Positions 1 to 64,000 of a DNA stretch of 64,000 nt are shown piece by piece. Origin of the DNA: Sandaracinus amylolyticus (GTDB lineage Bacteria > Myxococcota_A > Polyangia > Polyangiales > Sandaracinaceae); assembly GCF_021631985.1 (NCBI RefSeq), contig NZ_CP070225.1:2356001-2420000 (forward strand), in the 5' to 3' direction. The notes under the pieces are model-generated. The model saw only the letters and a program-made list of their open reading frames with translations, did no database searches and was not told the DNA's origin. Numbering within the stretch: the first letter of the stretch is position 1; each line of letters starts with the position of its first letter. Made by a program: the position numbers and the translations under genes.

Positions 1-129
1 GCGCAGCGTCGGCTCGCCCGCGCGCAGCGCCGCGTCGAGCGCCAGGAGCTGGGTGTTCGCGTTGGCGAGGTGCTCGTCGACCTCGTCGAGGTATGCGTCG
101 AGGAACTCGCGGAGATCGACGCGGCTCAC
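1..129 (-). CDS. CheA-type histidine kinase, N-terminal fragment (cut by window edge)
   Basis: Reading the minus strand from a GTG at 129 gives an open frame that runs off the window. It begins VSRVDLREFLDAYLDEVDEHL and continues with a leucine/alanine-rich helix. This looks like the first helix of the HPt (P1) domain of CheA, where 'F..YL.E..E.L' precedes the phospho-histidine helix. The GTG overlaps the TGA of the upstream CheY-like gene (GTGA), so the two are translationally coupled. About 42 residues are visible; the phospho-histidine and the kinase core lie outside. By context it is the third gene of a hybrid-kinase, receiver, CheA operon. A free-standing HPt protein is the alternative. 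Confidence 0.6.
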   Translation of the reverse strand, partial: MSRVDLREFLDAYLDEVDEHLANANTQLLALDAALRAGEPTLR

Positions 130-506
130 ACGCCCTCGGCGAGGCCGAGCAGAGCGCGCGTCTCCGCGAGGATCTCCTCCGGCGAGAACGGCTTGACCAT
201 GAAGCGCGACGCGCCGGCCTCGAGCGAGCTCGCGCGCGCGCCCTCGTCGCCGCGCGTCGTCACCACGATGATCGGGACCGTCTTCAGGTGGTCCTGCCCG
301 CGCACGAACTCGAGCACCTCGATGCCGCCGATGTCGGGCATGTTGAGGTCGAGCACGACGAGATCGAAGCGCTCCATCGAGAGTCGCTCGATCGCTTCGA
401 GACCGCTGCCAGCGTGCGCGAACACGGCACCCGGCAGACCTCGCAGGCACGCGACGACCATGTCGCGCATCACCTTGCTGTCGTCCACCACGAGGATGTT
501 GGCCAC
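126..506 (-). CDS. CheY-like single-domain response regulator
   Basis: This 126-residue protein is a single receiver domain with no output domain. The acidic pair D8-D9, the phospho-acceptor D53 (LDLNMPD), T82/T83 and the invariant K104 (FMVKPF) are all present, so it should be phosphorylatable. Proteins of this type pass phosphate from a CheA or hybrid kinase to a target such as a motility or polarity protein. It lies 78 bases downstream of the hybrid kinase and overlaps the start of a CheA-type gene, so it is probably the diffusible output of that pair. The start ATG gives MANILVVDDSK, typical for the family. Confidence 0.9.
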   Translation of the reverse strand: MANILVVDDSKVMRDMVVACLRGLPGAVFAHAGSGLEAIERLSMERFDLVVLDLNMPDIGGIEVLEFVRGQDHLKTVPIIVVTTRGDEGARASSLEAGASRFMVKPFSPEEILAETRALLGLAEGV

Positions 507-584
507 GCTGACCTCAGGTCTCGAAGGCTCGCAGCGAGCCGGTCGGGGGAAGGGCGCGATCGTCGAACGCTCCCGCGCGCACGG

Positions 585-2183
585 TCAACGTTCCGGCTGT
601 CCGTCGGGGCGTCGCACGAGCCTGCCGATCACCGAGATCAGCTCGTCGATGTCGAGCGGCTTCGGCACGTGCACCTGGAACCCCGCAGCGAGGGCCTCCC
701 AGCGGTCCTCGTCGCGCGCATGCGCCGTCAGCGCGATCGCCGGCACCCAGCGCGCGCCGAGACGCGCCCGCACCGCGCGCATCAGTCCATAGCCGTCGAG
801 GTTCGGCATCGAGACGTCGGAGACCATCAGATCGGGCACCGACGCATCGAGCGCGGCGAGCGCCGCCGCGGCCGACGTCGCGGTCTGCACCGACGCCCCT
901 GCGCGCTCGAGCGCGACGCGCAGCAGCTCGAGCCCGTCGGGATCGTCGTCGACGACGAGCAAGCGCAGCCCGCGCGCGTCGTGTCGCGCCGTGTGCGCCG
1001 GGACATCGATCGCTTCCGGTCGCTCGTGGGTCGTGTGCGCGGGCAGGTGGACCTCGAACGTCGCGCCCTGGCCCGGCCCTCCGCTCGCGGCATGCACGCG
1101 GCCGCCGTGGAGCTCGGTGAGCTGCCGCACGATCGCGAGGCCGAGCCCGAGCCCGCCCTGCTCGCGCGTCGTCGTCGAGTCGGCCTGCCGGAAGCGATCG
1201 AAGACGTGCGGCACCAACGCCGGCTCGATCCCGATGCCCTCGTCCCGCACCCGCAGGCAGATGTCGTTGCAGTCCTGCGAGAGCGTCACCTCGATGCGGC
1301 GACCGGAGGGCGTGAACTTGATCGCGTTCGACACGAGGTTCCACGCGACCTGCTGCACGCGCGCGGCATCGCCCCAGATCGTCATCCCGCGATCGACGCG
1401 CTGCTCCAGCGACACGCCCTTCGAGGCCGCGGCGGGGCGCAGGCTCTCGATCGCCTGCTCGACCTCGTCGGCGACGTCGATCGTGGCGCGCTCGAGGCGC
1501 AGCTTCCCCGCGATCACGCGCGACAGATCGAGCAGATCCTCGACGATGCGCGCCTGCGCGCGCGCGTTGCGCTCGATCGTGTCGAGCGCGCGCTCCGAGC
1601 GCGTCGGATCGAGCGTGCCCGAGCGCAGGAGCCGAGCCCATCCGAGGATCGCGTTGAGCGGCGTGCGCAGCTCGTGCGAGACCATCGCGAGGAAGACGTC
1701 CTTCGCGCGGTTCGCGGCCTCCGCCTCGGCGCGCGCCTCTCGCTCGCGCACCAGCAGCGTCGCGATCTCGCGCTCGGCGCGCTCGGCGCGATCACGGAGC
1801 TGCTTGGCGCGCACCAGCGTCGCCACGCGCGCCAGGAGCTCGGCCGCGCTCGCTTGCTTGCCGACCCAGTCGTCGGCGCCCGCGGTGAGCGCCTCGAGCA
1901 TGTCCTGCTCGTCACCCGTCGACGTGAAGACGAGGATCGGCAGGCCGACCGTCGCTTCCTGCGTGCGCAGGAAGCGGCAGACCTCGATGCCCTGCACGCC
2001 CGGCATGTGCCAATCGAGCACCAGCAGGTCGGGGAGCTCGCCGGTCGCGGCGCGCTCCAGCACCCCCGCGCCGTCGCTGAAGAGCACGACGTGGTAGGTC
2101 GCGGAGAGCGTGCGCCGGACCGCCTCGGCCTCGATGATCACGTCCTCGGCGACCCAGATGATCGGCCGCGCTCGATCGCTCAT
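585..2183 (-). CDS. Hybrid sensor histidine kinase, REC-HisKA-HATPase-REC
   Basis: The protein is about 532 residues and cytosolic, with no membrane segment or signal peptide. Domain order: an N-terminal receiver (acceptor D57 in LLVLDWHMPG), a short coiled-coil linker, the HisKA helix with H170 (MVSHELRTPLN), an ATPase domain with N box (NLVSNAIKF) and G boxes (DEGIGI, GLGLGLAIV), then a second receiver with D456 (MVSDVSMP). Input therefore comes through phosphorylation of the first receiver rather than through a ligand domain. ATG 2183 is preferred; the frame stays open upstream to 2228, but those residues look non-coding. A minus-strand promoter is proposed at 2251-2280. The downstream genes encode a CheY and a CheA. 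Confidence 0.88.
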   Translation of the reverse strand: MSDRARPIIWVAEDVIIEAEAVRRTLSATYHVVLFSDGAGVLERAATGELPDLLVLDWHMPGVQGIEVCRFLRTQEATVGLPILVFTSTGDEQDMLEALTAGADDWVGKQASAAELLARVATLVRAKQLRDRAERAEREIATLLVREREARAEAEAANRAKDVFLAMVSHELRTPLNAILGWARLLRSGTLDPTRSERALDTIERNARAQARIVEDLLDLSRVIAGKLRLERATIDVADEVEQAIESLRPAAASKGVSLEQRVDRGMTIWGDAARVQQVAWNLVSNAIKFTPSGRRIEVTLSQDCNDICLRVRDEGIGIEPALVPHVFDRFRQADSTTTREQGGLGLGLAIVRQLTELHGGRVHAASGGPGQGATFEVHLPAHTTHERPEAIDVPAHTARHDARGLRLLVVDDDPDGLELLRVALERAGASVQTATSAAAALAALDASVPDLMVSDVSMPNLDGYGLMRAVRARLGARWVPAIALTAHARDEDRWEALAAGFQVHVPKPLDIDELISVIGRLVRRPDGQPER

Positions 2184-2250
2184 GCTCACGTGTCCTGCCG
2201 TCGTTTCCCTCGACGCGTCGGTGCACAACGAGCAGACGACCGCCGCCTGC

Positions 2251-2280
2251 CCTGTATCGGCCCGGATTCGAGGACGTCAA
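2251..2280 (-). promoter_or_regulatory. Candidate sigma70-type promoter of the hybrid-kinase operon
   Basis: On the minus strand TTGACG (2280-2275) is followed after 18 bases by TACAGG (2256-2251). The -35 matches the consensus at five of six positions and the -10 at TA-A. Transcription would start about 60 bases before the kinase ATG at 2183. Confidence 0.4.
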
Positions 2281-2343
2281 CGCCGATTCGCACACTCTGT
2301 GAGGAGGAGCGAACGGAGGCTTCGCCCCGCGATCCAGGGCTGC

Positions 2344-2349
2344 TAGCAT
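2344..2349 (+). promoter_or_regulatory. Candidate extended -10 element upstream of accA
   Basis: TGC-TAGCAT is an extended -10 (TGnTAnnaT) whose hexamer ends 15 bases before the accA ATG. No convincing -35 is seen. A start near 2356 would leave a leader of roughly nine bases. Confidence 0.3.
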
Positions 2350-2364
2350 CGGCGCCTTCCCGGC

Positions 2365-3330
2365 ATGGCCCACCTGGATTTCGAGAAGCCCATCGTCGAG
2401 CTCGAGGACCGCATCCGCGAGCTCAAGCTGTACGGCGTGCGCGAGCAGGGGTTCGAGTCGGAGCTCCGCAAGCTCGAGGAGCGCGTCACCACGCTGCAGA
2501 AGGAGATCTACGACGAGCTCTCCGTCTGGCAGAAGGTCCAGCTCAGCCGACACCCCGATCGCCCGTATTTCCTCGACTACCTCGAGCGTCTCTTCGACGA
2601 CGTGGTCGAGCTCCACGGGGATCGCGCGTACTCCGACGACTCCGCGATCGTGTCCGGCTTCGCGCGGCTCGACGGAAAGAGCGTCGCGGTGATCGGCCAC
2701 CAGAAGGGCCGCACCACCAAGGAGAAGCTGCGCCGCAACTTCGGCATGGCGCACCCCGAGGGCTATCGGAAGGCGATGCGCATCATGGAGATGGCGGATC
2801 GCTTCCGCCGTCCGGTGCTGACGTTCATCGACACGCCCGGCGCGTACCCCGGCATCGGCGCCGAGGAGCGAGGCCAGAGCGAGGCGATCGGACAGTCGCT
2901 CCTCGTGATGTCGCGCCTGCGCGTGCCGGTGATCGCGACGGTGATCGGCGAGGGCGGCTCGGGCGGTGCGCTCGCGCTCGGCGTCGCGAACCGCGTGCTG
3001 ATGATGCAGTTCGCGACGTACTCGGTGATCACGCCCGAGGGCTGCGCGTCGATCCTCTGGCGCGACGGAACCCGCGCGCCCGAGGCCGCGGTGCAGCTCA
3101 AGCTCCTCGCGGGCAACGCGCGGGAGCTCGGGGTGGTCGACGAGGTCGTCTCCGAGCCGACGGGCGGTGCGCATCGCGATCCCGACGACGCCGCGCGTCG
3201 CCTCGGTGCGTCGCTGCGACGTCACCTCGCGGAGCTCGGCGCGATGGATGGCAACGCGCTGGTCGAGCAGCGGTATCGCAAGTTCCGCACGATGGGCGTG
3301 ATCCACTCCCTCTCGCCGACGGACAGCTGA
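2365..3330 (+). CDS. accA: Acetyl-CoA carboxylase carboxyltransferase subunit alpha
   Basis: The 321-residue protein has the usual AccA length. AccA with AccD transfers the carboxyl group from carboxybiotin to acetyl-CoA, giving malonyl-CoA for fatty-acid synthesis in the cytosol. Recognisable blocks are the N-terminal helical region (LDFEKPIVELEDRI), the substrate-binding segments FIDTPGAYPGIGAEERGQ and IGEGGSGGALALG, and SVITPEGCASILW. The start ATG gives the family-typical N-terminus. Its TGA overlaps the ATG of the PrsW-type gene (TGATG), so the two are co-translated. No accD is seen in the window. A candidate extended -10 lies just upstream. Confidence 0.97.
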   Translation: MAHLDFEKPIVELEDRIRELKLYGVREQGFESELRKLEERVTTLQKEIYDELSVWQKVQLSRHPDRPYFLDYLERLFDDVVELHGDRAYSDDSAIVSGFARLDGKSVAVIGHQKGRTTKEKLRRNFGMAHPEGYRKAMRIMEMADRFRRPVLTFIDTPGAYPGIGAEERGQSEAIGQSLLVMSRLRVPVIATVIGEGGSGGALALGVANRVLMMQFATYSVITPEGCASILWRDGTRAPEAAVQLKLLAGNARELGVVDEVVSEPTGGAHRDPDDAARRLGASLRRHLAELGAMDGNALVEQRYRKFRTMGVIHSLSPTDS

Positions 3331-4523
3331 TGCACCCGCAGCACTCGCCGGCGCCGGTCACCCCGGGTCACGCGAATCGCTCGCTGCCGAGCACCCACAT
3401 CGAGGATCCCTACCGCACGCGCAAGATCGTCGGCGGGATCCTGTGGCTGCTCGGACAGATCGTCGGCTTGGCGTTGCTGGTGCTGCTCTTCGGTCTGCTC
3501 CCGCTGCTCACGGCGAACCCGGGACAGGCGTTCTTCGGCATGGCGATCGGTGCGTCGCTCGCGTTCCCCGCGATGTGCGTCTACCTGACGTTCCCGCGCC
3601 TGCTCGATCGCTACGACCCCGAGCCGCTCTACGCGCTCGCGCTCTGCCTGCTCTGGGGCGCGTGCGCGGCGTGCGGGTTCTCCGCGCTGATCAACTCGGG
3701 CGTCGACGCGGTCGTCGCGTCGATCGCGGGGCCCGAGTGGGGCAACACCGTGGGCGCGGTGGTGTCGGCGCCGCTCGTCGAGGAGTTCTGGAAGGGGATC
3801 GCCGTCGTCGGCGTGTTCTACTTCCTGCGCAACGAGTTCGACGGAGTCGTCGACGGGATCATCTACGCGACGTTCACCGCGATCGGCTTCGCTGCGACCG
3901 AGAACGTCATCTACTACGCGAACTCGCTCGCCGAGAACCCCGAGGCGCTCGCGTTCACGTTCATCATCCGCGGCGTGATCGCGCCGTGGGGCCACCCGCT
4001 CTACACGTCGATGACGGGCATCGGGCTCGGCATCGCGCGCGAGAGCCATCGCACCTGGGTGAAGCTGGTCGCGCCGCTGATGGGCTACGGCGGCGCGGTG
4101 TTCCTCCACGCGCTGTGGAACGGCTCGGCGACGCTCGCCGACTTCATGGGCGCGTCGGGCCTCTTCCTGCTGCTGCTCCCGCTCTGGCTCGTCTTCGTCG
4201 CGGCGTTCGTGATCATGGTGATGGTCCTCGTCGTGCGCCGAGGTCGGATCATCCGCGAGAACCTGCTCGACGAGGTCGCGCTCGGGCACCTCACGCAGAA
4301 GGAGCTCGACCTCGTGTGCTCCGCGTTCGGCGGGCTCGTCGCGTGGTTCCGCAAGGGCGCGAGGGGCACGGAGTTCGTGCGCGCGGTCGCGCGTCTCGGG
4401 CTCTCGAAGTGGCACACCGCGCGCGCGATGCGCGGACAGAACCGGACGTTCTCGATGGACTTCATCCTCCCGCTGCGCGCGAAGATCCGCGAGCTGCGCG
4501 CGCAGGGAGCCTCGCCCGCCTGA
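3330..4523 (+). CDS. PrsW-family intramembrane metalloprotease-like protein
   Basis: The 397-residue polytopic membrane protein has strong hydrophobic segments from about residue 33 to 295. The PrsW/CPBP hallmarks are present in order: E151-E152 in APLVEEFWK, E191-N192 in FAATENVIYY, H222 in PWGHPLY and H260 in FLHALWN. In the family these residues form the membrane-embedded active site; Bacillus PrsW cleaves the anti-sigma factor RsiW. The roughly 100-residue C-terminal tail is cytosolic and basic (ending in LRAKIRELRAQG) and is not part of the family core. The ATG overlaps the accA stop. The substrate is unknown; the nearest ECF sigma operon in the window is 14 kb away. Confidence 0.85.
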   Translation: MHPQHSPAPVTPGHANRSLPSTHIEDPYRTRKIVGGILWLLGQIVGLALLVLLFGLLPLLTANPGQAFFGMAIGASLAFPAMCVYLTFPRLLDRYDPEPLYALALCLLWGACAACGFSALINSGVDAVVASIAGPEWGNTVGAVVSAPLVEEFWKGIAVVGVFYFLRNEFDGVVDGIIYATFTAIGFAATENVIYYANSLAENPEALAFTFIIRGVIAPWGHPLYTSMTGIGLGIARESHRTWVKLVAPLMGYGGAVFLHALWNGSATLADFMGASGLFLLLLPLWLVFVAAFVIMVMVLVVRRGRIIRENLLDEVALGHLTQKELDLVCSAFGGLVAWFRKGARGTEFVRAVARLGLSKWHTARAMRGQNRTFSMDFILPLRAKIRELRAQGASPA

Positions 4524-4650
4524 CGTGTGGCGAGCGCGCGCGACGATCGTGGCGCGCGCGTGACGCTCGTTCGCGGACGTGGTCCGCGTACGCGCGAAGG
4601 AATCCGCGACGGCGCGCGCTTCGCAATCGTGCACCCCAGGGAACCTGGTG

Positions 4651-5472
4651 ATGCACAAGGGTGGGGCGCTGGTCGCGGGAACGCTCTCGTTGCTCGTCGC
4701 TGCGTGCGGCGAGGGCGGCGGGAGCACGCCGCGGGTCGATGGCTCGGTGCCGCTCGTCGGCGACGACGCGGCGGTGACGACACCGCCACCTCCGCCTCCA
4801 CCGCCACCCGGTCCCGTCGACTGTGCGGCCGGTCCGGTCGCGTCGTTCGCGGGCACCGTGCAGGCGCTCGCCGATCGCAGGGCGATTGCGGGCGCGCGGG
4901 TCTGCGTGCTCGATCATCCGGAGATCCCGTGCGTGGCCACGAACGCCGAGGGCTTCTACGTGCTCGGGTGCGCGCCGATCGGCGACGCGGCGATCTCGTT
5001 CGAGGCGGACGGCTTCGCGAGCGGGGTGTGGCTCTGGCGCGGCGTCGCGGGCGAGCCGACCGACCTCTCGGTGCTGCTCGCGCGTGACAGCGAGAACACC
5101 GGGTATCTCGCGCCGACCGGCGTGACGTACCCCGATGGCTCGAGCGCGCTCGTCACGATCGACGCGAACGGTGCGGTGGAGGGGCTGACCGCGCGGCTGC
5201 GCAGCGGGAGCGGTCACGGCGCGTTCTACAGCGCAGACGACGGAGGGCGGATCGATCCATCCGCCACGTTTCTCGCGGACGAGAGCGAGCTCGTGTTCTT
5301 CGTCGCGCGGCCGTGGGAAGGATGGGGCGAGCTCGAGGTCGAGCTGATCGCGCCCGGGCGCACCTGCGCGCAGACCGATGGCGCGTGGCAGGCGCGCGAC
5401 GGCGCGCCGAACGCGGTGCGGGTGCCGGTGCGGCCGGATACCGAGACCGTGATCTGGATCACCTGCGAGTGA
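4651..5472 (+). CDS. Lipoprotein with carboxypeptidase-regulatory-like fold
   Basis: The ATG at 4651 gives a short basic N-terminus, a hydrophobic stretch and the lipobox LLVAAC, so the mature protein starts at a lipidated cysteine. A low-complexity linker rich in proline (nine prolines in a row) follows. Then comes a domain with the pattern GTVQALADRRAIAGARVCV...TNAEGFYVLGCAPIGDAAISFEADGF. This resembles the carboxypeptidase regulatory-like (CarboxypepD_reg) beta-sandwich, where 'T...G.Y' is the signature. The C-terminal half is unassigned. A small hairpin (CCAGG-GAA-CCTGG, 4636-4648) sits right before the start. Myxobacterial surface lipoproteins often have this layout; the ligand is unknown. 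Confidence 0.7.
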   Translation: MHKGGALVAGTLSLLVAACGEGGGSTPRVDGSVPLVGDDAAVTTPPPPPPPPPGPVDCAAGPVASFAGTVQALADRRAIAGARVCVLDHPEIPCVATNAEGFYVLGCAPIGDAAISFEADGFASGVWLWRGVAGEPTDLSVLLARDSENTGYLAPTGVTYPDGSSALVTIDANGAVEGLTARLRSGSGHGAFYSADDGGRIDPSATFLADESELVFFVARPWEGWGELEVELIAPGRTCAQTDGAWQARDGAPNAVRVPVRPDTETVIWITCE

Positions 5473-5513
5473 TCACGACGAGCGCGAGCACGCCTGGCGA
5501 CTCGAGGACCCCA

Positions 5514-8226
<2,713 letters not shown>

Positions 8227-8229
8227 GCC

Positions 8230-8481
8230 ATGCAGCCCCATCTGCTCGAGATGCTCGCCGATCCCGAGACGCGGAAGCCGCTCTCGCGCGCGAGCGAGGC
8301 CGACCTCGCGAAGCTGCGCGGCGCGATCGACGCCGGCCGCGCGCGACGCCGCGACGGCCACGCGATCCCGGCGTTCGAGGGCGCGTTCCTCACGACGGAT
8401 CGCAAGGTCGCCTACCTCGTCGAGAACGGCGTTCCGAACTTCGTGATCGACGAGCGCGTCGAGCTCGACGCGCCGGTCTGA
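8230..8481 (+). CDS. Trm112/UPF0434-like small protein
   Basis: The 83-residue protein starts MQPHLLEMLADPETRKPLSRAS and ends with YLVENGVPNFVIDERV. This matches the layout of the Trm112 (UPF0434/YcaR) family: 'LL.IL.CP.....L', then 'YPI.dGIP.ml..EA'. The zinc-binding cysteines seen in some members are absent; the first is replaced by aspartate (ADPETR). Family members act as small activators or scaffolds of methyltransferases. It is the third gene of the carboxypeptidase-hemB unit. Its stop abuts the stop of the convergent gene in the palindrome TGATCA (8479-8484). Confidence 0.7.
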   Translation: MQPHLLEMLADPETRKPLSRASEADLAKLRGAIDAGRARRRDGHAIPAFEGAFLTTDRKVAYLVENGVPNFVIDERVELDAPV

Positions 8482-9204
8482 TCACGCATCGCCACGGAAG
8501 CGCGCGAGCACGAGATCGAGCAGCGGCTCGATCCCTTCCTCGCGACGCAACGTGACGAGCGGCACGCCCGCGTCCTCGAGGCCCGGCAGCACCGCGCGCC
8601 CCCAACCGCTCTCCGAGCCCCACACCACCGGCATCGCGCTCAGCGGCACGCCGCGCAGCATCGCGGTCAGCGCGCGCGGCTCCACCGCGGCGGGCGAGGT
8701 CGCGTCGATCAGCACGATGAGCGGCGAGTACGCGAACACCGCCTTGCGGAACGCCGCTTCGTCCACGACCGGCACCGCGTACACCCGGTCTTCGCCGAGG
8801 CACGCGGTGAGCCGCTCCGCGAACGCATCGCTCGCACCGAGCACGACGACGGGCACCGGCTTCTGCACCACCGCCATCTGTGCAGTGGCCGTGGGATCGC
8901 TCGCGCCTTCCCACGCCTCGTGATCGACCTCGACGTCGACCGCGACGCCGTCGCCCTCGATCGCCCGCTCGAACAGATCGTCGATGATCTGCAGGATCTG
9001 CGACGCGTCCTCGGGGCGCACCTTGCGGCGCACCGCCTCCGCGAGGGCCTGCTCCGCGAACGAGCGCGTCTCCTCGAGCGAGCGTGGGGGCTTCCGTCCC
9101 GAGATCTCGAGCGCGTCGAAGAGCAGCGCCGTGGCGACCTCCGGTGCGACCACGCCCTCGAGCGCCTCGCGCAGCAGCACCATCTCGGCTCGGGTCGCGC
9201 TCAT
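8482..9204 (-). CDS. Unknown protein with a pseudo-receiver-like C-terminal domain
   Basis: The 240-residue soluble protein has two parts. Residues 1 to about 75 are helical (EALEGVVAPEVATALLFDALE...). The C-terminal half alternates strands and helices like a CheY fold: VPVVVLGASDAF, YSPLIVLIDATSP, MPVVWGSESG and GVPLVTLRREEG. The expected acidic pair of strand 1 is missing (GASD), one aspartate sits at the end of strand 3 (LIDATS), and there is no clear lysine at strand 5. It may therefore be a non-phosphorylated receiver. ATG 9204 was preferred; the frame is open further upstream, but that stretch opposes the FKBP gene. Function is unknown. Confidence 0.6.
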   Translation of the reverse strand: MSATRAEMVLLREALEGVVAPEVATALLFDALEISGRKPPRSLEETRSFAEQALAEAVRRKVRPEDASQILQIIDDLFERAIEGDGVAVDVEVDHEAWEGASDPTATAQMAVVQKPVPVVVLGASDAFAERLTACLGEDRVYAVPVVDEAAFRKAVFAYSPLIVLIDATSPAAVEPRALTAMLRGVPLSAMPVVWGSESGWGRAVLPGLEDAGVPLVTLRREEGIEPLLDLVLARFRGDA

Positions 9205-9237
9205 CTCCGCGCGAGTATGACACCGCTCTGGGCACGC

Positions 9238-9266
9238 TCGACAAGCCCGACGTGCTCGGGTACGAC
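9238..9266 (+). promoter_or_regulatory. Promoter of the tandem-FKBP gene, probably leaderless
   Basis: TCGACA (9238-9243) is followed after 17 bases by TACGAC (9261-9266). The hexamer ends eight bases before the ATG at 9275, so transcription would begin at or within two bases of the start codon. Confidence 0.5.
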
Positions 9267-9274
9267 GCCTCGCA

Positions 9275-10255
9275 ATGAACGGCACGCACGGGATCCGCGC
9301 CCTCTCCATCGCTCTCGCGCTCGCTGGTGCGAGCACCGCCGCGCTCGCCGCATGCGATCGCGACGAGCCGCAGTTCCGCCCCAGCGAAGGCGCGGCCGCG
9401 CCTGGCGATCCGCACGCCGCGCGCGATCCGCACGCCGCCCGCGATCCGCACGGGCACGACCCGCACGCCGCCGATCCCCACGCCCGCCCCGCGCGTCCCG
9501 AGCCCGAGGAGCCCGAGGGCCTGCCCGCGCCCGCCGACGTCGCCGCGGCGCCCGCCGACGCCGAGCGCACCGCATCGGGCCTCGCGTCGAAGGTGATCCA
9601 GCGCGGCACCGGCACCGATCATCCCGGCCCGCGCGATCGCGTCACCGTGCACTACACCGGCTGGACCACCGACGGCCGCATGTTCGACAGCTCGGTCACC
9701 CGCGGCGAGCCTGCGACGTTCCCGCTCGATCGCGTCATCCCCGGCTGGACCGAGGGCGTGCAGCTGATGGTGCAGGGCGAGAAGCGTCGCTTCTGGATCC
9801 CCGCGAACCTCGCGTACGAAGGGCGCCCCGGCCCGCAGGGCACGCTCGTGTTCGACGTCGAGCTGCTCTCGCTCGAGCACGCGCCCGAGCCCCCCGCGGT
9901 GCCCGAGGACGTCGCCGAAGCGCCGCGCACCGCGCAGCGCACCGCATCGGGCCTCGCGTCGCGCGTGCTGCGTCCCGGCACCGGCACGCGTCATCCCAGC
10001 GAGACGAGCCGCGTCGAGGTGCACTACAGCGGCTGGACCACCGACGGTCAGATGTTCGACAGCTCGGTCACCCGCGGCCAGCCCGCGCAGTTCCCGCTGA
10101 ACCGCGTGATCCCGGGCTGGACCGAGGGCGTGCAGCTGATGGTCGAGGGCGAGAAGCGCCGCTTCTGGATCCCCGCGAGCCTCGCGTACGAAGGGCGCCC
10201 CGGCCCCCAGGGCACGCTGGTGTTCGACGTCGAGCTCCTGCGCATCCTCGACTGA
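9275..10255 (+). CDS. Lipoprotein with two tandem FKBP-type peptidyl-prolyl isomerase domains
   Basis: The 326-residue protein has a lipoprotein signal (ALAAC, C27) and then a linker of repeated DPH units at residues 45-70 with six histidines. Two FKBP domains follow, about 95-190 and 215-326. Each starts with RTASGLAS and contains VHYTGWTTDGRMFDSSV or its twin VHYSGWTTDGQMFDSSV, IPGWTEGVQLM, GEKRRFWIP and YEGRPGPQGTLVFDVEL. The copies are very similar, so the duplication is recent or kept homogeneous. FKBP proteins catalyse proline isomerisation and chaperone exported proteins; this one is anchored at the envelope. The His-rich linker may bind metal, as in SlyD. A rho-independent terminator follows. 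Confidence 0.92.
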   Translation: MNGTHGIRALSIALALAGASTAALAACDRDEPQFRPSEGAAAPGDPHAARDPHAARDPHGHDPHAADPHARPARPEPEEPEGLPAPADVAAAPADAERTASGLASKVIQRGTGTDHPGPRDRVTVHYTGWTTDGRMFDSSVTRGEPATFPLDRVIPGWTEGVQLMVQGEKRRFWIPANLAYEGRPGPQGTLVFDVELLSLEHAPEPPAVPEDVAEAPRTAQRTASGLASRVLRPGTGTRHPSETSRVEVHYSGWTTDGQMFDSSVTRGQPAQFPLNRVIPGWTEGVQLMVEGEKRRFWIPASLAYEGRPGPQGTLVFDVELLRILD

Positions 10256-10279
10256 GCTTCCGCCGACGCATCACGAACG

Positions 10280-10314
10280 AGCCGAGCCCGCGGTCCTCCG
10301 CGGCTCGGCTTTCG
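10280..10314 (+). terminator. Rho-independent terminator after the FKBP gene
   Basis: The left arm 10280-10293 pairs with 10298-10310 around a TCCT loop, with one bulged base. The stem is followed by TTTCG and a short T-rich run. It lies 25 bases after the FKBP stop. Confidence 0.65.
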
Positions 10315-10334
10315 TGTTTCTGGTGTCTGCGCCG

Positions 10335-10380
10335 ATTGGCACCCTGACTGGCACGCATCCGTGTGTGCCAGTGCGCCAAT
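10335..10380 (+). other. Nested inverted repeat in the spacer before the desaturase operon
   Basis: ATTGGC (10335-10340) pairs with GCCAAT (10375-10380). Inside it CTGGCAC (10348-10354) pairs with GTGCCAG (10365-10371) around a ten-base loop. The 343-base spacer 10256-10598 holds this element and the terminator before it; I see no gene in it. It could be an operator, an RNA hairpin or a second terminator without a T-run. Confidence 0.4.
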
Positions 10381-10598
10381 TGGGCACGATCGGTGTGAAG
10401 CATACGCACGCAGCGAGAACGCCAGTCCACGCCGGGATGGTCGTGCGTGCACGCAATTCGCCGAAACCCCTCTCGTTCCCGACGCGTGACCTGCGGAATC
10501 GGATGTGCTAGTCGGGTCGCCGGTTTGCTGCCCATTGGGGTAGGGTGCGGGCCGAAGACGCGCGCGAGTGCGCGCCACCGGAGGGGGAGCTGCTCGTC

Positions 10599-11444
10599 GT
10601 GAACGTCATCGCCACCACGCTCACCACGCTGCCCTTCGCGCAGTTCAAGCGCTCCCCGAACTTCTACTTCGTCTACGACGCCGTCTACCTCGTGTGCGCG
10701 CTCGCCTTCGTCGCGACGCTGCACGCCAGCGGCTGGCGCTCGCCGGTGCAGGACTTCGCGTGGTGGCTCCCGCTGATGCTCCCGGTCGCGACCTACGTCG
10801 TGATCATGGCGCACGTGTTCATCCACAACGCGTCGCACGGGAACTTCCCGAAGTCGATCAACCGCATCGTCGGCGAGATCTGCGGCGTGATCGTGCTGAC
10901 GAAGTTCGCGTCGTGGGAGATCGTCCACCGCCGGCACCACCGCTACTCCGACGACCCCGAGCGTGATCCGCATCCCGCCGAGCGCCACTACTGGCGCTAC
11001 GCGTGGAACACGCTCATCAACGTCGAGAAGCAGCTCCAGCAGCAGTACTTCGATCTCTACGGCGAGACCCCGGAGACCCGCCGCCACGAGAAGATCCGCT
11101 CGGCGCTCTCGTTCGTCAGCGGCGTCGCGCTGCTCTTCGGCTGGCTCACGCTGCTCGGCGCGCCGATGTTCTTCGTGCTGTACCTGCCCGCGTTCTTCCT
11201 CGCGGCGCTCTTCGTGATCTTCTTCAACTGGGCCGGGCACAACGCGCACAAGGCGGACGGCCCGATCGAGCCCGCGAACCTCGATCACGGGATCTTCTGG
11301 ATCCTCAATCGAATGTTCTTCGGCATCTTCTATCACGGCAATCACCACAAGATGGCGATGCTGTTCAACCCGATGCGCATGCCCGTCCGCGAGCGCAGCG
11401 AGCCCACCGCGCAGGGCGAGCGCGACGAGGCGGAAGCCGCCTGA
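10599..11444 (+). CDS. Membrane fatty-acid desaturase / hydroxylase family protein (first of two)
   Basis: The protein is about 281 residues with four to six hydrophobic segments. It carries the three histidine clusters that bind the di-iron centre: HNASH (HxxxH), HRRHH and HGNHH, each HxxHH-like. It uses O2 and a reductant to desaturate or hydroxylate an acyl chain or another lipid at the membrane. GTG 10599 was chosen because GGAGGGGGAG (10580-10589) is a strong ribosome binding site nine bases before it; an ATG at 10545 is the alternative. A second, unlike desaturase follows 19 bases downstream, and the pair probably acts on the same lipid pathway. Confidence 0.85.
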   Translation: MNVIATTLTTLPFAQFKRSPNFYFVYDAVYLVCALAFVATLHASGWRSPVQDFAWWLPLMLPVATYVVIMAHVFIHNASHGNFPKSINRIVGEICGVIVLTKFASWEIVHRRHHRYSDDPERDPHPAERHYWRYAWNTLINVEKQLQQQYFDLYGETPETRRHEKIRSALSFVSGVALLFGWLTLLGAPMFFVLYLPAFFLAALFVIFFNWAGHNAHKADGPIEPANLDHGIFWILNRMFFGIFYHGNHHKMAMLFNPMRMPVRERSEPTAQGERDEAEAA

Positions 11445-11463
11445 GGCGCACGGGGAGCGAGCG

Positions 11464-12432
11464 ATGTCGGCGCGCCGTTCGGAAGAGACCTGGCTCCTGC
11501 ACCATCGCGCGGATCGACGGCAGATCGGGATCGTCGTCGTCTACTGGGCGCTGCTCTTCTCGATGTGGCTCGTGCCCGCGTGCCGCAACCTCGTGTTCCT
11601 CGCGCTCGCTTGCTACTTCTCGTTCCTCAACGCGGTGGTGATCCACAACCACCTGCACAAGGGCATCTTCAAGTCGAAGGCGCTCAACCGCGCGTTCCGC
11701 TGCGTGCTGAGCTTCGGCAGCCTGTACCCGGCGAGCGCGAACATCGCGTCGCACAACCTCGTCCACCATCACTTCGACGACGACGGACAGCCGGACTGGG
11801 CCGATCCCTACGAGTACTACCAGCGCACCGCGCGCTTCTCGTGGCCGCTGCTGAACCTGATCCACTTCCCGAACGTCGTCGGGCCCAACACGTTCAACGG
11901 CGTCTCGCGCTGGGCCACGACCACGCGCCAGAAGGACTTCCGCCGTCAGTACCTGATCGAGCAGGTGTTCGCGTTCGGGCTCACCGGCGTGCTCTTCGCG
12001 CTCGACTTCTGGACGACGCTGTTCTTCATCCTGATCCCGCAGCTCTGGGGCGCGCGCGGGATCCTGCGCATCAACCTGATCCAGCACGACGGCTGCGACA
12101 CGAAGAGCGAGTGGAACCACTCGCGCAACTTCGTCGGTCGCTTCTTCAACTGGATCATGTGCAACAACGGCTACCACACGATCCATCACAACCGCGCGGG
12201 GCTGCACTGGTCGGTGCTGCACGAGGTGCATCGCAAGGAGTGCGCGGGACGTGTGGATCCCGCGCTCGACGAGCCGAGCATGACTTGGTACCTCGTGCGC
12301 GCGTTCGTGCTCGGCATCCCGCGCTCGATCGATCGCGACGCCGCGAAGGAGCGCGAGGCGGAGATCGCGTCGGTGCTCGCGCCGCGCGCGGAGCGTCTCG
12401 CCGAGGCCGAGGCCGCGAGCCTCGCGGAGTGA
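11464..12432 (+). CDS. Membrane fatty-acid desaturase family protein (second of two)
   Basis: The 322-residue protein has hydrophobic segments near residues 22-60 and 170-200. Its histidine clusters are HNHLH, HNLVHHH and HTIHHN, the pattern of di-iron desaturases/hydroxylases. It is only distantly similar to its upstream neighbour, so the two are not a simple duplication. After the last cluster the protein ends in a charged, alanine-rich helix. GGGGAGCGAGCG before the ATG supplies a ribosome binding site. Carotenoid ketolase or hydroxylase-like chemistry cannot be excluded. The gene sits between a desaturase and a membrane protein in one operon. Confidence 0.82.
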   Translation: MSARRSEETWLLHHRADRRQIGIVVVYWALLFSMWLVPACRNLVFLALACYFSFLNAVVIHNHLHKGIFKSKALNRAFRCVLSFGSLYPASANIASHNLVHHHFDDDGQPDWADPYEYYQRTARFSWPLLNLIHFPNVVGPNTFNGVSRWATTTRQKDFRRQYLIEQVFAFGLTGVLFALDFWTTLFFILIPQLWGARGILRINLIQHDGCDTKSEWNHSRNFVGRFFNWIMCNNGYHTIHHNRAGLHWSVLHEVHRKECAGRVDPALDEPSMTWYLVRAFVLGIPRSIDRDAAKEREAEIASVLAPRAERLAEAEAASLAE

Positions 12433-12436
12433 TCGC

Positions 12437-13231
12437 GTGAGCCCGCTCGACGCAGTGCCCTACGAGTGGCTCGGCGTGCTCGCGCTCGGGATCCTCTGGG
12501 TCAACACGTTGCTGATCGCCGCCGCGGCGTGGCAGCAGCGGAGCGCGCTCGGGGCGCTGCGCGCGACGATGATCGCGGGGCGTCGTGACGGGACGCTGGC
12601 GAGCGGCGTGGTCGCGGAAGGTCGTGGCCCCGACGGCGCGATCGCGGTGCGTCACGTCGAGCAGATGGGGCGCGCGCTCACGATCTCGGGGCCCGATCGG
12701 ATCCTCTTCACCGAGCGCGGTGTCGACGAGGAGATCTTCGGCGGGGTGGTGCGCACCGACGCGGGCGAGATGCTCGACGTGGCGCCGGCGCGCGGCGAGT
12801 CGGTCGAGATCTGGCTGCGCGCCGATGCGCCCGCGGCGCGCAACGAGAGCGACTTCGAGCGCGCGTGGTCCTGCGCGTCGACGAACAAGGGCTGTGTGTC
12901 GACGCTCGAGCAGCGCGTCGAGCACGGCGCGCGCGTCTGGGTGCATCGCGGTGCGGACGGTGTGATGCGGCTCGCGACGCTCGATCCGGTCGCGGAGTGC
13001 ACCCGCAAGCGGGCGCTGCTCGCGGGCTTCGCGGTGCTCACCGTGCTCTCGTGCGCCGTGGTGAGCCTGATCGCGTGTTGGCCGCCGGTGCTCGGCACGA
13101 TCAGCACCCTCGGCGGCGTGCTCGGAGTCGCGTATTTCCTCGCGATCCAGCCGATCGGCACCGCGGTGCGCGACGCGGCGCGCATCCCGCCGGAGCGCCT
13201 CGTGACCGGCGTCTGGCAGCGCCCGGTCTGA
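12437..13231 (+). CDS. Unknown membrane protein of the desaturase operon
   Basis: The 264-residue protein starts at a GTG four bases after the desaturase stop. It has one N-terminal membrane helix (about residues 10-31), a soluble middle part of about 160 residues rich in short beta strands, and two C-terminal membrane helices (about 195-217 and 221-240). The layout is one helix, a beta-rich domain, then a helical pair near the end. It loosely recalls bacterial GIDE-like membrane proteins, but I cannot assign it. Two cysteines in WSCASTNKGC stand out in the soluble part. Its position suggests a role tied to lipid modification. Confidence 0.5.
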   Translation: MSPLDAVPYEWLGVLALGILWVNTLLIAAAAWQQRSALGALRATMIAGRRDGTLASGVVAEGRGPDGAIAVRHVEQMGRALTISGPDRILFTERGVDEEIFGGVVRTDAGEMLDVAPARGESVEIWLRADAPAARNESDFERAWSCASTNKGCVSTLEQRVEHGARVWVHRGADGVMRLATLDPVAECTRKRALLAGFAVLTVLSCAVVSLIACWPPVLGTISTLGGVLGVAYFLAIQPIGTAVRDAARIPPERLVTGVWQRPV

Positions 13232-13248
13232 GCCGCGATCCGCTTTTC

Positions 13249-13278
13249 TTGATCCGCGTCGCCGCGGCTTTCTACGAT
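13249..13278 (+). promoter_or_regulatory. Promoter of the ybgF-like gene, leaderless
   Basis: TTGATC (13249-13254), an 18-base spacer and TACGAT (13273-13278) form a good housekeeping promoter. The -10 ends seven bases before the ATG at 13286, which places the predicted transcript start on the start codon. Confidence 0.55.
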
Positions 13279-13285
13279 CGCGCCG

Positions 13286-14176
13286 ATGCGCCATCGCCGT
13301 CTGCTCGCCGTCGCCGCGCTCCTCGTGGGGTGCGGAGGCGCGCCTGCCGCTGCATCGTCGTCGACGACGGCGGTCGCGCGCGCGGACGAGGAGCGCATCC
13401 GTGCGCTCGAGGCGGATCTCGCGTCGCAGCGCGCCGAGGTCCGCGTGCTGCGCACCGAGCTCGAGGCCACGCGCACGATCCCGCGCGACACGGTGACGAT
13501 CGGAGGCGACCGCACGCGCCTCGACACCGCGGCGATCTCTCCCGAGATCCACGTCGAGATCGAGCCCGGCGAAGACGGCGAGCGTGCGCCGGAGAGCGCG
13601 CCGATCGCCGGTGGGTCGCGCCCGGTGCTGCGTCTCTACGGTCCTCCGCGCGCCGCGATCCCCGGGCCCGCCGCGCCGCCGATCGTGCCGGCTCCGCCCG
13701 AGGTCGCCGCGCTCGGGCGCCTTCCGGTGATGACCACGCCCGAGGTGCCCGCGATCCCCGATCAGCCGGTGATCGTCGCGCCGCGCGTCGACCCACAGCC
13801 GCGCGAGGACGATCCGATCGTGCGCGCGTATCGGGCCGCGCTCGCGCTCGTCGAGGCGCGCCGCTGGGACGATGCGCTCGCGAGCCTGCGCGCGTTCGCC
13901 GACGCGCATCCCTCGCATCCCTACGCGGACAACGCGCTCTTCTGGCAAGGCGAGATCGCGTTCGCGCGCCGCGAGTACCGCCGCGCGATCGAGCTCTGGA
14001 GCGCGCTCCTCGTGCGCTACCCCGACGGCAACAAGGTGCCCGACGCGCTGCTGCGCATCGGCGTCTCCTACGAGCGCCTCGGTGATCTCGAGCGTGCGCG
14101 CGAGCACTTCCGCCGCGTGCGCGAGCAATACCCCGACAGTGTCGCGGCGCGCTTGGCGTCGCGGGAGGAAACGTGA
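13286..14176 (+). CDS. ybgF: YbgF/CpoB-like cell-division coordinator (TPR lipoprotein)
   Basis: The 296-residue protein has a lipobox (LLVGCGG), a coiled coil at about residues 33-60 (EERIRALEADLASQRAEVRVLRTE), a proline-rich linker and C-terminal tetratricopeptide repeats from about residue 180 (DDALASLRAFADAHPSHPYADNALFWQGE and following). The order of coiled coil, linker and TPR is that of YbgF/CpoB, which coordinates outer-membrane constriction with septal peptidoglycan synthesis in the Tol-Pal context. No tol or pal genes are visible nearby. It differs from the Escherichia coli form in being a predicted lipoprotein. Its stop overlaps the LysM gene (GTGA). The predicted promoter makes its mRNA leaderless. 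Confidence 0.75.
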   Translation: MRHRRLLAVAALLVGCGGAPAAASSSTTAVARADEERIRALEADLASQRAEVRVLRTELEATRTIPRDTVTIGGDRTRLDTAAISPEIHVEIEPGEDGERAPESAPIAGGSRPVLRLYGPPRAAIPGPAAPPIVPAPPEVAALGRLPVMTTPEVPAIPDQPVIVAPRVDPQPREDDPIVRAYRAALALVEARRWDDALASLRAFADAHPSHPYADNALFWQGEIAFARREYRRAIELWSALLVRYPDGNKVPDALLRIGVSYERLGDLERAREHFRRVREQYPDSVAARLASREET

Positions 14177-15351
14177 TCATGCGCCGCAGGATCGAGCGCG
14201 TTCTGCTGCTCGGCGCGCTCTCCGGCGCGACGTTCGTCGCCTCGCCCGAGCGCGTCCGCGCGCAGGACGACGACTACTGGGTCGACGTCGGCGACGACTC
14301 GAGCTCGTCGCGCGCGCCGAGCCGCGGCGGTCCGAGCTCGCTCGACGAGGCGACGCGCAGCGGCCAGGGCATGCGGCTCGGGCAGATCGCCCCGCGCGAG
14401 ATCCCGCCGAGCTACGCGGTCCGTCGCGGCGACACGCTCTGGGACATCACCGGGCACTTCTACGGCAACCCGTACGAGTGGCCGCGCGTGTGGTCGTACA
14501 ACCCGGAGATCACGAACCCGCATTGGATCTATCCCGATCAGTCGGTGCGCCTGCTCCCCGAGGGCACGCCCACGACGATCGCGGCGCCGACGCGCGGCTC
14601 GCGCGTGGTGGTGCGGCGAGGCGTCGAGACGGGCACCGTGTTCCTGCGCGAGCAGGGCTGGCTCGACGAGGACGCGCTCGAGACCGCGGGCGAGATCGTC
14701 GGATCGCCCGACGATCACATGATGCTCTCGCCGTTCGATCAGGCGTACGTGCGCTTCGATCGACTGCCCGAGGGGCAGACCGCGCCGCAGGGCGAGTACA
14801 CGATCTTCCGCGCGATCGAGGCGGGACAGCGCACGCCCGGCGAAGAGGGCACGCTGGTGCGCATCCTCGGCGCGGTCCGCATCGACTCGTGGGATCCCGA
14901 TCGACGCACCGCGCGCGCGACGATCATCGAAGCGCTCGATCCGATCGAGCGCGGCTACCAGGTCGCTGCGCTCCCGCGTCGCTTCGAGGTCGTGCCGCCC
15001 GCGCGATCGGAGATCGATCTCGACACCGAGATCGTCGCAGCGCTCAACCCGACCGAGCTGGTCGGCGATCAGCAGATCGTGTTCGTGCCGGTCGGCGAAG
15101 AAGCGGGCGTGCGCATCGGGCATCGCTTCTTCCTCGTGCGTGCGGGCGATCAGTGGCGCGAGGAGCTCGCCGAGGCGCAGCGCCAGGCCGCCACGGTGGA
15201 TCCGCCGTCGGAGCCCGAGGAGTACCCCGACGAGGTGATCGCCGAGGCGCGCGTCGTCTCGCTGCGCCCGCACAGCGCGGGGCTCCTCGTCACGCGCGCG
15301 ACGGTGCCGATCGCGATCGGCGATCGCGCGCAGCTCCGTCGCGGATACTGA
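14173..15351 (+). CDS. Exported LysM-domain protein
   Basis: The protein has about 392 residues and a signal peptide (basic start, hydrophobic run, likely cut after VRA before QDDD). A LysM domain lies at about residues 80-128 (SYAVRRGDTLWDITGHFYGNPYEWPRVW...IYPDQSVRLLP). LysM binds N-acetylglucosamine chains of peptidoglycan. The rest, about 260 residues, has no motif I recognise. Start: GTG 14173 overlaps the upstream stop, and ATG 14179 is equally possible; GGAGG at 14164-14168 is four and ten bases away respectively. With the YbgF-like gene it forms a two-gene envelope operon. Proteins of this size with a single LysM are common near tol/pal-type genes of delta-like bacteria. Confidence 0.8.
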   Translation: MIMRRRIERVLLLGALSGATFVASPERVRAQDDDYWVDVGDDSSSSRAPSRGGPSSLDEATRSGQGMRLGQIAPREIPPSYAVRRGDTLWDITGHFYGNPYEWPRVWSYNPEITNPHWIYPDQSVRLLPEGTPTTIAAPTRGSRVVVRRGVETGTVFLREQGWLDEDALETAGEIVGSPDDHMMLSPFDQAYVRFDRLPEGQTAPQGEYTIFRAIEAGQRTPGEEGTLVRILGAVRIDSWDPDRRTARATIIEALDPIERGYQVAALPRRFEVVPPARSEIDLDTEIVAALNPTELVGDQQIVFVPVGEEAGVRIGHRFFLVRAGDQWREELAEAQRQAATVDPPSEPEEYPDEVIAEARVVSLRPHSAGLLVTRATVPIAIGDRAQLRRGY

Positions 15352-15380
15352 GCTTCAATCGCGCGCGCACGGTGGCGTGC

Positions 15381-15452
15381 ACGCGCGTGCTCCGGTCCAT
15401 GCTCGACTGCGCTTGCGCACGCTCGTTGGCACCCGCGTGCGAGCACGCGCGT
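15381..15452 (+). repeat. 12-base inverted repeat between the LysM gene and the GAF kinase gene
   Basis: ACGCGCGTGCTC (15381-15392) is the reverse complement of 15441-15452, with a 48-base spacer. In such CG-rich DNA this could be chance. It lies where a transcription terminator would be expected. Confidence 0.3.
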
Positions 15453-15492
15453 CCGTTGAAACTCGTGCCTCATCCGTGGGAGGCTGTCGCGG

Positions 15493-17388
15493 ATGCGCGA
15501 CGAGAACGGCCGAAGGCGCCCTCTCGCGACCCCGTCCGAAGAGATCGCGGGTCTGCGGGAGGCGCTCGCCGTGGAGCACGCGCGCCTGCGAGCGTTCCAG
15601 GACATCGGCGCTGCTGCGGGCGCGATGTTGAGCCTCGACGAGATCCTCGAGCTCGTCGTCGATCGCATGACCCAGGTGCTCGAGGCCGATCGCTCGACGA
15701 TCTACCTGCTCGAGGACGACGGACAGCAGCTCGTCTCGCGCGTCGCGCAGAGCTTCGGCGGGAGCGGGCCGCGTGATCCGCTCGCGAGCGACGATCGACA
15801 CGAGATCCGGCTCGCGGTGGGCGAGGGCATCGCGGGCTGGGTCGCGCGCAGCGGCCATCCGCTGAACATCGCGGACGCGTACTCGGACAAGCGCTTCGAT
15901 CCGACGTGGGATCGCATCACCGGCTACCGCACGCGCAACGTGCTCTGCGTGCCGATGAAGAACCGGCTCGGGCGTCCGCTCGGCGTCGTGCAGGTGCTGA
16001 ACAAGCGCTACGGCGCGTTCGACGGCGACGACGAGGCGATGGCGAGCGCGCTCGCCGCGCAGGCCGCGGTCACGATCGAGAACAACAAGTTCTTCGTCTC
16101 GACGATCCAGAAGAACATGGAGCTGCTCGAGACGAAGCAGCAGCTCGAGCGAAAGGTCCGCGAGCTCGAGGCGCTGATGGAGATCTCGATGGCGTCCGCC
16201 GGTGCGACGCGCCTCGACGATCTCCTGCGCACCGTGCTCGAGCGCGCGGTGCGCGCGGTCGACGCCGAGGCGGGCTCGGTCCTGATCGCGAACGAGACGA
16301 GCGGCGATCTCGAGTTCCGCTGCGCGGTGGGCGGCGCGCCCGACAAGGTCACGCGCATGCGCATCCCGCGCGGCACCGGCATCTGCGGCTGGGTCGTCGA
16401 GCACAAGCAGCCGCGCGTGGTGAACGACGTCGATCGTCACTCGTCGCCCGACGGAGTGCGGCACTACCGCGACGTGTCGGATCGCGTCGGCTACCACCCG
16501 CGCTCGGTGCTCGCGGTGCCGCTCGTCTGGGAGGACGGCGAGGGCGCGCTCGAGCTGCTCAACAAGAACGCGGGGCGCGACTCGTTCACCGAGGACGACG
16601 TGCGCCTCGCCACGGTCATCGCGAGCCACGTCTCGACCGCGATCCAGCTCGCGAACGCGCGCGAGCGTCGCGACAAGCAGGAGCGCCTGTCGACGATCGG
16701 CCAGCTGCTCTCGGGCGTGCTGCACGACCTCAAGGCGCCGCTCACGGTGATCGCGGGGTACGTGCGCGAGCTGGTCGCCGAGGACGATCGCGCGATGCGC
16801 GAGCGCTTCGCGCAGTCGGTGCTCAAGCAGATCGAGCTGATGAACGCGATGACGCGCGAGACGCTCGCGTTCGCGCGCGGCGATCGCTCGCTCTGGGTGC
16901 GGAAGGTCTACCTCAAGAGCTTCTTCGAGGAGCTGCGCGATCAGGTCGCGCGCGAGCTCGAGGGGCGCGGCATCCGCATCGAGCTCGAGCTGCTCGATCG
17001 CGGCGTCGCGAGGTTCGACCAGCACAAGATCCAGCGCGCGGTGCACAACCTCGCGCGCAACGCCGCGGAGGCGATCGGCGCGCCCAACGCGCGGCGACGC
17101 GGCGGGACGTTCACGATCCGCGTCGAGCGTCGGACCGAGGACGACGCGCTGCTGATCTCCTGCCGCGACGACGGCCCGGGCATTCCCGAAGAGATCCGCG
17201 AGCGCTTGTTCGAGAGCTTCACGACGCACGGCAAGGAAGGCGGCACCGGCCTCGGCCTCGCGATCGTGCGCAAGGTGGTCGACGACCACGGCGGCACGAT
17301 CGAGGTCGAGAGCGAGCCCGGCCGCACCGTGTTCCGCATGACGCTCCCCCAGCACGAAGACGCCGCCCGCGAAGACGCTGCTGCTTGA
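15493..17388 (+). CDS. Soluble sensor histidine kinase with two GAF domains
   Basis: The 631-residue protein has no membrane segment. A first GAF domain spans about 35-205 (LDEILELVVDRMTQVLEADRSTIYLLEDD ... VLCVPMKN), joined by a coiled coil (215-235) to a second GAF at about 240-400 (LLRTVLERAVRAVDAEAGSVLI ... SVLAVPLVW). The HisKA helix has its histidine in SGVLHDLKAPLTVIAGY, and the ATPase domain has N box NLARNAAEAI and G boxes RDDGPGIP and GGTGLGLAIV. The H-D-L-K variant of the H box is typical of the HisKA subfamily in which the response regulator is separate. No regulator is adjacent. A GGGAGG ribosome binding site lies nine bases before the ATG. The ligand of the GAF domains is unknown. 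Confidence 0.9.
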   Translation: MRDENGRRRPLATPSEEIAGLREALAVEHARLRAFQDIGAAAGAMLSLDEILELVVDRMTQVLEADRSTIYLLEDDGQQLVSRVAQSFGGSGPRDPLASDDRHEIRLAVGEGIAGWVARSGHPLNIADAYSDKRFDPTWDRITGYRTRNVLCVPMKNRLGRPLGVVQVLNKRYGAFDGDDEAMASALAAQAAVTIENNKFFVSTIQKNMELLETKQQLERKVRELEALMEISMASAGATRLDDLLRTVLERAVRAVDAEAGSVLIANETSGDLEFRCAVGGAPDKVTRMRIPRGTGICGWVVEHKQPRVVNDVDRHSSPDGVRHYRDVSDRVGYHPRSVLAVPLVWEDGEGALELLNKNAGRDSFTEDDVRLATVIASHVSTAIQLANARERRDKQERLSTIGQLLSGVLHDLKAPLTVIAGYVRELVAEDDRAMRERFAQSVLKQIELMNAMTRETLAFARGDRSLWVRKVYLKSFFEELRDQVARELEGRGIRIELELLDRGVARFDQHKIQRAVHNLARNAAEAIGAPNARRRGGTFTIRVERRTEDDALLISCRDDGPGIPEEIRERLFESFTTHGKEGGTGLGLAIVRKVVDDHGGTIEVESEPGRTVFRMTLPQHEDAAREDAAA

Positions 17389-17390
17389 CC

Positions 17391-17432
17391 GGGTCGGGGT
17401 CGGGGTCCGGGTCGCTTTCGGGACCCGGACCC
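17391..17432 (+). other. G-quadruplex motif and GC hairpin directly after the GAF kinase gene
   Basis: Starting two bases after the stop codon are four G-tracts (17391-17393, 17396-17399, 17402-17405, 17409-17411) separated by two or three bases, a canonical quadruplex motif on the coding strand. Overlapping it is an 11-bp perfect stem, 17403-17413 with 17422-17432, around an eight-base loop. The two structures exclude each other because they share G-tracts. It may act in termination or 3'-end stability. No T-run follows. Confidence 0.5.
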
Positions 17433-17729
17433 GGTCGGGGCCGGAGTCGAGCTCGGTGACCGCATGGCTGCGGGGGACGACCGCTCCGCCGCACGCGAGC
17501 GCTGCGCAAATCGATCCGCCGTCCGGCCGACATCCTCCCGCCCGGCCTCTCCGCTTCGCGGAGCGTCCGCGCGAGACGATGCGGCACCGATTCACTCCGC
17601 CCCGATCGGCTCCAGTCGCGCGGCATCGCCGCGCGCTGCTACCCGCGAGCGTCCGAGCCGCGCGAACAGCGCGGATCGGTCGCGAGCCTCCTCAGCCTCA
17701 CCCAGCAAGGCGGCAGAACCGCGGTACCG

Positions 17730-17916
17730 GGCGCGTGGTGGTGGGTCCGACGCGCTCGTGCGACGGGGGCTCGCAGAGGCCGACCACAGCGTGATCGCAG
17801 CATCGCGGCGAGCGGCGCGAAGCGCGCGCCGCGATGCGACCACCGCTCCCCGACGCTCGCGCCCTTCCGTGCAGCAGCCCGCGAGCACCCGCGCGGCGGA
17901 CCCACCACCACGCGCC
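17730..17916. repeat. 187-base quasi-palindrome with perfect 20-base arms in a gene-free stretch
   Basis: Bases 17730-17749 are the exact reverse complement of 17897-17916. Nearly concentric with them, GCATCGCGGCG (17800-17810) pairs with 17827-17837. An 11-base direct repeat, AGCCTCCTCAG, lies outside the arms at 17685-17695 and 17926-17936. The whole gene-free stretch is 17389-17936 (548 bases). The open frames in it lack coding character. The element could be a small non-autonomous mobile repeat or a structured RNA. No transposase is nearby. Confidence 0.6.
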
Positions 17917-17936
17917 TCTCGCCGAAGCCTCCTCAG

Positions 17937-18182
17937 TCACTCGTTGGTCAAGACGCCGCGCACCCCAGCCATCACGTGGCGGAACGCGTCCTTGACGTCT
18001 TCACCGCCGTCGATGCGCTCTCGGATCCGCTGCGCGAGCAGCACGTGCGTGAGCTTCTCGCCGTGATCGTCGCCCTCGACGCGGAACGGTGGATCCAGCT
18101 CCTCCGCGAGCGCCTCCGCCGCGTGCCCGAGGTCCACGATCGTGTGCTCGACCGCGAGCCTGCGCGCCTCCGCGGGCTTCAT
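17937..18182 (-). CDS. Small protein coupled to thioredoxin, function unknown
   Basis: The 81-residue acidic-basic helical protein (MKPAEARRLAVEHTIVDLGH...) ends in RIDGGEDVKDAFRHVMAGVRGVL. The ATG overlaps the thioredoxin stop (ATGA), so both are made together. The spacing of its last helices recalls the small DUF6952-type proteins that accompany thioredoxin in Bacteroidetes, but this is a weak, by-eye resemblance. It has no cysteine and no signal peptide. It could be a thioredoxin partner or client. Confidence 0.6.
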   Translation of the reverse strand: MKPAEARRLAVEHTIVDLGHAAEALAEELDPPFRVEGDDHGEKLTHVLLAQRIRERIDGGEDVKDAFRHVMAGVRGVLTNE

Positions 18183-18520
18183 TCGACGCCGCCGCCCTCG
18201 GGGCCCTTGCCGAAGTGCTGCTCGAGGCGCTCGCGGAAGCCCGCTTCCTTCGCGGTCGTGAAGCCGTCGACCAGCTTCCCGTTCTTGTAGAGCCCGAAGA
18301 ACGGAAGCCCGGGGATCTCGACCGTCTTGCGCGACTCCGGCGCTCGCTCGCCATCGCACACGAAGAACTTCACGTGCGGGTACTCGTCGCTCAGCCGCGC
18401 GAACTTCGGCTTGAACAACATACAGGGCCCACACCAGCCCGCGTAGAAGTCCACCACCGCCATGTCGGCGTCCGCCAGCATCTGCGCGAACGTCGTGTCG
18501 TCCAGGTCTTCGACCGCCAT
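18179..18520 (-). CDS. Thioredoxin
   Basis: The 113-residue single-domain protein has the active site W29-C30-G-P-C33 (FYAGWCGPCMLFKP), the strand-3 motif VKFFVCDGE and a proline before strand 4 (IPGLPFFGLYKNGK). It reduces disulfides in the cytosol; there is no signal peptide. ATG 18520 gives MAVEDLDDTTF, the usual thioredoxin start; an upstream in-frame ATG at 18565 would add a non-conserved tail. On the minus strand TTGACG at 18556-18551 lies 30 bases before the ATG, and the -10 region would fall at 18533-18528, again leaving almost no leader. The next gene overlaps its stop. Confidence 0.9.
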   Translation of the reverse strand: MAVEDLDDTTFAQMLADADMAVVDFYAGWCGPCMLFKPKFARLSDEYPHVKFFVCDGERAPESRKTVEIPGLPFFGLYKNGKLVDGFTTAKEAGFRERLEQHFGKGPEGGGVE

Positions 18521-18696
18521 GGCCACGTTCCTGCACCCAGTGCGCAGCCACGTCAACGAGCGCACATCACGCGTGGTGATTCGCCACGTGGCGGCGGAGC
18601 ACTCTCTGCTCCCCGGAACATCGTGTGAGCCGTTCTCTCGACGTCGCGGTACGAACGATGACGAAACCCGGCCCGGAGAGCCGCTACCATGCCGCC

Positions 18697-19296
18697 GTGC
18701 CCGACGACGTACGTCAGCGCGCCCAGACTCGGACCCAGTCCGGCTCCGGGCCGTCGGACGCGGCCCTCGTGGTCGCGGCGCGCGCTGGAGAAGCGTGGGC
18801 CCAGGAGGCCCTCTACCGGCGGTACGCGCGCATGGTGAACGGCCTCGCGTGGCGACTGATGCCGGGCGATCCCGACGTCGAGGATCTCGTCCAGGACGTC
18901 TTCATCCAGGCGCTCGACGCGCTCGATCGACTGACCGAGCCCGCCGCGTTCGGGAGCTGGATCGGATCGATCACGATCCGCACGGCGCACAAGCGGCTGC
19001 GCCGCAAGCGACTGAAGCTGCGCCTCGGCCTCGTGCGCCGCGAGCCGGTGGATGTCGACGCGGTGATCTCGTCGTCGGCGCCGCCCGACGTGCAGTCGGA
19101 GCTGCGCGCCATGTATCGATTGCTCGACGAGCTGCCGACCGAGTCGCGCATCGCGCTGGTGCTGCGTCGGGTCGAGGGGCTGCAGCTCGCGGAGATCGCG
19201 GAGCAGATGGGGCTCTCGTTGGCGACGGTGAAGCGGCGGCTGGACGCTGCGGAGACGAAGCTGAGCGAGCGACTCGCAGTGGGAGGGGAGCGATGA
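18697..19296 (+). CDS. ECF-type RNA polymerase sigma factor
   Basis: With the GTG at 18697 the protein has 199 residues, the normal ECF size. The region 2 core is at about 30-95 (WAQEALYRRYARMVNGLAWRLMPGDPDVEDLVQDVFIQAL), where DVEDLVQDVF is the typical sigma-2.1/2.2 motif. Region 4 is at about 140-190 (LPTESRIALVLRRVEGLQLAEIAEQMGLSLATVKRRL), a helix-turn-helix that reads the -35 element. Longer starts exist (ATG 18658, GTG 18625). GTG 18697 is favoured because TACCAT at 18685-18690 is six bases upstream, as in other leaderless genes here. The next gene, a FecR-like membrane protein, overlaps the stop and is the likely regulator of this sigma factor. Confidence 0.88.
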   Translation: MPDDVRQRAQTRTQSGSGPSDAALVVAARAGEAWAQEALYRRYARMVNGLAWRLMPGDPDVEDLVQDVFIQALDALDRLTEPAAFGSWIGSITIRTAHKRLRRKRLKLRLGLVRREPVDVDAVISSSAPPDVQSELRAMYRLLDELPTESRIALVLRRVEGLQLAEIAEQMGLSLATVKRRLDAAETKLSERLAVGGER

Positions 19297-20345
19297 GCGC
19301 GCCGGAGCCGTTACCGCCGCCGAGATCGCTGGCGAAGTGGGTCGAGCCACCGCTCGACGACGTGAAGCTCGAGAAGCAGTGGTCCACCATCCGCGAGCGA
19401 CGCGGGCATCGCCGCGGGAGCCTCTGGGGGTGGTGGATCGGGGGCACGTCGGTCATCGCGATCGCCGCGGCGATCGCGGTGTTCGTGATGTCTCGCGAGG
19501 CTCCGATCGGTCCGGGCACGACGGTCGCGGGCGCGACCGTGTCGTCGACCCCAGGCGCCGTGATCGAGAGCGGACCAGCGCCGATCGACGTGCGGCTCGC
19601 CGATGGATCGGAGATCGCGCTCGATCCCTCGACGCGGCTCGAGGCGACCGAAGCAGAGGGGCGCGACGTGCGCTTCGCGCTGCGCCACGGCCGCGCGACG
19701 TTCGAGGTCGCGCGCGACGAAGGACGTCGCTTCGTGGTCGCGGCGGGCGAGGTCGAGGTCGTCGTCGTGGGCACGCGCTTCTCGGTGGCGAGCGAGGCGT
19801 CTCGCGTGGCGGTCCACGTCACGCGCGGTCGCGTCGACGTCCACACCGGACGCGCGGTGCACCAGCTCGCAGCGGGCGAGACGTGGTCGGGCGACGCGGT
19901 GGCGCGCGACGAGGACGTCGCGGTGCCGAGCGAGGACGCGATCGAGGAGACGACGGATCGCGAGCGCCCGCGCCGCGAGGGACCGAGCGCGAACGATCTC
20001 TTCGAGTCCGCGCGCGAGGCGCGTCGCGAGGGACGCGACGCCGAGGCCGCGGGCGCGTACGAGCAGCTGCTGCGGCGTCATCCGCGCGACGGGCACGCGG
20101 GGCTCGCTGCGTTCGAGCTCGCGCGCATCCGCATGGACTCGCTGGGCGACGAGCGAGGCGCGATCGAGCCGCTCGAGCGCGCGATCTCCGCGGGCGTGTT
20201 CCGCGAGGACGCGATGGCGAGACTGGTCCGTGCGTACGACGAGACGGGTCAGGACGCGCGGTGTCGCACGGCGCGCGAGCGCTACGTGCGCGCCTATCCC
20301 GAGGGCGTGCACCGCGCGCAGGTCGAGGGTCGCTGCGCCGAGTAA
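19293..20345 (+). CDS. FecR-domain membrane protein with C-terminal TPRs (putative anti-sigma partner)
   Basis: The 350-residue protein has about 45 cytosolic residues (KWVEPPLDDVKLEKQWSTIRERRG), one membrane helix at about 48-66 (GGTSVIAIAAAIAVFVM), a FecR-like beta domain at about 95-215 (VRLADGSEIALDPSTRLEATEAEG...FEVARDEGRRFVVAAGEVEVVVVGTRFSV) and C-terminal tetratricopeptide repeats from about 235. FecR proteins relay an envelope signal to a cognate ECF sigma factor, and their short cytosolic N-terminus binds it. The ATG overlaps the sigma stop, with GGGAGGGGAG as ribosome binding site. Fusion of FecR to TPRs is common in myxobacteria. The signal is unknown. Confidence 0.82.
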   Translation: MSAPEPLPPPRSLAKWVEPPLDDVKLEKQWSTIRERRGHRRGSLWGWWIGGTSVIAIAAAIAVFVMSREAPIGPGTTVAGATVSSTPGAVIESGPAPIDVRLADGSEIALDPSTRLEATEAEGRDVRFALRHGRATFEVARDEGRRFVVAAGEVEVVVVGTRFSVASEASRVAVHVTRGRVDVHTGRAVHQLAAGETWSGDAVARDEDVAVPSEDAIEETTDRERPRREGPSANDLFESAREARREGRDAEAAGAYEQLLRRHPRDGHAGLAAFELARIRMDSLGDERGAIEPLERAISAGVFREDAMARLVRAYDETGQDARCRTARERYVRAYPEGVHRAQVEGRCAE

Positions 20346-20346
20346 C

Positions 20347-21402
20347 GTGCGGCGCGCGGCGACGATCTGGGCCACGGCGCTGGCGATCGAGCTGATCGCC
20401 GGCGCCGTCGCGTTCGCGCAGGAGGAGATTCGCGAGCCCGCGCCGCGCGTCGAGCTCGGGCTCGAGGGCGAGTGGCCCGACGCGCTGCGGCTCGCGGTGC
20501 GCGCCGATCTCGACGCGGCGCTGCGCGCGCAGGGGCTCGAGCTGGTGCACGCCGAGGACGGAGCCGAGCGCGTGGTCGCGACGGTGCGCGTGACCGCGCC
20601 GAGCGAGAGCGCGCCTGCGTGTCTGGTGCGCATCGACGACGTGATCACCGGCAAGCACGTGGAGCGCGCGGTCGATCTCACGCGCGTGCCGAGCGACGGA
20701 TGGAGCGTCGCGATCGCGGCGGGCGCCGACGAGCTCCTGCGCGCGAGCTGGGCCGAGCTGGCGATCGCGGACGCGCCGCCGCCCGCGATCGAGCCGCCCC
20801 CTGCGGTCGAGGCGTACGTCGAGCAGCGCGTGATCGCGCCGATCGTCGACGAGCGCCTCGCGGCCGCGCTCTCTCCGCCGCTGCCGCGCCCCGCGCTCTC
20901 GCTCGGCGCGCGCGGCGCGGTCGAGGGATACCTCGGCGGGCTCACGCTCTTCGGCGGCGATCTGACGGTGCGGCTCTATCTCGCGGAGCGCGTGGGGCTC
21001 GAGCTCGGTCTCGGTGCGCGGGTCGGGCTCGACGAGGAGAGCGCGCGCGGCGTCGTGCGCAGCTGGATGCTCGGCGGTGAGCTCGGTCCGGTGTTCTTGC
21101 TGGTGTCGGCGCCGAGCCCGGTGCGGCTCGAGGCGTTCGTCGTCGCGCGCGCCGGATGGCTGAGCTTCGAGGCCGATGCGAACGGTGGATCGATCGCGCA
21201 GGACGCGGCCGGTGCGGTGGTGATGGCGCGCGCCGGCCTGCGCGCTGCGCTCGCCATCGATCGCAGCGAGCTCGGCGTCGCGCTCGGGCTCGGGGTGCCG
21301 ATCCTCGGGCGCGAGGCGATCGACGATCGCGGCGTGGTCGTCGGGCTCACCGGGCTCGAGATCCACGCCGCGCTGAGCTTCGCCGTGGAGGTGCTGCCGT
21401 GA
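20347..21402 (+). CDS. Exported, probably outer-membrane protein of the ECF-FecR operon
   Basis: The 351-residue protein starts at a GTG one base after the upstream stop. It has a signal peptide (RRAATIWATALAIELIAGAVAFAQ). Residues to about 150 form a mixed domain (VATVRVTAPSESAPACLVRIDD). The C-terminal half shows alternating glycine-rich amphipathic strands (LSLGARGAVEGYLGGL, VRLYLAERVGLELGLGARVG, LGGELGPVFLLVSA, VGLTGLEIHAALSFAVEVLP), as expected of a small outer-membrane beta barrel; the last residues are strand-like. No named family was recognised. It overlaps the RCC1 gene by GTGA and so belongs to the sigma/FecR unit. Confidence 0.65.
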   Translation: MRRAATIWATALAIELIAGAVAFAQEEIREPAPRVELGLEGEWPDALRLAVRADLDAALRAQGLELVHAEDGAERVVATVRVTAPSESAPACLVRIDDVITGKHVERAVDLTRVPSDGWSVAIAAGADELLRASWAELAIADAPPPAIEPPPAVEAYVEQRVIAPIVDERLAAALSPPLPRPALSLGARGAVEGYLGGLTLFGGDLTVRLYLAERVGLELGLGARVGLDEESARGVVRSWMLGGELGPVFLLVSAPSPVRLEAFVVARAGWLSFEADANGGSIAQDAAGAVVMARAGLRAALAIDRSELGVALGLGVPILGREAIDDRGVVVGLTGLEIHAALSFAVEVLP

Positions 21403-22601
21403 GGTGGTGCGCGCTCGCGCTGCTGATGCTCGCAGGATGCGTCGAGTCCGCGCGGGTGCTGGGGCCCGACGACGCCGGCACCACGCCGCCGGAGATCGAC
21501 GCGCAGGTGCCGCGCGAGGATGGCCGCATGCCGATGCCCGGCGTGAGCGACGTGTCGGCAGGCGGCGCGCACTCGTGCGCGATCGTCGGTGGATCGCTGT
21601 GGTGCTGGGGCGACGGCACCGAGGGCGCGCTCGGCACCGGACCGAGCGGCGATCGCCTCGTTCCTGCGCGGGTCGGAGCGGCGAGCGACTGGCGCGCCAT
21701 CGAGGCCGGGCAGGGCATGACCTGCGGGATGCGCGAGAGCTCGGTGTGGTGCTGGGGGACGAACGAGCTCGGTCAGCTCGGGCTCGGCGATCGCGAGCCG
21801 CGTCGCTCGCCCGCCGAGGTGCCGCTCCCCGGTGCGCCGCTCGTGGTGCGCGCGTCGCGCGAGTTCGTCTGCGCGATCATCGAGGGCGGCGAGCTCTTGT
21901 GCTGGGGCGCGAACGTCGAGGGCCAGCTCGCGCGCGCCGATGGCTATCCCGGTCCCGACGGGCTCACGCCCCAGCGCGTCGCGTCGGAGCTGCGCTTCCG
22001 CGACGTGTGCACCGGGCAGGGCCACGGGTGCGCGATCGCGACCGACGGATCGTTGTGGTGCTGGGGCCGCAACACCGAGAGCCAGCTCGGGCTCGGCACG
22101 GGGGTGCCGCTGCAGCTGCGCGAGCCCACGCGCGTCGGCACCGAGGTCGACTGGGCCGAGCTCGCGTGCGGCATGAGCCACACCTGCGCGATCGAACGAG
22201 ACGGCACGCTCTGGTGCTGGGGCGCCGACTTCGCGGGACAGATCGGGATCACGCGAGGCTCGCAATTCGACGTGCCCACGCGCATCGACGCGGGGTGGAG
22301 CGAGATCGCGACCTACGTGTTCCACACCTGCGGTGTGAAGGACGACGGGTCGCTGTGGTGCTGGGGTCGCAACGCCGAGGGCCAGCTCGGCGTCGGCGAC
22401 ATCGACGATCGCAATCGACCGACGCGGGTCGACGATCGCACCGACTGGGCGCGCGTCTCGGTCGGCTGGTTCCACACCTGCGCACAGCGCACCGATGGGA
22501 GCGTGTGGTGCACCGGCGAGAACGGCGACGGACGGCTCGGTGTCGGCGATCCCGAGCGCCGCAACGTCTTCACCGAGGTGCAGGGCATCGGCGTGGAGTG
22601 A
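21399..22601 (+). CDS. RCC1-repeat beta-propeller lipoprotein
   Basis: The 400-residue protein has a GTG start overlapping the upstream stop, a lipobox LMLAGC and then seven RCC1-type repeats. Each is marked by a core such as SLWCWGDGTEGALG, SVWCWGTNELGQLG or SLWCWGRNAEGQLG (the last blade has VWCTGENGDGRLG). Seven repeats give a closed seven-bladed propeller. The conserved Cys-Trp pairs and the HTCA motif before each blade suggest disulfides suited to the periplasm or cell surface. RCC1 folds bind proteins or ligands; this protein may be the sensory or surface end of the ECF-FecR system. A strong hairpin follows the stop. Confidence 0.88.
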   Translation: MRWCALALLMLAGCVESARVLGPDDAGTTPPEIDAQVPREDGRMPMPGVSDVSAGGAHSCAIVGGSLWCWGDGTEGALGTGPSGDRLVPARVGAASDWRAIEAGQGMTCGMRESSVWCWGTNELGQLGLGDREPRRSPAEVPLPGAPLVVRASREFVCAIIEGGELLCWGANVEGQLARADGYPGPDGLTPQRVASELRFRDVCTGQGHGCAIATDGSLWCWGRNTESQLGLGTGVPLQLREPTRVGTEVDWAELACGMSHTCAIERDGTLWCWGADFAGQIGITRGSQFDVPTRIDAGWSEIATYVFHTCGVKDDGSLWCWGRNAEGQLGVGDIDDRNRPTRVDDRTDWARVSVGWFHTCAQRTDGSVWCTGENGDGRLGVGDPERRNVFTEVQGIGVE

Positions 22602-22603
22602 GT

Positions 22604-22687
22604 CCCTACCGGAGTGCTCGTCCCGCCGGTCCCGGACGGGAGCGCGCGGAGCGCGCGGACGGTAGGGACCGGCGGGCGAGCCGATTT
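22604..22687 (+). terminator. GC-rich terminator with two competing hairpins after the RCC1 gene
   Basis: Hairpin A pairs 22616-22633 with 22665-22681 (one bulged T) and is followed by CGATTTT. Hairpin B pairs CCCTACCG (22604-22611) with 22660-22667 and shares three bases with A, so only one can form fully. Inside the loop GCGCGC-GGA-GCGCGC makes a further stem. Confidence 0.55.
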
Positions 22688-22711
22688 TCGACGGGCTATG
22701 AGGGCGCGCTC

Positions 22712-22740
22712 TTGAGCGCGCGATCGCGGCTCGATACGGT
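22712..22740 (+). promoter_or_regulatory. Promoter of the ridA operon, leaderless
   Basis: TTGAGC (22712-22717), a 17-base spacer and TACGGT (22735-22740). The -10 ends six bases before the GTG start at 22747, so the first transcribed base should be the start codon. Confidence 0.55.
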
Positions 22741-22746
22741 CGCCGC

Positions 22747-23145
22747 GTGCCGGACGTCATCAACCCCGCATCGCTCGCGCCGCCGCGCGGGTACTCCAAC
22801 GGCCTGCTCTTCCCCGCGAACGGCCGCGTGCTCTTCGTCGCCGGACAGATCGGCTGGGATCGCGAAGGCCACTTCCCGAGCGACGAGCTCGCGGCGCAGT
22901 TCGATCTCGCGCTCGCGAACGTGCTCGACGTGGTGCGCGAGGCCGGCGGCGCGCCCGAGCACGTCGGGCGACTCACGATCTACGTGACCGACAAGCACGA
23001 GTACATCGCAGCGGCGAAGACCATCGGCGCGTCGTACCGTGCGCGCATGGGCAAGCACTATCCTGCGATGGCGCTCGTGCAGGTCGCTGCGCTCCTCGAG
23101 GATCGCGCGAAGGTCGAGATCGAAGCGACGGCGGTGATCCCGTGA
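22747..23145 (+). CDS. RidA-family (YjgF/YER057c/UK114) protein
   Basis: The 132-residue protein has the family blocks YSNGLLFPANGRVLFVAGQIGWD, AQFDLALANVLDVVREAGGAPEHVGRLTIYVTD and PAMALVQVAALLEDRAKVEIEATAVIP. RidA deaminates reactive enamines/imines produced by PLP enzymes. The catalytic arginine of true RidA normally lies in an 'R.....V' motif near residue 105; here that segment reads HYPAMALVQV without it. The protein may therefore belong to another Rid subgroup. The stop overlaps the crotonase gene (GTGA), tying it to an acyl-CoA pathway. Confidence 0.85.
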   Translation: MPDVINPASLAPPRGYSNGLLFPANGRVLFVAGQIGWDREGHFPSDELAAQFDLALANVLDVVREAGGAPEHVGRLTIYVTDKHEYIAAAKTIGASYRARMGKHYPAMALVQVAALLEDRAKVEIEATAVIP

Positions 23146-23945
23146 CGATCGATCAGCTGAAGCAGGAAGGCTTCCGACTCGCGCTCGAGGACGGAGTGCT
23201 CACCGTCACCCTCGATCGCCCGGATCGCATCAACGCGCTCACCTTCGCGAGCTACGCCGCGCTGCGCGATGCGTTCCGCGCGTTCTCGGAGATGCGCGAG
23301 GTGCGCGCGATCCTCCTGCACGGCCAAGGGCCGCGCGGCTTCTGCTCGGGCGGCGACGTGCGCGACATCATCGGCGAGCTCTTCTCGCGCGACATGCGCG
23401 GGCTGCTCGAGTTCACGCGCATGACCGGCGCGCTCGTCGCCGCGATCCACCAGTGCCGCGCCCCGGTGATCACCGCGCTCCACGGCGTGGTGTGCGGCGC
23501 CGGTGCGGTGATCGCGATCGCGTCGGACGTGCGCTACGCCGCGCCCGACGCGCGCATCGCGTTCCTCTTCCCCAAGGTCGGCCTCAGCGGCGCCGACATG
23601 GGCGCGTCGTGGCTGCTCCCGCGCATCGTCGGCCACGGGCGCGCGAGCGAGCTCCTCCTCACCGGCGAGTTCGTCGACGCGGAGCGCGCCGAGCGCATCG
23701 GCTTGTTCAATCGCGTCAGCACCGACGTGCTCGCCGACGCGAAGAAGCTCGCGCGCACCATCGCCGACGGGCCCGCGTTCGCGCACGCGATGACCAAGAA
23801 GATGCTCGACTACGAGGCCCACGTGGACTTCGCGACGGGCATCGAGGCCGAGGCGCAGGCTCAGGCGATCTGCATGCAGCACCCGGACTTCCGCGAGGCC
23901 TACGACGCGTGGGTCGAGAAGCGCGCGCCTCGGTTCGAAAGGTGA
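23142..23945 (+). CDS. Enoyl-CoA hydratase/isomerase (crotonase) family protein
   Basis: The 267-residue protein has the crotonase fold: TVTLDRPDRINALT, the oxyanion-hole motifs FCSGGDVRD and HGVVCGAGAVIAIASDVRYA, and C-terminal helices. Comparison with rat mitochondrial hydratase shows that the second catalytic Glu (Glu164 there) is kept in ASELLLTG. The first (Glu144, in 'PE') is lysine here (FPKVGLSG). It may thus catalyse a different crotonase reaction, such as isomerisation or another acyl-CoA step. It lies between RidA and an acyl-CoA dehydrogenase in one operon. The GTG start overlaps the ridA stop. Confidence 0.87.
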   Translation: MTIDQLKQEGFRLALEDGVLTVTLDRPDRINALTFASYAALRDAFRAFSEMREVRAILLHGQGPRGFCSGGDVRDIIGELFSRDMRGLLEFTRMTGALVAAIHQCRAPVITALHGVVCGAGAVIAIASDVRYAAPDARIAFLFPKVGLSGADMGASWLLPRIVGHGRASELLLTGEFVDAERAERIGLFNRVSTDVLADAKKLARTIADGPAFAHAMTKKMLDYEAHVDFATGIEAEAQAQAICMQHPDFREAYDAWVEKRAPRFER

Positions 23946-23951
23946 ACGAAC

Positions 23952-25154
23952 ATGGTCCGCGTCCCGATCTGCAGTGACGAGGTCCTCGAGCGCGCGTTCG
24001 TCGACGCCGACGTGATCGCGCAGGCGTGGTCGAGCGCGGGCTCGCTGGTCGACGACGCGGTCGCGACCGAGCTCCGCGCGAAGGATGCGAGCGCCGCGCT
24101 GGTCGCGGTCGTGCGGCTGCTCGGCGCGCGAGGCCTGCTCGGGCTCACCGTGCCCGCCGAATTCGGCGGCACCTACGAGCGGGTGCGCTCCGACGCGCTC
24201 TGCCTCGCGCGCGAGCGCCTCGGTCACGCCTCGCCGCTGGTCGAGCTCGCGTTCGCGATGCAGGGCCTCGGCGGCTACCCGATCGTCGCGCGGGGCTCGG
24301 ACGCGCTGCGTGGCGCGTGGCTCCCCAAGGTCGCCGCCGGCGAGGCGATCGCGGCGTTCGCGCTCACCGAAGAAGACGCGGGCTCGGACCTCGGCGGCAT
24401 CACCACCACCGCGCGCCTCGACGGCGACGCGTACGTGCTCGAGGGCACGAAGGTCTTCATCTCCAACGCGGGGATCGCCGACTTCTACACGCTCTTCGCG
24501 GCCACCGCGCCGCCTGGCGCCAAGCGTCGCCTCAGCGCGTTCGTCGTCCCCGCCGCGACCCCGGGCGTGCAGACGCGACCGATGCACGTCCTCGGCGGTC
24601 ACCCGATCGGTGCGCTCGAGCTGCGCGGGGTGCGCATCCCGATCGCCAACCGCATCGGCGAAGAAGGCGACGGCCTCGCGGTCGCGCTCGAGACGCTCCA
24701 CAAGTTCCGCCCGACCGTCGCGGCCGCGGCGCTCGGCTTCGCGCAGCGCGCGCTCGACGAGACCGTCGCGCACGTGAAGGCGCGCAGGCAGTTCGGCGCA
24801 CCGCTCGCGGACCTGCAGGCGGTGCAGCTCCAGATCGCCGACATGGCGTGCGACCTCGAGCCCGCGCGCCTGCTCGTCTATCGCGCCGCGGCTCAGGCCG
24901 ACTTCGCCGCGCAGCTCGAGCCGGGGGACGCGGAGCAGCGCAGCCGCGTCGCGCGCACCGGCAGCATGGCGAAGCTGATCGCGACCGAGGCCGCGTTCCG
25001 CGTGATCGATCGCGCGGTGCAGCTCCACGGCGGGCGCGGCGTGCTGCACGGATCGATCGTCACGCGGCTCTACGAGGACGTGCGCGCGCTGCGCATCTAC
25101 GAGGGCGCGTCCGACGTGCAGCGCCTCCTCGTCGCGCGCGAGGTCCTGCGTTGA
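23952..25154 (+). CDS. Acyl-CoA dehydrogenase
   Basis: The 400-residue FAD enzyme oxidises acyl-CoA at the alpha-beta bond. Recognised blocks are the N-terminal helices with GLTVPAEFGG, the FAD/substrate motif FALTEEDAGSDLGG, the beta-domain VLEGTKVFISNAG, the C-terminal domain RRQFGAPLADLQAVQ and QLHGGRG. The catalytic base is Glu in IYEGASDVQRL near the C-terminus. The length is normal for the short/medium-chain family. It follows the crotonase gene by six bases. The unknown downstream gene begins at a TTG overlapping its stop. The substrate is not predictable; the context suggests a degradation or tailoring pathway for a small acyl-CoA. Confidence 0.95.
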   Translation: MVRVPICSDEVLERAFVDADVIAQAWSSAGSLVDDAVATELRAKDASAALVAVVRLLGARGLLGLTVPAEFGGTYERVRSDALCLARERLGHASPLVELAFAMQGLGGYPIVARGSDALRGAWLPKVAAGEAIAAFALTEEDAGSDLGGITTTARLDGDAYVLEGTKVFISNAGIADFYTLFAATAPPGAKRRLSAFVVPAATPGVQTRPMHVLGGHPIGALELRGVRIPIANRIGEEGDGLAVALETLHKFRPTVAAAALGFAQRALDETVAHVKARRQFGAPLADLQAVQLQIADMACDLEPARLLVYRAAAQADFAAQLEPGDAEQRSRVARTGSMAKLIATEAAFRVIDRAVQLHGGRGVLHGSIVTRLYEDVRALRIYEGASDVQRLLVAREVLR

Positions 25155-26305
25155 GCTGGATCCGCGCCGTCCGCGACGCGGGTCCATTGCTCGGCGCGGC
25201 CGAGCGCTTCCTCGCGCGCGAGCGCGACGCCGGCGAGCCTCCACTTCCACGCGGCGCCTCTGCGCTCGCGTGGCTCGCGCGTCGCGTCGATCGGTTCGCG
25301 GAGCGCGAGGACGCGACGGCGCGCGACGAGAGCGCGTTCGTCGAGGGCGCGGGCGCGCTGCTCGCGCTCGTGCTCCTCGATCACGTGGGGGAGGGCGGTC
25401 ACGCCTCGCGCGACGGCGCCCATCGCGTGCGCGTCGGTGCGCGTGGCTTCTTCGATCCGTTCGCCGCGATCGAGGCCGCGCTCGACGCGCCCGCCGCGCG
25501 CGACGTGCTGATCGCCGAGGTCGCGCGCGCCGAGCGCGAGGCGCGCGGAGAAGACGGAGTCGGCCGCGCTGCGCTGGTGTTCGAGCGCCTGCTCGAGACC
25601 AAGCGCCCCGACCTCGCGGTGCGCGATCGGTTCGATCGCCGGCTCTGGCTCGAGGGGGACGTCGAGGTCGATCTCGCGCGCACCATCGACGCGAGCGAAG
25701 GGCAGGGACCTGCCGCGGTGGAGCAGGCCGTCGCGAAGCTCGTCTCGATGTTGCCCGGCGGCGAGGGCACGACGGTGGATCGCGACGAGGCCGCGGCGCG
25801 CCTTCTTCCTCGCGTCGTCGCGCCGGAGCTCGCGGCAGACGTGAGCGCCGCGCTCTTCTCGCGCGTGCTCCCGAACGACGTGCGCCTCTCGCTGGTGCTC
25901 GCGTACGAAGGCCGCTCCCGCTTCGTGCGCGGGCGCGAGCTCGAGGGATGGGGGCTCGGCGAGGACGACGCGATCCGACTCGCCCTCGAGAACCTCGCGG
26001 CGCGCTCCGCGAATGCGCGCTTCGCGCGCGTCGAGACCGCCGAGGGCGCGATGGTGATCGCGCGCACCGGCGACGGCCTCGACTCCGCGCGCCTGCTCTT
26101 GCCCACGCTGCACGACGTGCTCGCGCCCGAGCTCGGCTCGCCGTTCCTCGCCGCGATCCCCCACCGCGACGCGCTCTACGCCGCGACGCCCAGCGCACGC
26201 GCCGCGCTCGCCACGCGCGCGACCGACGACGCCGCACGCGCCCCGCATCGGATCACCAGCGCGCTCTTCCTCGTCACCGCGCAGGGCCTCCGGCACTCAC
26301 CGTGA
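25151..26305 (+). CDS. Unknown protein, DUF1444/YtpQ-like C-terminal part
   Basis: The 384-residue soluble protein begins at TTG 25151, which overlaps the acyl-CoA dehydrogenase stop (TTGA). The N-terminal half has no recognisable motif. The C-terminal half includes FSRVLPNDVRLSLVLAYEGRSRFV, DSARLLLPTLHDVLAPELGSPFLAAIPHRDALYAA and HRITSALFLVTAQGL. Its 'IPHRD.L.A' and 'P...S..LF' features recall the DUF1444 (YtpQ) family, a resemblance seen by eye only. No signal peptide or membrane segment is present. It is the last gene of the RidA operon; a hairpin follows two bases after the stop. Confidence 0.55.
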   Translation: MSWIRAVRDAGPLLGAAERFLARERDAGEPPLPRGASALAWLARRVDRFAEREDATARDESAFVEGAGALLALVLLDHVGEGGHASRDGAHRVRVGARGFFDPFAAIEAALDAPAARDVLIAEVARAEREARGEDGVGRAALVFERLLETKRPDLAVRDRFDRRLWLEGDVEVDLARTIDASEGQGPAAVEQAVAKLVSMLPGGEGTTVDRDEAAARLLPRVVAPELAADVSAALFSRVLPNDVRLSLVLAYEGRSRFVRGRELEGWGLGEDDAIRLALENLAARSANARFARVETAEGAMVIARTGDGLDSARLLLPTLHDVLAPELGSPFLAAIPHRDALYAATPSARAALATRATDDAARAPHRITSALFLVTAQGLRHSP

Positions 26306-26306
26306 A

Positions 26307-26332
26307 TCGCGGGCACAGGTCCCGCGAGAATT
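26307..26332 (+). terminator. Terminator-like hairpin after the ridA operon
   Basis: TCGCGGG (26307-26313) pairs perfectly with 26321-26327 around a seven-base loop and is followed by GAATT. There are few T residues, so termination may be partial. Confidence 0.45.
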
Positions 26333-26377
26333 CCCACGAGAACACGCGGGCACACGGCATGCTCAGCGCATCGCCCC

Positions 26378-27520
26378 GTGCGCCACTCGCTGTGCATCGT
26401 CGTGCTCGCGCTCGCGTCCGGTTGTCACGCGTCGCACCAGCGGGTCGACGACGCCGGCGCCACGGCCTGTGATCCCACCACGCGCCCGACCTGCGTCACC
26501 CGCGCGGCGCCCTGCGATCCGCTCCAGCTCGTCCCTCCGCTCTGCGACGAGCCGACCCTCGCGTGGAGCTGTCCCGAAGGTGCCCGCGAGCACGTCGCGC
26601 CGTGGCGCAGCGATCGATGCCTCCCCCTCGAAGGCACCGCGGACATCGTCCACGAGGCGCCGATCGCGGTCCCGCAGGGCGATCGCTGCGCGTGGTGGCT
26701 CCCCGCGCTCGAGCACGAAGGCGAGGCGCGCGCCCACCTGCTCGTCGACGTCGCCGACGGGTGCGACGCGCTCGCGCTGCCGGCATCGCTCGAGCCCGCG
26801 ATCGAGACCCCCGAGGGCGCCGACATCGTCGGCGTGCAGGCCGCGATCGACGGTCCCCGCCTGCTCGTGCGGGGATGGGTGCTCGATCCCGCGGGCGGCT
26901 TCGGCGTGACCGCGCTGGGCGTCGGCTTCGCGCGTCGCGAGGGCGCGCGCTTCGTCGTCCCGGCGTGGCTCTTCGATCCCGACACCGAGGACTTCGGCGA
27001 CGCCGCGATCACCGACGGCGATCACGTCTACGCGTACGGCTGTCCCGGCCCGCCCGAGTGGCTCGAGGAGGACTGCTTCGTCGCGCGCGCCCCGCGCGAC
27101 GCGATCGACGATCGGACCGCGTGGCGCACCCTCGGCGAGCGTGGCTGGGGCGAGGGCGCAGCGCGCCGCGTGTTCGGCAGCGGCCCCCACCGCGGGCCGG
27201 TGGTGCGCGATCCCCGGGGCCGCGGGTTCCTCCACGTCTACGCGATCGGCTTCGGCGATCGCCTCGAGATCCAGCGCGCCGATCACCCCGAGGGCCCGTG
27301 GTCCGCGCCGCGCCCGCTGATCGACTGCGAGCTCCCGGAAGGCGACCCCGACGCGTACTGCGCGGGGCCCGGCATCCACGTCGAGCTCTTCGACCCGCTG
27401 CGCCCCGACGAGCTCGTCGTGAGCTACTCGATCGGCACCCTGTCCCCCGACGGCCCCGAGCGCCGCGCGCGCGACCCTCGCGGGTACTGGGCGCGCGTGG
27501 TCCGAGCGTCGCTGCCCTGA
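26378..27520 (+). CDS. Lipoprotein, DUF4185-like beta-propeller
   Basis: The 380-residue protein starts at a GTG and has a lipobox (ALASGC) and a cysteine-rich N-terminal region (CDPTTRPTCVTRAAPCDP). The later part shows repeated propeller-like strands: VPAWLFDPDTEDFGDAAI, HVYAYGCPGPPEWL, FLHVYAIGFGDRLEIQRA and GPWSAPRPLIDC. This recalls DUF4185/glycosidase-like five-bladed propellers of secreted proteins. It is anchored at the outer envelope. It stands alone between a terminator-like hairpin and a repeat-rich spacer. No catalytic residues can be assigned. Confidence 0.6.
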   Translation: MRHSLCIVVLALASGCHASHQRVDDAGATACDPTTRPTCVTRAAPCDPLQLVPPLCDEPTLAWSCPEGAREHVAPWRSDRCLPLEGTADIVHEAPIAVPQGDRCAWWLPALEHEGEARAHLLVDVADGCDALALPASLEPAIETPEGADIVGVQAAIDGPRLLVRGWVLDPAGGFGVTALGVGFARREGARFVVPAWLFDPDTEDFGDAAITDGDHVYAYGCPGPPEWLEEDCFVARAPRDAIDDRTAWRTLGERGWGEGAARRVFGSGPHRGPVVRDPRGRGFLHVYAIGFGDRLEIQRADHPEGPWSAPRPLIDCELPEGDPDAYCAGPGIHVELFDPLRPDELVVSYSIGTLSPDGPERRARDPRGYWARVVRASLP

Positions 27521-27534
27521 CCCGCGACGCGCGG

Positions 27535-27784
27535 GGAGCGCCGGTCGAGCCTCGGGGAGCGCTCCGCGCACGCGCGGGACGCGGCGCCCGAGCGCCGACC
27601 GACGCTCCGGCGACGTCCGGGATGCACCGGTCGAGGCTCGTGTGGCGCACCCCCGATACCCTCGGAGCCCCGGTCAGGGGCCGACCGGCGCGCCTCCGAC
27701 GTGCGAGGAGCGCCGGACGAGGCTCGTGTGGCGCTCCGCGCACGTCCCGGGAGGCCCGTCCGAGCCTCGACCGGCGCTCCGCGG
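27535..27784. repeat. Cluster of imperfect 30-40-base hairpin repeats in a convergent spacer
   Basis: Copies begin at 27535 (GGAGCGCCGGTCGAGCCTC), 27625 (CACCGGTCGAGGCTCGTGTG) and 27707 (GGAGCGCCGGACGAGGCTCG). An inverted copy lies at 27757-27784, and a shorter related segment is at 27590-27607. Within two copies GGAGCGC and GCGCTCC form the arms of a hairpin (27707-27713 with 27731-27737; 27535-27541 with about 27559-27565). The repeats fill the 297-base spacer between two convergent genes; I see no gene there. Confidence 0.6.
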
Positions 27785-27817
27785 CGGCGCCGGGCCCGAA
27801 TCGGCGCGGAATCCGGC

Positions 27818-28915
27818 TCAGCGCCGCCGCCGGCCGCCGTCGAACAGGCTGGGATCGAGCGGCGCCGCGCCGAAGTCCGACTCGTTCGCGGTCTCCGCGA
27901 GCGTGTCGAGCTCCGCGAGGAAGTTCGGCGCGGGCGGCAGCACCGTCTTCGTGGGCTTGGGCGGCTCGGTCGCGAGCTGCAGCCCGACCACCAGCGCGAC
28001 GTCCTTCGTCGACACCTTCGGATCGAGCCACCGGATCAGCTCGTCGGTCGCGCTCGCGAGCGCCTCGGCGCCCGGCGTCCGCTTCGCGGGATCACGCGCG
28101 AGCACCTCGATCACCAGCCGATCCACCTCGCGCGGGATGCGCGGATTGATCGACGAGGGCCGCGGCACCTCGCACGCCGCGACCGCGCGCACCGTCGCGC
28201 CGTCGTCGTCGCGCTGGAAGAGCCGGCGCCCGCACAGCATCTCCCACAGCACGATCCCCGCGGCGAACACGTCGATCTGCGGCGTCGTCGGCTGCTGCTG
28301 GATGATCTCCGGCGCGAGATAGCCGAGCTTGCCGCCCATCATCCCGCCGCCGAGCTGCGTCTCGTGCACGTTCGCGTCGGCGAGCCCGAAGTCCGCGAGC
28401 TTCACCGCGCCGTCCTTGCCGAGCAGCAGGTTGTGCGGCGACACGTCGCGATGGACGATCTGCAGCGGGCGTCCCGTCGCGTCCTGCGCCTCGTGCGCGT
28501 ACGCGAGCCCGTGCGCGAGCTCGCGCGTGATCCACAGCGCGGTCGCGACCGGCATGCACGCGCCCCGTGCGTGCGCGCGATCGAGCACCGCCTTGAGCGT
28601 CGTCCCCTCGACGAGCTCCATCACCATGATCAGCGAGCCCTGCACCTCGCGCGCGTCGTAGACCCGCACGATGTTGCGGTGGCGCAGCTGCATCCCGAGC
28701 CGCGCCTCGTCCATGAACATCGAGTGGTAGAGCTCCTGCGACGCGAGCTCGGGCAGCACGCGCTTCAGCGCGACCGGGTACGAGTCGCCGCCCTCGAAGT
28801 GCGCGAGCCCCTTCCACACCTCGGCCATGCCGCCCGCCGCGATGCGCTGCGTCGGCACGTAGCGCGTCGGCGCGCGCCGCAGCTTCGTCGAGATGCGCGA
28901 GTTGTCGGCGGGCAC
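27818..28915 (-). CDS. Serine/threonine protein kinase (soluble, Hanks type)
   Basis: The 365-residue protein has the ATP loop AAGGMAEVW, catalytic K51 (VALKRVLPE), the catalytic loop H155-R-D157 in [12 protein letters not shown] and D175-F-G, followed by GYLAPEII (APE). The HRDVSPxN loop is the form prevalent in myxobacterial kinases. After the kinase core (to about 290) a proline-rich tail of about 70 residues ends in basic residues. No membrane helix is present, so it acts in the cytosol. The GTG start at 28915 lies six bases after a promoter-like element on the minus strand. It is divergent from hemL, and their control regions overlap. Confidence 0.93.
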
Positions 28916-28921
28916 GCGCCG

Positions 28922-28950
28922 AGCGTCACCCCGGCACCCTCGCGCGTCAA
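28922..28950 (-). promoter_or_regulatory. Promoter of the Ser/Thr kinase gene, leaderless
   Basis: On the minus strand TTGACG (28950-28945) is followed after 17 bases by GACGCT (28927-28922), one change from the TACGCT seen elsewhere. Six bases then separate it from the GTG start at 28915. Confidence 0.45.
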
Positions 28951-28961
28951 TGCGCCCGGGC

Positions 28962-28967
28962 TATGCT
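28962..28967 (+). promoter_or_regulatory. Candidate -10 element of hemL
   Basis: TATGCT ends nine bases before the hemL ATG at 28977. A -35 is not clear; its expected place overlaps the divergent kinase promoter, so the two genes may compete for polymerase. Confidence 0.3.
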
Positions 28968-28976
28968 CCGCGCGCC

Positions 28977-30263
28977 ATGAGCGACCCCGTCTCCGCCGAG
29001 CTCTTCCGCCGCGCCCAGGAGCGCTTCCCCGGTGGCGTGAATTCCCCCGTGCGCGCGTTCCGCGCGGTCGGTGGCACGCCCGTCTTCGTCGACCGCGCAG
29101 AGGGCGCGTACCTCTGGGGCGCGGACGGCAAGAAGTACGTCGACTACGTCGCGTCGTGGGGCCCGATGATCGTCGGCCACGCGCACCCCGACGTCGTGTC
29201 CGCGGTGCAGACGGCGATGACGCGCGGCGCGAGCTACGGCGCGCCCACCGCGCAGGAGACCGACCTCGCGGACCTGGTCGCGAAGATGGTCCCGTCGATC
29301 TCGATGATGCGCTTCACGTCGAGCGGCACCGAGGCGGTCATGGGCGCGCTGCGGGTCGCGCGCGGGTTCACGGGGCGCGACCTCGTCGTGAAGTTCGAGG
29401 GCTGTTACCACGGCGGCGCCGACTACCTGCTGGTCAAGGCGGGCAGCGGCCTCGCGACGTTCGGCGTGCCCACCAGCGCCGGCGTTCCCGCGTCGATCGC
29501 GAGCACGTGCACGGTGCTCCCCTACAACGACGTCGCGGCGCTGAACGAGCTCTTCGCGGCGCGCGGCAGCGAGATCGCGGCGGTCATCCTCGAGCCGGTG
29601 GTCGGCAACATGGGGACGGTGCCGCCGGACCGCGCGTTCCTCGACGCGCTCCGCGCGCTGACCACGGAGCACGGCGCGCTGCTGGTGTTCGACGAGGTGA
29701 TGACCGGCTTCCGCCTCGCGAAGGGCGGCGCCCAGGAGCGCTTCGGCATCACCCCCGACCTCACCACGCTCGGCAAGATCGTCGGCGGCGGCCTGCCGGT
29801 CGGCGTCTACGGCGGACGTCGCGAGATCATGGAGAAGGTCTCGCCGATCGGCCCGGTCTACCAGGCGGGCACGCTCAGCGGGAACCCGCTCGCGGTGGCC
29901 GCGGGCCTCGCGACGCTGCGCATCCTCGATGGCGACGCGACCTTCTACGATCGCCTCGAGGCCGCGAGCGCCGAGCTCGAATCGATCCTCGTCGACGCGT
30001 CGAAGGCCTCGAAGGTCCCGGTCCGCGTCCAGCGCACCGGCTCGATGATCACGCCGTTCTTCTGCGAAGGAGAGGTGCGCTCGTGGGCCGACGCGGCGCG
30101 CTGCGACACCGCGGCGTTCGGTCGATGGCACCACGCGATGCTGGACTCGGGCGTCATGTGGCCCCCTGCTCAGTTCGAGGCCGGCTTCGTGAGCATCGCC
30201 CACGACCAGGCCACCCTGCAGCACACCGCCGCGGCCGCTCGGGCTGCGTTCGCCGCGGTGTAA
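28977..30263 (+). CDS. hemL: Glutamate-1-semialdehyde 2,1-aminomutase
   Basis: The 428-residue PLP enzyme makes 5-aminolevulinate from glutamate-1-semialdehyde in the C5 pathway. Blocks: [28 protein letters not shown], the PLP-phosphate region [31 protein letters not shown], the Schiff-base lysine K267 in [13 protein letters not shown] and [10 protein letters not shown]. Length matches HemL. ATG 28977 gives the family start [13 protein letters not shown]. HemL and the hemB at 7210 indicate haem synthesis through glutamate rather than glycine. Two small hairpins follow the stop, before the atp genes. Confidence 0.97.
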
Positions 30264-30285
30264 CCATCGGTTATCGCTGAGCAAA

Positions 30286-30317
30286 ATGGCCAAGCGGGCG
30301 CGCGCCTGGCCATCCTT
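30286..30317 (+). terminator. Terminator-like hairpin between hemL and the atp genes
   Basis: ATGGCCA (30286-30292) pairs with TGGCCAT (30307-30313), with an AAA run before and CCTT after the stem. A further short hairpin, TAACC-ATC-GGTTA (30261-30273), includes the hemL stop codon. Confidence 0.4.
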
Positions 30318-30347
30318 GCACCCCCCAAAACGCCATGCTACATGGCG
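30316..30347 (+). promoter_or_regulatory. Candidate promoter with palindrome upstream of the atp genes
   Basis: TTGCAC (30316-30321) is followed after 17 bases by TACATG (30339-30344), a weak promoter. The -10 falls inside a perfect palindrome, CGCCATG-CTA-CATGGCG (30331-30347), which could be an operator or a 5' RNA hairpin. Confidence 0.3.
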
Positions 30348-30370
30348 CGCGCCGTCGGGCCTGAGGGAGT

Positions 30371-30598
30371 TTGTTGGGACCCGAGCAGCGCAAGCAGCTG
30401 AAGACGGCGGGCCGTGTCGGCTCCGTCGGGCTCGAGCTCGTGATCGCCACGATGCTCGGGTACTTCGGAGGCACCTGGCTCGACGGAAAGTTCGGAACCA
30501 GCCCCATTCTCACCTACGTCGGATTGGCCCTCGGCATCTTCGCCGGCTTCAAGGGCCTCTACGACCTCGCGAAGAGAACCAACCTCGACGAGCTCTGA
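30371..30598 (+). CDS. AtpZ/AtpI-family F0F1-ATPase accessory protein
   Basis: The 75-residue protein has two membrane helices (about 15-35 and 45-65) in the pattern VGLELVIATMLGYFGGTWLDGKFG ... LTYVGLALGIFAGFKGLYDLAKR. This is the putative F0F1-ATPase subunit (ATPase_gene1/AtpZ) family encoded at the front of many ATP synthase operons. It may help in subunit c assembly or magnesium/calcium handling. The start is TTG at 30371 or the adjacent TTG at 30374; GAGGGAG is just upstream and fits the second better. It opens the atp cluster. Confidence 0.85.
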   Translation: MLGPEQRKQLKTAGRVGSVGLELVIATMLGYFGGTWLDGKFGTSPILTYVGLALGIFAGFKGLYDLAKRTNLDEL

Positions 30599-30622
30599 CG
30601 CTCGCATACCCCTGAGCACATC

Positions 30623-31021
30623 TTGGAACACCGCATCGTCGACACGATCACGCGCTGGGTGGGAGCGAGCACGCTTCCTCTCGTCGTGATCGCGTTCGTG
30701 GGCGGCGGCTTCGAGCGTGGCCTCGGCGCCATCGCGGGCGCGTCGCTCGCGGTGCTCAACTGGCTGGTGATCCGCTGGGTCGTGATGGCGATCGTGCGTC
30801 GTGGTGAGCGCGGCTTCGGCCTCACCGCGGTGCTCGTCGCGAAGATCGGCTTCGTCCTCGCGGGCGCGGCGATCCTGCTCCGCATCTTCGACGCCACGGG
30901 GTTGATCCTCGGCGTCAGTGCGCTCGTCACCGGCTTGTTCGGTGGGGCGCTGCATCTCCACTTCAACGGCTCGCTGAACGCGCAGGACGAAGGCGTCCTC
31001 GGCGTCGGCGAGAGGGACTGA
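30623..31021 (+). CDS. atpI: ATP synthase accessory subunit I
   Basis: The 132-residue protein has four predicted membrane helices (LPLVVIAFVGGGFERGLGAIAGASLAVLNWLVIRWVV ... LLRIFDATGLILGVSALVTGLFG). It fits the ATP synthase I family, which assists assembly of the c-ring. The start appears to be TTG 30623; no ATG or GTG fits the membrane topology as well. It lies 24 bases after the AtpZ-like gene and seven bases before atpB. It is not part of the finished enzyme in known systems. Confidence 0.75.
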   Translation: MEHRIVDTITRWVGASTLPLVVIAFVGGGFERGLGAIAGASLAVLNWLVIRWVVMAIVRRGERGFGLTAVLVAKIGFVLAGAAILLRIFDATGLILGVSALVTGLFGGALHLHFNGSLNAQDEGVLGVGERD

Positions 31022-31028
31022 GCGAGCG

Positions 31029-31835
31029 ATGCCGCACGGCGAGTCGTGGTTCACGCTGGCGTTCCGAGGGACGACGCTCTGGGACAACGTCGTCAACCTC
31101 GTCATGGTCATCAACAACCTGATGACCGGCGAGAGTGACTCGATCCTCGCGAACGAGACCGGTCACGTCGGTCACGTGTTCGGCGCGCTGTTCATCCTCC
31201 TCCTCATCGCGGTGATCGCGTTCCTCGCGAGCACGAAGGTGAAGGACACCAAGAGCGCGATCGTCCCCGAGGATCGCCTCACGGTCCGCACGTTCGTCGA
31301 GCTCTTCGTGGGCGCGGCCTACTCGATGATGTCGGACATCATGGGGCCGAAGCCGGCGCGCTACTTCCTGCCGCTGATCGGCACCTGCGCGTTCTTCATC
31401 CTCTTCTCGAACGTGCTCGGTCTCGTCCCCGGCTTCACGCCGCCGACGGACAACCTGAACACGACGCTCGCGATGGCGCTCGTCATCTTCCTCGCGACGC
31501 ACGTCTACGGCATCAAGGAGAACGGCTTCAACCACGTGAAGCACCTCTTCGGGCCGATCGTCGCGTGGTACGCGCTGCCGCTGATGCTCCTGATGTTCTG
31601 CATCGAGGTCATCAGCCACATCGCGCGCCCCATCTCGCTCTCGATTCGTCTGATGGCGAACATGGTCGCCGACCACCTCGTCGTCGGCGCGTTCCTCACC
31701 GTGTTCGCGTTCCTCGTTCCCGTGCCCGTCATGGTGCTCGGAACGCTCGTCTGCATCGTGCAGACGCTGGTGTTCTGCATCCTCTCGACGGTCTACATCG
31801 GCCTCGCGATCCAGCACGACGAAGGCCACCACTGA
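31029..31835 (+). CDS. atpB: F0F1 ATP synthase subunit a
   Basis: The 268-residue protein has at least five membrane helices. It is recognised by FFILFSNVLGLVPGFTPPTDNLNTTLAMAL and by helix 5, with the essential arginine in ARPISLSIRLMANMVADHLVVGAF (R of SIRLMANM). Helix 6 contains LVCIVQTLVFCILSTVYIGLAI with the glutamine. Subunit a forms the ion half-channels against the c-ring. The length is normal. The gene is followed by a 137-base spacer with two hairpins before atpE. Confidence 0.96.
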   Translation: MPHGESWFTLAFRGTTLWDNVVNLVMVINNLMTGESDSILANETGHVGHVFGALFILLLIAVIAFLASTKVKDTKSAIVPEDRLTVRTFVELFVGAAYSMMSDIMGPKPARYFLPLIGTCAFFILFSNVLGLVPGFTPPTDNLNTTLAMALVIFLATHVYGIKENGFNHVKHLFGPIVAWYALPLMLLMFCIEVISHIARPISLSIRLMANMVADHLVVGAFLTVFAFLVPVPVMVLGTLVCIVQTLVFCILSTVYIGLAIQHDEGHH

Positions 31836-31843
31836 AAGAGCTC

Positions 31844-31935
31844 GGCCGCTCTCCCGAGCGGCTCGTTCGGAGAGAAGCAAGGCAACCCGTTTTCCGGTCG
31901 GCTAGCCGCGGCTGTGCAGCCTCGTTCATCGAGGC
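31844..31935 (+). other. Two hairpins in the atpB-atpE spacer
   Basis: Hairpin 1: 31844-31851 pairs with 31856-31863 around a TCCC loop (one G-T pair). Hairpin 2: GCCTCG (31919-31924) pairs with CGAGGC (31930-31935) around TTCAT, 22 bases before the atpE AGGAGG. Such structures could process or stabilise the message so that subunit c, needed in many copies, is made in excess. Confidence 0.4.
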
Positions 31936-31972
31936 ACGGTGCCCGCCGGGGTTCGCAGGAGGCACGTTCGTC

Positions 31973-32299
31973 ATGAAGAAGAATCTGCTCGGTCTCACCA
32001 CGTTCCTGTCCATCCTCGCGATCACCTCGACGGCGTTCGCTCAGGACGCGGGGACCAACCAGTACGACGTCCAGATGTGGAAGGCGATCGCGGCCGGCTT
32101 CGCGATCTCGATCGCGGCGCTCGGCGGCGCGCTCGGCCAGGGCCGCGCGGCGGCGGCGGCGCTCGAGGGCATCGCGCGCAACCCGAACGCGTCGGGCAAG
32201 CTGTTCGTCCCGATGATCCTCGGCCTCGCCCTCATCGAGTCGCTCGTGATCTACGCCCTCCTCATCGCGGGCGGCTTCATCGGGCCGCTCGGCGGGTGA
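31973..32299 (+). CDS. atpE: F0F1 ATP synthase subunit c with N-terminal signal peptide
   Basis: The 108-residue precursor has a signal-peptide-like N-terminus (KKNLLGLTTFLSILAITSTAFA, cut before QDAG at about residue 24). Then come the two hairpin helices. Helix 1 has AAGFAISIAALGGALGQGRAA, the loop has GIARNPNASGK (the RNP loop that contacts F1), and helix 2 has the ion-binding glutamate E89 in ALIESLVIYALL. Q56, E89, S90 and Y94 together resemble the ligands of sodium-binding rings, but similar residues occur in proton rings. AGGAGG ten bases before the ATG is a strong ribosome binding site. The genes for subunit b, delta and F1 are not here. Confidence 0.95.
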   Translation: MKKNLLGLTTFLSILAITSTAFAQDAGTNQYDVQMWKAIAAGFAISIAALGGALGQGRAAAAALEGIARNPNASGKLFVPMILGLALIESLVIYALLIAGGFIGPLGG

Positions 32300-32301
32300 T
32301 C

Positions 32302-32327
32302 CTCGAGCGCCGGTGACGGCGCCCGAG
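32302..32327 (+). terminator. First hairpin after atpE
   Basis: CTCG-A-GCGCCG (32302-32312) pairs with CGGCGC-C-CGAG (32317-32327) around a GTGA loop with one mismatch. It begins three bases after the atpE stop and has no T-run. Confidence 0.4.
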
Positions 32328-32345
32328 CTCGCACACGAGGCTCGA

Positions 32346-32383
32346 ACGACGGGCCGGCGCTCTTCGGGGCGTCGGCTCGTCGT
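32346..32383 (+). terminator. 17-base-pair stem with UUCG tetraloop after atpE
   Basis: 32346-32362 pairs along its whole length with 32367-32383 (three G-U pairs) around a TTCG loop, the very stable UUCG tetraloop. TGCTTCC follows. It probably ends or protects the atp transcript. Confidence 0.55.
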
Positions 32384-32430
32384 GCTTCCGTCGCGCCATC
32401 GTCCGCGCAGCGTGGATGCGCGCGCAACGT

Positions 32431-32460
32431 TTGACGTCGCGACGTGCATCTCGATATATT
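32431..32460 (+). promoter_or_regulatory. Strong sigma70-type promoter before the PilZ gene
   Basis: TTGACG (32431-32436), an 18-base spacer and TATATT (32455-32460). It is the most AT-rich and closest-to-consensus promoter in the window. Transcription from about 32467 excludes the upstream ATG at 32444 and supports the ATG at 32510. Confidence 0.7.
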
Positions 32461-32509
32461 CGCGAGCGTTTCGGAGCTCGGGGGGGCGCCGAGCGCGAGC
32501 CGCCCCTGC

Positions 32510-32842
32510 ATGCCCGAACAACGTCGCCAGCGTCGCTACGACCTCCGTCGCCGTCTATGGTGCGAGGGGGACCGCTATACCGTCGCGCTCCAGACGGTGA
32601 ACGCGAGCGAGGGAGGCGTGCAGCTGCGGACGTCGATCCCGCCGCCCCCGGGGACGAAGCTGCGCATCTCGCTCGACGAGCCGGGGCGCGGGCGGGTGGT
32701 GATCGACGCCGAGGTCGTGTGGGCCCAGGCGGGTCGCGGTCGCGGCGCGATGGGCCTGCGTTTCGTGCAGTTCTGCGAGGGCCGGGACGTGTGGACCGGG
32801 CTGCTCCACGAGCTCGACGGCGCGCCGAAGACGGCCGAGTAG
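32510..32842 (+). CDS. PilZ-domain protein
   Basis: The 110-residue protein is a single PilZ domain. The N-terminal arginine-rich c-di-GMP motif (QRRQRRYDLRRRL, RxxxR) and NASEGGVQLRT (the D/NxSxxG motif) are both present, followed by VVIDAEVVWAQAGRGRGAMGLRFVQF. It should bind cyclic di-GMP and pass the signal on by protein contact. ATG 32510 is supported by the promoter position. The gene ends 39 bases before ccmE, so the two may share the strong promoter. The partner is unknown; the Frz-like cluster begins 5 kb downstream. Confidence 0.88.
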   Translation: MPEQRRQRRYDLRRRLWCEGDRYTVALQTVNASEGGVQLRTSIPPPPGTKLRISLDEPGRGRVVIDAEVVWAQAGRGRGAMGLRFVQFCEGRDVWTGLLHELDGAPKTAE

Positions 32843-32881
32843 CTGGCCGAGGCGCGAGCAGCGCCACATACTCGGACTCGC

Positions 32882-33466
32882 ATGGACGCCCGCGACGAGA
32901 CCGAAGACCTGCTCGAGCGTGCGAAGGCCGGCGACGATGCGCCCGCGGCGGTGTCTCCGCGCGGCGACGTCGGTGGCGAGACGCGCTCCCCCGCTTGGGT
33001 TCGCATCGTGGCGCTCGCCGCGGTGTTCGCAGTGGGAGCCGGGGCGGTCGGTTGGCTGCTGAGCGGCGAGGACACGTTCGTGTACTCGGAGACGATCGAA
33101 GAGGTCGTGGCCGAGCCGAGCGAGCACCTGGGTCGCACGCTGCGCGTCGAGGGCGCGCTGACGAACGGCTCGGTGCAGTTCCGCGAGGAGCCCTGCGAGT
33201 GGCGCTTCGTGCTCGAGAGCGGTGAGCGCCGGATGCCGGTCGAGTTCCCGCAGTGCGTCGTGCCGGACACCTTCCGCGACGGCATGGGGATCTCGGTGAC
33301 GGTCGAGGGGCGCCTCCGCGAGGACGGCTCGTTCCTCGCGAGCCAGGTGATCCCGAAGTGCCCGTCGCGCTACGAGATGGACCAGCGGCAGCAGGCCGGC
33401 GAGGCGATGCCGCACGCGGCGCCGCCGGAGACGTCGTCGGTCGGAATGCCGCGGCCGCCCTCGTGA
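32882..33466 (+). CDS. ccmE: Cytochrome c maturation haem chaperone CcmE, CxxxY type
   Basis: The 194-residue protein has about 40 cytosolic residues, a membrane anchor (41-60) and the OB-fold CcmE domain (FVYSETIEEVVAEPSEHLGRTLRVEGALTNGSV...VEGRLREDGSFLASQV). Classic CcmE binds haem through a histidine in HDENYTP. Here the site is C160-P-S-R-Y164, the CxxxY form known from archaea and Desulfovibrio. CcmE receives haem from CcmC and hands it to the CcmF lyase outside the membrane. No other ccm genes are nearby. CATACT at 32867-32872 ends nine bases before the ATG and may be a leaderless -10. The next gene overlaps the stop. Confidence 0.85.
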   Translation: MDARDETEDLLERAKAGDDAPAAVSPRGDVGGETRSPAWVRIVALAAVFAVGAGAVGWLLSGEDTFVYSETIEEVVAEPSEHLGRTLRVEGALTNGSVQFREEPCEWRFVLESGERRMPVEFPQCVVPDTFRDGMGISVTVEGRLREDGSFLASQVIPKCPSRYEMDQRQQAGEAMPHAAPPETSSVGMPRPPS

Positions 33467-33906
33467 GCGATCTGCTCGAGACGCTCGCGTCGCGGATGAC
33501 GTTGGGCGATCTGCTCGAGGCCGTGCGTCGTCTCTGCGGCGGATACGACCTCGTGCAGCACCACACGCAGGGCGAGTTCCACCACGACGTGGTGCTGCGC
33601 GTCCACGACGCGCGTGCGCTGCCGGGCGCGTTCCTGATCGTCTCGACGAACTGCAACGGCGGCGTGAAGGAAGTGCTCTGCACCGCGGACGCGCCGGAGA
33701 TCGCGGGCGTGTGGCGGTGGCGCTGCCCCGAGAACGACGAGTTCCGGGGCGCGGTGCCGACGATCCTCGGCGTCGCGCGCACGCTGCACTGGTTCGATCC
33801 CTGCGAGCTGCTCACCGCGGACGCCCGCAGCGAGCTGCGCCCCGAGCACCGCGAGCGCCAGCCCGGCGGCGGCTGGCGGATGTGCGGCAAGACCTCGCGC
33901 AGCTGA
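33463..33906 (+). CDS. Unknown small protein downstream of ccmE
   Basis: The 147-residue soluble protein starts at a GTG overlapping the ccmE stop (GTGA). It contains [49 protein letters not shown], and a C-terminal part with [15 protein letters not shown]. Several cysteines and histidines ([16 protein letters not shown]) could bind metal or haem, but no family was recognised. No signal peptide is present. Coupling with ccmE hints at a role in cytochrome maturation, by context only. Confidence 0.6.
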
Positions 33907-33917
33907 GCGCCCGCGCA

Positions 33918-33947
33918 TTGACGACGCGGGATCCCCGCGCGTAGAAC
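33918..33947 (+). promoter_or_regulatory. Promoter of the pyrR operon, near-leaderless
   Basis: TTGACG (33918-33923), an 18-base spacer and TAGAAC (33942-33947); the ATG is nine bases further. The spacer contains CGCGGG-AT-CCC(C)GCG, a palindrome that could be an operator. The leader is too short for the classic PyrR RNA attenuator. Confidence 0.6.
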
Positions 33948-33956
33948 ACGCGCCCG

Positions 33957-34499
33957 ATGCAGCCGGGCGAGACCGTCATGGACGCGGAGTCGATCGCGCG
34001 GACGGTGCGTCGGCTCGCGCACGAGATCGTCGAGCATGCCGGTGGGACCGAGCGGCTCGCGCTGGTCGGCGTGCGGCGAGGCGGCGTGCCGATCGCGGAG
34101 CGCCTCGCGCGTGCGATCGAAGAGGCCGAGAAGCAGGTGGTGCCGGTGGGCAGCGTCGAGATCGCGCTCTATCGCGACGACGCGGCGACCGCGCTGCCCG
34201 ATCCGAAGATCGGTCCGAGCCGGATCGACTTCGACGTGACCGGGCGCGAGGTCGTGCTGGTCGACGACGTGATGCAGACCGGCCGCACGATCCGCGCGGC
34301 GATCGACTGTCTGCTCGACTACGGCAGGCCGCGCCGGGTGTGGCTCGCGGTGCTGCTCGATCGTGGTGGGCGCGAGCTTCCGATCGCGCCCGACTTCGTG
34401 GGCCGCGTGGTCCAGGTGCCCGGTGGTGCGCGGCTCGAGGTGAAGCTCGACGACGTCGGGTTCGAGCGTGCGATCTGCGTGAGGAGCGCGACGACGTGA
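33957..34499 (+). CDS. pyrR: Bifunctional pyr operon regulator / uracil phosphoribosyltransferase
   Basis: The 180-residue protein has the PRTase fold. It is recognised by [22 protein letters not shown] ([10 protein letters not shown]) and the PRPP loop [17 protein letters not shown], all matching PyrR. In Gram-positives PyrR binds pyr mRNA in a UMP-dependent way and causes attenuation; it also has weak UPRTase activity. Here the promoter lies directly before the start, so attenuation in its own leader is unlikely. The ATG at 33957 fits the promoter; ATG 33978 is an alternative. pyrB overlaps by GTGA. Confidence 0.92.
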
Positions 34500-35446
34500 C
34501 GAGGCCGTTCAGGCACACGCATCTGCTCGGGATCGAGGGGCTCGAGGCGAGCGACGTCGCGCAGATCCTCGACGCCGCCGAGGTGTTCTACGAGGTCTCG
34601 CGACGTCCGGTGCGCAAGGTGCCGACGCTGCGCGGCAAGAGCGTGATCAACCTCTTCTTCGAGGCGAGCACGCGGACGCGCACCAGCTTCGAGCTCGCGG
34701 GGAAGCGGCTCAGCGCGGACGTCGTGAACATCTCGACGTCGACGTCGAGCGTCACGAAGGGCGAGACGCTGCTCGACACGGTGCAGACGCTGCAGGCGAT
34801 GCACCCCGACGTCGTCGTGATCCGGCACTCCGCGTCGGGCGCGCCGCACTACGTGAGCGAGCGCGTGGGGTGCAGCATCGTCAACGCGGGCGACGGCGCG
34901 CACGAGCACCCGACGCAGGCGCTGCTCGACGCGTTCACGATCCGCCGCGCGAAGGGCACGCTCTCGAAGCTCGTGGTGACGATCTGCGGCGACGTCGCGC
35001 ACTCGCGCGTCGCGCGCAGCAACGCGATCCTGCTGCGGCTCTTCGGGACCGAGGTGCGCGTGGTCGGACCGCGCACGCTGATGCCCAGCGAGGTCGAATC
35101 GTTGGGGGTCAAAGTATTCGATCGGCTCGAGCCCGCGCTCGAAGGCGCCGACGTCGTGATGGTGCTGCGCATCCAGCGCGAGCGGCTCGAGGGCGCGCTC
35201 CTGCCGAGCATGCGCGAGTACAGCCGCACGTTCGGCATCTCGCCGCGCACGCTGGGCTACGCGAAGCCCGACGCGATCATCATGCACCCCGGGCCGATGA
35301 ACCGCGGCGTGGAGATCGCGCCCGAGGTCGCGGATCACGCGCGCAGCGCGATCCTCGATCAGGTCGAGGCGGGCGTCGCGGTGCGCATGGCGGTGCTCTA
35401 CCTGCTCGCGGGTGAAGCGGGCGCCGGGCCGGGCACGCAGGGGTGA
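34496..35446 (+). CDS. pyrB: Aspartate carbamoyltransferase catalytic subunit
   Basis: The 316-residue protein makes carbamoyl-aspartate, the committed step of pyrimidine synthesis. Signatures are the carbamoyl-phosphate motif [12 protein letters not shown] (STRT), the mobile-loop lysine in [23 protein letters not shown] (HPTQ) and [11 protein letters not shown]. The GTG start overlaps the pyrR stop. No pyrI regulatory subunit and no pyrC follow; the next gene encodes a NamZ-like muramidase. Length and motifs fit the pyrR-linked ATCase class. Confidence 0.96.
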
Positions 35447-36600
35447 CGCGCACCGGGCTGGAGCGCGTCGCGCGCGGAGAGGTGACGTCGCTGCGCGGGC
35501 GGCGCGTCGGGCTCGTCGCGCATCCGGCGAGCGTGACCTCGTCCTTCGAGCACGCGTCGAGCGTGCTGGCGCGGGCGGGCGCGCAGATCGTCGCGTACTT
35601 CGGGCCCGAGCACGGCTTCGGCGGCGAGGCGCAGGACATGATCGGCGTGGGCGATGCGCGCGCCCCCGATGGTGCGCCGATCCACACGCTCTACGGCGAC
35701 AGCTTCGCGTCGCTCTCGCCGACGCCCGCGCAGCTCGCGGACATCGACGCGCTCGTGATCGATCTGCAGGACGTCGGCAGTCGCTACTACACCTTCGTGT
35801 GGACCGCGGCGCTGTGCCTCGAGGCGGCGAGCGCGCTCGGGATCACCACCGTGATCCTCGATCGGCCGAACCGGCTCGGCGGCGTGGTGATGGAGGGCGC
35901 GCCGCAGCGCGACGGATATCGCTCGTTCGTGGGGCTGCACGACGTGCCGGTGCGGCACGCGATGACGATCGGCGAGATCGTCACGATGGTCGCGACGTCG
36001 CGCGGGATCGCGCGCGAGGCGCTCGAGATCGTGACGATGGAGGGCTGGGACGCGACGCGCGGGTGGGACCTGCCGTGGGTGCTGCCCTCGCCGAACATGC
36101 CGACGCTCGACACCGCGCGCGTGTATCCCGGTGGCTGTCTGATCGAGGGCACCAACTTGAGCGAGGGGCGCGGGACCACGCGGCCCTTCGAGATCTTCGG
36201 CGCGCCCTTCGTCGACGGACGCGCGCTGGCGCGCGACGTGGTGATCGAGGGCGCGACGCTGCGGCCGCTGACGTTCTCGCCGACGTTCCACAAGCACGCG
36301 AAGACGGTGTGCGGCGGCGTGCAGGTGCACGTGATCGACGAGGCGCGCTTCGCGCCGTACGCGGCGTACGTGCGGATGCTCGCAGCGATCGCGCGCGCCC
36401 ATCGCGCCGACTTCGCGTGGCGCACCGAGCGCTACGAGTTCGTCGATCACGTCCCCGCGATCGATCTGCTGTGCGGTGGGCCCGAGGTGCGCGAGGCGAT
36501 CGACGCGGGCGCGGACGTGGACGCGATCCTCGACGCGGAGCGCGATGCGGTGGCGCGCTTCGGCGAGGAGCGCCGCGCGTGGCTGCTGTACCCGAGGTGA
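35443..36600 (+). CDS. NamZ-family (DUF1343) exo-beta-N-acetylmuramidase-like protein
   Basis: The 385-residue protein shows the DUF1343 blocks [86 protein letters not shown] and QVHVID. In Bacillus subtilis NamZ removes terminal MurNAc from peptidoglycan fragments during recycling. The Bacillus enzyme is secreted. No signal peptide is visible here with the GTG start at 35443, so a cytosolic or non-classically placed enzyme is suggested. It is coupled to pyrB upstream and to a membrane acyltransferase downstream, both by GTGA. Confidence 0.85.
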
Positions 36601-37682
36601 GCAAGCCCGCGCGCGTGCAGGGCATCGACGTCGCTCGTGGGCTCGCGTCGATGCTCATGGTGCAGGGGCACGCGTTCGACGCGTGGGCGTCGCCCGAGGC
36701 GCGCGAGACGACGTGGTACACGATCGAGCGCGTCTTCCTGCAGACGCTCGCGCTGCCCGCGTTCCTCGTGCTCGCGGGCGCGTCGCTCTCGCTGAGGGTC
36801 GAGGCCGCGGCGCGCAAGGGCGAGCGCGCCGACGACGTGCGACGCGCGGTGATGTCGCGCGCGCTGCAGATCGTCGCGGTGGGCTACGCGCTCAACGCGT
36901 TCTCCGCGATCGTCGACGGCTCGGAAGGGATCGTCACGTGGCTGCGCGCCGACGTGCTCCACGTCATCGGGCTCTCGCTCGCGTCGCTCGCGCTGGCGAT
37001 CCGCGGTGAGCGCGTTCGCGCGGAGGTGGTGACGCGGGTTGCGATCGGGATCGCGATCGTGCCGATCGTGATCTGCCCCTGGGTGACGCGGTGGTCACGC
37101 ACCGTGGAAGGGCCGATCGGCTGGGTGCTCGGGCTCTTCGCCGACGTGCCGGGGATCACGCGGATGCCGTGGATCCCGCTCGCGTCGTGGGCGGCGATCG
37201 GGTTCCTGGTCGCGCGGCTCATGATCGCGCGCAACCGCGAGGCACGCAGCGCAGCGGGCGCGCCGACGTCGTTCGTGATCGCGATGGGCGCGATCGCAGG
37301 CGTGGTCGTCGTCGTGGGCACGTGGGCGCAGCGCGCGATCGTCGATGCGCTCGGTGGGCCGCTCGATCGTGCGCACGTCGCGGTGATCGCGAACGCGGTG
37401 CAGCTCGTCGCGCGCGGTGTGCTCGTGCTCGCGATCGGTGCGCTGATCGCGCCGCGCTTGCCGGAGCGTGTGCGGTGGCTTTTCGTGGTGATGGGGCAGG
37501 GCTCGCTGTGGGCGTACGCCTTCCATGTGCCGCTCTGCTACGGGCGCTTCGCCGAGGTCACGGGCTTGCGCGAAGGGCTCTCGCTCGGTGCGTGCGCGCT
37601 CGCGGCGACGCTCTTGGTGGTCGCGAGCTGGGGCGCCGCCGCGCTCAAGCGCGTGAAGGATCGGCGGTGGGCGAATTCGTGA
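36597..37682 (+). CDS. Multi-pass membrane acyltransferase-like protein (DUF1624/YeiB-type)
   Basis: The 361-residue protein has about ten hydrophobic segments. It begins RVQGIDVARGLASMLMVQGHAFDAW, the 'R...ID..RGLA...M...H' signature of the heparan-alpha-glucosaminide N-acetyltransferase/YeiB/OpgC superfamily. The conserved histidine (QGHAFDAW) and a late FHVPLCYG motif are present. Such proteins move acetyl or other acyl groups across the membrane onto sugars. It directly follows the muramidase-like gene (GTGA overlap), so amino-sugar acetylation in peptidoglycan turnover is an attractive but unproven role. A membrane protein without catalysis is the alternative. Confidence 0.7.
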   Translation: MSKPARVQGIDVARGLASMLMVQGHAFDAWASPEARETTWYTIERVFLQTLALPAFLVLAGASLSLRVEAAARKGERADDVRRAVMSRALQIVAVGYALNAFSAIVDGSEGIVTWLRADVLHVIGLSLASLALAIRGERVRAEVVTRVAIGIAIVPIVICPWVTRWSRTVEGPIGWVLGLFADVPGITRMPWIPLASWAAIGFLVARLMIARNREARSAAGAPTSFVIAMGAIAGVVVVVGTWAQRAIVDALGGPLDRAHVAVIANAVQLVARGVLVLAIGALIAPRLPERVRWLFVVMGQGSLWAYAFHVPLCYGRFAEVTGLREGLSLGACALAATLLVVASWGAAALKRVKDRRWANS

Positions 37683-37810
37683 ATGGTCGCCCGATGTTGC
37701 GCATGTCGCACCGACGCGTGCGCCGTGCTCGCGGTACCACGAGTTCCTTGTGATCGACCCCCGCCTCGTGCGTGATCGGACTCCATGTGCCGATCGGTCG
37801 AGGGTCGTCG

Positions 37811-38557
37811 ATGAGCAAGGTGAAGATCATGATCGTGGACGACAGTCCGCTGATCATCGACGTGGTGGGAACGGTCCTTCGCGGGGCCGGGTACGAGGTG
37901 GTCACGCGATCGGTCGCGGTGGGCGCGAGCGCCGCGATCCTACGAGAGCGACCGGCGTTGGTCCTGATCGACGTCTCGATGCCGCTCGTGACGGGCACCG
38001 AGATATCGCAGTCACTCCGCGGTAGTCGCTCGTCACACGAGAGCGTGATCGTGTTGCACTCGGACCGCCCGGCCGAGCAGCTCGACGCGCTGGTGAAGGA
38101 GTGCGGCGCCGACGGGTATGTCCGCAAGACCGGCAACCCGCGCGAGCTCCTCGCGGAGGTGTCGCGCTGGCTCGCGTACGGCGCGCGCAAAGCGCGGGGC
38201 CGCGGGGCGGGTGTGTTCGTCGCGGCGAGCATCGCGACCCAGGCGCTGGTGCGCGAGGTGATCGGCACGCGGGCGACGGTGCAGGCGACCGACTCCGGCA
38301 CCGAGGCGCTGCGCGTGCTCTACGCGCGTGATGCGCTGCGCAGCGTCGTGATCGGGAGCGCGCTCCGCGATCTCAGCGCGTCGACGTTGTGGCGCAAGGC
38401 GCTCGAGGTCGATCCGCGGCTGCGCGGGCGCATGGTCGTGATCGACGAGGGCGGGCGCGACGAGCGCGTGTGGCCCGCCGACGTGGTGTGGTGGACGCGC
38501 GCGGATCGTCCGGATCGGCTGCTCGAGGCGCTCGCCCTCGAGGGCGCCGAGGGCTGA
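37811..38557 (+). CDS. Dual-receiver response regulator, FrzZ-like
   Basis: The protein has about 248 residues. The first receiver (1-125) has the acidic pair in IVDDSP, the acceptor aspartate in VLIDVSMPL and the lysine in GYVRKTG. The second half (about 135-245: GVFVAASIATQALVREVIG...VVIGSALRDL...MVVIDEGG) has the receiver strand order but lacks an acceptor aspartate at the end of strand 3. In Myxococcus, FrzZ is a two-receiver output protein of the Frz system. Here only one domain appears phosphorylatable. Start ATG 37811 gives MSKVKIMIVDDSP, with GAGGG six bases upstream. It opens the chemosensory cluster. Confidence 0.78.
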   Translation: MSKVKIMIVDDSPLIIDVVGTVLRGAGYEVVTRSVAVGASAAILRERPALVLIDVSMPLVTGTEISQSLRGSRSSHESVIVLHSDRPAEQLDALVKECGADGYVRKTGNPRELLAEVSRWLAYGARKARGRGAGVFVAASIATQALVREVIGTRATVQATDSGTEALRVLYARDALRSVVIGSALRDLSASTLWRKALEVDPRLRGRMVVIDEGGRDERVWPADVVWWTRADRPDRLLEALALEGAEG

Positions 38558-38560
38558 CGC

Positions 38561-38995
38561 GTGGCGCAGCAGGTGGTGCGCTTCCGAGTGGCGTCCGCGC
38601 AGCTCGCGATCGCGGCGGAGCACGTCGACGAGATCGTGCCCTGCGAGACGCCGACGATCGTGCCCGGCGTGCCGGCGCACGTCGCGGGGATCGTCGCGGT
38701 GCGCGGGGACGCAGTGCCGCTGCTCGATCTGCGGATCTTCCTCGGGCTCGGCGACGCGGTGAGGTCCGAGGATCGCGAGCCGCGCGTGCTCGTGGTGCGC
38801 GCCGCGGGATATCGCGTCGGGCTGATCTGCGATCTCGTCGTGGGCATCCGCGCGATCGGCGACGAGCGCTTCGGACCGCCCGCGAGCGTGCAGCCTCCGG
38901 AGCTGCGCGAGCACGCGCGGGCGCAGCTCGATCTGGGCGACTCGATCGCGGTGGTGCTCGACCTCGAGCGGATGCTGGAGGCGGCGCGTGCGTGA
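38561..38995 (+). CDS. CheW-type coupling protein (FrzA-like)
   Basis: The 144-residue protein consists of one CheW domain: VVRFRVASAQLAIAAEHVDEIVPC, GIVAVRGDAVPLLDLRIFLGLGD, RVLVVRAAGYRVGLICDLVVGI and a C-terminal AVVLDLERML. The 'RG..VP..DL' motif is the CheW hallmark. It links receptors to the CheA kinase in the cytosol. The GTG start lies three bases after the upstream stop. The next gene overlaps its 3' end by eight bases. Confidence 0.88.
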   Translation: MAQQVVRFRVASAQLAIAAEHVDEIVPCETPTIVPGVPAHVAGIVAVRGDAVPLLDLRIFLGLGDAVRSEDREPRVLVVRAAGYRVGLICDLVVGIRAIGDERFGPPASVQPPELREHARAQLDLGDSIAVVLDLERMLEAARA

Positions 38996-39368
38996 GCTCG
39001 CGATGTCGGTCGTGGTGGTGCCGCTCGCGGCGGTGCGGCTCGTCGTCGACGCGCGGCGCGTGAGCGCGATCGAGGACGCGTCGTCCGCCGAGGGCACGAC
39101 CCACGATCTCGCGGAGATGATGGGCATCGCGCTGAGTGAGCAGAGCGTGGGCGAGCTGGGGCGGCGCGCGCTGCAGGTCGACGGAGGAGCGTGGCTCGTC
39201 GCGGCGGAGCGGGTGATCGTGCGATCGCTGCGCGTCGAGGCGTTCCATCCGCTGCCGAGCTGGCTGGGATCGCTGCACGAGCGCCTCGGCATCACATCGC
39301 TGGTCGCGCTCGAGGACGGGTTCGGGTTCGAGCTCGACGTCGATCGTGTCGCGGGAGGGAGCGCGTGA
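38988..39368 (+). CDS. Small divergent CheW-like protein (FrzB-like position)
   Basis: The 126-residue protein has a CheW-like sequence of strands (VVVVPLAAVRLVVDARRVSAIEDA at the front, ALQVDGGAWLVAAERVIVR in the middle) but lacks the 'RG..VP' segment. It is shorter than a full CheW. In Myxococcus the Frz system has a second small CheW-like protein, FrzB, whose function also differs from FrzA. Position and size argue for an analogue; sequence similarity is too weak to prove it. It overlaps both neighbours (eight bases with cheW; GTGA with cheAY). Confidence 0.5.
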   Translation: MRELAMSVVVVPLAAVRLVVDARRVSAIEDASSAEGTTHDLAEMMGIALSEQSVGELGRRALQVDGGAWLVAAERVIVRSLRVEAFHPLPSWLGSLHERLGITSLVALEDGFGFELDVDRVAGGSA

Positions 39369-41407
39369 GCTCGTTCCAGGCGCGCTTCCGCGTGCTGGCG
39401 CGCGAGCGCCTCGTCGTGATCCGCGCGCACCTCACGGCGCTGGGGCGCGGCGGTGAGGACGTCGGTGAGCGCGGCGCCGAGCTGCGCCGCGAGGTCCACA
39501 CCATGAAGGGCGAGGCGCGCATCGTCGGCGAGGACGAGATCGCGAGCGCGCTCCACGAGCTCGAGGAGGAGCTCGCACACGCGGGCGAGGGCATGCTCGC
39601 GCCCGAGCGCGTCGCGTCGTTGCTCGCGCGCATCGATGCGATCGAGCTCGCAATCGATCGGAACGAGACGCCACGCGAGAGCGCGCCACCGGGCGGCGAC
39701 GATTGGGTCGAGCGGCTCGCGCGGAGCGCGGGCGGTGCGCTGCTGCGCGTCGACGTCGGCGCGGTCTCGCGGATCGCGCGCACGGTGGGAGAGCTGCGCA
39801 TCGGAGAGACCGATCTGCAGCGCGCGATCGAGGGGCTCTCAGAGATCGCCGACGCAATCCGAGTGCGCGGTGACGATGCGACGGATCGCGCGCGGGCGGC
39901 GGCCGATCTGCGTCGGCTCGTCGTCGGGATGCGACAGCTCGCGTTCGATCAACACGTGCGCATCGACCAGCTCGTCTCGCACGTGCGCGAGGTGCGGATG
40001 GTCCCGCTCGGCACGCTGTTCGAGCGCTTCCCGCGCGCGGCGCAGCAGCTCGCGCAGGAGCTCGGGAAGCAGCTGCGCGTCGAGGTGCGCGGGGCCGACG
40101 TGCAGGTCGATCGCCAGGTGCTCGACGTGATCGCGGAGCCGATGCTGCACCTCGTGCGCAACGCGGTCGATCACGGGCTCGAGGCGCCCGACGTACGGCG
40201 CGATCACGGAAAGGCGCCGGAGGGCACGCTGGAGCTCAGCGCGATCACCGAGGGCTCGCTGGTGCGCATCGAGGTGCACGACGACGGGCGCGGGGTGGAC
40301 GTGATCGCGCTCCAGGCCGCGCTGCGCGAGCGCGGGATCGGCGCGGCGGAGGACGTCGCGACGCTCGACGACGAGGAGATCCTCGAGCGGCTCTGCCGAC
40401 GCGGGCTCAGCACGCGGCGCACGGTGACCGACATCTCGGGGCGCGGCGTCGGGCTCGACGTGGTGAAGCGGCGCGTCGAGTCGGTCGGCGGTCGGCTCGG
40501 GCTGCGCACCATCGCGGGCGCGGGCGCGACGTTCTCGATCGAAGTGCCGATGTCCGCGCTGCTCGCGCCGATGCTCTGCGCGGTGACGGACGACGCGCGA
40601 TATGCGCTCGCGCCGCAGGACGTGGAGCAGCTCGTCGAGCCGAGCGCGTCGAGCATCGAGACGGTGGGGCGCGGGCTCGCGCTGCGGGTGGAGGGCGCTC
40701 CGGTGCCGTTCTTCGATCTCGCGACGCTCCTGGGGCGCGCGCGGCGCGATCCGCGGGAGCGCACGACCGGGCTGGTGATCGCGCACGGGGGACGGCGGAT
40801 CGCGGTCGCGGTCGATCGCGTCGTGGGCACGCTCCCGGTGCTGCAGCATCGGCTCGATCCGTTCCTCGAGGGCGCGACGCTGGTGCGCAGCGTGGCGCTC
40901 CTCGCGAACGGCGAGCTCGCGGTCGCGCTCGACGTCGGCGAGCTGTTCCGGCGTGCCGACGCCGGGCGCGCGATCGCGGGGTCGGCGGAGAGCGAGCGCG
41001 CGAGAGCGCGCAGCAAACGCGTGCTCGTCGCCGACGACTCCGAGCTCACGCGCGACGTCGTGGTGTCGATCCTCCGCGAGATGCAGCTCGACGTGATCGA
41101 AGCGGTCGATGGGCGATCGGCGCTCGAGCTCATCGCGTCCACCAAGCCCGACCTCGTGCTCACCGATCTCGACATGCCGGTCGTCGACGGGTTCGAGCTG
41201 CTGCGCCGGGTGCGCGCCGAGCCTGCGTGGTCGTCGCTGCCCGTCATCGTGCTCTCGACGCGGTGGGCGCCCGCGGATCTGCAGCGCGCGTCGGAGCTCG
41301 GCGCGGACGCGTACCTCGTGAAGAACCGCATCGAGCTCGACGAGGTGCGCCGCGTGGTCGGCGCGCACCTCGCGACACCGCGCCGCGAGGAGGGCGAGCG
41401 GCCTTGA
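39365..41407 (+). CDS. CheA-CheY fusion kinase (FrzE-like)
   Basis: The 680-residue kinase has an HPt domain with H45 (VHTMKGEA), a short linker, a dimerisation region and an ATPase core (N box HLVRNAVDHGLE; G1 DDGRG; G2 SGRGVGLDVVKRRVES). A CheW-like regulatory domain follows at about 395-530, then a C-terminal receiver with acceptor D601 (VLTDLDMPVVDG) and lysine in YLVKNR. The phosphotransfer helix and the receiver in one chain are the FrzE architecture. No P2 domain for a separate CheY is evident. The start is the GTG overlapping the upstream stop. Confidence 0.92.
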   Translation: MSSFQARFRVLARERLVVIRAHLTALGRGGEDVGERGAELRREVHTMKGEARIVGEDEIASALHELEEELAHAGEGMLAPERVASLLARIDAIELAIDRNETPRESAPPGGDDWVERLARSAGGALLRVDVGAVSRIARTVGELRIGETDLQRAIEGLSEIADAIRVRGDDATDRARAAADLRRLVVGMRQLAFDQHVRIDQLVSHVREVRMVPLGTLFERFPRAAQQLAQELGKQLRVEVRGADVQVDRQVLDVIAEPMLHLVRNAVDHGLEAPDVRRDHGKAPEGTLELSAITEGSLVRIEVHDDGRGVDVIALQAALRERGIGAAEDVATLDDEEILERLCRRGLSTRRTVTDISGRGVGLDVVKRRVESVGGRLGLRTIAGAGATFSIEVPMSALLAPMLCAVTDDARYALAPQDVEQLVEPSASSIETVGRGLALRVEGAPVPFFDLATLLGRARRDPRERTTGLVIAHGGRRIAVAVDRVVGTLPVLQHRLDPFLEGATLVRSVALLANGELAVALDVGELFRRADAGRAIAGSAESERARARSKRVLVADDSELTRDVVVSILREMQLDVIEAVDGRSALELIASTKPDLVLTDLDMPVVDGFELLRRVRAEPAWSSLPVIVLSTRWAPADLQRASELGADAYLVKNRIELDEVRRVVGAHLATPRREEGERP

Positions 41408-42435
41408 GCGCGCGTGCGATCCGAGTGCTCGTCGCAGACGATTCGCCGCTCTGCGCCGAAGCGCTGCGCACGGTGATCGACGCCGATCCGCGGATGCGCG
41501 TGGTCGGCATCGCGCACGACGGGCTGCGCGCGATCGAGCTCGCGGCCGCGCTGCGTCCGACGGTGATCACGATGGACGTGCACATGCCGAGGCTCGACGG
41601 GCTCGCGGCGATCGCGCGCATCCGCGCGGTGCAGTCGGCGCGCATCCTCGTGGTGACCGGCGACGACGCGCGCGGGCTCGCGTTCGAGGCGATGCGTCGC
41701 GGCGCGGCCGACGTGGTGAGACGGCCGCATCCGCGGCAGGGATGGAGCGCCGGCGAGCACGACGATCTGCGGCGTCGCATCGTCGCGCTCGCGCAGGTGC
41801 CGATGACCACGTCGCCGAGCGCGCCGCCTCCGCGGGTGCGTCCCGCGCCGACGTCGGCCAGCGGGCGCGTGGAGATCGTCGGGATCGCGGCGTCGACCGG
41901 CGGACCGATCGCGATCGCGACCGTGCTCGCGTCGCTGCCGCGCACGTTCGCGGCGCCGATCGTGATCGTGCAGCACCTCGCGGCGGGGTTCGCGGAGGGC
42001 CTCGCGCGATGGCTCGACGGCGCGTGCGAGCTCCGGGTCCGGCTCGCGCGCGAGGGTGAGGTGCTGCGCGCGGGTGACGTGCGCGTCGCGCCCGACGACG
42101 TGCACGTCGCGATCGAGCGGGGCGCGCGGGTGCGCTTCGATCGCGATGCGGCGATCGAGGGGCATCGTCCTTCGGCGACGCGCCTGTTCTCGTCGCTCGC
42201 GCCGCTCGGCGCGCGGGCCGCGGGCGTGGTGCTCAGCGGGATGGGGCGCGACGGCGCGAGCGGGCTCGCGGCGCTGCGGCGCGCCGGCGGCGTGGCGATC
42301 GCGCAGGACGAAGCGACCAGCATCGTGTTCGGGATGCCGCGCGCCGCGCGTGACGCGGGCGCGGAGGTGCTCCCGCTCGATCGCATCGCGGCGCGGCTCG
42401 AGTCGCTGGTCGCGGCGCGCGAGGTCGCGTCGTGA
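41404..42435 (+). CDS. cheB: Chemotaxis protein-glutamate methylesterase CheB (FrzG-like)
   Basis: The 343-residue protein has an N-terminal receiver (D12-D13; acceptor D58 in TMDVHMPR). A linker of about 45 residues rich in Pro/Ser leads to the methylesterase domain with the serine in GIAASTGGP, the histidine in VIVQHLAAGF and the aspartate in LSGMGRDGASG (S-H-D triad). It removes methyl groups from the receptor and adapts the response. The start appears to be TTG 41404, overlapping the cheAY stop (TTGA). Myxococcus FrzG lacks the receiver, so this is a more canonical CheB. Confidence 0.93.
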   Translation: MSARAIRVLVADDSPLCAEALRTVIDADPRMRVVGIAHDGLRAIELAAALRPTVITMDVHMPRLDGLAAIARIRAVQSARILVVTGDDARGLAFEAMRRGAADVVRRPHPRQGWSAGEHDDLRRRIVALAQVPMTTSPSAPPPRVRPAPTSASGRVEIVGIAASTGGPIAIATVLASLPRTFAAPIVIVQHLAAGFAEGLARWLDGACELRVRLAREGEVLRAGDVRVAPDDVHVAIERGARVRFDRDAAIEGHRPSATRLFSSLAPLGARAAGVVLSGMGRDGASGLAALRRAGGVAIAQDEATSIVFGMPRAARDAGAEVLPLDRIAARLESLVAAREVAS

Positions 42436-43751
42436 GCTTCGCAGAGCGGCTCGCGCCGCTGATCGCACAGCGGCTCGGTCTACGGCCCTCGGTGCGATCG
42501 ACCGACGCCGAGCTCGCGACGCTGATCGAGGCGCGCCGCCGCACGCTGGGCCTCTCGAGCGCGGCGGCGTACCTCGAGCACGTGACGCGCGCGCCCGAGC
42601 TCGAGCTCGCGCATCTCGCCGCGGCGTTCACCAACGGATGGACGTGGTTCTTCCGCGACCACGAGGCGATCGTCGCGCTCGCCGAGCGGCTCCGCGCGAG
42701 CGCGAACGGTGCGCCGGCGCGGGTGTGGGTCGCGGGGTGCTCGACCGGCGAGGAAGCGTACGGCGTCGCGATCGCGTGCGCAGAGCGCGGTGTGGACGTG
42801 CGCGTGGTCGCGAGTGACGTCGACGCGGCGCGCATCGAGATCGCACGGCGCGCGGAGTACGGCGCGCACGCGCTGCGCCGGGTGCCCGAGACCGCGCTCG
42901 CGCGATGGTTCGAAGCGCGCGGCGATCGCGCGCGCGTCTCGGCCGAGCTGCGCGCCCGCGTGATGCTCCGCGTGCACAACCTGCTCGACCCCCCGCTGCT
43001 CGCGCCGGGCGGTGGCGGCTGGGACGCGATCGTCTGCCGGAACGTGCTGCTCCACTGCACCGACGAGTCGTCGTCGCGCATCGCGGATCAGCTCGCGAGC
43101 GCCGTCGCGTCGCACGGCGTCGTGCTCTTCGGGCCCGGCGATCCGCGGCCCAGCGCGCCGATCGTCGTCACACCGCGCCCGGTTGCGCGCGCGCCCTCGA
43201 CACCACCGCCGCCGCCCCGTGAGCGGAGCGTCGACGAGCTCTGGGCCGACGCGCGCGAGCGCATCGCGCGCGGTGCCTACGCGGCCGCAGGAGGCTCGCT
43301 CGAGCGATTGCTCGCGCGCGCGCCCGACCGCGTCGAGGCGTGGCTCGCGCTCGGCAACGTGCGGCTCGCGACCCACGATCTCGCGGGCGCGGAGGACGCG
43401 TATCGCGCGGCGGAGCGGATCGACCCGCTCTCGGCGGAGCTCTGCTTCGTGTGGGGCGCGCTCCATCGCAAGCGCGGCGCGTGGGACGACGCGACGCGCG
43501 CGCTGCGCCGTGCGGTCTTCCTCGACGCGGATCTCTGGCCCGCGCGGTATCTGCTCGCGGGCGCGTGGGATCGCGCCGGCGAGCACGAGCGTGCGCGCGC
43601 GGCGCTCGACGCGACGCGGCGATCGTTGGTGCGCCGGCCGGAGATCCGGTGGCGCTCGTGCGTGGACGACATCGAGGCGCTCGCGTGCCCTGCCGAGATG
43701 GTGCGCGCGATCTGCGCGCAGCGAGTGGGATCGAAGGAGGAGGTCGGGTGA
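42432..43751 (+). CDS. cheR: Chemotaxis methyltransferase CheR with C-terminal TPRs (FrzF-like)
   Basis: The 439-residue protein has a CheR N-terminal helical domain (1-60), an S-adenosylmethionine-binding domain (VWVAGCSTGEEAYGVAIACAERG; VICRNVLLHC) and, after a proline-rich linker at about 250-265, three or four tetratricopeptide repeats (DELWADARERIARGAYAAAGGSLERLLARAPDRVEAWLALG...). This domain order is that of FrzF, where the TPRs control which receptor sites are methylated. The GTG overlaps the cheB stop; its TGA overlaps the receptor ATG. Confidence 0.92.
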   Translation: MSFAERLAPLIAQRLGLRPSVRSTDAELATLIEARRRTLGLSSAAAYLEHVTRAPELELAHLAAAFTNGWTWFFRDHEAIVALAERLRASANGAPARVWVAGCSTGEEAYGVAIACAERGVDVRVVASDVDAARIEIARRAEYGAHALRRVPETALARWFEARGDRARVSAELRARVMLRVHNLLDPPLLAPGGGGWDAIVCRNVLLHCTDESSSRIADQLASAVASHGVVLFGPGDPRPSAPIVVTPRPVARAPSTPPPPPRERSVDELWADARERIARGAYAAAGGSLERLLARAPDRVEAWLALGNVRLATHDLAGAEDAYRAAERIDPLSAELCFVWGALHRKRGAWDDATRALRRAVFLDADLWPARYLLAGAWDRAGEHERARAALDATRRSLVRRPEIRWRSCVDDIEALACPAEMVRAICAQRVGSKEEVG

Positions 43752-45160
43752 TGGACGGCGGCGAACGGTCGATCGTGTCGGAGCTGGACGCGCGCACGCG
43801 CGCCTTCGAGCTGCGGTTCATGCGCACTGCGAGCGCCGGGCTCGCGACGGTGATGGTCGCGGCGCTCAGCGCGATCTCGTACTTCCAGCCCTCGCTCGTC
43901 TCCGTCGCGTGCCTGGGGATCATCGTGATCGCGACGGGCAGCGCGTTCGGGCTCACGTTCACGCCGTACCGCCGCTCGGCGGCGGCGGTGCTGCTCTTCG
44001 GCACGTCGTGCGGCGCGCTCCTCGCGGTCGCGTTCGACGGCACGGGCACGTTGGGGTCGGGCGCGCTGCAGGCGCTGCTCATCAACGTCGCGCTCTCGCC
44101 GTTCCTGCTGCCGCGCAGCGGCGTGATCGCGCTGGTCGGGTTCAACGCGGGCGCGGGCATGCTCGCGCACCTCAAGGTCGGCCTGGTCGACGGGGGATCG
44201 CCGGCCGACCTGGTGCCCGCGGCGGTGGGCTCGGCGCTCGTGCTCGGCGTCGCAGCGCTCTCGATCTCGTCGTTCGTCGGTCAGGCGAAGGAGCACCAGG
44301 ACTCGCTGCGCCAGCGCCTGCACGACATCGACATCGTGATGGAGCGCGCGCGGCGCATCGCGAAGGGCGATCTCGCCGGCGAGATCCAGGGCGACAGCGA
44401 CGTCTCGCGCGTGATCGCGTCGATGCTCGGCGGGCTGCGCGGGCTGGTGGAGCAGATCCAGAAGGACGCGTCGCAGCTCACCCACGCGAGCAACGAGATC
44501 GCGGCGATGGCGCAGCAGCAGGAGCGCAGCGCGATCGAGCAGGGCGGCGCGATCGAGGAGACGCGGCGCACCGTCGGCACGCTGCTCCAGGGCTCGCGCT
44601 CGATCGCCGGGGCGGCGCGCGGCGTGACCGACAATGCGAGCGCGACGCTGCAGAACGCGGAGCTGATCAGCGATCGCATCCGCACGCTGACCGAGCACGC
44701 GCAGCGCATCACCGAGCTGCTCGAGCTGATCCGCGACGTCGCGAACAAGTCGGAGCTGCTCGCGCTCAACGCGGCGCTCGAGGGCGCGAAGGCGGGCGAG
44801 GCGGGGCGCGGCTTCTCACTGGTCGCGAACCAGATGCAGCGGCTCGCGGAGAGCGTGATGGAGTCGGTGAAGATCGTGAAGGAGCTCACCGGCGACATCC
44901 GCAAGGCGACCCAGGCGACCGCGCTGGCGACCGAAGACGCGACGAAGCTCGCGCGGGACACCACCGACGCGGCGCGCCGCATCGGCGTGATCACCGAGGA
45001 GCAGGAGTCGAGCACCGAGCAGGTGACGCGCGCGATGGACGAGATCGCCGACGCGACGCATCAGAGCGCGGCGGGCACGAACCAGACGCTGCAAGCGGTG
45101 CGCGAGCTCTCGCAGATCGCGGAGCGCCTGCACCACTACACGTCGCAGTTCCAGCTCTAG
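43751..45160 (+). CDS. Membrane-anchored methyl-accepting chemotaxis protein
   Basis: The 469-residue protein has about six hydrophobic segments in residues 25-185 with short connections, so there is no periplasmic ligand domain; the signal is probably sensed within the membrane. A HAMP-like helix pair (AKGDLAGEIQGDSDVSRVI) and a signalling coiled coil follow. The hairpin tip is IRDVANKSELLALNAALEGAKAGEAGRGFSLVANQMQRLAE, the conserved kinase-contact region. FrzCD of Myxococcus is cytoplasmic, so this receptor differs. GGAGGAGG lies before the ATG. Its TAG shares the palindrome CTAG with the convergent murG stop. Confidence 0.9.
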   Translation: MDGGERSIVSELDARTRAFELRFMRTASAGLATVMVAALSAISYFQPSLVSVACLGIIVIATGSAFGLTFTPYRRSAAAVLLFGTSCGALLAVAFDGTGTLGSGALQALLINVALSPFLLPRSGVIALVGFNAGAGMLAHLKVGLVDGGSPADLVPAAVGSALVLGVAALSISSFVGQAKEHQDSLRQRLHDIDIVMERARRIAKGDLAGEIQGDSDVSRVIASMLGGLRGLVEQIQKDASQLTHASNEIAAMAQQQERSAIEQGGAIEETRRTVGTLLQGSRSIAGAARGVTDNASATLQNAELISDRIRTLTEHAQRITELLELIRDVANKSELLALNAALEGAKAGEAGRGFSLVANQMQRLAESVMESVKIVKELTGDIRKATQATALATEDATKLARDTTDAARRIGVITEEQESSTEQVTRAMDEIADATHQSAAGTNQTLQAVRELSQIAERLHHYTSQFQL

Positions 45161-46443
45161 CTGGCGAGCGCGGCGCGCGGGATCGGGAACACCGCCGGCT
45201 CGAAGCGCGCGACCGGCGGTGCGCTCGCGCGGCGCGCCTCGATCGAGCCGCGCGAGGCGCGGAAGTCGACGCGCGCGAACGCCATCCCGGGCTCGGGATC
45301 GTGCCGCGGCGGCGGGATCGTCGGCACGCGCGCGGGCGTCATCGTCGCGCGGCCCAGCCACGAGATGAGATCGTCGACGATCGCGGCGGCCGCATCGGGG
45401 CGGCCCTCGTCGCGCGCGGCGGCGGCCATCGCGCGGCGTCGCGCCGGATCGTCGAGCAGCGCGCGCACCTCGCCGGCGAGGCGATCGATGGTCAAGCTCG
45501 CTTGACGAATCGCGATCGCGGCCCCGGCGCGCTCGAGCGCCTCGGCGTTGCGCGCCTGGTGATCGTCGGCGGCGTGGGGGTAGGGCACGAGGATCGACGG
45601 GCGTCCGATCGCGCAGAGCTCGGCGAGCGTGGTCGCGCCCGCGCGCGCGATGACCAGCGTCGAGCTCGCGTACGCGCGCGCCATATCGTCGATGAACGAC
45701 ACGACCTCGGCCTTCACGCCCAGCGCCTCGTAGCGCGCCACGACCTCGGCCTGCATCGCCGCGCCGGTCTGGTGCACGACCTCGATGCCGCGCTCGGTCA
45801 CCCCCGCGGCCGCGAGCGCCTCGGGCACCGTCTCGTTGAGCGCCTTGGCGCCCTGCGATCCGCCGAGCACCAGGATGCGGCGCGCGCGCAGCTCGAACGC
45901 CTCGGGGTCGCTCAGCGCGAGGCGCGCCGCGTCGACGAACGCGCGTCGCACCGGGTTGCCCACGACGCGCGCCTTCTCGCCGAAGTGCGACGCCGTGACC
46001 TCGTAGGTCAGGTACGCGCGGCCGACGACCGGCGCGAGCATGCGGTTCGTGAGACCGACGTGAGCGTTCTGCTCCATCAGCGCGCACGGGATGCCGAGGC
46101 TCGCCGCGGCGACGAGCATCGGGCCCGACGAGTACCCGCCGACGCCGAGCACGACGTCGGGCTCGACGTCGCGCAGGATCGAGACCGCGTGGCTCCACGC
46201 GCCCGGGAGCTTCAGCAAGGACTTCATGAAGCCCGCCGGGTCGGTGCCCTTCAGCGGGCGCACGTCGAGCGCCTCGAAGCGCTCGCGCATCGCCGGGATC
46301 ACGCGCGCCTCGATACCGCGCTCGGTCCCGACGTACGCGACGTCGAGGTCGTGGTTGCGCCGGCGCAGCTCCTCGACCACCGCGATCCCCGGGAAGAGAT
46401 GACCTCCCGTACCGCCCCCCGCGATGACGACGCGCTCGATCAT
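45157..46443 (-). CDS. murG: UDP-GlcNAc:undecaprenyl-PP-MurNAc-pentapeptide transferase
   Basis: The 428-residue GT28 enzyme converts lipid I to lipid II at the inner face of the membrane. Motifs: IAGGGTGGHLFPGIAV (G-loop 1), GVGGYSSGPMLVAA, PCALMEQNAHVGLTNR, LVLGGSQGAKALNE (G-loop 3), FIDDMARAYASSTLVIARAGATTLAEL and PYPHAADDHQARNA. MurG is usually about 360 residues. This one has an extra C-terminal tail of about 60 residues, rich in Arg/Pro. The ATG overlaps the ftsW stop (ATGA). It is the last gene of the dcw cluster here. Confidence 0.95.
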   Translation of the reverse strand: MIERVVIAGGGTGGHLFPGIAVVEELRRRNHDLDVAYVGTERGIEARVIPAMRERFEALDVRPLKGTDPAGFMKSLLKLPGAWSHAVSILRDVEPDVVLGVGGYSSGPMLVAAASLGIPCALMEQNAHVGLTNRMLAPVVGRAYLTYEVTASHFGEKARVVGNPVRRAFVDAARLALSDPEAFELRARRILVLGGSQGAKALNETVPEALAAAGVTERGIEVVHQTGAAMQAEVVARYEALGVKAEVVSFIDDMARAYASSTLVIARAGATTLAELCAIGRPSILVPYPHAADDHQARNAEALERAGAAIAIRQASLTIDRLAGEVRALLDDPARRRAMAAAARDEGRPDAAAAIVDDLISWLGRATMTPARVPTIPPPRHDPEPGMAFARVDFRASRGSIEARRASAPPVARFEPAVFPIPRAALAS

Positions 46444-47744
46444 GCTGCGCCTCCTTCGAACAGCTTCAGGCCGGTCGGCGCGCTCGCCCGCGCGTTGCCG
46501 GTCTGGGTGGACTCGCTCGTCGCGGTCTCGTCGCCCTCGCGAGGCCGCGACACGTTGAGCAGGATCCCGAGCGCCGCCGCGTTCACGAGCAGCGCCGATC
46601 CGCCGTAGCTCACGAAGGGCAGCACGAGGCCCTTGGTCGGCACCATGCCCATCGCGACTGCGAGGTTCGTGAACGCCTGCAGGCCCACGAACATCGTCAC
46701 GCCGACCGCGAGGAACGAGCCGTAGTCGTCCGCTGCGCGGAACGCGACGCGCACGCCGCGCACGACGATCAGCACGAACGCGAGCACGACCAGCGCGATG
46801 CCGACGAAGCCGAGCTCCTCGCCGATGATCGCGCTGACGAAGTCGGTGTGCGCCTCGGGCAGGAAGAAGAGCTTCTGCAGCGAGTCGCCGATGCCGACGC
46901 CGGTCGCGCCGCCGGAGCCGAATGCGATCATCGACTCCGCGACCTGGTAGCCCGCGTCCTGACGGTGCCCGAAGGGATCGAGGAACGCCTCGACGCGTCG
47001 CATGCGGTACGGCGAGCTGATCACGAGCAGCACCGCGAGCGCCGCGCCCGCGAGCACCATCGAAAGGATCGGACCGACCTTCGCGCCCGCCGCGAAGAGC
47101 AGCACGAACGTGATCACGCAGATCATCACCGCGCTGCCGAAGTCGGGCTGGCGCAGGCAGAGCAGCGCGAGGAAGCCCATCACGAGCAGGTGGGGGAGGA
47201 TGCCGACCTTGAAGGTGCGGATCGCCTCCTGCTTCTTCGAGAGCGAGTAGGCGAGCCAGAGGATCATCGCGACCTTCGCGACCTCGGCGGGCTGCACGTG
47301 GAACGGACCGATCGCGATCCAGCGTGCCGCACCGCCCGCGCTGTGGCCGAAGCCGAGCGCGACGTAGACGAGCAGCGCGATCGTCACGGCGAGGATCGGA
47401 TAGGTGAGCGCGCGGAGGCGGTGATAGTCGATGCGCGAGACGACGATCATCAGCGGGAGCGCGATCGCCGCGAAGATGGCCTGGCGCTTGAGGAAGAAGA
47501 GCCCGTCGTGGAAGCGCTGCGAGGCGAACACCGCGCTCGCGCTGAACACCATCACGACGCCGAACGCGATCAGCGCGAGCACGATCCCGAGCAGCACGGG
47601 ATCGCTCGGGCCGATCGCCTTGGGCCATCCGCCGAGGAGCGAGGGCGCGGGCGCTGGAACCGACGCGCGCGGCACGTCGGCCACGCGAAGCGGCGTCTCG
47701 CTCTTGCGGAATCGCGCCGCGATCCAGCTGCGGATCATGCCCAT
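46440..47744 (-). CDS. ftsW: Lipid II polymerase / division protein FtsW
   Basis: The 434-residue SEDS-family membrane protein has about ten helices. Markers: VMVFSASAVFA, GGAARWIAIGPFHVQPAEVAK, LCLRQPDFGSAV, GIGDSLQKLFFLPEAHTDFVSAIIGEELGF and GLVLPFVSYGGSALLVN. The aspartate of the catalytic loop (RQPDFGSA) is present. It polymerises glycan strands at the septum together with FtsI. About 45 N-terminal residues are cytosolic; the Ser/Thr-rich C-terminal tail is unlike the core. The start MGMIRSW at 47744 sits next to the murD stop. Confidence 0.94.
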   Translation of the reverse strand: MGMIRSWIAARFRKSETPLRVADVPRASVPAPAPSLLGGWPKAIGPSDPVLLGIVLALIAFGVVMVFSASAVFASQRFHDGLFFLKRQAIFAAIALPLMIVVSRIDYHRLRALTYPILAVTIALLVYVALGFGHSAGGAARWIAIGPFHVQPAEVAKVAMILWLAYSLSKKQEAIRTFKVGILPHLLVMGFLALLCLRQPDFGSAVMICVITFVLLFAAGAKVGPILSMVLAGAALAVLLVISSPYRMRRVEAFLDPFGHRQDAGYQVAESMIAFGSGGATGVGIGDSLQKLFFLPEAHTDFVSAIIGEELGFVGIALVVLAFVLIVVRGVRVAFRAADDYGSFLAVGVTMFVGLQAFTNLAVAMGMVPTKGLVLPFVSYGGSALLVNAAALGILLNVSRPREGDETATSESTQTGNARASAPTGLKLFEGGAA

Positions 47745-47745
47745 G

Positions 47746-49113
47746 TCAGATCGCCTCCGGCAGGGCGCGCACGGCGCGCGCGAACTCGTCACCGCGATGG
47801 GCGTACGAGCGGAACATGTCGAAGCTCGCGCACGCGGGCGCGAGCAGCACCGCGTCACCGGGGCGCGCCACCGCGCGCGCCTTCGCGACCGCGTCGTCGA
47901 TCGTCGTCGCCGCGATGCGCTCGACCGGCGAGCCCTCGAACGCGCTCGAGATCAGCGGGGCGGCCTCGCCGATCAGCACCAGCGCGCGCCCCATGCGCTC
48001 CATGCGCTCGCGCACCGGCGCGTAGGAGCCGCCCTTGTCGACGCCGCCCGCGATCAGCACGACGCGGCCCTCGAGATCGCCGAGCCCGTCGAGCGCCGCG
48101 ACCGTCGCGCCGACGTTCGTCGCCTTGCTGTCGTCGTAGTACGCGACGCCGTCGAGATCGCGCACGTGCACCATGCGGTGCGGCAGGCCCGCGAAGCGCG
48201 CGAGCACCTCTTCGATCGCGTCGCGCGACACGCCCGCGAGGCGCGCCGCGAGCGCCGCCGCGCAGGCGTTGGCCTGGTTGTGCAGTCCGCGGATGCGCAG
48301 CTTCGCGACCGGGAAGCGCAGCCCGCTGACCGCATCGACGATCACGCCGTTCTCGACGCGGACTTCACCATCCGCGCCGCCGAACGTGTGCAGCTGCGCG
48401 GCGCCGGCGCGCGCCAGCGCGAGGCAGAGCTCGTCGCCCGCGGGGACGATCGCGTGATCGTCCTTGGTCTGCGTGAAGAAGATGCGTCCCTTCGCCGCTG
48501 CGTACGCCGCGAACGTGCCGTGGCGATCGAGGTGATCCTCGGTGACGTTGAGGCACGCCGCGATGTGGCAGCGCATCGTCTCGATGCGCTCGAGCTGGAA
48601 GCTCGACAGCTCCGCGACCACGAGGCCCTGCGTGCTCTCCGCGGCCTCGGTGCCCACCGCGAGCGCGAGCGCATCGCCGAGGTTGCCGCCGGTGAACGAA
48701 GGACGACCGCTCGCCGCGCACATCTCGCCGACGAGCGTGGTCACCGTGCTCTTGCCGTTGCTGCCGGTGATCCCGATCAGCGTTCCACGGAGGAAATGAG
48801 CGGCGAGCTCGACCTCGGGGATCACCTTCGCGCCCCGCTTCTCTGCCGCGTCGACCACCGCGAGCGAGGGCACGCCGGGCGAGAGCACGATCACGTCGGC
48901 CGCCGCGAAGAGCGACTCCGGATGTCCGCCGAGCACCACGTCGACGCCGATCGCGCGCGCATCGGCGACCAGCGCGGACGCCTCGGCCTCGCTCTTCTTG
49001 TCGTTGATCGAGACGCGCGCGCCGGCCTTCGCGGCGAGGCGCGCCGCCGCGAGGCCGCTCTTGCCGCCACCCACGACCACGAGACGCTTGCCTGCGAGAT
49101 CCAGCACCGTCAT
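47746..49113 (-). CDS. murD: UDP-N-acetylmuramoylalanine-D-glutamate ligase
   Basis: The 455-residue Mur ligase adds D-Glu to UDP-MurNAc-L-Ala. The N-terminal Rossmann part GKRLVVVGGGKSGLAAARLA, the ATP loop GITGSNGKSTVTTL, the central NVTEDHLDRHGTFAAY and YYDDSKATNVGAT near the C-terminus (DSKATN motif) identify MurD. It is a cytosolic enzyme. GAGGAG lies directly before the ATG. It starts 13 bases after the mraY stop, in line with the transcript. Confidence 0.96.
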   Translation of the reverse strand: MTVLDLAGKRLVVVGGGKSGLAAARLAAKAGARVSINDKKSEAEASALVADARAIGVDVVLGGHPESLFAAADVIVLSPGVPSLAVVDAAEKRGAKVIPEVELAAHFLRGTLIGITGSNGKSTVTTLVGEMCAASGRPSFTGGNLGDALALAVGTEAAESTQGLVVAELSSFQLERIETMRCHIAACLNVTEDHLDRHGTFAAYAAAKGRIFFTQTKDDHAIVPAGDELCLALARAGAAQLHTFGGADGEVRVENGVIVDAVSGLRFPVAKLRIRGLHNQANACAAALAARLAGVSRDAIEEVLARFAGLPHRMVHVRDLDGVAYYDDSKATNVGATVAALDGLGDLEGRVVLIAGGVDKGGSYAPVRERMERMGRALVLIGEAAPLISSAFEGSPVERIAATTIDDAVAKARAVARPGDAVLLAPACASFDMFRSYAHRGDEFARAVRALPEAI

Positions 49114-49126
49114 CTCCTCGCTGCAG

Positions 49127-50248
49127 TCACCTCAGCTTCAGCGTCGCGAGGCTCGCGAGCGCCAGCATGATGCTGATGATCCAGAAACGGACGATGACCT
49201 TCGGCTCGGGCCACCCCTTCTTCTCGAAGTGGTGGTGGATCGGGGCCATCAGGAAGATGCGCTTCTTGAACAGCTTGAAGCTCGCGACCTGACCGATGAC
49301 GCTCACGCCCTCGATCACGAAGATCCCGCCGAGCAGCACCGAGAGCAGCTCGTTCTTCGTGAGCACCGCGAGCGTCCCGAGCCCGCCGCCGAGCGCAAGC
49401 GAGCCCACGTCGCCCATGAAGACCTGCGCGGGGTACGTGTTGAACCAGAGGAACCCGAAGCCCGCGCCGATCATCGCGCCGCAGTAGACGCTGAGATCGC
49501 TCGCGCTCTCGAGCGACGGGATCTGCAGGTAGTCCGCGAGGTCCTCGCCGAAGAACGTGACGCCCGCGAGGTACGCGAGGATCGCGTAGGTGCCCGCGTT
49601 GATCATCACCGGGCCGATCGCGAGGCCGTCGAGGCCGTCGGTGAGGTTCACGCAGTTCGAGGTCGCGACGATCACGAACGCGCCGAACATCACGTACGCC
49701 CACGAGGGGAGGGCGATCTGCACGCGATCGAACGCGACGAAGGGGACCGCGAGGCGGTTGCGGATCGCGAGCCAGTCCTCGCCGAGCCCGGCCTCGCCGT
49801 ACCAGAGGTAGGCGCACACCGCGATCGCGACCGAGAACTGCAGGACGAGCTTGCCGCGCGCCGAGAGACCGCCGGTGTCCTTCTTCCGGACCTTGCGCGC
49901 GTCGTCGATGTAGCCGACCACGCCGTACGCCGCGGTGACCGCGAGCGTGAGCCACACCGGCGTGTTCGTCGGATCCGCCCAGAGCACCGTCGACGCGACG
50001 AGCGCGAGGAGGATGAGCGCACCGCCCATCGTCGGCGTGCCCGCCTTGCTGAGGTGGCTCTGCGGGCCCTCCTTCCGGACGACCTGCCCGATCTGTCGCG
50101 ACTGCAGGCGACGGATGAACCACGGGTAGAGCCCGAACGTGAGCAGCATCGCGGTCATCGTCGCCGCGAGCACGCGGAACGGGACGTAGCGCAGGACGTT
50201 CAGGAACCCGATGCGATCGCTGTACGGATAGAGGAGGTAGTAGATCAT
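49127..50248 (-). CDS. mraY: Phospho-N-acetylmuramoyl-pentapeptide transferase
   Basis: The 373-residue protein has about ten membrane helices and makes lipid I from UDP-MurNAc-pentapeptide and undecaprenyl phosphate. Recognised: GPQSHLSKAGTPTMGGAL, the aspartate pair in VVGYIDDARKV, NCVNLTDGLDGLAIG, FLWFNTYPAQVFMGDVGSLALGGGLG and IHHHFEKKGWPEPK (HHH motif). The ATG overlaps the murF stop (ATGA). Length and motifs are normal for MraY1. Confidence 0.97.
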   Translation of the reverse strand: MIYYLLYPYSDRIGFLNVLRYVPFRVLAATMTAMLLTFGLYPWFIRRLQSRQIGQVVRKEGPQSHLSKAGTPTMGGALILLALVASTVLWADPTNTPVWLTLAVTAAYGVVGYIDDARKVRKKDTGGLSARGKLVLQFSVAIAVCAYLWYGEAGLGEDWLAIRNRLAVPFVAFDRVQIALPSWAYVMFGAFVIVATSNCVNLTDGLDGLAIGPVMINAGTYAILAYLAGVTFFGEDLADYLQIPSLESASDLSVYCGAMIGAGFGFLWFNTYPAQVFMGDVGSLALGGGLGTLAVLTKNELLSVLLGGIFVIEGVSVIGQVASFKLFKKRIFLMAPIHHHFEKKGWPEPKVIVRFWIISIMLALASLATLKLR

Positions 50249-51723
50249 CGCGGCGCCTCTTCACTGCCGGGCGCGGTGTTTCCGAACGCGTCCACCTCGC
50301 GCAGCCCCTCGACCACGCGCTCCATGCGCATCGAGCGCGATCCCTTCACGAGGATCACGTCGTTCGGCTCGACGAACGCGCGCACCAGCGCGATCGCCTC
50401 GGTGGGATCGTCGAGCCGCTCGATGCGGATGCCGCTCACGCCGCTCGCCATGCCCGCGGTGAGCGCGCCGCGCGCGGCCGCGCGCATCTCGGGGCCGCAG
50501 CACACGAGCAGCGCGACCCCGCTGGCGACCGCGGCCTCGCCGACGCTCTCGTGCAGGCGCTCGCTCTCGACGCCGAGCTCGAGCATGTCGCCCAGCACCG
50601 CGACCGCGCGGCCACCGCGCACCCGAGCGAGCTCGCAGCAGGTGCGCAGCGCGAGCTCGGTGGAGCGCGGGCTCGCGTTGTAGGCGTCGTCGAGGATGAT
50701 CGTGCCGCCGACACCCGGCACCGGACGCGCGCGGCCTTCACCGGGCGCGACGCGCTGGATGCCCTCGAGCGCCACGTGCACCGCGTCGGCGCCGCGGAGC
50801 GCGACGATCGCGGCGATCGCGGCCGCGCCGCAGCGCGCCGGACCCTCGCCGATCAGCGCGAGCTTCGCGTTCACGAACTCGTTGAGGCCGCGCACGACGT
50901 ACACGCAGCGCGTGCCGTCGAGCTCGATCTGGAGATCGGCGAGGCGCACGTCCGTGCCCTCGGCGAGCCCGAACGAGAGCTTGGTGCGCGCGGGGCTCCG
51001 CTCGGCGTAGGGCGCGAGGATCCCATCGTCCGCGGTGAACACGGCCGCGGCCTCCTCGTCGAGCCCGAGCAGCAGCGCGCCCTTCTCGCGCGCGACGCCC
51101 TCGATGCCGCCGACGCCCTCGGTGTGCACCTCGGCGACCGCGGTGACCACGCCGACGCTCGGCGCAGCGATCTCGGTGAGCCGCGCGATCTCGCCGGGCA
51201 CGTTCATGCCCATCTCGATCACCACCACGTCGTGATCGGGGCCCAGCGTGAAGAGCGTCATGGGGACGCCGATGCGGTTGTTGAGGTTGCCCGCGCTGCG
51301 CAGCACGCGGAGGCCGAGCGCTTCGAGCCCCGCGGCGGTGAGCTCCTTCGTCGTCGTCTTGCCGACCGATCCCGTGACCGCGACGAGCGGGATCGGGAAG
51401 CGACGGCGGTGCGCGAGCGCGAGATCGCCGAGCGCGCGCAGCGTGTCGGGGACGATCACCACGGCGACGCCGGCAGGCGCGCTCACCGGCTGCGAGACCA
51501 CGAGCGCGCCGGCGCCCGCCGCGATCACGGTGGCGACGAAGTCGTGCGCGTCGTGCTTCGCGCCGCGCAGCGCGACGAAGATGCACCCGGGCGTGACCGC
51601 GCGAGAGTCGGTGACGACGCCGACGAGCGGGCGATCGGTGCTCGCGGCGACGGTGCCGCGCGTCGCGACGGCGAGCTCGTCGATCGAGAAACGCGCGGAG
51701 TTCGCGGGGATCGGCGTGGCCAT
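50245..51723 (-). CDS. murF: UDP-N-acetylmuramoyl-tripeptide:D-alanyl-D-alanine ligase
   Basis: The 492-residue Mur ligase adds D-Ala-D-Ala. It has the N-terminal substrate domain with TDSRAVTPGCIFVALRGAKHDAHDF, the ATP loop VAVTGSVGKTTTKE, SAGNLNNRIGVPMTL, ALIEMGMN-like VVIEMGMNVPGEI and the C-terminal ILDDAYNASPRSTELAL (DAYNANP-like). It is a cytosolic enzyme. Its ATG overlaps the murE stop by one base (TGATG). The length is slightly above average because of Gly/Ala-rich loops. Confidence 0.96.
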   Translation of the reverse strand: MATPIPANSARFSIDELAVATRGTVAASTDRPLVGVVTDSRAVTPGCIFVALRGAKHDAHDFVATVIAAGAGALVVSQPVSAPAGVAVVIVPDTLRALGDLALAHRRRFPIPLVAVTGSVGKTTTKELTAAGLEALGLRVLRSAGNLNNRIGVPMTLFTLGPDHDVVVIEMGMNVPGEIARLTEIAAPSVGVVTAVAEVHTEGVGGIEGVAREKGALLLGLDEEAAAVFTADDGILAPYAERSPARTKLSFGLAEGTDVRLADLQIELDGTRCVYVVRGLNEFVNAKLALIGEGPARCGAAAIAAIVALRGADAVHVALEGIQRVAPGEGRARPVPGVGGTIILDDAYNASPRSTELALRTCCELARVRGGRAVAVLGDMLELGVESERLHESVGEAAVASGVALLVCCGPEMRAAARGALTAGMASGVSGIRIERLDDPTEAIALVRAFVEPNDVILVKGSRSMRMERVVEGLREVDAFGNTAPGSEEAPR

Positions 51724-53228
51724 CAGCGCGCGCCTCCCGCCTCGAGCGCGCGTGCGATGGCGCGGCGCGCCTCGACGCGATCGTCGAAGTCGATCTTGGT
51801 GGTGCCCAGGATCTGGTAGTCCTCGTGGCCCTTGCCCGCGATGAGCACGGTGTCTCCCGAGCGCGCCGCGGCGAGCGCGAGATCGATCGCGCGGCGGCGA
51901 TCGACCTCGACGACGTGACCGCGCGACGACGACGCGAGCGCGTCGAGCGCGATCGCGGGCAGTGCGGCGACGCCGGGCACGATCATGTCGACGATCGCGC
52001 GGGGATCCTCGGTGCGCGGGTTGTCGCTGGTGATCACCACGACATCGGCGCGCGTGGCGGCGGCCTCGCCCATCTTCGGGCGCTTGCCGCGATCACGATC
52101 GCCGCCGCAGCCGAACACGCACACGAGGCGCCCCGGCGTGAGCGGGCGGAGCGCATCGAGCACGTTCGCGAGCGCGTCGGGCGAGTGCGCGTAGTCGACG
52201 AGCACCGCGACGTCGCGCGGATCCTCCACGCGCTCGAGGCGCCCGGGCGCGCCCTTCGCGGCGCGCAGCGCGCGCGACACGTCCGACGGCGCGAGCCCGG
52301 CCGCGAGCAGACATCCTGCCGCGACCAGGAGGTTGTCGAGGTTGTGCGCGCCGAGCAGCGCGCTCTCGATGCGCAGCGAGCCCCACGGGGTGCTCGCGTC
52401 GCAGCGCACTCCGTCGCGATCGATCGCGACGTTCGTCGCTCGGATCGTCGCGTCGCGATGACGCGAGAGCGTGTGCACCTTCGTCGGTCCGGTGATGCGC
52501 GCAGCGAGCTCGGCGCCCATCGGATCGTCGATGCGCACCACCGCGTGGCGCGGCGCGAGCTCGGTGAAGAGGCGCGCCTTCGCCTCGAAGTACGCCTCCA
52601 TCGAGCCGTGGAAGTCGAGGTGATCCTGGGTGAGGTTCGTGAACGCCGCGACCTCGAAGTGGATGCCGTCGGCACGGTGGAGCGCGAGCGCGTGGCTCGA
52701 GACCTCCATCACGAGGTGCGTCGCGCGCGCGTCGACCATGCGCCGCGCGAAGCGCGCGATCGCGTCGGCCTCGGGCGTGGTGAACGCGCTCTGCTCGCGG
52801 AAGCCCGGGCCGCGCGTCTCGACGGTGCCGAGCAGGGCAGGGCGCTGCGCGAGCGCGGTCAGCGCCTCGTCGATCAGCCACGTCGTCGTGGTCTTGCCGT
52901 TGGTGCCGGTCACACCGATGCACGCGAGCGACGCGGTGGGATCGCCGTACACGTGGTGCGACGCGATCGCGAGCGCGCGACGCGCATCGGACACGCGAAT
53001 CTGCGGCGCCTCGAGCTCGATCCACTCCTCGGTGATCACCGCGACCGCACCGCGCGCGATCGCGCCCGCCGCGAACTCGGTGCCGCGCGCCTTCTGCCCC
53101 GCGATCGCGACGAACACGTCGCCCGCCTCGATCGCGCGCGAGTCGTGGCGCACGCCGCGCGCGACGATCGATGCATCCCCGTGGAGCTCCGCGCCGAGCG
53201 CGCGCTGCAGCTCGCCCAGCGTGCTCAT
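51723..53228 (-). CDS. murE: UDP-N-acetylmuramoyl-L-alanyl-D-glutamate:2,6-diaminopimelate ligase
   Basis: The 501-residue enzyme adds the third amino acid of the stem peptide. ATP loop GVTGTNGKTTTTW (residues 105-117), HLVMEVSSHAL, FTNLTQDHLDFHGSMEAY and VDYAHSPDAL are typical. The sequence D402-N-P-R405 in SDNPRTEDP is the DAP-specific motif (lysine-adding enzymes have D(D/N)P(N/A)), so the peptidoglycan is of the meso-DAP type. ATG 53228 overlaps the ftsI stop (ATGA); upstream in-frame residues belong to the ftsI region. Confidence 0.97.
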   Translation of the reverse strand: MSTLGELQRALGAELHGDASIVARGVRHDSRAIEAGDVFVAIAGQKARGTEFAAGAIARGAVAVITEEWIELEAPQIRVSDARRALAIASHHVYGDPTASLACIGVTGTNGKTTTTWLIDEALTALAQRPALLGTVETRGPGFREQSAFTTPEADAIARFARRMVDARATHLVMEVSSHALALHRADGIHFEVAAFTNLTQDHLDFHGSMEAYFEAKARLFTELAPRHAVVRIDDPMGAELAARITGPTKVHTLSRHRDATIRATNVAIDRDGVRCDASTPWGSLRIESALLGAHNLDNLLVAAGCLLAAGLAPSDVSRALRAAKGAPGRLERVEDPRDVAVLVDYAHSPDALANVLDALRPLTPGRLVCVFGCGGDRDRGKRPKMGEAAATRADVVVITSDNPRTEDPRAIVDMIVPGVAALPAIALDALASSSRGHVVEVDRRRAIDLALAAARSGDTVLIAGKGHEDYQILGTTKIDFDDRVEARRAIARALEAGGAR

Positions 53229-55423
53229 CGCCGAGCCCTCGCGCGCGCCGGCGCGCTGATCACGATCGCGCCCGTCGCCGCGGCGGCGTCGGTCGCGGCC
53301 TCGGCCGTCTCGGTCGCTTCCTCGATCATCGCCGGCTCGTGCCACACCGGCGCCTCGAGTACGACCCGGACGCGCGCGCCGCGCGCCACGATCCCACCCG
53401 CGGCCGGCGTCTGCGCGACCGCGACGCCGGTGCCCTCGAGCTGCGCCTCGAGCCCCGCCTCCGCGAGCACGACCAGCGCGCGCCGCGCGCCCACGCCGCG
53501 CAGATCGGGCACCAGCACCTCGCCCTCGGCGGGCTCGCGCACCTCGACCTCGGGGGCCGCCGCGATCTCGGTCTCGACGCCGGCCTCGCGCTCCTCGCGC
53601 GCACGCTGGCGCTCTTCACGCGCGCGCTGACGCTCCTCGCGCACGCGACGACGACCTTCGCGCTCGATGTCCGCGAGCACCTCGCCGCCGCCCGACGCGG
53701 GCACGCCGAGGTGTCGCAGCGTCGCCTCGCCGACGCGCCGGAACACCGGGCCCGCGACCACGCCGCCGTAGTGATCGATCATCGGCTCGTCGATCACGAC
53801 CGCGATCACCACGCGCGGTGCGTCCGCCGGCGCGAAGCCCACGAACGACGCGGTGTAGAGGCCCGCCTCGTAGCCGCCGCGACGGTAGTCCGCCTTCTGC
53901 GCGGTGCCGGTCTTTCCCGCGACGAGGTAGCCGTCGATCGCGGCCTCGAGGCCGGTGCCTTCTTCGCCGGTGACGCCGGTGAGCATGTCGCTCACCAGGC
54001 GCGCGGTGGCGCGCGGCACCACCTGACGGCGCACGCGCGGGCTCGCCTCCTCGACGACCTCGCTGCGCGCATCGACGACGCGACGGATCAGCGTCGGCTC
54101 CATCAGGCGCCCGCCGTTCGCGACCGCGCTCATCGCGGTCGCGAGCTGGATGGTGGTGATCGACATGCCCTGCCCGAACGAGATCGTGGCGAGATCCATG
54201 TCGTACCAGCGCTGGTGGTGCCGCAGGATCCCGCCCGTTTCGCCGGGGAGCGGCAGGCCGGTGGGCTCGCCGAACCCGAAGCGACGCAGGCCGCGATAGA
54301 GCCCGCTGCGACCGAGCGACATGCCGATCAGCGTCGCGCCGATGTTGCTCGAGTGCGCGAGGATCTCGGCGGGCGTGAGCACGCCGTAGTCGCGTCCGTG
54401 ATCACCGATCGAGTTGCCCTCGCTGTCGATCACGAGGCGATGCCGCTCGTCGCCGCTGCAGTCGAACTCCTGGTTCGGCCGCACCATGCCCGCGGCGAGC
54501 GCGGCCGCGACGGTGAAGGTCTTGATCGTCGAGCCCGGCTCGAAGCGATCGGTGATCGCGCGGTTGCGGCGATGCGACGCGGGCGACGCGCCGGCGTCGT
54601 TCGGATCGAAGGTCGGGAAATTCGCGAGCGCGAGGATCTCGCCGTTCGCGGGATCCATCACGACCACGCTGCCCGACTGCGCCTCGAAGGTGCGCACCGC
54701 GAGCGCGAGCTCGCGCTCCGCGACGTGCTGGACGGTCTTGTCGATCGTGAGATAGAGGTCGTCGCCCTGCGCCGCGCGATCGTCGAGCAGCGTCTCGCTG
54801 AACACGACGCGACCACGGCGATCGACGGTCGCGGGGACGCTCTCGGTCGAGCCGTGGAGGCGCTCCTCCATCGAGAGCTCGAGGCCCTCGATGCCGACTC
54901 CGTCGACGTTCGCGAAGCCGAGCAGGTGCGCCGCGAGATCGTGGTTCGGATAGAACCGACGCGACTCGCGCGTGAGCTCGATCCCGGGGATCGCCATCGC
55001 GCGCACCGCGGCCGCCTCCTGCGGCGTGACCTGGCGCTCGATCCACGCGAAGTAGCGATCGCTCGACAGACGCGAGAGCACGCGCTCGCGATCGACGCCG
55101 AGCGCGGCCGAGAGACGGATCGCCGCGCTCTCCACGTCGACGTTCTCGCGCCGCATCTGGCGCGGGTTCGCGTAGACGCTCTCGACGTCGACGCTCACCG
55201 CGAGCTCGGCGCCGTGGCGGTCGTAGATGGTCCCGCGCTTGGGCGCGAGCCGCACGTCGCGCAGCTGCTGCTCGTCCGCCTCGCGACGCAGCTCCGCGCC
55301 CTGCGAGATCTGCAGGTCGTACGCGCGGTGCAGCACCGCGCTCGCGCCGACCATCAAGAGGAGCGCGAGCAGCGCGATGCGCACCTTGACCCAACGGCGG
55401 CGCGAGGGATCGAGATTCCTCAT
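53225..55423 (-). CDS. ftsI: Division-specific transpeptidase FtsI/PBP3 with C-terminal PASTA domain
   Basis: The 732-residue protein has a cytosolic start, one membrane helix (15-32), a PBP dimerisation domain and a transpeptidase domain with S298-T-I-K301, S358-S-N360 and K504-T-G506. It cross-links septal peptidoglycan with FtsW. After the catalytic domain comes a charged coiled segment with the repeated unit RQRAREE (about 605-625). A PASTA domain at about 640-705 (VLVPDLRGVGARRALVVLAEAGLEAQL...) and an alanine-rich tail follow. PASTA on FtsI is unusual for Escherichia-type enzymes and recalls SpoVD/Gram-positive PBPs. The ATG overlaps ftsL. Confidence 0.95.
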   Translation of the reverse strand: MRNLDPSRRRWVKVRIALLALLLMVGASAVLHRAYDLQISQGAELRREADEQQLRDVRLAPKRGTIYDRHGAELAVSVDVESVYANPRQMRRENVDVESAAIRLSAALGVDRERVLSRLSSDRYFAWIERQVTPQEAAAVRAMAIPGIELTRESRRFYPNHDLAAHLLGFANVDGVGIEGLELSMEERLHGSTESVPATVDRRGRVVFSETLLDDRAAQGDDLYLTIDKTVQHVAERELALAVRTFEAQSGSVVVMDPANGEILALANFPTFDPNDAGASPASHRRNRAITDRFEPGSTIKTFTVAAALAAGMVRPNQEFDCSGDERHRLVIDSEGNSIGDHGRDYGVLTPAEILAHSSNIGATLIGMSLGRSGLYRGLRRFGFGEPTGLPLPGETGGILRHHQRWYDMDLATISFGQGMSITTIQLATAMSAVANGGRLMEPTLIRRVVDARSEVVEEASPRVRRQVVPRATARLVSDMLTGVTGEEGTGLEAAIDGYLVAGKTGTAQKADYRRGGYEAGLYTASFVGFAPADAPRVVIAVVIDEPMIDHYGGVVAGPVFRRVGEATLRHLGVPASGGGEVLADIEREGRRRVREERQRAREERQRAREEREAGVETEIAAAPEVEVREPAEGEVLVPDLRGVGARRALVVLAEAGLEAQLEGTGVAVAQTPAAGGIVARGARVRVVLEAPVWHEPAMIEEATETAEAATDAAAATGAIVISAPARARARR

Positions 55424-55734
55424 CGCATCCTCCCCGAGGGCCGGCGCCCGCTGCGCTGTCCGATCGACACCACGCGCGAGGGATCGGGCACGTCCATCGC
55501 GAGCGTGCCGCGCGCCACCGCCTCGACGCGCTCGGGCTCGCGCAGCGTCGCCGCTTCGATCGAGAGGAGGCGGCGCTGCTCGATGAGCCGGCGCTGCTCG
55601 CGGCGCGCCTGACCGACGTCGTAGCCGAGGCGCACGGTCTCGAGCCGCAGCGAGAGGTGCGCGACGAACGCCGCCGCGGTCGCGAGCACCGCCGCCGCCC
55701 AGAGCACGAGGAAGCGCGTCTTCATCGCGTTCAT
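55420..55734 (-). CDS. ftsL: FtsL-like cell-division protein
   Basis: The 104-residue bitopic protein has a short cytosolic start, one membrane helix (about 8-27, LVLWAAAVLATAAAFVAHLSL), then a leucine/arginine-rich coiled coil (RLETVRLGYDVGQARREQRRLIEQRRLLSIEAATLREPERVEAVARGTL). The size, topology and place between rsmH and ftsI are those of FtsL; sequence is poorly conserved in this family. FtsL with FtsB/FtsQ activates FtsWI. The ATG 55734 overlaps the rsmH stop; ATG 55725 is possible too. Confidence 0.85.
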   Translation of the reverse strand: MNAMKTRFLVLWAAAVLATAAAFVAHLSLRLETVRLGYDVGQARREQRRLIEQRRLLSIEAATLREPERVEAVARGTLAMDVPDPSRVVSIGQRSGRRPSGRMR

Positions 55735-56615
55735 CGCGGGAGCCTCCTCGCGGCGCGCAGCTTCGCGCTGCGAGCGCGCGGGTTGCGATCGTTCTCCTCG
55801 TCGCTCGCGATGATCGGCTTCTTCGTCGTGGGCTCGAGCCGCTCGTCGCCGCGGAACGCGCGCTTCACCGCGCGATCCTCGAGCGAGTGGAAGCTGATGA
55901 TCGCGGCGACACCACCGTCGACGAGCACGTCGGGCACCGCCGCGAGCAGCGCGTCGAGCTGGTCGAGCTCGCCGTTCACCGCGAGGCGCAGCGCCTGGAA
56001 CGTGCGCGTCGCGGGATCGATCCCGCCGGTGCGGCGCGGCCCGAGGACCGACACCGTCGCGCGGCGCAGATCGCCGGTGGTGTTCATCTCACCGCTCGCC
56101 TCGAGGCGCTTGATGGCGCGCGCCATCGGGCGGCTGCGACGCTCCTCGCCGAGCCGGAAGATCAGGTTCGCGAGCTCCTGCTCGCTGGTCTCCGCGATCA
56201 GCTCGCGCGCGCTCAGCCCGCGCGTCGGATCCATGCGCATGTCGAGCGGGCCCTCGGCGCGGAACGAGAACCCGCGCGTCGCGTCGTCGAGCTGCGGCGA
56301 GCTCACGCCGAGATCCGCGAGCAGCCCGTCGACGCGCTGGTCGCCGAGCACGTTCTGCAGCTCGGCGAACGCGCCGTGAACGAGCTGCACACGATCGCCG
56401 AAGCGCGCGAGGCGCGGCGCGGTCTCCTCGAGCGCGCGGGGATCGCGATCGATGCCGATCAGCCGACCATCGGGCGCGCTCGCCTCGAGGATCGCCTCCG
56501 AGTGCCCGCCACGACCGAGCGTCGCGTCGACGTAGAGCCCGCCGCTCTTCGGCGCGAGCTGCGCGAGGACCTCGGCGAGGAGCACCGGCGCATGCGTGTA
56601 GACGGTGTCGCTCAC
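55731..56615 (-). CDS. rsmH: 16S rRNA (cytosine-1402-N4)-methyltransferase
   Basis: The 294-residue protein (MraW) uses S-adenosylmethionine to methylate C1402 of 16S rRNA. Motifs: YTHAPVLLAEVLAQL, YVDATLGRGGHSEAIL (SAM motif I), GIDRDPRALE, DGLLADLGVSSPQLDDATRGFSFRAEGPLDMRMDP, TFQALRLAVNGELDQLD and ISFHSLEDRAVKRAF. All blocks are complete. The start is the GTG at 56615 overlapping the mraZ stop (GTGA), matching VSDTVYTHAPVLL. Confidence 0.97.
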   Translation of the reverse strand: MSDTVYTHAPVLLAEVLAQLAPKSGGLYVDATLGRGGHSEAILEASAPDGRLIGIDRDPRALEETAPRLARFGDRVQLVHGAFAELQNVLGDQRVDGLLADLGVSSPQLDDATRGFSFRAEGPLDMRMDPTRGLSARELIAETSEQELANLIFRLGEERRSRPMARAIKRLEASGEMNTTGDLRRATVSVLGPRRTGGIDPATRTFQALRLAVNGELDQLDALLAAVPDVLVDGGVAAIISFHSLEDRAVKRAFRGDERLEPTTKKPIIASDEENDRNPRARSAKLRAARRLPR

Positions 56616-57064
56616 AGCCCCAGCTCCGCGAGGCGCTCGGCCATCTTCTGCTTCGCGCTCTCGTCCGCGAGCACCTGCGCGCGCAGACCGGCGAAGCGCT
56701 CCTTCGACCAGAGCTCGATGTGCTTGCCCATGCCGGCCCAGAGCGCCTCGCGCTCGAGCTCCGCGAGCTCGCGCAGCGTCTGCGGGATCAGCAGGCGACC
56801 CACCTTGTCGAGCTCCACCTCGACCGCGCCCGACACGTAGAGACGGCGGATCATCGCGACGCTCGGATCGAATCGTGGAAGCTGCGAGAGCCGCTCCTCG
56901 AACGCGATCCACTCCTTCATCGGATAGGCGACGAGGCAGGGATCCACCCCGGCCGTGATCACGAGGCGCGACTCGCCCTGCGCCGCGAGGATCTCGCGGA
57001 AACGCGAGGGGACGGAGGTCCGCCCCTTCTCGTCGATCGCATGCGCGTACTGCCCTCGGAACAA
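56612..57064 (-). CDS. mraZ: Transcriptional regulator MraZ
   Basis: The 150-residue protein has two AbrB-like SpoVT halves: FRGQYAHAIDEKGRTSVPSRFREIL and LYVSGAVEVELDKVGRLLIPQTLREL. Both contain the 'D..GR..IP' motif. MraZ forms a ring that binds direct repeats before its own gene and represses the dcw cluster. Three matching repeats are at 57115-57140. The start codon is TTG (57064-57062) with AGGAGG upstream, and that ribosome binding site can fold into a hairpin with the bases before it. Confidence 0.96.
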   Translation of the reverse strand: MFRGQYAHAIDEKGRTSVPSRFREILAAQGESRLVITAGVDPCLVAYPMKEWIAFEERLSQLPRFDPSVAMIRRLYVSGAVEVELDKVGRLLIPQTLRELAELEREALWAGMGKHIELWSKERFAGLRAQVLADESAKQKMAERLAELGL

Positions 57065-57069
57065 ACCGC

Positions 57070-57085
57070 CTCCTCGTCAGAGGAG
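57070..57085 (-). promoter_or_regulatory. Hairpin over the mraZ ribosome binding site
   Basis: CTCCTC-GTCA-GAGGAG is a perfect six-base-pair stem-loop. On the minus strand its 3' arm is the GAGGAG of the mraZ Shine-Dalgarno, so folding would block initiation at the TTG. Confidence 0.45.
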
Positions 57086-57114
57086 CCTCGGAAGCGTTCG
57101 CAGTGCCGCGGCCT

Positions 57115-57140
57115 GGCACCGCTTACCACCGCTTCCCACC
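57115..57140 (-). promoter_or_regulatory. MraZ operator: three direct repeats with ten-base period
   Basis: On the minus strand the repeats read GTGGG, GTGGT and GTGCC, each ten bases apart, within the unit AAGCGGTGNN. This matches the TGGG-N5-TGGG-N5-TGGG arrangement bound by Escherichia coli MraZ. The boxes begin at about +1 of the predicted transcript. Confidence 0.72.
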
Positions 57141-57147
57141 GCGGCCG

Positions 57148-57177
57148 AACCTACGGGAGCGATCCCAGCGCTGTCAA
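57148..57177 (-). promoter_or_regulatory. Promoter of the dcw cluster (Pmra)
   Basis: On the minus strand a perfect TTGACA (57177-57172) is followed after 18 bases by TAGGTT (57153-57148). Transcription should start near 57141, just ahead of the MraZ boxes, giving a leader of about 77 bases with a Shine-Dalgarno. Confidence 0.7.
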
Positions 57178-57312
57178 CTTCGCACCGGACGCGGATCGCA
57201 CGATTTCGTCGATGATCGCAGGTCCACTCGGCGAGGTGGTAGAAAGTGGATCGAAACCCCGCTCCACCGATCTGATCGAGTGTTCATGTCGGAGGCGCTC
57301 GGGCGACGCGGT

Positions 57313-57318
57313 TAGAGT
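57313..57318 (+). promoter_or_regulatory. Candidate -10 element of the small membrane-anchored gene
   Basis: TAGAGT ends eight bases before the ATG at 57327 and two before the ATG at 57321, so a leaderless mRNA favours 57327. No -35 is clear. Confidence 0.3.
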
Positions 57319-57326
57319 CGATGGGG

Positions 57327-57659
57327 ATGGACGAGGACCTGGAGCGCGCGTGGAACGAGGTGCTCGCCGCGTGGGACGACGGCGATCGGCACAAGCGCTT
57401 CCTCGTGCTCGCGGAGACGACCGATCGCCTCGCCGAGGCGGGCCGCCGCTATCGCGAGGTGAAGGAGCACGATCCCGCGCGGCGCGCGGACGCGGAGCGG
57501 CGCATCGACGAGATCCTCGGGCGCGCGATGGCGCGCATGAAGGTCATCGAGCAGAGCGACCCGAAGCCCTCGCGCGGCAAGATCGAGTGGATCGCGTTCG
57601 GCGTGAGCGCGGCGCTGATCGCAGCCGCGCTGTACCAGCTGCTCGGCCGCGGACCCTGA
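57327..57659 (+). CDS. Small tail-anchored membrane protein, unknown
   Basis: The 110-residue protein is soluble and highly charged over the first 85 residues (MDEDLERAWNEVLAAWDDGDRHKRFLVLAETTDRLAEAGRRYREVKEHDP...), largely helical. It ends in one membrane helix (about 87-105, IEWIAFGVSAALIAAALYQLL). A protein of this topology displays its helical head in the cytosol. No family was recognised. It precedes the MglA-like GTPase in the same direction with a 60-base gap and could act with it at the membrane. The alternative ATG is 57321. Confidence 0.7.
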   Translation: MDEDLERAWNEVLAAWDDGDRHKRFLVLAETTDRLAEAGRRYREVKEHDPARRADAERRIDEILGRAMARMKVIEQSDPKPSRGKIEWIAFGVSAALIAAALYQLLGRGP

Positions 57660-57676
57660 GTACGCGATCTCCGTGA

Positions 57677-57706
57677 TTGCGCCGGGGCGCAGCGTGCGCG
57701 TAGCCT
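57677..57706 (+). promoter_or_regulatory. Candidate promoter of the MglA-like gene
   Basis: TTGCGC (57677-57682), an 18-base spacer and TAGCCT (57701-57706), 13 bases before the ATG at 57720. No Shine-Dalgarno lies in the short leader. Confidence 0.4.
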
Positions 57707-57719
57707 GGGTCGCCGCGCC

Positions 57720-58400
57720 ATGCAGCTCGATTTCAAGGCACGCGAGCTGACCGTCAAGCTCGTCTATTACGGGCCGGCGCTCAGCGGGAAGACCACCAAC
57801 CTCCAGGCGGTGCACGAGCTCGTCTCGCCGCAGGCGCGTGGTCGCCTGATGACGCTCGAGACGAAGGACGACCGCACGCTCTTCTTCGATCTGCTGCCGC
57901 TCTCGGTGCAGGCGGGGCGGGGCCTCTCGGTCCGCATCAAGCTGTTCACCGTTCCCGGCCAGGTCATCCACAACGCGACGCGCCGGCTCGTGCTCCAGGG
58001 CGCCGACGGAGTCGCGTTCATCGCGGACTCGCAGCGCGCCGAGACCAAGGCGAACGCCGCGGCGTTCGTGAACCTGCGCCAGAACCTCGTCGAGAACGGG
58101 ATCGATCCCGCGGCGATGCCGCTGGTGATCCAGTTCAACAAGCGCGACATGCCCGACGTGCGCACCGACGTCGAGATCGACGCGCTCGCGGCGAAGGGCA
58201 AGGAGCCCGTCTACAAGGCGATCGCGCTGCGCGGGCACGGCGTGCTCGAGACGCTGATCGGCCTCTTCGAGATCACGTGGAGCAAGCTCGAGCGCGAGCA
58301 CCAGCTCGCCGAGAAGTTCGGCGTGCAGGGCGCGGATCTGCTCGGCGAGGTGCGCACCAAGCTCGGCATCGAGCCGGCGCGGCGGGAGGTGGCACCGTGA
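57720..58400 (+). CDS. MglA-like small GTPase
   Basis: The 226-residue Ras-like GTPase has the P-loop GPALSGKTTNLQ, the switch region with TLFFDLLPL, the TVPGQ motif (in place of DTAGQ), QFNKRDMPD (the guanine-specific NKxD) and a final helix. TVPGQ and RTLFFDLLP are the marks of the MglA family, which sets cell polarity and motor direction in Myxococcus. The C-terminal extension of about 30 residues (EKFGVQGADLLGEVRTKLGIEP) is not in canonical MglA. No MglB is adjacent. Its stop overlaps the kinase gene (GTGA), so a histidine kinase is made with it. Confidence 0.88.
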   Translation: MQLDFKARELTVKLVYYGPALSGKTTNLQAVHELVSPQARGRLMTLETKDDRTLFFDLLPLSVQAGRGLSVRIKLFTVPGQVIHNATRRLVLQGADGVAFIADSQRAETKANAAAFVNLRQNLVENGIDPAAMPLVIQFNKRDMPDVRTDVEIDALAAKGKEPVYKAIALRGHGVLETLIGLFEITWSKLEREHQLAEKFGVQGADLLGEVRTKLGIEPARREVAP

Positions 58401-59803
58401 GCAGCGCGGTGGACACCGAGCTCAGCCTCGCGGACGTCGCGCGCCTCGAGGACGTGGTCGATCGTGCCGCGCTCGCCGAGGTGTGTCGCTCGTTCTTCGA
58501 GCTGTTCTCGCTGCCCGTGCGGGTGTTCTCGCGCGACGGGACGTTGCTGAGCGACGTGCACGAGGAGCAGGCGATCTGCCGCTACGTGAACGGGTTCGCG
58601 CCCGGTCGCGCGGCGTGCAGCAAGCTCGTGGGCGAGGTGCGCGCGATCGATCCCGAGGACGGACCGGTCGAGCATCCGTGCTTCACCGGCGCGTGTTATC
58701 GCGTGGTGCCGATCCACTACCAGGGCCGGCGATTGGGCCGCTTCGTGGTCGGTCCGTACATGCCCGCGGAGCGACGCGAGGTGCCGCGCTCGCTGCTGGT
58801 GCTCGACGATCGCATCGATCCGCGGGCGGCGCGCGACGCGCTCGGCGAGATGCCGCGGGTGCGTCAGGAGACGATCGAGCGCATCACCGAGCACCTTCGT
58901 CGGGTGCTCGATCTGATCCTGTTCTCGGGGCACCGCGCGTACCTCACGAGCCAGATGCACGTCGCGAGCGTGCGCGAGAGCTACCGCGAGCTCACCGAGA
59001 AGACGCAGCGCCTGCAGGACGCCTACGATCGACTGAAGGAGCTCGACCGCCTCAAGTCGAACTTCCTCGCGACGGTGAGCCACGAGCTGCGCACGCCGCT
59101 GACCTCGATCATCGGGTACAGCGACATGCTCGCGTCGGGCATCGCGGGCGAGCTCAACGGCGAGCAGCAGGAGTTCGTCGAGACGATCCGGAGCAAGGGC
59201 GATCACCTGCTCGCGCTGATCACGAGCCTGCTCGATCTGAACAAGCTGGAGCAGGGCAACCTCCCGCTGCGTCGCGAGCCGGTCACGCCCTCTGCGCTGA
59301 TCGACGATCTCGCGAAGACGGTGCTCCCCCAGGCGCAGAAGAAGGGCGTGCGGGTCGAGGTCGACGTGCAGGGCGCGCGCGAGCCGATGCCGCTCGACCC
59401 GGTGCGCATCAAGCAGGTGCTCTTCAACCTCGCGGAGAACGCGATCAAGTTCACGCCGAAGGGCGGCAGCGTGCGCTTCGGCGTGCGCACGACCGAGATG
59501 GTCGACGGCGAGGGCGACGAGGGCGCGCTCGGGCTGGTGCTGATGGCGGCGCCGCGTCGTGCGGTCGAGTTCTCGATCACCGACTCGGGCATCGGGATCC
59601 CGGCGTCCGAGCACCAGAAGATCTTCGACGCGTTCTACCAGGTCGACGGCAGCTCGACGCGCGAGCACGGCGGCACGGGGCTCGGGCTCTCGATCGTGAA
59701 GCGGCTCGTCGATGCGCATGGCGGTCGCGTGTGGGTCGAGAGCAAGCCGGGCGAGGGCGCGACGTTCCGGGTCGCGATCCCCGAGCCCGACGAGCTCGCG
59801 TGA
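58397..59803 (+). CDS. Sensor histidine kinase with PocR ligand-binding domain
   Basis: The 468-residue soluble protein has an N-terminal PocR-type domain at about 8-175 (LADVARLEDVVDRAALAEVCRSFFELFSLPVRVFSRDGTLL...CRYVNGFAPGRAACSKLV...HPCFTGACYRVVPIHYQGRRLGRFVVGPY) with five cysteines. Then come a coiled coil, HisKA with its histidine in TVSHELRTPLTSIIGY and an ATPase domain (N box NLAENAIKFTP; G boxes DSGIGIP and GGTGLGLSIV). PocR domains bind small hydrocarbon-derived ligands in known cases. No receiver is nearby. The start is the GTG overlapping the mglA-like stop; thiL overlaps its end. Confidence 0.88.
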   Translation: MSSAVDTELSLADVARLEDVVDRAALAEVCRSFFELFSLPVRVFSRDGTLLSDVHEEQAICRYVNGFAPGRAACSKLVGEVRAIDPEDGPVEHPCFTGACYRVVPIHYQGRRLGRFVVGPYMPAERREVPRSLLVLDDRIDPRAARDALGEMPRVRQETIERITEHLRRVLDLILFSGHRAYLTSQMHVASVRESYRELTEKTQRLQDAYDRLKELDRLKSNFLATVSHELRTPLTSIIGYSDMLASGIAGELNGEQQEFVETIRSKGDHLLALITSLLDLNKLEQGNLPLRREPVTPSALIDDLAKTVLPQAQKKGVRVEVDVQGAREPMPLDPVRIKQVLFNLAENAIKFTPKGGSVRFGVRTTEMVDGEGDEGALGLVLMAAPRRAVEFSITDSGIGIPASEHQKIFDAFYQVDGSSTREHGGTGLGLSIVKRLVDAHGGRVWVESKPGEGATFRVAIPEPDELA

Positions 59804-60729
59804 GCCGCGAGTTCGACCGCATCGCGAGGCTCCGCGCGATCTTCGCGGGCGAGCATCGCGGCGTGGTGCTCGGCATCGGAGACGACGCGGCGATCCTCGC
59901 GGGCGATGCGGTGGCGAGCGGCGCGGTGCTCTCGACCGACGCGGTGATCGAGGACGTGCACTTCCGGCGCGCGTGGATCGGGCAGGGCGTGACCTGGCGC
60001 GACGTCGCGTACCGCGCGGCGGCAGCCGCGCTGAGCGATCTCGCGGCGATGGGCGCCGAGCCGCGCGCGATGCTCACGTCGTGGGCCTTCCCGCGCGACC
60101 TGGGCGACGACGTGGTGGACGAGATCGCACGCGGGTTCCGTGACGCGGCGGACGTGTACGGCGCGCCGGTGATCGGGGGGAACCTCGCGCGTGGGCGCGA
60201 GATCGCGCTGACGACGACGGTGATCGGCGCCGCGCCGGTGCGCGTGCCGCGTCGTGATGGAGCGAAGCCGGGCGACGTGTTGTGGGTGACGGGCGCGCTC
60301 GGTGAAGCGGCGCTCGGGCTCGCCGCGCTCGAGGGCGGGATCGCCGCGGAGGCCGCGCCCTTCGTGACGCGCTTCGTGCGGCCGCCCTCGCGCATCGAGG
60401 CGGGACGCTTCGCCGCGGGCTCGGCGCACGCGATGATCGACGTGTCCGACGGGCTGCTCCAGGACCTCGGGCATCTCTGCGAAGCGAGCGGCGTGGGCGC
60501 GCGGATCGACGCGCTCGAGCCCACGCCCGAGGCCGACGCGCTCGCGCGGCGCTTGGGCGTCGATGCACGCGCGCTGATCGAGTCGGGCGGTGACGACTAC
60601 GAGCTGCTGATCGCGTCGCCCGCCGACGTGGATCTCTCGTCGATCGCGCGTCGGATCGGGGAGATCACGCGCGAGCCGGGGATCGTGGGTGCGCGCACGA
60701 CGCGCGCGGGCTTCGATCACTTCGAGTGA
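59800..60729 (+). CDS. thiL: Thiamine-monophosphate kinase
   Basis: The 309-residue enzyme phosphorylates thiamine monophosphate to the active diphosphate. Motifs: GIGDDAAIL (Mg-ATP), STDAVIEDVHFR, AAAALSDLAAMGAEPRAML, IGGNLARGREIALTTTVIG, IDVSDGLLQDLGHLCEASGVGARID and SGGDDYELLIASP. All match ThiL of the PurM-like superfamily. The GTG start overlaps the kinase stop. The 3' end overlaps the convergent regulator gene by 13 bases. Nothing else of thiamine synthesis is seen here. Confidence 0.96.
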   Translation: MSREFDRIARLRAIFAGEHRGVVLGIGDDAAILAGDAVASGAVLSTDAVIEDVHFRRAWIGQGVTWRDVAYRAAAAALSDLAAMGAEPRAMLTSWAFPRDLGDDVVDEIARGFRDAADVYGAPVIGGNLARGREIALTTTVIGAAPVRVPRRDGAKPGDVLWVTGALGEAALGLAALEGGIAAEAAPFVTRFVRPPSRIEAGRFAAGSAHAMIDVSDGLLQDLGHLCEASGVGARIDALEPTPEADALARRLGVDARALIESGGDDYELLIASPADVDLSSIARRIGEITREPGIVGARTTRAGFDHFE

Positions 60730-63700
60730 TCGAGCGCGAGGCGCTTCATCATCTTCTGGAGCCCGAAGCGCGAGAGGCCGAGCGCCTTCGCAGCGCGGGT
60801 CTGGTTGCCGCCGTGCACCTCGAGCGCGCGCTCGACGAGCCGTCGCTCGAGCGCCTCGGTCTGCGCCTTGAGATCGAGCTCGCCTTGCAGGGCGTCGTCG
60901 CCGCGCAGCGCCGGCGAGAGGTGCTCGACCCCGATCCGCTCACCCGCGACGAGGAGCGCGCGGCGCAGCTCGTTCTCGAGCTCGCGCACGTTGCCCGGCC
61001 ACGCGTATCCGCGCATCGCGGTGAGCGCGTCGTCGTCGATGCGCACCCGGCGGCTCGGCGCATGTCGCGCGAGAAGCGCGGCGGCGAGCGGCGCGACGTC
61101 GGCGGGTCGCTCGCGCAGCGGAGGGACCTCGATCGTGACGACCGCGATGCGGTAGTAGAGGTCCTCGCGGAACCGACCCTCGCGCGCGAGTGACGCGAGG
61201 TCGGAACGGCACGCCGCGACCAGGCGCACGTCGACGCGGCGCACGCGCTCGCTGCCGACGCTGCGGATCTCGCCCTCCTGCAGCACGCGCAGCAGCTTCG
61301 CCTGCATCGCGGGGCTCGTCTCCGCGATCTCGTCGAGGAAGAGCGTGCCCTCGTGCGCGATCTCGAAGAGCCCGCGCCGCGCGCGATCGGCCCCGGTGAA
61401 CGCGCCGCGCACGTGCCCGAAGAGCGTGCTCTCGAGCAGCGTCTCGGGGATCGCCGCGCAGCTCTCGCCGACGAACGCGGCGTCGACGCGGGCGCTCGCG
61501 GCGTGGATGGCCCGCGCGAGGAGCTCCTTGCCGGTGCCGCTCTCGCCGACGAGGAGCACCGGCACACCGCTCGCGGCGACGCGCGAGGCGAGCGCGATCA
61601 CCCGGCGCATCGGCTCGCTCACCGCGACGATCGCCGCGAAGGGGCCCTCGCCGCGATCCGCATCGCGGAAGGTGCGCAGCTCCTCGCCGCGCGCCTCGAG
61701 CGTCTGCTCCAGGGTGCGCGCACGGCGCGCCCAGATTCGCGCATCACGACGCGCTTCGTGCGTGCGCTCGGCCGCCGCGAGCGCCGCCGCGCCGAGCTCC
61801 GCGAGCGCCGCGACGTCGGCGACCGTGCCCTCGTCGAACGCGCCGGGCCGCAGTCGATCGTCGAGGCAGAGCGCGAGCGTGCTCCCATCGGGCGCGGGCA
61901 GCGGCACCGCGAGCACGCTGCGGAGCGCCATCGCGTGCACGCTCGCCGCGCCGTCCCAGCGCGCGTCGCCCTGGGCGTCGACGCTGACCATCGGACGTCG
62001 CTCGTCGATCACCCGCGCCGCGATCGATCGCGACGCGCGGTGCTCGGGGCCGAGCGCGCCGGTGAGCCCCACCGCGCAGCGCACGGTCGTCGTGCCGCTC
62101 TCGCGACGCCCGAGCACGAACGCGCGCTCCGCGCCCGCGAGCTCGAGCGCAGCGCCCGCGAGCGTCTCGAGCACGCGCGCGGGCCGTCTCTCCGCGGCCA
62201 CGCGTCGCGCGAGGGTGATCACCGCGCGCGCGTCGCGCGTCGGCACGCTGGTCGCGGTCTGGGGCGCCGTCGCGAGCGCGCGCTGGTACGAGGGCACGGC
62301 GCGCAGCCGCGCGCGCGCTTCGGGCGAGAGGCCCGCGGCCGCGCGATCGAGGAGCGCACGCGCGGTCCCGAGGCGCGCCGCGGCCTCGCTGCGACGTCCC
62401 TCGAGCTCCGCGGCTTCGGCCCCCACCAGCGCGGCGCGCACGCGTGTCTCGAAGGTGCGCGCCGCGGCGCTCGCGTCCATCGCGCGAGCCTCGGCGATCG
62501 GGCTCTCTCCTGCGGCGAGCGCGACCCGTGCCTCCGCGAGCAGGACCTCCACCTCGACCAGCGAGCCCTCGGGCGCGCTCGCCCGCGCGCTGCGTGCTCG
62601 CTCGCGCGCGCGTTCGATCTCACCGAGCGCGGCGTGCGCGATCGCGAGCCGTGCGTCGACGAGACCGCGCATCGCGCCGCTCGCCTCGATGCCCTCGAGC
62701 GCGCGGATCGCGCCCCTCACTCGCCCGGCGCGGAGCTCGAGATCCGCGAGGACGATCGTCGCGTGATCGGACGCGTCGCGATCGCCGCTCTCGCGCGCCG
62801 CATCGCGGGCGCGCTCCGCCGCGAGCTGGGCGAGCGCGTCGTCGCCCGCGAGGAACGCGGCGTTCGCGAGGTTGAAGAGCGCACGCCCGAGCTCGTGCGG
62901 TCGCCGCAAGGTCGCGAGCCGTCGCGCGCCCTCGCGCAGCGCCTCGATCGCGGGCCCCAGCCGCCCTGCATCGAGGCGCGCGAGGCCGAGGTTCACGGTC
63001 GCGCTCGCCGCGCCGTGCCGCTCGCCTGCCCGCTCGGCGAGCTCGGCCGCGCGCTCGTAGGCTTCGATCGCGAGCTCGATCGTGCCGCTCGCGAGCGCCG
63101 CCGATCCTGCGAGCGACGCAGCACGGGCGCGCGCGGCGAGCGCGATGTCACGCGGTGCACGCGCCGCGACCCGCTCGAGCTCTGCCGCGAGCGACGACGC
63201 GACGACGCGCTCGCCGCGTGACATCGCGACGAGCGTCTCCACCTCGAGCGCGCGCGCGAGCGGCGCGATGCGATCACCGGCCACGTCGCGAACCGACCGC
63301 GCGAGCACCGACGCGCGCTCGAGCTCGCCGCGGCCCCACGCGATGCGGGCCGCGGTGCAGCGCGCCGCGAGCCCTGCGACGTCGGTCTCGGAGACCAGCG
63401 CGAGCGCCTCGCGCTCCGCCGTCGCGAGATCCCCACGGAGCCGCGCGAGCTCGGCCGCGAGCGCTCGCGCGTCGCGCGTGTCGACGTCCGAGAGCGCGTC
63501 GTGTGCCGCGTTCTCCTCTCCGGCGGCGCGCAGCGCATCGGCGAGCGCGATCGCGATCGGCTCGGATGTCGACGCGAGCCGCTCGCGGGCCGTCGCGAGC
63601 ACGTCGGCGGCCGCGAGCGGATCGCCCGTGGCGCGCGCCTCGGCCGCGAGCGCGAGGAAGGCGTCGTGCGCGGCATCACGTCGATCGAGCGCGGCATCGA

Positions 63701-64000
63701 CGCAGGCGCGCGCGAGCCCGCTCACCGCGGCGCGATCGAGCGAGCGCGCGATCGCCTTTCGCCGCGCCGCACCCAGCTCGCGCGTGATCGAGCGAACCCG
63801 ATCGGCGCGCAGGACGAGCCCGGTCGCGTCGAACGTGGCGAGCCCGGATGCCGCGAGCAGCGCGCCCGCACGGGCGGGATCGCTCCCCAGCGCGATCCTC
63901 GCCTCGTCGGCGCGCAGCGTGCCGCCCGCCATCGCCAGCGCCTCGGCGAGCGGCCGCGCGATCTCGGGCACCGCGAGGGCCGCGCCCTCGTCGCGACCGA
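60717..64000 (-). CDS. Large sigma-54-dependent regulator with TPR and GAF domains (5' end outside window)
   Basis: The frame is open to the window end. Counting from GTG 63971 there are 1084 residues, but codons upstream (GRDEGAALAV) continue the same style, so the N-terminus is missing. Visible order: a helical, alanine-rich TPR-like region (to about 560); a GAF domain at about 590-745; the AAA+ domain with Walker A GESGTGKE (near 807), GAFTGA (near 853, the sigma-54 contact), the Walker B FLDEIAE and the arginine region; and a C-terminal Fis-type helix-turn-helix (GGNQTRAAKALGLSRFGLQKMMKRL, near 1050). Myxobacterial proteins of this type often carry an N-terminal kinase or ATPase domain. 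It converges on thiL. Confidence 0.85.
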   Translation of the reverse strand, partial: GRDEGAALAVPEIARPLAEALAMAGGTLRADEARIALGSDPARAGALLAASGLATFDATGLVLRADRVRSITRELGAARRKAIARSLDRAAVSGLARACVDAALDRRDAAHDAFLALAAEARATGDPLAAADVLATARERLASTSEPIAIALADALRAAGEENAAHDALSDVDTRDARALAAELARLRGDLATAEREALALVSETDVAGLAARCTAARIAWGRGELERASVLARSVRDVAGDRIAPLARALEVETLVAMSRGERVVASSLAAELERVAARAPRDIALAARARAASLAGSAALASGTIELAIEAYERAAELAERAGERHGAASATVNLGLARLDAGRLGPAIEALREGARRLATLRRPHELGRALFNLANAAFLAGDDALAQLAAERARDAARESGDRDASDHATIVLADLELRAGRVRGAIRALEGIEASGAMRGLVDARLAIAHAALGEIERARERARSARASAPEGSLVEVEVLLAEARVALAAGESPIAEARAMDASAAARTFETRVRAALVGAEAAELEGRRSEAAARLGTARALLDRAAAGLSPEARARLRAVPSYQRALATAPQTATSVPTRDARAVITLARRVAAERRPARVLETLAGAALELAGAERAFVLGRRESGTTTVRCAVGLTGALGPEHRASRSIAARVIDERRPMVSVDAQGDARWDGAASVHAMALRSVLAVPLPAPDGSTLALCLDDRLRPGAFDEGTVADVAALAELGAAALAAAERTHEARRDARIWARRARTLEQTLEARGEELRTFRDADRGEGPFAAIVAVSEPMRRVIALASRVAASGVPVLLVGESGTGKELLARAIHAASARVDAAFVGESCAAIPETLLESTLFGHVRGAFTGADRARRGLFEIAHEGTLFLDEIAETSPAMQAKLLRVLQEGEIRSVGSERVRRVDVRLVAACRSDLASLAREGRFREDLYYRIAVVTIEVPPLRERPADVAPLAAALLARHAPSRRVRIDDDALTAMRGYAWPGNVRELENELRRALLVAGERIGVEHLSPALRGDDALQGELDLKAQTEALERRLVERALEVHGGNQTRAAKALGLSRFGLQKMMKRLALDHSK

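Follow-up and report, generated by a model that had tools for sequence, protein, structure and literature searches.

The question raised by this locus of Sandaracinus amylolyticus is whether the chemosensory operon at 37811-45160 of the window (the whole 64,000-nucleotide stretch of DNA that was analyzed) is a variant of the Frz system of Myxococcus, as the initial annotation proposed, or another member of a broader group. Seven co-directional genes on the + strand were assigned, in order, to a receiver protein, CheW, a small CheW-like protein, a CheA-CheY fusion, CheB with a receiver, CheR with TPRs and a membrane receptor (Table 1). With the starts as listed, genes overlap by 4-8 nt at five of the six junctions, the first junction being a 3-nt gap. 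Pfam domains supported the reading of this stretch as a chemosensory cluster: across the operon they were receiver, CheW, Hpt/HATPase/CheW/receiver, receiver/CheB, CheR/TPR and MCPsignal, with none in the small CheW-like protein. Three other genomes of this family (G012, G045 and G002) repeat the seven-gene order and a fourth (G036) has its first four genes, up to a contig end, and based on this repetition the cluster is not a chance arrangement.

Table 1. Genes of the chemosensory operon, with positions in the window and the evidence for each assignment. The Pfam run on the receptor used start 43742 instead of 43748.
Gene product	Coordinates	Strand	Evidence
FrzZ-like protein, 248 aa	37811..38557	+	PF00072 at residues 6-117 only; alignment with FrzZ
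CheW (FrzA-like), 144 aa; CheA-binding segment at residues 30-48	38561..38995	+	PF01584, E 5.4e-28; PDB CheW chains
Short CheW-like protein (FrzB-like), 126 aa	38988..39368	+	Family profile against CheWs; gene position matches relatives
CheA-CheY fusion (FrzE-like), 680 aa, GTG start	39365..41407	+	PF01627, PF02518, PF01584, PF00072; motifs; tree
CheB methylesterase with N-terminal receiver, 343 aa	41404..42435	+	PF00072, PF01339; motifs
CheR methyltransferase with C-terminal TPRs (FrzF-like), 439 aa	42432..43751	+	PF01739, TPR families
Chemoreceptor, 470 aa: compact N-terminal membrane region and MCP signalling domain	43748..45160	+	PF00015; hydropathy; orthologues; tree

The operon and the Frz system of Myxococcus have seven counterpart proteins in common, including the CheA-CheY fusion, the CheR-TPR, the short second CheW and the first receiver of the FrzZ-like protein, and both the CheR-TPR and CheB were found by Pfam within the cluster. 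The gene orders differ: that of Myxococcus is frzA-B-CD-E-G-F with frzZ divergent, whereas in Sandaracinus the FrzZ-like gene is co-directional and the receptor gene is last.

To place the operon, trees were calculated for CheA and for the receptor. In the careful CheA tree, from which 17 of 75 rows (near-identical, long or partial, including L266 and L267) had been dropped, the window CheA, which has P3-P5 and a C-terminal receiver, fell into one clade with FrzE and the CheA of Che3 (support 98/99). Within that clade it formed a sister group with rows from Bradymonadia-like clusters (99/97), outside the FrzE clade; L266 and L267 grouped with the window group in a first quick CheA tree. A larger quick CheA tree with more taxa (18 of 84 rows dropped, and L092 replaced by L277, the same gene) returned the Frz/Che3-group clade at 97, and in both the careful and the larger tree the window CheA lay outside the Che3 clade. 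The quick receptor tree, which warns of long branches, likewise gave one clade with FrzCD (99), placed the window receptor with the Bradymonadia-like receptors (98) outside FrzCD, and paired the Frz and Che3 receptors (81); this and the two quick CheA trees carry SH-aLRT support only. The AU test rejected a topology in which the window and Bradymonadia-like rows are joined by the next CheA group and not by Frz and Che3 (p 0.003). It did not reject Frz and Che3 as one clade (p 0.27), nor did it firmly reject FrzE with the window group alone (p 0.061). No single branching order of FrzE, Che3 and the window group stands out in these tests, and the operon is roughly as close to Che3 as it is to Frz. 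A search for a separate frz-type system found no CheA nearer to FrzE in the Sandaracinus genome, where the others are L001-L004. As such, the proposal of a Frz-like cluster, for which a phylogeny of CheA and receptor against Frz had been suggested as the check, held to the extent that both proteins share a clade with FrzE and FrzCD, but not in the sense of a position inside Frz itself. We consider it fairly probable, on these sequence comparisons, that the operon is complete and of the ACF type, within the Frz/Che3 group, and that its short second adaptor goes far back in that group and did not first arise in the nucleoid-bound Frz system.

An alternative is that the operon is a genuine orthologue of Frz, with a membrane receptor retained from the ancestor, and governs cell reversals in just the way that Frz does. 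In favor of this are the presence of all seven counterparts in one operon, the FrzZ-like receiver, the AU test, which does not firmly reject FrzE with the window group, and an MglA, which is encoded in the Sandaracinus genome at 82% identity. However, we judge this explanation unlikely given the placement of the window proteins with the Bradymonadia-like rows outside FrzE and FrzCD in both trees, and the pairing of the Frz and Che3 receptors with each other. The FrzZ-like protein bears on the same issue. A FrzZ-like response regulator encoded nearby is a criterion for Frz in Keilberg 2012, and here one is the first gene of the operon. In a search of the larger che loci with the N-terminal receiver of FrzZ, the window protein was among the first non-FrzZ matches, these being receivers of clusters in the Frz/Che3 CheA clade, and with FrzZ against the whole genome it ranked 2 of 23. 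This second rank genome-wide, together with the N-receiver ranking, weakened the claim that it is a plain FrzZ orthologue. Its N-terminal receiver has the acid pair, acceptor Asp54 and Lys, but in agreement with the initial annotation none of the 4 distinct rows of its family has an acceptor Asp in the C-terminal domain (~117 residues), whereas FrzZ of Frz has two receivers with acceptor Asp. The acid pair of this domain is lost in three rows, with an acidic residue retained in G002. A profile-profile comparison of the domain with receivers (64%, E 6.5e-5 over 77 columns) weakly suggests that it is possibly a pseudo-receiver; phmmer with the domain returned orthologues only.

CheA-CheY and CheB have their catalytic motifs, with Hpt His45, receiver Asp601 and Lys653 in CheA-CheY. 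The CheB receiver has the acid pair and acceptor Asp, with Arg where Lys is usual, which bears out the claim that CheB keeps its receiver and differs from Myxococcus Frz, in which the FrzG receiver is degenerate. The receptor had been described as having six membrane segments and no periplasmic domain. A hydropathy scan (threshold 1.4) upheld a membrane region without a long loop, within ~175 residues, but counted five segments in the window receptor and that of G012 and six in the orthologues of G045 and G002; six is the likely number for this receptor. No Pfam match was obtained for the N-terminal membrane region. FrzCD of Frz, in contrast, is cytoplasmic and nucleoid-binding, and neither of two FrzCD rows scanned had a hydrophobic membrane N-terminus.

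Membrane receptors are not confined to this operon. The Che3 system of Myxococcus (L247, recognized by its gene lengths; tabulated as MXAN_5147-5151 in PMC3945109) shares with it membrane receptors, to which six segments are given in that source, a CheA-CheY, a CheB with receiver, a CheR-TPR and a short gene after cheW. The clusters that we term Bradymonadia-like (f23: L065, L067, L069, L071-L074 and L270) also have a CheW, a short CheW-like protein, a CheA-CheY and a membrane receptor without a long periplasmic part (one or two segments in seven scanned), but the receptor precedes CheA and there was no CheB or CheR match in the fetched stretches. Since a membrane receptor and a CheB receiver are common to Che3 and other relatives, both are probably ancestral. 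Frz-like systems with membrane receptors and altered gene order have been known since 2012: the legend to Fig. S6 of Keilberg 2012 (PMC3441718) describes Frz/Che3-like systems with another gene order, membrane-bound receptors and a FrzZ-like regulator nearby in Haliangium ochraceum and Sorangium cellulosum, the latter said there to lack FrzF and FrzG. The likeness of these systems to the Sandaracinus operon is taken from that description.

The features shared with Che3, which according to PMC3945109 regulates gene expression during development, would fit an ACF system with membrane receptors that acts on gene expression and not on motility. We regard such an output as improbable, given that Pfam found no transcription regulator among the seven genes, that the operon includes a FrzZ-like receiver protein and that no relatedness of the receptor membrane domains was detected by profile match (0.12%, and 0.24% in an earlier run). 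The fetched Che3 stretch had no FrzZ-like match beyond the receiver of CheA itself, and Che3 also differs in having two tandem receptors, located before CheA, to the one of Sandaracinus. With the failed match of the membrane domains, the notion of the receptor as an inherited six-helix sensor was dropped.

The most informative result is that on the short CheW-like protein. On its own the window protein had no match in Pfam (E 0.001), NCBIfam (E 0.01) or PDB sequences (E 10), and its similarity to CheW was not significant (E 0.16). Its family profile matched full CheWs at 45% (E 2.2e-4), a value that depends on settings (1.4% against 11 CheWs, 28.6% against 72, and 45% with another column rule), and FrzB alone at 10.9% (E 0.0028). 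Addition of the Bradymonadia-like relatives raised the match to CheWs to 97.5% (E 5e-12), and it is only via these relatives that the window protein is linked to CheW. In the profile alignments the window family has no counterpart to CheW residues 30-48, the Bradymonadia-like proteins none to 30-47 and FrzB none to 31-49, whereas residues 31-47 are filled in 72 of 72 full CheWs, themselves part of the profile. A published FrzB chimera had FrzA codons 41-75 inserted, spanning this stretch. In most of the short proteins that can be aligned to CheW, the stretch that FrzB would need in order to bind CheA is missing; those of Che3 had no significant similarity to CheW (2.8-4.8%). AlphaFold predictions from single sequences were discarded for both the short adaptor (mean pLDDT 38.6) and the FrzZ-like protein (45.9).

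The CheA clade of the larger quick tree has 35 rows, of which 32 have readable clusters. A short frame was present in the matching place in 30 of these 32, those of Frz (FrzB) and Che3 among them, the two without it being G186/L277 and G407/L299. The frame was also found in clade rows dropped from the larger quick tree (L062, G125 (L048) and G141 (L053)), while L267, L269, L257 and G272 were cut or not readable for it. By comparison, it was found in 0 of 23 other che clusters, 17 of them outside the clade by quick CheA trees and six without tree placement. TIGR02269, which we take to be a Myxococcus family, was uninformative, with hits in 0 of 282 genomes and no control; Myxococcaceae were found through the FrzS receiver. 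Although the strong divergence of the sequences, the two readable clusters without the gene and the Che3 versions that cannot be aligned to CheW would suit a decayed, functionless second CheW with a gap from repeated degeneration of a dispensable copy, this is quite improbable in view of the frames kept intact at similar length and place in those 30 clusters, the identity of the short protein between two Sandaracinus genomes (87%, close to the 90% of CheW) and the mutant phenotype of FrzB described in PMC6952110.

For an operon of the Frz/Che3 group with an old short adaptor, we infer from sequence the following mode of action. Membrane receptor arrays with CheW and CheA would form at the inner membrane, and the short adaptor would bind receptors but not CheA, and so may, like FrzB, tune the size or number of arrays. 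Phosphoryl groups would pass from CheA to the receiver within CheA itself, to CheB and to the N-terminal receiver of the FrzZ-like protein, with CheR-TPR and CheB adapting the receptor. The output would run through the FrzZ-like protein and most likely act on the polarity of surface motility (MglA), in line with the MglA encoded in the genome.

The distribution of the short gene suggests that a FrzB-like adaptor goes back further and occurs more widely than has been published. We tentatively propose, at a little under an even chance, that a receptor-only adaptor, a CheW minus its CheA-binding element, dates back to the ancestor of one whole chemosensory branch and occurs in nearly all of its members, many of which have membrane receptors; that the effect of FrzB on array number is a general array-limiting device that existed before FrzCD moved to the nucleoid; and that Myxococcus Che3 holds an unnoticed member between cheW3 and mcp3A, presumably MXAN_5150. 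If true, this would affect the statement in PMC4546325 that FrzB is limited to Cystobacterineae, as well as the idea put forward in PMC6952110 that FrzB may have lost its CheA-binding region through selection for nucleoid-associated arrays. With several families combining a short CheW-like gene with membrane receptors, the role of the adaptor would become testable in ordinary membrane arrays and in the Che3 system of the model organism.

A careful CheA tree (IQ-TREE, 58 rows) united FrzE, the CheA-CheY of the Myxococcus Frz system, with the CheAs of Che3, those of the window group (the operon and its close relatives) and those of a family, f23, that bears our working label "Bradymonadia-like", in one clade with support of 98/99. 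The window group joined the Bradymonadia-like rows at 99/97, and FrzE joined these two at 91/65. AU tests gave p 0.061 for FrzE with the window group, p 0.267 both for Frz with Che3 and for Che3 with the window and Bradymonadia-like rows, and p 0.003 for the latter two joined to the next CheA group. A quick receptor tree (57 rows) recovered this clade at 99, the window and Bradymonadia-like receptors together at 98 and FrzCD plus Mcp3 at 81, and a quick CheA tree with added loci (66 rows) retained the clade at 97 with 35 rows, where the order of FrzE, Che3 and the rest had no resolution. Based on these trees and AU tests, the cluster is kin to both Frz and Che3 and not a member of FrzE; the initial annotation of a Frz variant thus holds for the shared clade, but not for membership. 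Bradymonadia-like receptors of 490-506 aa at L066, L068, L070 and L075 also fell inside the receptor clade; each adjoins a single-receiver (CheY-like) frame, a larger receiver-bearing frame lies in the stretch, and no match to a CheA-like kinase was found in these four stretches.

The reference loci came from named Myxococcaceae genomes reached via a verified FrzS receiver, part of whose CheA loci were read. Frz operons were present in L246, L254, L255, L256, L258 and L262 (frzZ is cut by the contig end in L246 and L255, and no separate CheB match was found in L258), and Che3 was matched by L247, L261, L263, L283 and L286. Frames of 796, 605 and 145 aa in L247 fit the table in PMC3945109, which lists CheA3 at 798, Mcp3B at 605 and CheW3 at 145 aa.

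With CheW and MCP models, further che clusters were identified in the window's genome at 0.84, 2.35, 3.85 and 5.35 Mb, read as L001-L004, as well as a single MCP without a cluster at 7.94 Mb. In the CheA trees those of L001 and L002 were distant from the window group (L002 paired with L253 of Myxococcus sp. CA023 in the careful tree), that of L003 lay in a different group, and that of L004 grouped with the window group. Searches of the genome gave no CheA closer to FrzE than those of the window operon and L001-L004.

Locations of the operon and of associated features
Feature	Location	Observation
Chemosensory operon	window 37811-45160	seven co-directional genes
CheB	window 41404-42435	receiver keeps acceptor Asp; Arg in place of usual Lys
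L002 che cluster (2.35 Mb)	extends into window 1-2228	at window's left edge; CheA, CheW, 850-aa receptor, CheB
L004 cluster (G000, the window's genome; 5.35 Mb)	L004:6254-12000	genome's second cluster from this clade; runs CheW, FrzZ-like protein with a single receiver, short CheW-like protein, receptor (loop of periplasmic size), CheA-CheY, then CheB
MglA-like GTPase	window 57720-58400 (+)	45% identity with M. xanthus MglA; genome has five MglA-like matches, this one included; adjoins histidine kinase frame
Histidine kinase frame	window 58277-59803	
Short gene between cheW3 and mcp3A, Myxococcus Che3	L247:3879-4250	presumably MXAN_5150; likewise in L261, L263, L283, L286

The seven genes lie where they had initially been placed, and Pfam bore out their proposed domains: receiver, CheW, CheA (Hpt, HATPase, CheW and receiver), CheR with TPRs, the MCP signal domain and a CheB with its own receiver. 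The small CheW-like protein had no sequence match in Pfam, NCBIfam or PDB. With the chosen starts, genes overlap at five of the six junctions. The gene-order comparison that had been suggested revealed an identical seven-gene set and order in G012, which belongs to the same genus, and in two genomes of the same family, G045 and G002; G036 has the first four genes, followed by a contig end. The first receiver of the FrzZ-like protein is intact and resembles FrzZ, and the protein ranks second of 23 genome-wide; among frames of the larger che loci, receivers of L298, L299, L060, L267, L005 and L061 were the first matches to the FrzZ N-receiver after FrzZ proteins. The second domain has weak receiver similarity and, as previously noted, is missing the acceptor Asp (4/4 distinct rows). 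The receptor N-terminus is a compact membrane region, conserved in the family, with no Pfam match and no kinship by profile to the membrane region of Che3 receptors. Unlike this receptor, FrzCD had no membrane segments in the two rows scanned; according to PMC12077210, it binds the nucleoid and carries two HAMP domains.

Downstream of CheW and ahead of the receptor or CheA gene, a short frame of ~118-160 residues (longer where it continues upstream) was present in 30 of the 32 readable rows of the 35-row clade in the 66-row tree, or in 29/31 without G173, whose frame is on a different contig than its CheA; L216, L265 and L268 are cut and were left out of the 32. One receiver gene intervenes between CheW and the short frame in L004 and L064, and the frame was missing in L277 (G186) and L299 (G407), both readable. 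The L266 frame is weak (E 0.0027) yet directly 3' of a CheW. Models built without L298 and L300 matched the frames of these two, among few frames, at E 1e-5 and E 2.4e-8, respectively. Five Che3 short frames were recognised by position and mutual similarity alone, and their profile had no significant match to CheW. Across 23 further che loci, the short-adaptor model gave 22 frames with E < 0.01, every one of which scored better as full CheW or CheA; 16 of these loci are rows of the 66-row tree and L251 of another CheA tree, all outside the clade, and L287-L292 were not placed in any tree. Matches in a subgroup-model scan of 5723 frames were confined to clade clusters, except for one L069 frame (E 0.035).

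When short adaptors were aligned profile to profile with 72 full CheWs, the stretch of CheW without a partner was residues 30-48 with the window family (45%, E 2.2e-4), 30-47 with the Bradymonadia-like family (96.6%, E 5.7e-10) and 31-49 with FrzB (97.4%, E 1.6e-11). Combined, the rows of the window and Bradymonadia-like families reached 97.5% (E 5e-12) versus CheW and 88.7% (E 2.6e-6) versus FrzB. The window family alone was weaker against CheW at other settings (1.4% with 11 CheWs; 28.6%), and gave 80-82% against Bradymonadia-like rows and 1.7-10.9% against FrzB; a negative control, a receiver alignment, gave 4.8% at most. Aligned one by one, all 17 residues 31-47 were filled in 72/72 full CheWs, which are themselves part of the profile. 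The short proteins numbered 33, of which 32 are distinct; 19 align across the segment at E < 1e-3, with nine or fewer segment residues filled in all except b44, an over-long frame; 13 others, including the window protein (E 0.16), miss this mark. These alignments indicate loss of this CheW segment for the window's short-adaptor family and not for the window protein by itself. FrzB is described as being without a 20-residue region, as binding FrzCD, not FrzE, and as functioning like an ordinary CheW once FrzA codons 41-75 replace its own codons 27-36 (PMC6952110). Those 35 codons span the missing stretch, as located on FrzA of Myxococcus sp. CA023 with its start set to give the 160 aa stated in PMC3945109.

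The anatomy, kinship and motifs of the operon are shown by sequence comparison. We infer that its receptors would sit in membrane arrays, which a receptor-only short adaptor would tune, that phosphotransfer would proceed to the receiver of the FrzZ-like protein, that adaptation would operate through CheB and CheR-TPR, and that the output would probably be directed to MglA polarity. The genome encodes an 82%-identical MglA, and S. amylolyticus has been reported to glide (PMC5010890); neither ties the operon to motility.

In the open-access literature searched, mostly without full text, no paper naming MXAN_5150 and none on FrzB-like proteins elsewhere was found. Frz is assigned to the ACF class in PMC3441718, which also reports Frz/Che3-similar systems with other gene orders and membrane-bound receptors in Haliangium and Sorangium, so this kind of system is already known. 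FrzB and FrzZ were described as confined to the Cystobacterineae (PMC4546325), and our results go against that limit for FrzB-like proteins and for FrzZ-like proteins as to their first receiver.
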